Assembly: GCA_030538115.1 (NCBI GenBank)
Contig: JAUNUP010000059.1
Span: forward strand, 1-10,067
Direction: 5' to 3'
DNA: 10,067 nt
Source of the DNA: Dermatophilus congolensis
GTDB lineage: Bacteria > Actinomycetota > Actinomycetes > Actinomycetales > Dermatophilaceae
Shown: positions 1 to 10,067 of the stretch, piece by piece
How the letters are laid out: each line of letters begins with the position of its first letter
How positions within the stretch are numbered: the stretch's first letter is position 1
The notes under the pieces: generated by a model
What the model was told of the DNA's origin: nothing
The model's database searches: none
The model's input: the letters and a program-made list of their open reading frames with translations, nothing else
Position numbers and translations under genes: made by a program

Positions 1-128
1 ACCGCAACAACGACGGCAACGATCGTGACGGTAATTCGCGCCGTAACCGCCGCAACCGCAATCGCAACGATCGCAATGACCGGAACGATCGCAACGAGCG
101 CCGCAACCGTCGCAGCCGCAACAACGGC
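1..128 (+). repeat. Low-complexity Arg/Asn/Asp-coding repeat in the Rho arm
   Basis: This stretch is built from degenerate CGCAAC/CGCAAT/GAC units. The octamer AACGATCG occurs three times (18-25, 66-73, 84-91). In the rho frame it encodes a run of R, N and D with a few E, S and G, containing almost no hydrophobic residue until the Pro-Asp-Val at about 129-137. It is coding sequence, not a separate element. The repeated units suggest growth and shrinkage by replication slippage, so length may vary between strains. Confidence 0.75.
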
Positions 129-1313
129 CCTGACGTGGACGACATCGAGATCACCGAGGATGACGTCCTGTTGCCCGTAGCCGGCATCCTGGACGTGCTC
201 GACAACTACGCCTTCGTGCGCACCTCGGGTTACCTCCCGGGTCCCTCGGACGTGTACGTGAGCTTGTCCCAGGTCAAGAAGAACAACCTGCGCAAGGGTG
301 ACGCCATCGTCGGCGCCATCCGCGCGCCGCGCGAGGGCGAGCAGCACAACAGCTCGCGTCAGAAGTTCTCCGCGCTCGTGCAACTGACTTCCGTCAACGG
401 CCGCAAGCCCGAAGAGAACAAGGACCGCACCGAGTTCTCCAAGCTGGTGCCGCTGTACCCGCAGGAGCGGTTGCGCCTGGAGACCGAGCCCAAGAAGATC
501 GGTCCCCGCGTGGTCGATCTGGTGGCCCCGATCGGTAAGGGCCAGCGCGGCCTGATCGTGTCCCCGCCCAAGGCCGGTAAGACCCTCATGTTGCAGGCGA
601 TCGCCAACGCGATCACCACCAACAACCCCGAGGTGCACCTCATGATGGTGCTCGTGGACGAGCGTCCCGAGGAAGTCACCGACATGCAGCGCACGGTCAA
701 GGGTGAGGTCATCGCCTCGACCTTCGACCGCCCCGCCGACGACCACACCACGGTCGCCGAGCTGGCCATCGAGCGTGCGAAGCGTCTGGTCGAGCTCGGT
801 CACGACGTGGTCGTGCTGCTCGACTCGATCACCCGCCTGGGCCGCGCTTACAACCTCGCTGCTCCGGCGAGCGGGCGCATCCTCTCCGGTGGTGTCGACT
901 CCTCGGCCCTGTACCCGCCGAAGCGGTTCTTCGGTGCGGCCCGCAACATCGAGAACGGTGGCTCGCTCACGATCCTCGCGACCGCGTTGGTCGAGACGGG
1001 TTCGAAGATGGACGAGGTCATCTTCGAGGAGTTCAAGGGCACCGGAAACATGGAGTTGCGCCTGTCGCGTCAGCTCGCCGACCGCCGCATCTTCCCCGCC
1101 GTCGACGTGAACCCCTCGGGTACGCGCCGCGAGGAGATCCTCATGAGCGGTGAAGAACTCAAGCTCATGTGGAAGCTGCGCCGGGTGCTCTCGGCTCTCG
1201 AACCGCAGGCAGCGCTGGAACTCCTTCTCGCTCAGATGAAGAAGACGAAGAGCAACACCGAGTTCTTGCTGATGGTGCAGAGGAACAGCTCGATCAAGCT
1301 TGATGACGAGTGA
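1..1313 (+). CDS. rho: Transcription termination factor Rho (5' end outside window)
   Basis: Rho is the hexameric RNA-dependent ATPase that ends transcription by translocating along nascent RNA to RNA polymerase. The frame is open from base 3 to the stop at 1311-1313, so the gene begins left of the window; the GTG at 135 is an internal Val codon. In order the product shows an Arg/Asn/Asp-rich arm (bases 3-128), an OB-fold RNA-binding domain (about 180-400; [12 protein letters not shown]), and the RecA-like motor. The motor has a Walker A (SPPKAGKT, about 561-584), a Walker B region ([16 protein letters not shown], about 809-856) and the family signatures [20 protein letters not shown] and [19 protein letters not shown]. 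The C-terminus is complete. Arms of this kind, rich in polar and charged residues, are typical of actinobacterial Rho and are known to help RNA binding. Family identity is certain; only the N-terminus is unseen. Confidence 0.98.
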
Positions 1314-1354
1314 TCTGGCGCGTGCTCTGACGTAGACGCGAACGCGAATCGCTT

Positions 1355-1388
1355 AGTGAAGCGGGGTCCCCCGGGGCCCCGCTTCACT
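1355..1388 (+). terminator. Hairpin terminator after rho
   Basis: A 12-bp perfect inverted repeat, AGTGAAGCGGGG (1355-1366) with CCCCGCTTCACT (1377-1388), has a 10-nt loop that is itself G/C rich. It starts 41 bp after the rho stop. No T-tract follows, which is common for actinobacterial hairpin terminators. Its position argues that the downstream cassette needs its own promoter or read-through. Confidence 0.75.
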
Positions 1389-1404
1389 CATGTCCTCGTC
1401 CCGC

Positions 1405-1437
1405 GGGTCGAACAAGACATTGACTTGTTCCGAACCC
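1405..1437. promoter_or_regulatory. Interrupted dyad upstream of the response regulator
   Basis: GAACAAG (1410-1416) and CTTGTTC (1424-1430) are perfect inverted copies separated by 7 bp. The dyad extends imperfectly through GGGT (1405-1408) against ACCC (1434-1437). It lies in a locally A/T-rich island between the rho terminator and the ribosome binding site at 1438-1443. It could be an operator for a dimeric regulator or a leader RNA hairpin next to the Shine-Dalgarno. A -35-like TTGACT (1420-1425) lies inside it, but I see no good -10 at the right distance. Confidence 0.45.
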
Positions 1438-1443
1438 AGGGGG
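1438..1443 (+). promoter_or_regulatory. Ribosome binding site of the response regulator
   Basis: AGGGGG lies 7 nt before ATG 1451 but only 1 nt before the in-frame GTG at 1445. This favours the ATG as the true start. Confidence 0.65.
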
Positions 1444-1450
1444 TGTGGCG

Positions 1451-1825
1451 ATGACCGCACGTGTGCTGGTCGCAGACGACGACGAGGACATCCGTGAGCT
1501 CGTCTCGTTCAAGCTGACGCAGGCGGGCTACGACGTGGAGGCGGTCGTCGACGGCGTGAAGGCGTGGGAGGCGATCGACCAGGCGCCGCCGCAGTTGGCG
1601 CTGCTCGACATCATGATGCCTGGGCTGTCGGGTCTGGATGTGCTGCGGAAGATCCGTGAGGACGACCGGACGCGAACCGTGCCGGTCATCCTGCTCACGG
1701 CGCGCAGCCGTGACACCGATGTCGACGTGGGTTTCGAGGCCGGGGCGACGGATTACGTGATCAAGCCGTTCAGCCCGCGCGAATTGGTGCATCGGGTGGG
1801 ATCGGTTCTGGCTCGTTCGGCATGA
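1451..1825 (+). CDS. Single-domain response regulator (receiver only)
   Basis: A 124-residue CheY-like receiver that would accept a phosphate from a histidine kinase. The acidic pocket is D9-D10-D11. The phospho-acceptor is D53 (in LLDIMMPG), the switch threonine T83 (LLTAR) and the conserved lysine K105 (IKPFSP). All catalytic residues are present, so it should be active. The protein ends directly after the last receiver helix, so there is no DNA-binding or enzymatic output domain. The start is ATG 1451, chosen on ribosome-binding-site spacing. Its stop overlaps the next start (ATGA, 1822-1825), so the two are translationally coupled. The probable partner is the histidine kinase at 4378-6522 in the same operon. 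Lack of an output domain implies action by protein-protein contact, or as a relay intermediate; which partner it touches is unknown. Confidence 0.93.
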   Translation: MTARVLVADDDEDIRELVSFKLTQAGYDVEAVVDGVKAWEAIDQAPPQLALLDIMMPGLSGLDVLRKIREDDRTRTVPVILLTARSRDTDVDVGFEAGATDYVIKPFSPRELVHRVGSVLARSA

Positions 1826-2904
1826 GCCTGGAGGTGCTGGTCCTGGCGTCGCTGGTGCCGATCGCCGTGACGTGTGTGGTGCTCGTGGGGGTGACGGCGT
1901 CGGCGAAGGCGCGTCGCACCCGTCGGGAGGCGGCGAACCGCGCATTGGCCGCGCCTCACCGCCCGTTGCTGCTGGAGATCGCTGCCGACGAGGACGACGA
2001 AGGTGTGGCCTGGGAGACGCTCGCCGGGCTGGGCCCGAGGGAATGGGCCAGCCTGCGACCGAGCGTCGTGGCGATGTTGGCCAAGCTGCGCGGCGGGCCC
2101 GTGACCCGCATGGTCGCGCTGCTGGAGGCTCACGGAGACGTGGAGCGGGCCCGCGGCCGACTGACGGCACGCTCGTCGGTGCGGCGTGCGCGGGCGGCGA
2201 ATCTGCTCGGTCTCGCGAGGGACGAGCACAGTGTTCAGGCGCTCATCGCCCTCCTGGGCGATCCCGCCGCCGACGTGCGGCTCGTGGCCGTGCGGGCGCT
2301 CGGCCGCATCGGTGATCCGGCGGCGGCCGATGCCGTGCTCGCCTCCGTGCCCGGCCCTCGCGGACGCGTGGGCGTGCCGTCGTGGGTGGCGGCCGAGGCG
2401 CTGCTGGCCATGCGTCAGGGGCCTGAGCTCGAGGCTTCCGTGTGCCGGGCGCTGCTCTCCGACGAGGCCGTGGTGCGTGACGTGGGCGTCACCGTCACCG
2501 AGTACTCGAACCTCGGTGAGGCCCTCGACGTGATCCGCGAATGTCTGCACTTCGAGACCGATCTCGACATCAAGGGCGGCATGATCGAGGCGCTCGGCAG
2601 GCTGGGCGGGCAGGCCGACGTGGCGCTGATCCTCGGGTACACGGGCCGGTATGCGCCGCCCGCGTTGCGGCGCACCTGTGTTCGGGCCCTCGGTGAGATC
2701 GGCGGGCCGGAGGCGTTCGCCAGGCTCGGCGCGATGCTCACCGACAGCGACCGGGCTTCGGCCGTGCTCGCGGCCGAAGCGCTGGCTGCGGCGGGCGGCC
2801 CCGGAGCACGGGTGCTCGATGCCGCGGTCGCGCAGAGCCCCGCCGTGACGCGGGTCGTCGCGGCCGCCCTCCACAAGGCACGTCTCACCGGGGCGGGGGT
2901 CTGA
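1822..2904 (+). CDS. Membrane-anchored HEAT-repeat protein
   Basis: A 360-residue protein. Residues about 3-25 form one hydrophobic segment followed by a strongly basic stretch (about 29-40, ARRTRREAANR), giving an N-out/C-in single-pass anchor with a cytoplasmic body. The body is Ala/Leu-rich alpha solenoid. Clear HEAT/PBS-lyase-type units lie at about 119-170 (RARAANLLG, then DVRLVAVRALGRIGDP) and about 280-330 (LRRTCVRALGEIGGPEAF, then AAEALAAAGG), with more degenerate helices between. Such solenoids are usually protein-binding scaffolds, and no catalytic motif is visible. There is no convincing Shine-Dalgarno; translation probably depends on the 4-bp overlap with the response regulator. 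The gene ends 1 bp before the glycosyltransferase start. Its position suggests it connects the receiver to the synthase, but this is inference. The specific family is not recognised. Confidence 0.85.
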   Translation: MSLEVLVLASLVPIAVTCVVLVGVTASAKARRTRREAANRALAAPHRPLLLEIAADEDDEGVAWETLAGLGPREWASLRPSVVAMLAKLRGGPVTRMVALLEAHGDVERARGRLTARSSVRRARAANLLGLARDEHSVQALIALLGDPAADVRLVAVRALGRIGDPAAADAVLASVPGPRGRVGVPSWVAAEALLAMRQGPELEASVCRALLSDEAVVRDVGVTVTEYSNLGEALDVIRECLHFETDLDIKGGMIEALGRLGGQADVALILGYTGRYAPPALRRTCVRALGEIGGPEAFARLGAMLTDSDRASAVLAAEALAAAGGPGARVLDAAVAQSPAVTRVVAAALHKARLTGAGV

Positions 2905-2905
2905 C

Positions 2906-4381
2906 GTGGAGGCGCTACGCGAACCGGTCGAGGCGATCTTCGCCGTCGTGCAGACCCCGATCCTCATCTACTTCCTGCTCATCAACTCCTCGTACCTCGT
3001 CCTGATCGTGTGCGCGGCCTCGGCGTTCTTCAGCCACATGCGCCGCTCCGAGCACTCGGGGCGTGCGGAGGCCGTGACGTCGAGGCTGCTGCAGGGCGTG
3101 TCGCTGATCGTGCCGGCGTACAACGAGCGCGCGGGCATCGTCACGGCCGTGAAGTCGATGCTGTCGCTGCGGCATCCGCGCCACGAGGTCGTCGTCGTCG
3201 ACGACGGCAGCACCGACGGCACGTTCGAAGTGCTTGTCGAGGCGTTCGACCTCGTCGGCATCGATCGCGAGATCCCCAAGGACGTGCCGGTGGGCGCGGC
3301 CATCCTCGGGGTCTACGTGCCTGCCGACGGTCGCACGCGCCTCACGCTGGTGCGCAAGGAGAACTCAGGCAAGACCGAGGCAGTCAACACCGGCATCAAC
3401 GCCGCCACCGAGCCGCTCGTCGCGATCGTCGACGCCGACTCCGTGCTCGACCCCGATGCGCTGGTCAACGTGGCCGCGCCGTTCGCCGAAGACCCGGTGC
3501 GCACGATCGCGACCGGGGGAGTGATCCGCGCCGCCAACGGTTGCCGGATCGTCGAGGGGCGCGTCGTCGACATCGGTATGCCGCACTCGTGGCTGGCCCG
3601 CATCCAGGTGGTCGAGTACCTTCGCGCGTTTCTGCTCGGGCGTTCGGGCTGGTCACGGCTGCGCTGTCTCATCCTCATCAGCGGCGCGTTCGGCATGTTC
3701 CGCCGTGACGTGCTGGTCGCCATCGGCGGCCTCGATCGGGGCAGCATCGGCGAGGACTTCGAGCTGGTGATGCGCCTACACCGCGAGATGACGGCCCAGA
3801 AGCGCGACTACCGCATCGAATTCGTGGCCGAGCCGATCGTGTGGACCGAGGTGCCCACCTCCCTGAAGGTGCTGCGGGCGCAACGCCGCCGTTGGCACCG
3901 GGGGCTGTGGGAGGTGCTGTGGAAGTACCGCTCGATGGCGTTCAACCCGCGTTACGGCCGTATCGGAGTGTTCGTGCTGCCGTGGTTCTGGGCCTTCGAA
4001 CTGCTCGCGCCGGTCATCGAATTGTTCGGGTTGGTGCTGCTCGTCGCGGGGCTCGCTCTCGGCGTGGCCGACCCGGTGTACGCGGCCCTGTTCATGACCG
4101 TGGCGTACGGCTACGCCCTGCTCGTCAACCTCGCCTCGCTCGCGATCGAGGAGTTGACCTTTCACAAGTACCCCCGGTGGCGCGACCTGGGCCTGGCCGT
4201 GCTCAGTTCGGTGCTGGAGAACGTGGGATACCGGCAGCTCACGGCCCTGTGGCGCATCGAGGGTCTCATCGCCGGCATCCGTAAGAGCCGACATGTGTGG
4301 GGAACCATGACCCGCACCGGATTCGACACGGGCGAGCCGACCTCCGGCCCCCGCGGCACACACGAGGAGGCGGCCGTATGA
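2906..4381 (+). CDS. Membrane family 2 glycosyltransferase, processive synthase type
   Basis: A 491-residue inner-membrane GT2 enzyme expected to polymerise a sugar from a nucleotide-sugar donor and possibly export the chain. One N-terminal membrane segment lies at about 17-43. The cytoplasmic GT-A domain has VSLIVPAYNE (65-74), the DDGSTD nucleotide-binding motif (99-104), the metal-binding DAD (176-178), the catalytic-base motif GED (282-284) and the Q-x-x-R-W motif QRRRW (326-330). Two long hydrophobic segments follow at about 353-388 and 390-416. The set D, DxD, (E)D, QxxRW is that of cellulose, hyaluronan, chitin and poly-N-acetylglucosamine synthases (BcsA, HasA, NodC, PgaC). The polymer cannot be decided here. 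The start is GTG 2906 with GGGGG at 2895-2899, 1 bp after the HEAT gene. The stop overlaps the kinase start (ATGA). No deacetylase, PgaD-like or secretion gene is adjacent. Confidence 0.92.
   Translation: MEALREPVEAIFAVVQTPILIYFLLINSSYLVLIVCAASAFFSHMRRSEHSGRAEAVTSRLLQGVSLIVPAYNERAGIVTAVKSMLSLRHPRHEVVVVDDGSTDGTFEVLVEAFDLVGIDREIPKDVPVGAAILGVYVPADGRTRLTLVRKENSGKTEAVNTGINAATEPLVAIVDADSVLDPDALVNVAAPFAEDPVRTIATGGVIRAANGCRIVEGRVVDIGMPHSWLARIQVVEYLRAFLLGRSGWSRLRCLILISGAFGMFRRDVLVAIGGLDRGSIGEDFELVMRLHREMTAQKRDYRIEFVAEPIVWTEVPTSLKVLRAQRRRWHRGLWEVLWKYRSMAFNPRYGRIGVFVLPWFWAFELLAPVIELFGLVLLVAGLALGVADPVYAALFMTVAYGYALLVNLASLAIEELTFHKYPRWRDLGLAVLSSVLENVGYRQLTALWRIEGLIAGIRKSRHVWGTMTRTGFDTGEPTSGPRGTHEEAAV
4364..4370 (+). 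promoter_or_regulatory. Ribosome binding site deciding the histidine kinase start
   Basis: GAGGAGG, 7 nt before ATG 4378, lies inside the end of the glycosyltransferase gene. It supports 4378 as the start. The in-frame ATG at 4297 would add 27 polar residues ahead of the membrane segment and lie deep inside the upstream gene. Confidence 0.85.
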
Positions 4382-6522
4382 GGTGGTTGCGAACGTACGG
4401 TCCGGGTTCGGTGGGCCGTCGTCTGGCGGCGATGTCGTTCTCGCTGGCCGGGCTCATGTTCATCATCACGGTGGTCAGCCTGGTGGGCCTGGTCGGCCAG
4501 TCGCACCGCGTGGAGCGGCAGACGCTCGTCGTGGCCCCGGCGCTGGGCGCCAACCAGACGGTGCGCCAGACGATGGTCGAGGCCCAGAGCAGTCTGCGCG
4601 GCTACATGCTCATCGAACGCACGTCGGCGGCGGGTTTCGCGGCACCGATCCTGTTGATCGACAGCGAGGTCGAGCAGTTCGTGCGGCCGTTCGGAGTCGC
4701 GCGTGCACGCATCGGGGCAGACCTGACCCGCCTCGAACTGCTGGTGCGCGACGCCCGGTTCACGCAGGAGCCTCAGGTCCGCTCGCAGCTCGAGGCGCTC
4801 TTGACGCAGCAGCGTACGCAGACGGAGGAGTGGTGGGCGTTCGCCGACGGCGCCCGCAGCAACCCGCTCATCCCCGCCAAAGAGCTCGAGCGCGGCCGCG
4901 ACATCTTCTACGCCTTCTCGGCGACGAGCGACGAGATCACCAAGGTCATCACCGTCGAGCGCGACCAGTTGCGAGTCGACCTTCGCGAGGGCGTGAGGTG
5001 GACGGTGTGGGCCGTCGTCGCCGCCACAGCCGGCGCCGTGATGCTCGCCCTCATCGTCGGCTGGCGCACCACCGGCTCGCTCACCGGCCCGCTCATCGCG
5101 CTGCGTAACACCGTTCGTCGTCAGCATGCCGGAGACCGCACGGCGTGGGCGGACGTGCAGGCCGGGGCGACCGAGGTGCGCGATCTTGCGCAGCACGTCA
5201 ACGCCCTCACCGCGGCCCAGCACGAACTCATCGACGGGCAGGTGCACATCGTCGACCTGCAGCGGGCCGAGATCGAGGTGCTGCGTCGCATCCGTGACGC
5301 GGTCGACTTCAGGGCCGCGATGATCGTCGCGGTCGGCGGCGCCGCCAGGGCGCTGGGCGCCGACCGCGTGGTCGCGGGTGAGCTCGACGAAAACGGCGGG
5401 ATGACCGACACCGTGCTCTGGGAGGACGGCAAACCGGCAGACGAAGAACTCCCCGAGCCGTTGCGTCGTGCGATGGGGCAGATGGCGATCGCGCTCTGGG
5501 ACGGCGACCGGCGACTCGCTGTCGAAGACACCAAGCTCGCCCGGGCCTCGGGCGAGCTGGACCATCTGCCGCAGGAGCTACTCGACGTGCAACTCGACGG
5601 CGGGTTCCTGCTCATGCCGTTCGGTGTGGGCAGTCACCCCAAGGGGTCGCTGGTCGTGCGCAGCGTGCACGGGCCACGAGCGTGGACCGAGGCCGAGGTC
5701 TCGTTCGTGCACCACATCGTCGCCGAACTCGCGAACCGCGTCGTGGCCTTCGAACGCGAGGCCGACCGCACCGAGCACGTGCGCCGCCTCGAAGACCTCG
5801 ACAAGCAGAAGGACGCCTTCATGTCGACGGTCAGCCACGAGCTACGCACACCGCTCACCTCGATCACGGGCTACATCGAGATGCTCGACGACGGAGACGC
5901 GGGCGAGCTGACCGAAACACAGCGCAAGATGCTCGACGTGGTCGATCGCAACGCGCAGCGCCTGCGCGGACTCATCGAAGACCTGCTCGTGCTCAACCGA
6001 CTCGAAGCCTCGGTACAGAAGGACGAGGGCGAGGTGATCTGCGCCGGAGACCTCATCAGAGACGTGTGCGAGGAGATGATCCCGGTCGCCGCGCGCGGCG
6101 ACGTGACGGTCGTCGTCGCCGACGGCGCCTGCGGAGCGGGCACGTGGCTGCGCGGAGACAGGGCGCAACTGGGCCGGGCGCTGACGAACATCGTCTCGAA
6201 CGGCATCAAGTTCACGCCCGCCGGTGGCACGGTCACGCTCGCCTCCCGCTCCGTCGACGACGGAAAGGCTGTCGAGATCTCGTGCACCGACACGGGAATG
6301 GGCATCCCGAAGGCCGACCAGGCCAGGCTCTTCACGCGCTTCTTCCGGGCCAGCAACGCTACGAGTGCGCAGGTTCCGGGTACGGGCCTCGGCCTGGTGA
6401 TCGTGCAAGGCATCGTCGAACGTCACCGCGGGGCACTCGAACTCGACTCCACGGAGGGCGTGGGGACGACCTTCACGATGACGTTCCCCACGGCTCCGGT
6501 CCCGGCGACGCTCAGGGTGTGA
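4378..6522 (+). CDS. Sensor histidine kinase, CHASE3-like/HAMP/GAF/HisKA/HATPase
   Basis: A 714-residue transmembrane kinase. The first membrane helix is at about 17-40 and the second at about 208-228. The roughly 165-residue extracytoplasmic region between them is helical and resembles CHASE3 sensors. HAMP follows (about 229-285), then a GAF-like domain (about 305-455). The HisKA dimerisation domain has phospho-acceptor H487 in SHELRTPLTS. The HATPase domain has its N-box at about 604-612 (NIVSNGIKF), G1 DTGMGIP (638-644), the F-box around LFTRFF (651-656) and G2 GTGLGL (668-673). All kinase motifs are intact. Its start overlaps the glycosyltransferase stop by 4 bp, and it lacks an attached receiver. 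The likely phosphorylation target is therefore the receiver protein at 1451-1825. The ligand is unknown; the enzyme's product or envelope state is a plausible signal given the neighbours. Confidence 0.95.
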   Translation: MRWLRTYGPGSVGRRLAAMSFSLAGLMFIITVVSLVGLVGQSHRVERQTLVVAPALGANQTVRQTMVEAQSSLRGYMLIERTSAAGFAAPILLIDSEVEQFVRPFGVARARIGADLTRLELLVRDARFTQEPQVRSQLEALLTQQRTQTEEWWAFADGARSNPLIPAKELERGRDIFYAFSATSDEITKVITVERDQLRVDLREGVRWTVWAVVAATAGAVMLALIVGWRTTGSLTGPLIALRNTVRRQHAGDRTAWADVQAGATEVRDLAQHVNALTAAQHELIDGQVHIVDLQRAEIEVLRRIRDAVDFRAAMIVAVGGAARALGADRVVAGELDENGGMTDTVLWEDGKPADEELPEPLRRAMGQMAIALWDGDRRLAVEDTKLARASGELDHLPQELLDVQLDGGFLLMPFGVGSHPKGSLVVRSVHGPRAWTEAEVSFVHHIVAELANRVVAFEREADRTEHVRRLEDLDKQKDAFMSTVSHELRTPLTSITGYIEMLDDGDAGELTETQRKMLDVVDRNAQRLRGLIEDLLVLNRLEASVQKDEGEVICAGDLIRDVCEEMIPVAARGDVTVVVADGACGAGTWLRGDRAQLGRALTNIVSNGIKFTPAGGTVTLASRSVDDGKAVEISCTDTGMGIPKADQARLFTRFFRASNATSAQVPGTGLGLVIVQGIVERHRGALELDSTEGVGTTFTMTFPTAPVPATLRV

Positions 6523-6611
6523 GCGTCGCCCACGCACCGCCCCTGGTGGCGGGGCCGATGTTGCTACGCTGAGAAGCCAATTCGTCGGGTGGGGCAGGGG
6601 AAGGAGCCGGC
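6523..6611 (+). promoter_or_regulatory. Intergenic spacer with possible promoter
   Basis: This is the only real gap inside the cassette (89 bp). TACGCT at 6565-6570 fits the TAnnnT pattern of actinobacterial -10 boxes, with a weak CTGGTG (6543-6548) 16 bp upstream. AAGGAG (6601-6606) then lies 5 nt before the next ATG. No strong terminator hairpin is seen, so read-through from the kinase remains possible. Confidence 0.35.
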
Positions 6612-7994
6612 ATGGCCGGTCCGGGCACATCGATGTCGGTACGAACACGTCTCGCCCTGTTCACCGCCCTGCTCGTGGCGTTGATGCTGGCACTGGGCGC
6701 GATCGCCGTGGTCGGCGATCAGGCGGCGGCCGATCGTGTCAGGTTGCAGTCACGCAACCTGTCGCCCACCCTGCAGGCGAATGCCGAGTTGCAGTCGCAG
6801 TTGCGCCGGGCCGAGAGCTCGGTGGCGAACTACCTGCTCTTCCGTCATGCGTTGCAGGGGGCGGCGGGTGAACCCGAGTCGGAGGCGCAGATCCTCGAGC
6901 CGGCACGGGTCGCGATCCGCAGCATGCCGGGCGATCTGGAGTCGATCGACCATTTCATCACCTCACCGCCTTTCGACGACGTCGCGCTCGTCGGTGATTT
7001 GAGCGACCGGGTCCGCTCGCAGCGTGCCTCGATGACGGCCTGGCGCGAATGGGCGATGGGCGTGGTGCCCGCCTCCGGAGACGAGCAGAGGCCTCTGCCG
7101 TCGACGGCAGAGGTGCGGCGGGGCGAGTCGCTCTTCCAGGCGGCGATCAGCGACAGTTCGAGCGTGCAGGCCGGCTTGGCCGCCGCGAATGCCGGTGTGC
7201 GGCAAGAGGTTCTCGACAGACTCGATCGCGCCCGCCTGCTGCTCGTCATCGCGACGGTCGTGGCGGTTCTGCTCGCCCTGTTCGTGGCGTGGCGCACGAC
7301 GAAGCGGCTGGTCGGACCCATCAGCAAGCTTGACGACACCCTGCGCCGCCAGGTCGCCGGCGAGCGGTCGGCGTGGGCCGACACCGAAACCGGTGCCCGC
7401 GAGATCCGCGAACTGGCCGAGAGCGTCAACGTGCTCAACCGCGAACACCTGCGCCTGGTCGATCGGCAGGCTCAGTCACTCGCGCTGCTGCGCGCCGGCA
7501 ACGACGTCGTCGCCACCCTCGCCCGCGTGAACGACACGCAAGAGGCCGTCGACCTGGTCATCGACACGATCGGCCGCACCCTCGGTCTCGACACCACCCG
7601 CATCGCGGGGTGGGCCGCGACAGGGCAGCCGTTCGCAGCCGTGTGGTCGCGCGACAAGTCCGCCCACGTGTCCGTGCCCGAGACATGGTGGGGTTCGCCG
7701 GGAGTGGGGGCGCCCCTCCTCCCCGCCGGAGACCTCATCACCGTCGGCGCTCGCACGCCGGCCGGTCTGCGCGAACACGTCGAGCAACCGCCTGAGTGGG
7801 TGCGTGAAGACCCGGTGGTGGCCCGCTCCGCATCGTCGTTGTACCTGCCCATCGCGGTCGGCAGCACGGTCAGCGGGTTGCTGTCGGTGCACTCGGCTTC
7901 CGAAGTGCGTTCATGGGACGAACCCGAGATCGCGTACCTGCAGCGGGTCACCCGCGAACTCGCGCGTTTGTCGACCGGGCACCGCGACGCCTGA
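6612..7994 (+). CDS. Kinase-less CHASE3-like/HAMP/GAF membrane sensor, paralogue of the upstream kinase
   Basis: A 460-residue protein with membrane helices at about 13-35 and 207-227. An extracytoplasmic helical region of about 170 residues lies between them. HAMP follows (about 227-280), then a GAF-like domain (about 295-455). It ends there, with no HisKA, HATPase or other output domain. It is clearly related to the kinase upstream: both have WRTT just after helix 2, then GP, RRQ, AG, AWAD, GA, LA and VN at matching spacing through HAMP. Their GAF domains also match in layout (LPIAVGSTVSGLLSVHS here, LMPFGVGSHPKGSLVVRS there). The stop falls at about the point where the kinase continues into HisKA. 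AAGGAG 5 nt upstream supports ATG 6612 over Met8. It may form mixed HAMP/GAF dimers with the kinase or act as a signal sink; both are inference. It could also be a decayed kinase, but no kinase remnant is visible downstream. Confidence 0.85.
   Translation: MAGPGTSMSVRTRLALFTALLVALMLALGAIAVVGDQAAADRVRLQSRNLSPTLQANAELQSQLRRAESSVANYLLFRHALQGAAGEPESEAQILEPARVAIRSMPGDLESIDHFITSPPFDDVALVGDLSDRVRSQRASMTAWREWAMGVVPASGDEQRPLPSTAEVRRGESLFQAAISDSSSVQAGLAAANAGVRQEVLDRLDRARLLLVIATVVAVLLALFVAWRTTKRLVGPISKLDDTLRRQVAGERSAWADTETGAREIRELAESVNVLNREHLRLVDRQAQSLALLRAGNDVVATLARVNDTQEAVDLVIDTIGRTLGLDTTRIAGWAATGQPFAAVWSRDKSAHVSVPETWWGSPGVGAPLLPAGDLITVGARTPAGLREHVEQPPEWVREDPVVARSASSLYLPIAVGSTVSGLLSVHSASEVRSWDEPEIAYLQRVTRELARLSTGHRDA
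7085..7113. repeat. Overlapping perfect palindromes inside the kinase-less sensor gene
   Basis: GCAGAGGCCTCTGC (7085-7098) is a perfect 14-bp palindrome. It shares its right half with a perfect 22-bp palindrome at 7092-7113 whose left arm is CCTCTGCCGTC. The heptamer GCAGAGG or its complement thus occurs three times in 29 bp. It lies in the coding region for the extracytoplasmic domain (about residues 158-168), close to the second membrane helix. Confidence 0.7.
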
Positions 7995-8110
7995 GCCTTC
8001 CAGCCGATTCGGTCGATCGGGCAGCGATCTGGCACACTGGACTGCTGGCTGCCGGTTCACGCATCGCGCGAACGCCTGCGACCCGGCCGGCCTGACGACA
8101 AGGAGACGCC
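7995..8110 (+). promoter_or_regulatory. rpmE upstream region with possible promoter and ribosome binding site
   Basis: This 116-bp gap should hold the rpmE promoter if the cassette is a separate unit. The best candidate is CACACT (8033-8038) with TTCGGT (8008-8013), a poor match with a 19-bp spacer. AAGGAG at 8100-8105 is a good Shine-Dalgarno 5 nt before ATG 8111. I see no strong terminator for the cassette; a 6-bp GGCAGC/GCTGCC pair (8020-8025/8048-8053) with a long loop is weak. Confidence 0.3.
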
Positions 8111-8326
8111 ATGCGTAAGGACATCCACCCCAGGTACGAGGAGACGACTGTCACCTGCACCTGCGGCAACCAGTTCACCACCCGCAGCACCGCGAAGAAC
8201 GGCAGCATCCAGGCCGACGTGTGCGCGAAGTGTCACCCGTTCTACACGGGCAAGCAGAAGATCCTCGACACCGGTGGTCGCGTGGCCCGCTTCCAGGCCC
8301 GCTACGGCAAGAAGGTCGCCAAGTAG
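8111..8326 (+). CDS. rpmE: 50S ribosomal protein L31, zinc-binding form
   Basis: A 71-residue bacterial L31, a peripheral large-subunit protein that bridges toward the small subunit. It starts [11 protein letters not shown] and contains C16-x-C18 and C38-x-x-C41, the four-cysteine zinc site of the C+ form. It also has the family signature [17 protein letters not shown] and a basic C-terminus. Length is normal. In actinobacteria the C+ form is typically the zinc-replete version, with a cysteine-free paralogue made under zinc shortage elsewhere in the genome. A hairpin terminator follows directly, and the gene has its own ribosome binding site. Its usual neighbour upstream is rho, here displaced by the five-gene cassette. 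Confidence 0.98.
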
Positions 8327-8335
8327 CTTTTCGTT

Positions 8336-8376
8336 CGAGCGCCGGATCACAGCATGTGCTGATGGTCCGGCGCTCG
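8336..8376 (+). terminator. Hairpin terminator after rpmE
   Basis: A perfect 11-bp inverted repeat, CGAGCGCCGGA (8336-8346) with TCCGGCGCTCG (8366-8376), has a 19-nt loop. It begins 10 bp after the rpmE stop and is followed by the short T-rich stretch TCGTTTGT. This is a convincing intrinsic terminator, or an attenuator between rpmE and prfA. Confidence 0.8.
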
Positions 8377-8409
8377 TCGTTTGTATACACCGGAGTTCAG
8401 CGACGGGAG
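8377..8409 (+). promoter_or_regulatory. Possible prfA promoter and ribosome binding site
   Basis: TATACA at 8384-8389 resembles a -10 box and stands out as A/T-rich in this genome. No clear -35 is seen, since the upstream position falls in the terminator stem. GGGAG (8405-8409) lies 6 nt before ATG 8416 and sets the prfA start. Longer readings of the frame toward 8221 would overlap rpmE and the terminator. Confidence 0.4.
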
Positions 8410-8415
8410 TCACGG

Positions 8416-9507
8416 ATGGACGTCGAGCCTCTGCTCAGCGCGGCGCGGCCGCAGGTGAGCGAGTACGCCGAGCTGGAGAAGGCGATGGCCGACCCCGAGG
8501 TGATCGGCGACGCCACCCGGTTCCGCACCACCACCAAGCGCTACGCGGCGCTGGGTCCGGTCGTGGCGTGCTCGCGCGAGGTGGAGCGGTTGCTCGGCGA
8601 TCTCGAGGCGGCGCGTGAGCTGGCGGCCGAGGACGAGGCATTCGCCGCCGAGGTGCCGGCCCTCGAGGAGGAGCTGGAGACGCAGACGGCCAAGCTGCAC
8701 CGGCTGCTTCTCCCGCGTGACCCCGACGACGACCGCGACGTGATTCTCGAGGTCAAGGCGGGGGAGGGCGGCGAGGAGTCGGCCCTGTTCGCGGGCGACC
8801 TCGTGCGCATGTACATGCGCTACGCCGAGCGTCGGGAGTGGAGCACTCAGGTGCTCGACGCCACCGAATCCGACCTCGGTGGGTACAAGGACATCCGTAT
8901 CGCGGTGAAGGCGAAGGGAACTCCCGAGCCGGGCGAGGCCCCGTGGGCGCGGCTGAAGTACGAGGGCGGGGTACACCGCGTGCAGCGGGTGCCCGTCACC
9001 GAGAGCCAGGGCCGCATCCACACCTCCGCGGCAGGCGTGCTCGTGATGCCGGAGGTCGAGAGCGACGACGAGATCGAACTCGTACCCGCCGATCTGCGCA
9101 TCGACGTGTACCGCTCGTCGGGCCCCGGAGGCCAGAGCGTCAACACGACCGACTCGGCGGTGCGGATCACGCACGTGCCCACCGGCATCGTCGTCTCGTG
9201 CCAGAACGAGAAATCGCAACTGCAGAACAAGGAGTCGGCGATGCGCGTGCTGCGCGCGCGGCTCCTGCAGGCCCAGCGAGACGCTGCCGAGGCCGAGGCT
9301 GCCGAAGCACGGCGCAGCCAGGTGCGCACGGTCGACCGCAGCGAGCGCATCCGTACGTACAACTTTCCCGAGAACCGCATCGCCGACCACCGCACGGGCT
9401 TCAAGGCCTATTCGCTCGACTCGGTGCTCGACGGTGACCTCGACGGCGTGATCGGCTCTGCGCTCGACGCCGACGAGAAGGCCAAGATGGCCGCGGCCGG
9501 GGCGTGA
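8416..9507 (+). CDS. prfA: Peptide chain release factor 1
   Basis: RF1 (363 residues, normal length) recognises UAA and UAG in the ribosomal A site and triggers release of the finished protein. The codon-reading tripeptide is P193-V-T195 in [14 protein letters not shown]. The P-x-T form marks RF1, since RF2 carries SPF. The catalytic GGQ is at 238-240 in [18 protein letters not shown], where the glutamine is the residue methylated by PrmC. The N-terminal helical domain is at about 1-105, and the C-terminal part carries [16 protein letters not shown]. The start ATG 8416 follows GGGAG. The methyltransferase gene prmC begins 4 bp downstream, so the enzyme and its substrate are co-expressed. Confidence 0.98.
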
Positions 9508-9511
9508 GGGC

Positions 9512-10067
9512 GTGAGCTCGGCCAGCACCTCAGACGGCGTCGAGACCGACAAGACCGTTGATGTCTTGGTGCGCGAGGCGACCGCCGTGCTGTCGACGGC
9601 CGGCGTGCCCAGCCCGCGGCGCGACGCGGTGTTGCTGCTGGCCCACAGTCTCGGTGTCGACGCCGGGGAGGCCGAGAAGGCCGCGCTGATGCGCCGCATG
9701 CCAACGCACGACCAGCGTGAGCGCTTCGCGACGTTGCTGGCGGAGCGTCGCAACCGGGTGCCGTTGCAGCACCTCACCGGGCGGGCGCCGTTCAGGCATC
9801 TCGAACTCGACGTCGGCCCTGGGGTGTTCGTGCCTCGCCCCGAGACCGAGGCAGTCGCGGGAGTCGTGGGGGGCCACCGCACGGCGGGCGCGACCCCGGG
9901 CGGGGCCCGGCGGCCGCGCGGGGGCCGGGGGGGGGGGGGGCGGGAGACGCCTGAGGCTCAGGGCTCCCAGCCCGGCAGCGCCCCGAGCCGCACCCACCCT
10001 CGGACACGCGGGGCCCCAGCCGACCACGGCCAGTCGGGCGTTGCCGCTCGGGTCGTCCCAGACCGCG
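9512..10067 (+). CDS. prmC: Release factor glutamine methyltransferase, N-terminal part (3' end unreliable)
   Basis: PrmC methylates the GGQ glutamine of RF1 and RF2 using S-adenosylmethionine. The frame from GTG 9512 gives a helical N-terminal domain with the PrmC pattern: SPRRDAVLLLAHSLG (about 34-48), then VPLQHLTGRAPF (83-94), then VGPGVFVPRPETE (101-113). The expected continuation, a Rossmann-type SAM-binding domain with D-x-GTGSG and then NPPY, never appears. From about residue 117 (base 9860) the translation becomes Gly/Arg/Pro-rich with no family resemblance, passing through a G14 run. The frame stays open to the right edge by chance or because of GC bias. GTG 9512 is 4 bp after prfA but has a poor Shine-Dalgarno; TTG 9566 or GTG 9569 are alternatives. 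The identity of the first 115 residues is secure. Confidence 0.85.
   Translation, partial: MSSASTSDGVETDKTVDVLVREATAVLSTAGVPSPRRDAVLLLAHSLGVDAGEAEKAALMRRMPTHDQRERFATLLAERRNRVPLQHLTGRAPFRHLELDVGPGVFVPRPETEAVAGVVGGHRTAGATPGGARRPRGGRGGGGRETPEAQGSQPGSAPSRTHPRTRGAPADHGQSGVAARVVPDR
9861..10067. other. Suspect sequence at the right edge, including a G14 run
   Basis: The PrmC protein match stops at about 9860. Beyond it lie dense G/C homopolymers, a run of 14 G at 9927-9940, and no recognisable coding sequence on either strand. A long G run is a known artefact of two-colour sequencing, and this pattern fits a poorly supported contig end. A real rearrangement inside prmC is the alternative, but loss of a near-essential gene makes it less likely. 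Confidence 0.6.

Follow-up and report, generated by a model that had tools for sequence, protein, structure and literature searches.

The interval between rho and rpmE in Dermatophilus congolensis raises the question of what a receiver, a HEAT-repeat protein, a GT2 glycosyltransferase (GT) and two sensor proteins, encoded side by side, could do together. The window, that is the whole stretch of DNA analysed, comprised 10,067 nt (assembly GCA_030538115.1, contig JAUNUP010000059.1, positions 1-10,067, forward strand). Open reading frames, along with Pfam and NCBIfam families, placed five genes on one strand within the interval (Table 1), and a codon-usage gene caller returned the same window genes with only a few different start choices. 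According to the sequence, the receiver and HEAT genes overlap by 4 bp, a 1-bp gap separates HEAT from GT, GT and the histidine kinase (HK) overlap again by 4 bp, and 89 bp precede the fifth gene. The initial annotation, which had described five one-strand genes, the first four of them joined by overlaps or a 1-bp gap, was therefore borne out. The hairpin in front of the cassette may mark its boundary with rho; in the folding of positions 1314-1450 it reached a z-score of -3.0, equal stability being obtained in 2 of 200 shuffles, and it was absent from the output of the T-run terminator scan. The scans for sigma-70 promoters and T-run terminators gave nothing above chance.

Table 1. Features of the rho-rpmE region in the analysed window.
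Feature	Position (nt)	Strand	Evidence or remark
rho, left flank	3-1313	+	5' end outside window; Rho_RNA_bind 88 bits, ATP-synt_ab 89 bits (Pfam)
Hairpin	1355-1388	+	between rho and cassette; perfect 15-bp stem, 4-nt loop, no T-run
Receiver-only response regulator (RR), 124 aa	1451-1825	+	Response_reg 102 bits (Pfam)
HEAT-repeat protein, proposed scaffold/adaptor	1822-2904	+	HEAT_2 67 bits (Pfam)
GT2, membrane, putative processive-type polysaccharide synthase (sequence and model)	2906-4381	+	Glyco_tranf_2_3 96 bits (Pfam)
Membrane sensor histidine kinase (HK)	4378-6522	+	HisKA, HATPase_c (Pfam)
Fifth gene, sensor without kinase domains, paralogue of HK sensor half	6612-7994	+	sequence comparison
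rpmE (L31), right flank	8111-8326	+	Pfam
prfA (RF1), right flank	8416-9507	+	family match
prmC	from 9512		family match

The composition of the unit was determined from 106 distinct loci, retrieved by GT alone and each with more than 2.5 kb upstream. The HEAT gene lies directly upstream of GT in all 106 of them, and 105 have a receiver no more than 4.5 kb away from GT. A HEAT profile, built from a database search by sequence, was detected within the family at E≤1e-70 in 42/42 GT-positive and 1/107 GT-negative genomes, and within the class at E≤1e-20 in 12/12 and 2/204, respectively. Receiver, HEAT and GT are thus associated far beyond chance (Fisher test for HEAT-GT co-occurrence), and the conserved core is receiver-HEAT-GT with an exchangeable kinase. 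This core was found in Actinomycetes, Acidimicrobiia, Thermoleophilia, Rubrobacter and two MAGs labelled Bacillota and Bacteroidota, and at least 569 stretches were confirmed in a scan of 84,980 species genomes; its distribution is patchy yet broad in Actinomycetota and extends over many different loci. The modular system that the initial annotation had expected to appear as conserved gene sets at different loci was accordingly recovered, and the genes were not scattered in relatives. The proposal of a self-contained five-gene module, however, holds for the module and not for its extent, since the unit is the core with its exchangeable kinase and the fifth gene is rare among the matches listed. 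The receiver is relocated or inverted at some loci (L069, L071, L075, L078), and a second receiver occurs just upstream at some (e.g. L042, L051, L135). Possible 4-bp start/stop overlaps were counted at 51 of 99 RR-HEAT, 75 of 113 HEAT-GT and 61 of 78 GT-HK junctions, with starts assigned by position and without a chance control. No gene fusion occurred among the same numbers of pairs (99, 113 and 78), and fusions were therefore discarded as evidence of contact. At 45 rho-site loci, RR, HEAT and GT show correlated pairwise distances beyond what rho accounts for (partial correlations 0.54-0.61), a modest mirror-tree signal to which shared inheritance contributes.

By sequence, the receiver and the kinase have the features of two-component signalling, namely a His with an ATPase domain in HK and an Asp with a Lys in the receiver. 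The phospho-acceptor position D53, K105 and D10 are kept in 101/101 aligned receivers, in all of which position 83 is T or S, and the phospho-acceptor H487 of HK is present in 78 of 79 aligned rows, the remaining one being gapped. The receiver ends at most 5 residues past the domain in 99 of 100 relatives (L009 has 43 residues extra). No DNA-binding output domain of the OmpR/PhoB type was detected by Pfam in the window receiver, which does not qualify as a transcriptional response regulator of that type. The sensor half of HK is probably of the CHASE3/HAMP/GAF type. These labels had been given to the window's own proteins, in which all three domains remained below Pfam detection (CHASE3 appeared only in HK, at E 2.2), whereas relatives matched them: in an alignment of 32 members, consisting of both window proteins, 4 fifth-gene relatives and 26 of 56 suitable HKs, CHASE3 was found in 17, HAMP in 12 and GAF in 25 (Pfam, E≤0.01). 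An HK match lies within 4.5 kb of GT, on either strand, at 90 of the 106 loci, in some cases on the opposite strand. The other 16 have no such match and all retain a receiver; moreover, just 78-225 bp separate the GT match from the rpmE match at five Nocardioidaceae rho-site loci. A local kinase is therefore not obligatory, and the kinase is a usual but replaceable component. In two module-free genomes (L151, L161) receiver and HK are present as open frames without HEAT or GT, an arrangement in which the receiver may have a different partner or may once have had one; in a third (L180) the HK contains stops.

The fifth gene is outside the conserved unit and was found in few relatives among the matches listed. 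Its protein shares 30% identity with the sensor half of HK over 458 alignment positions. It occurs in at least six other database proteins, one of them probably chimeric, and stands alone in two of the intervals retrieved. A candidate for its full-kinase ancestor, P0247, which is 72% identical to the fifth protein over 35% and carries an ATPase domain, was rejected as an apparent junction of the two paralogues on a 1160-bp contig.

The two remaining members of the core are the putative enzyme and its neighbour. The GT motifs D100, D176-A-D178, E283-D284 and Q326RRRW330 are invariant in 48 aligned rows. D, DxD, ED and QxxRW motifs together with a channel-synthase fold are features of processive synthases, and the protein, with its membrane helices, would fit a processive GT2 polysaccharide synthase as far as sequence and model indicate. 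Its model (pLDDT 89) gave as best Foldseek matches hyaluronan, chitin and cellulose (BcsA) synthases, which are membrane-embedded processive synthases, with moderate TM-scores (0.46-0.60, best 13 rows) and 12-17% identity in the 3D alignments listed. Pfam detected no PilZ domain in GT (E≤1e-3), and GT would not be classed as a c-di-GMP/PilZ-controlled synthase where a PilZ domain in the synthase is the mark. The best NCBIfam match was PgaC/IcaA (TIGR03937, 124.1 bits, E 6.7e-36), below the equivalog cut-off of 422.3 bits; no NCBIfam cut-off was reached. PgaC likewise has a GT2 domain with flanking membrane helices, and the partners of PgaC and IcaA are PgaD and IcaD. The cassette GT differs in having HEAT and a receiver as neighbours. 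The HEAT model (pLDDT 96) comprises a long N-terminal helix, predicted from its apolar start to be a membrane anchor, and a solenoid resembling alphaRep binders. The fold and weak family matches are common to HEAT-like/alphaRep solenoids and the phycobilisome HEAT proteins CpcE and NblB; the long N-terminal helix and the fixed partnership with receiver and GT distinguish the cassette protein from them.

Taken together, these features make it probable that the cassette is a two-component system with an enzyme instead of transcription as its output, in which the phosphorylated receiver and HEAT gate the GT2. The membrane kinase would sense a cue and phosphorylate D53 of the receiver. This protein lacks an output domain, DNA-binding or otherwise, and would act by binding to a partner, the membrane-anchored HEAT solenoid being the most likely one. 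HEAT would be bound or recruited to the neighbouring GT2, and the phospho-receiver/HEAT complex would gate this enzyme post-translationally, HEAT having a role comparable to that of PilZ domains or small partners in c-di-GMP-controlled synthases. GT2 would then polymerise sugar from a nucleotide donor and pass the polymer across the membrane by a channel of its own. Through the common sensor half, the kinase-less fifth protein may form a hetero-dimer with the kinase and thereby tune it. We infer phosphorelay control of a polysaccharide synthase from the anatomy of the cassette and gene co-occurrence; the phosphorylation and binding partners, the sign of control, the polymer and the role of the fifth gene belong to the same proposal.

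The same gene set can be read in other ways. HEAT and GT could form an enzyme complex on which the receiver-HK pair acts indirectly, the receiver being a phosphate sink or an intermediate in a relay to a distant transcriptional response regulator; the receiver-HK pairs persisting at the same site without HEAT-GT and the second receivers just upstream would suit such an arrangement, which is nevertheless unlikely, since the near-constant presence of a receiver by GT, also at every locus without an HK match, fits a HEAT-GT partner better than a kinase-only partner. Still less probable is an operon of convenience, with co-transcription, no physical relay, and receiver and HK acting elsewhere. The tight junctions alone would suggest only co-translation, but the core is intact at many loci in several classes while the receiver has been moved or inverted at some of them, a pattern better accounted for by selection for linkage than by inertia. 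The direct gating of GT2 proposed here would also be compatible with a different enzyme, namely a single-transfer GT2 (e.g. for cell-wall glycan or lipid decoration) under the same control. The missed NCBIfam cut-offs point that way, as does the neighbourhood of the non-rho copies: among the 25 of 186 families listed for the 4 nearest neighbours of 34 chosen loci (131/132 proteins, one very long protein omitted), sugar families had at most 2 matches each (GT2 in 2), and HATPase_c was found in 7 and receivers in 6. The invariant motifs and the predicted channel-synthase fold stand against it, and a single-transfer enzyme seems doubtful.

Among known systems, the closest precedent is EpsW-EpsZ of Myxococcus xanthus, as described in PMC12802240: once phosphorylated, the single-domain response regulator EpsW switches on polysaccharide synthesis at the post-translational level via the membrane sugar transferase EpsZ, a large monotopic phosphoglycosyl transferase in a Wzx/Wzy pathway. 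EpsW is proposed to contact EpsZ directly and receives its input from the Dif chemosensory system. The cassette also contains a single-domain response regulator, but the enzyme linked to it is a GT2 synthase and not a phosphoglycosyl transferase, and it is accompanied by a dedicated HEAT protein and, next to it, a histidine kinase. Judged from the listings of the literature searched, no description of a receiver-HEAT-GT gene set was found. According to the study on EpsW-EpsZ, post-translational control of synthase-dependent polysaccharides is frequently exerted via c-di-GMP (PMC12802240). The conserved receiver/HEAT/synthase linkage suggests that sugar-polymer synthesis may be switched directly by phosphorylation, which, if true, would add another switch for such synthases, wired directly to a sensor kinase. 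We see an even chance that this is a widespread and undescribed form of control, a portable cassette with interchangeable kinases in which a phospho-receiver and membrane HEAT replace c-di-GMP as the allosteric switch. The module provides a small, portable and testable part list. To our knowledge, single-domain receivers often have no known target, and the linkage suggests one.

The position of the module between rho and rpmE has a long history. Of 42 GT carriers in the family, 37 have it at rho-rpmE as judged from both flanks and 2 as judged from a single flank, and 3 have it elsewhere; rho-rpmE is thus a long-standing location in this family, and the module is found at rho-rpmE also in Nocardioidaceae. 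The surveys of family and class, together with the tree, ruled out a recent or unique insertion, in agreement with the earlier argument from even base composition against very recent transfer. In the tree, the rho-rpmE interval carries the module in far-apart GT clades, and a single common clade of rho-site GTs was rejected (p-AU 2.3e-7) on a quick LG tree of 73 of 118 rows, 45 having been dropped by hand (mostly near-duplicates and a few long branches). This rejection is compatible either with an ancestral position followed by later relocations or with repeated arrival. The view that the module was gained at, or assembled into, this locus consequently needs amending as regards a simple gain. 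The interval itself is variable, since rho and rpmE were 0.6-8 kb apart in 75 of the 100 module-free family genomes counted.

The region of the window downstream of rho holds five genes on the same strand; beyond them lie rpmE, prfA and the beginning of prmC. The receiver (RR) and HEAT genes overlap by 4 bp, the HEAT and GT2 glycosyltransferase (GT) genes are separated by a 1-bp gap, and GT and the histidine kinase (HK) gene again share 4 bp, which confirms the tight junctions described by the initial annotation for the first four cassette genes; 89 bp separate HK from the fifth gene. Strand folding revealed a stem-loop with a perfect 15-bp stem at 1355-1388, which divides rho from the cassette. 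Neither reading of the sequence nor a T-run terminator scan of the window found a T-run 3' of this hairpin, which may be one of the terminators that have been proposed to act in actinobacteria. The closest match from a named species, the GT of Agilicoccus flavus (Dermatophilaceae), is 73-76% identical to that of the window, and two database proteins are nearer (88% and 86%). Dermatophilaceae is the most likely family of origin of the window. The prmC family match stops at about residue 116, and a run of 14 G lies within 9880-10067; the final ~190 bases of the window look like low-quality contig-end sequence, not biology.

Coordinates of rho and the cassette genes in the window
Feature	Position	Strand	Remark
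rho	3-1313	+	5' end cut by window edge
receiver	1451-1825	+	124 residues
HEAT protein	1822-2904	+	360 residues
GT2	2906-4381	+	491 residues
histidine kinase	4378-6522	+	714 residues
protein without kinase domains (fifth gene)	6612-7994	+	460 residues

The linkage of the core genes was assessed in loci gathered by GT alone, comprising the best 80 of at least 569 confirmed loci (at least 589 matched stretches in genome_contigs) and 60 further loci around GT matches in genomes, of which 119 were left after identical GTs had been dropped. HEAT lies directly upstream of GT in all 106 loci with more than 2.5 kb of upstream sequence. The receiver occupies the standard upstream position in 96 of these; counting both strands up to 4.5 kb away raises this to 105, the sole exception being L061. 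Such conserved sets at other loci had been named by the initial annotation as support for a modular system. An HK match within 4.5 kb of GT, on either strand, occurs in 90 of the 106. The HEAT profile behind the HEAT count had been iterated on those same loci; a separate check used A2, a HEAT profile built from a whole-database search by sequence. In the family of the query genome G001, A2 detected HEAT at E≤1e-70 in 42/42 GT-positive versus 1/107 GT-negative genomes, and at E≤1e-15 in 5/107 of the latter. In the class, the corresponding values were 12/12 versus 2/204 at E≤1e-20, and 3/204 GT-negative genomes at E≤1e-15. In G346, the one family exception at 1e-70, contig C60 carries rho with HEAT close by and a different contig carries rpmE, which makes a contig break likely. 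Junctions that allow a 4-bp start/stop overlap number 51 of 99 for RR-HEAT, 75 of 113 for HEAT-GT and 61 of 78 for GT-HK, starts being set by position and the counts standing without a chance control; no gene fusion was found among these junctions.

At E≤1e-40, GT was present in at least 42 of 149 genomes of the G001 family, at least 14 of 120 in the family of G002 (a Nocardioides) and at least 12 of 216 class genomes, counts that take in the query genomes (G001 and G002 in their own families, G001 and G005 in the class). The module loci are spread over Micrococcales, Micromonosporaceae, Streptosporangiaceae, Pseudonocardiaceae, Kineosporiaceae and Streptomyces, as well as Acidimicrobiia, Thermoleophilia and Rubrobacter, and one MAG each labelled in the database as Bacillota and Bacteroidota also carries the module.

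Among 101 receivers in standard position, the phosphorylation residues are conserved: D53, K105 and D10 are kept in all, position 83 is always T or S, and position 9 carries D in 84 of them and E in the other 17. Of 100 related receivers, 99 stop at most 5 residues past the domain, and that of L009 has 43 more. A conserved, phosphorylatable receiver without an output domain is expected to work by protein contact. The HEAT model (pLDDT 96) comprises a long N-terminal helix (residues 3-54) with an apolar start, followed by a HEAT solenoid, and its closest folds are designed alphaRep binding scaffolds. In 48 aligned GTs, D100, D176/D178, E283/D284 and Q326-R327-R329-W330 are invariant. The GT model (pLDDT 89) has long helices on both sides of the catalytic domain; hyaluronan synthases lead its fold matches, with TM-scores of 0.46-0.60 across the top 13 rows, followed by chitin and cellulose synthases, and the window GT does not reach the curated cut-off for PgaC/IcaA identity. 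Among 131 neighbours of 34 copies outside the rho site, and within the 25 of 186 families listed, extra kinases (7) and receivers (6) were the commonest and GT2 occurred twice, a neighbourhood that would suit a single-membrane synthase needing no export partner.

Three features lead us to infer a receiver-HEAT-GT order of action: the genes usually stand in this order, they are tightly linked, and HEAT is the only partner present beside GT in every one of the 106 loci. In this chain HK would phosphorylate the receiver, the phosphorylated receiver would bind HEAT, HEAT would position or open GT, and the polymer made by GT would be extruded. Pairwise RR, HEAT and GT distances correlate at 0.63-0.78 (raw, 96 loci) and, after correction for rho, at 0.54-0.61 (partial, 45 rho-site loci), which lends this chain modest support. 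HK is the interchangeable part, since it is absent beside some intact cores: five Nocardioidaceae cores without HK have 78-225 bp between the GT and rpmE matches (L066, L127, L130, L131, L133), a sixth Nocardioidaceae locus (L073) has 1391 bp there and no HK match, and eight loci elsewhere have room on both sides of the core and no HK match. In L042, L051 and L135 a second, divergent receiver gene lies immediately upstream of the core, perhaps forming a longer relay in those lineages.

Switching of a sugar enzyme by a bare receiver is already known from the Myxococcus EpsW-EpsZ system, whose authors propose a wider use of the mechanism and mention that synthase control frequently involves c-di-GMP (PMC12802240). 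The cassette described here differs from it in the enzyme class, the HEAT protein and the neighbouring kinase. A literature search found no paper describing this gene set; most subscription papers lay outside its scope, and it is not proof of absence.

The fifth protein is a paralogue of the sensor half of HK, with which it shares 30% identity across 458 alignment positions (E 9e-49), and a sequence check found no H-box in it. In a sensor alignment of 32 proteins (both window proteins, four relatives of the fifth and 26 of 56 suitable HKs), Pfam matches at E≤0.01 comprised CHASE3 in 17, HAMP in 12 and GAF in 25. Therefore, the domain names proposed by the initial annotation suit the family, although in the window's own HK and fifth protein all three fall below the Pfam thresholds. 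At least six other database relatives of the fifth protein score above threshold, one being a probable chimera, and its gene can stand alone, without the rest of the cassette. As a guess, the fifth protein could hetero-dimerise with HK.

Between rho and rpmE, the module is seen with both flanks in 37 of the 42 family carriers and with one flank, at a contig end, in two; three have it elsewhere. Nocardioidaceae also hold it at this site, in a distant clade of the GT tree. A single clade of all rho-site GTs was rejected (p-AU 2.3e-7; 73/118 rows, quick tree). Cryobacterium, Kocuria, Desertimonas and Actinophytocola loci at other sites, all with receiver, HEAT, GT and HK, nest among rho-site GTs, as whole-block transfer would give, some forks being weakly supported. 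The rho-rpmE gap was counted in 139 of 149 family genomes, the other ten being split across contigs or incomplete. In the 100 GT-free genomes it was below 600 bp in 23, 600-2500 bp in 46 and 2500-8000 bp in 29 (hence 0.6-8 kb in 75 module-free genomes), with the genes far apart in two; the interval is therefore variable. When 20 intervals were passed through a gene caller, several had long genes that run in the opposite direction to rpmE.

Sixty of the 100 module-free intervals were fetched and compared with the window proteins, and 53 contained no relative of the cassette proteins. Incomplete sets in the other seven indicate partial losses or partial sets at this site. L151, L161 and L180 have receiver and HK without HEAT or GT, the HK frame of L180 containing stops, and neither HEAT at E≤1e-10 nor GT was found in the genomes with receiver-HK pairs (G225, G268, G276). 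The existence of such pairs without HEAT and GT counts against the receiver-HEAT-GT mechanism. L166 has a lone receiver (47%) and L154 a distant receiver/HK pair. The intervals of L147 (314-1645) and L162 (271-1608) lack receiver, HEAT, GT and HK and hold the fifth gene alone, in an open frame and 43% identical, in genomes whose rho piece is 92% identical to the window rho. One family member, L085, has an extra GT2-like gene at 3963-5126, counted downstream from where the GT match starts, and its HK and rpmE lie ~4.5 kb further apart.
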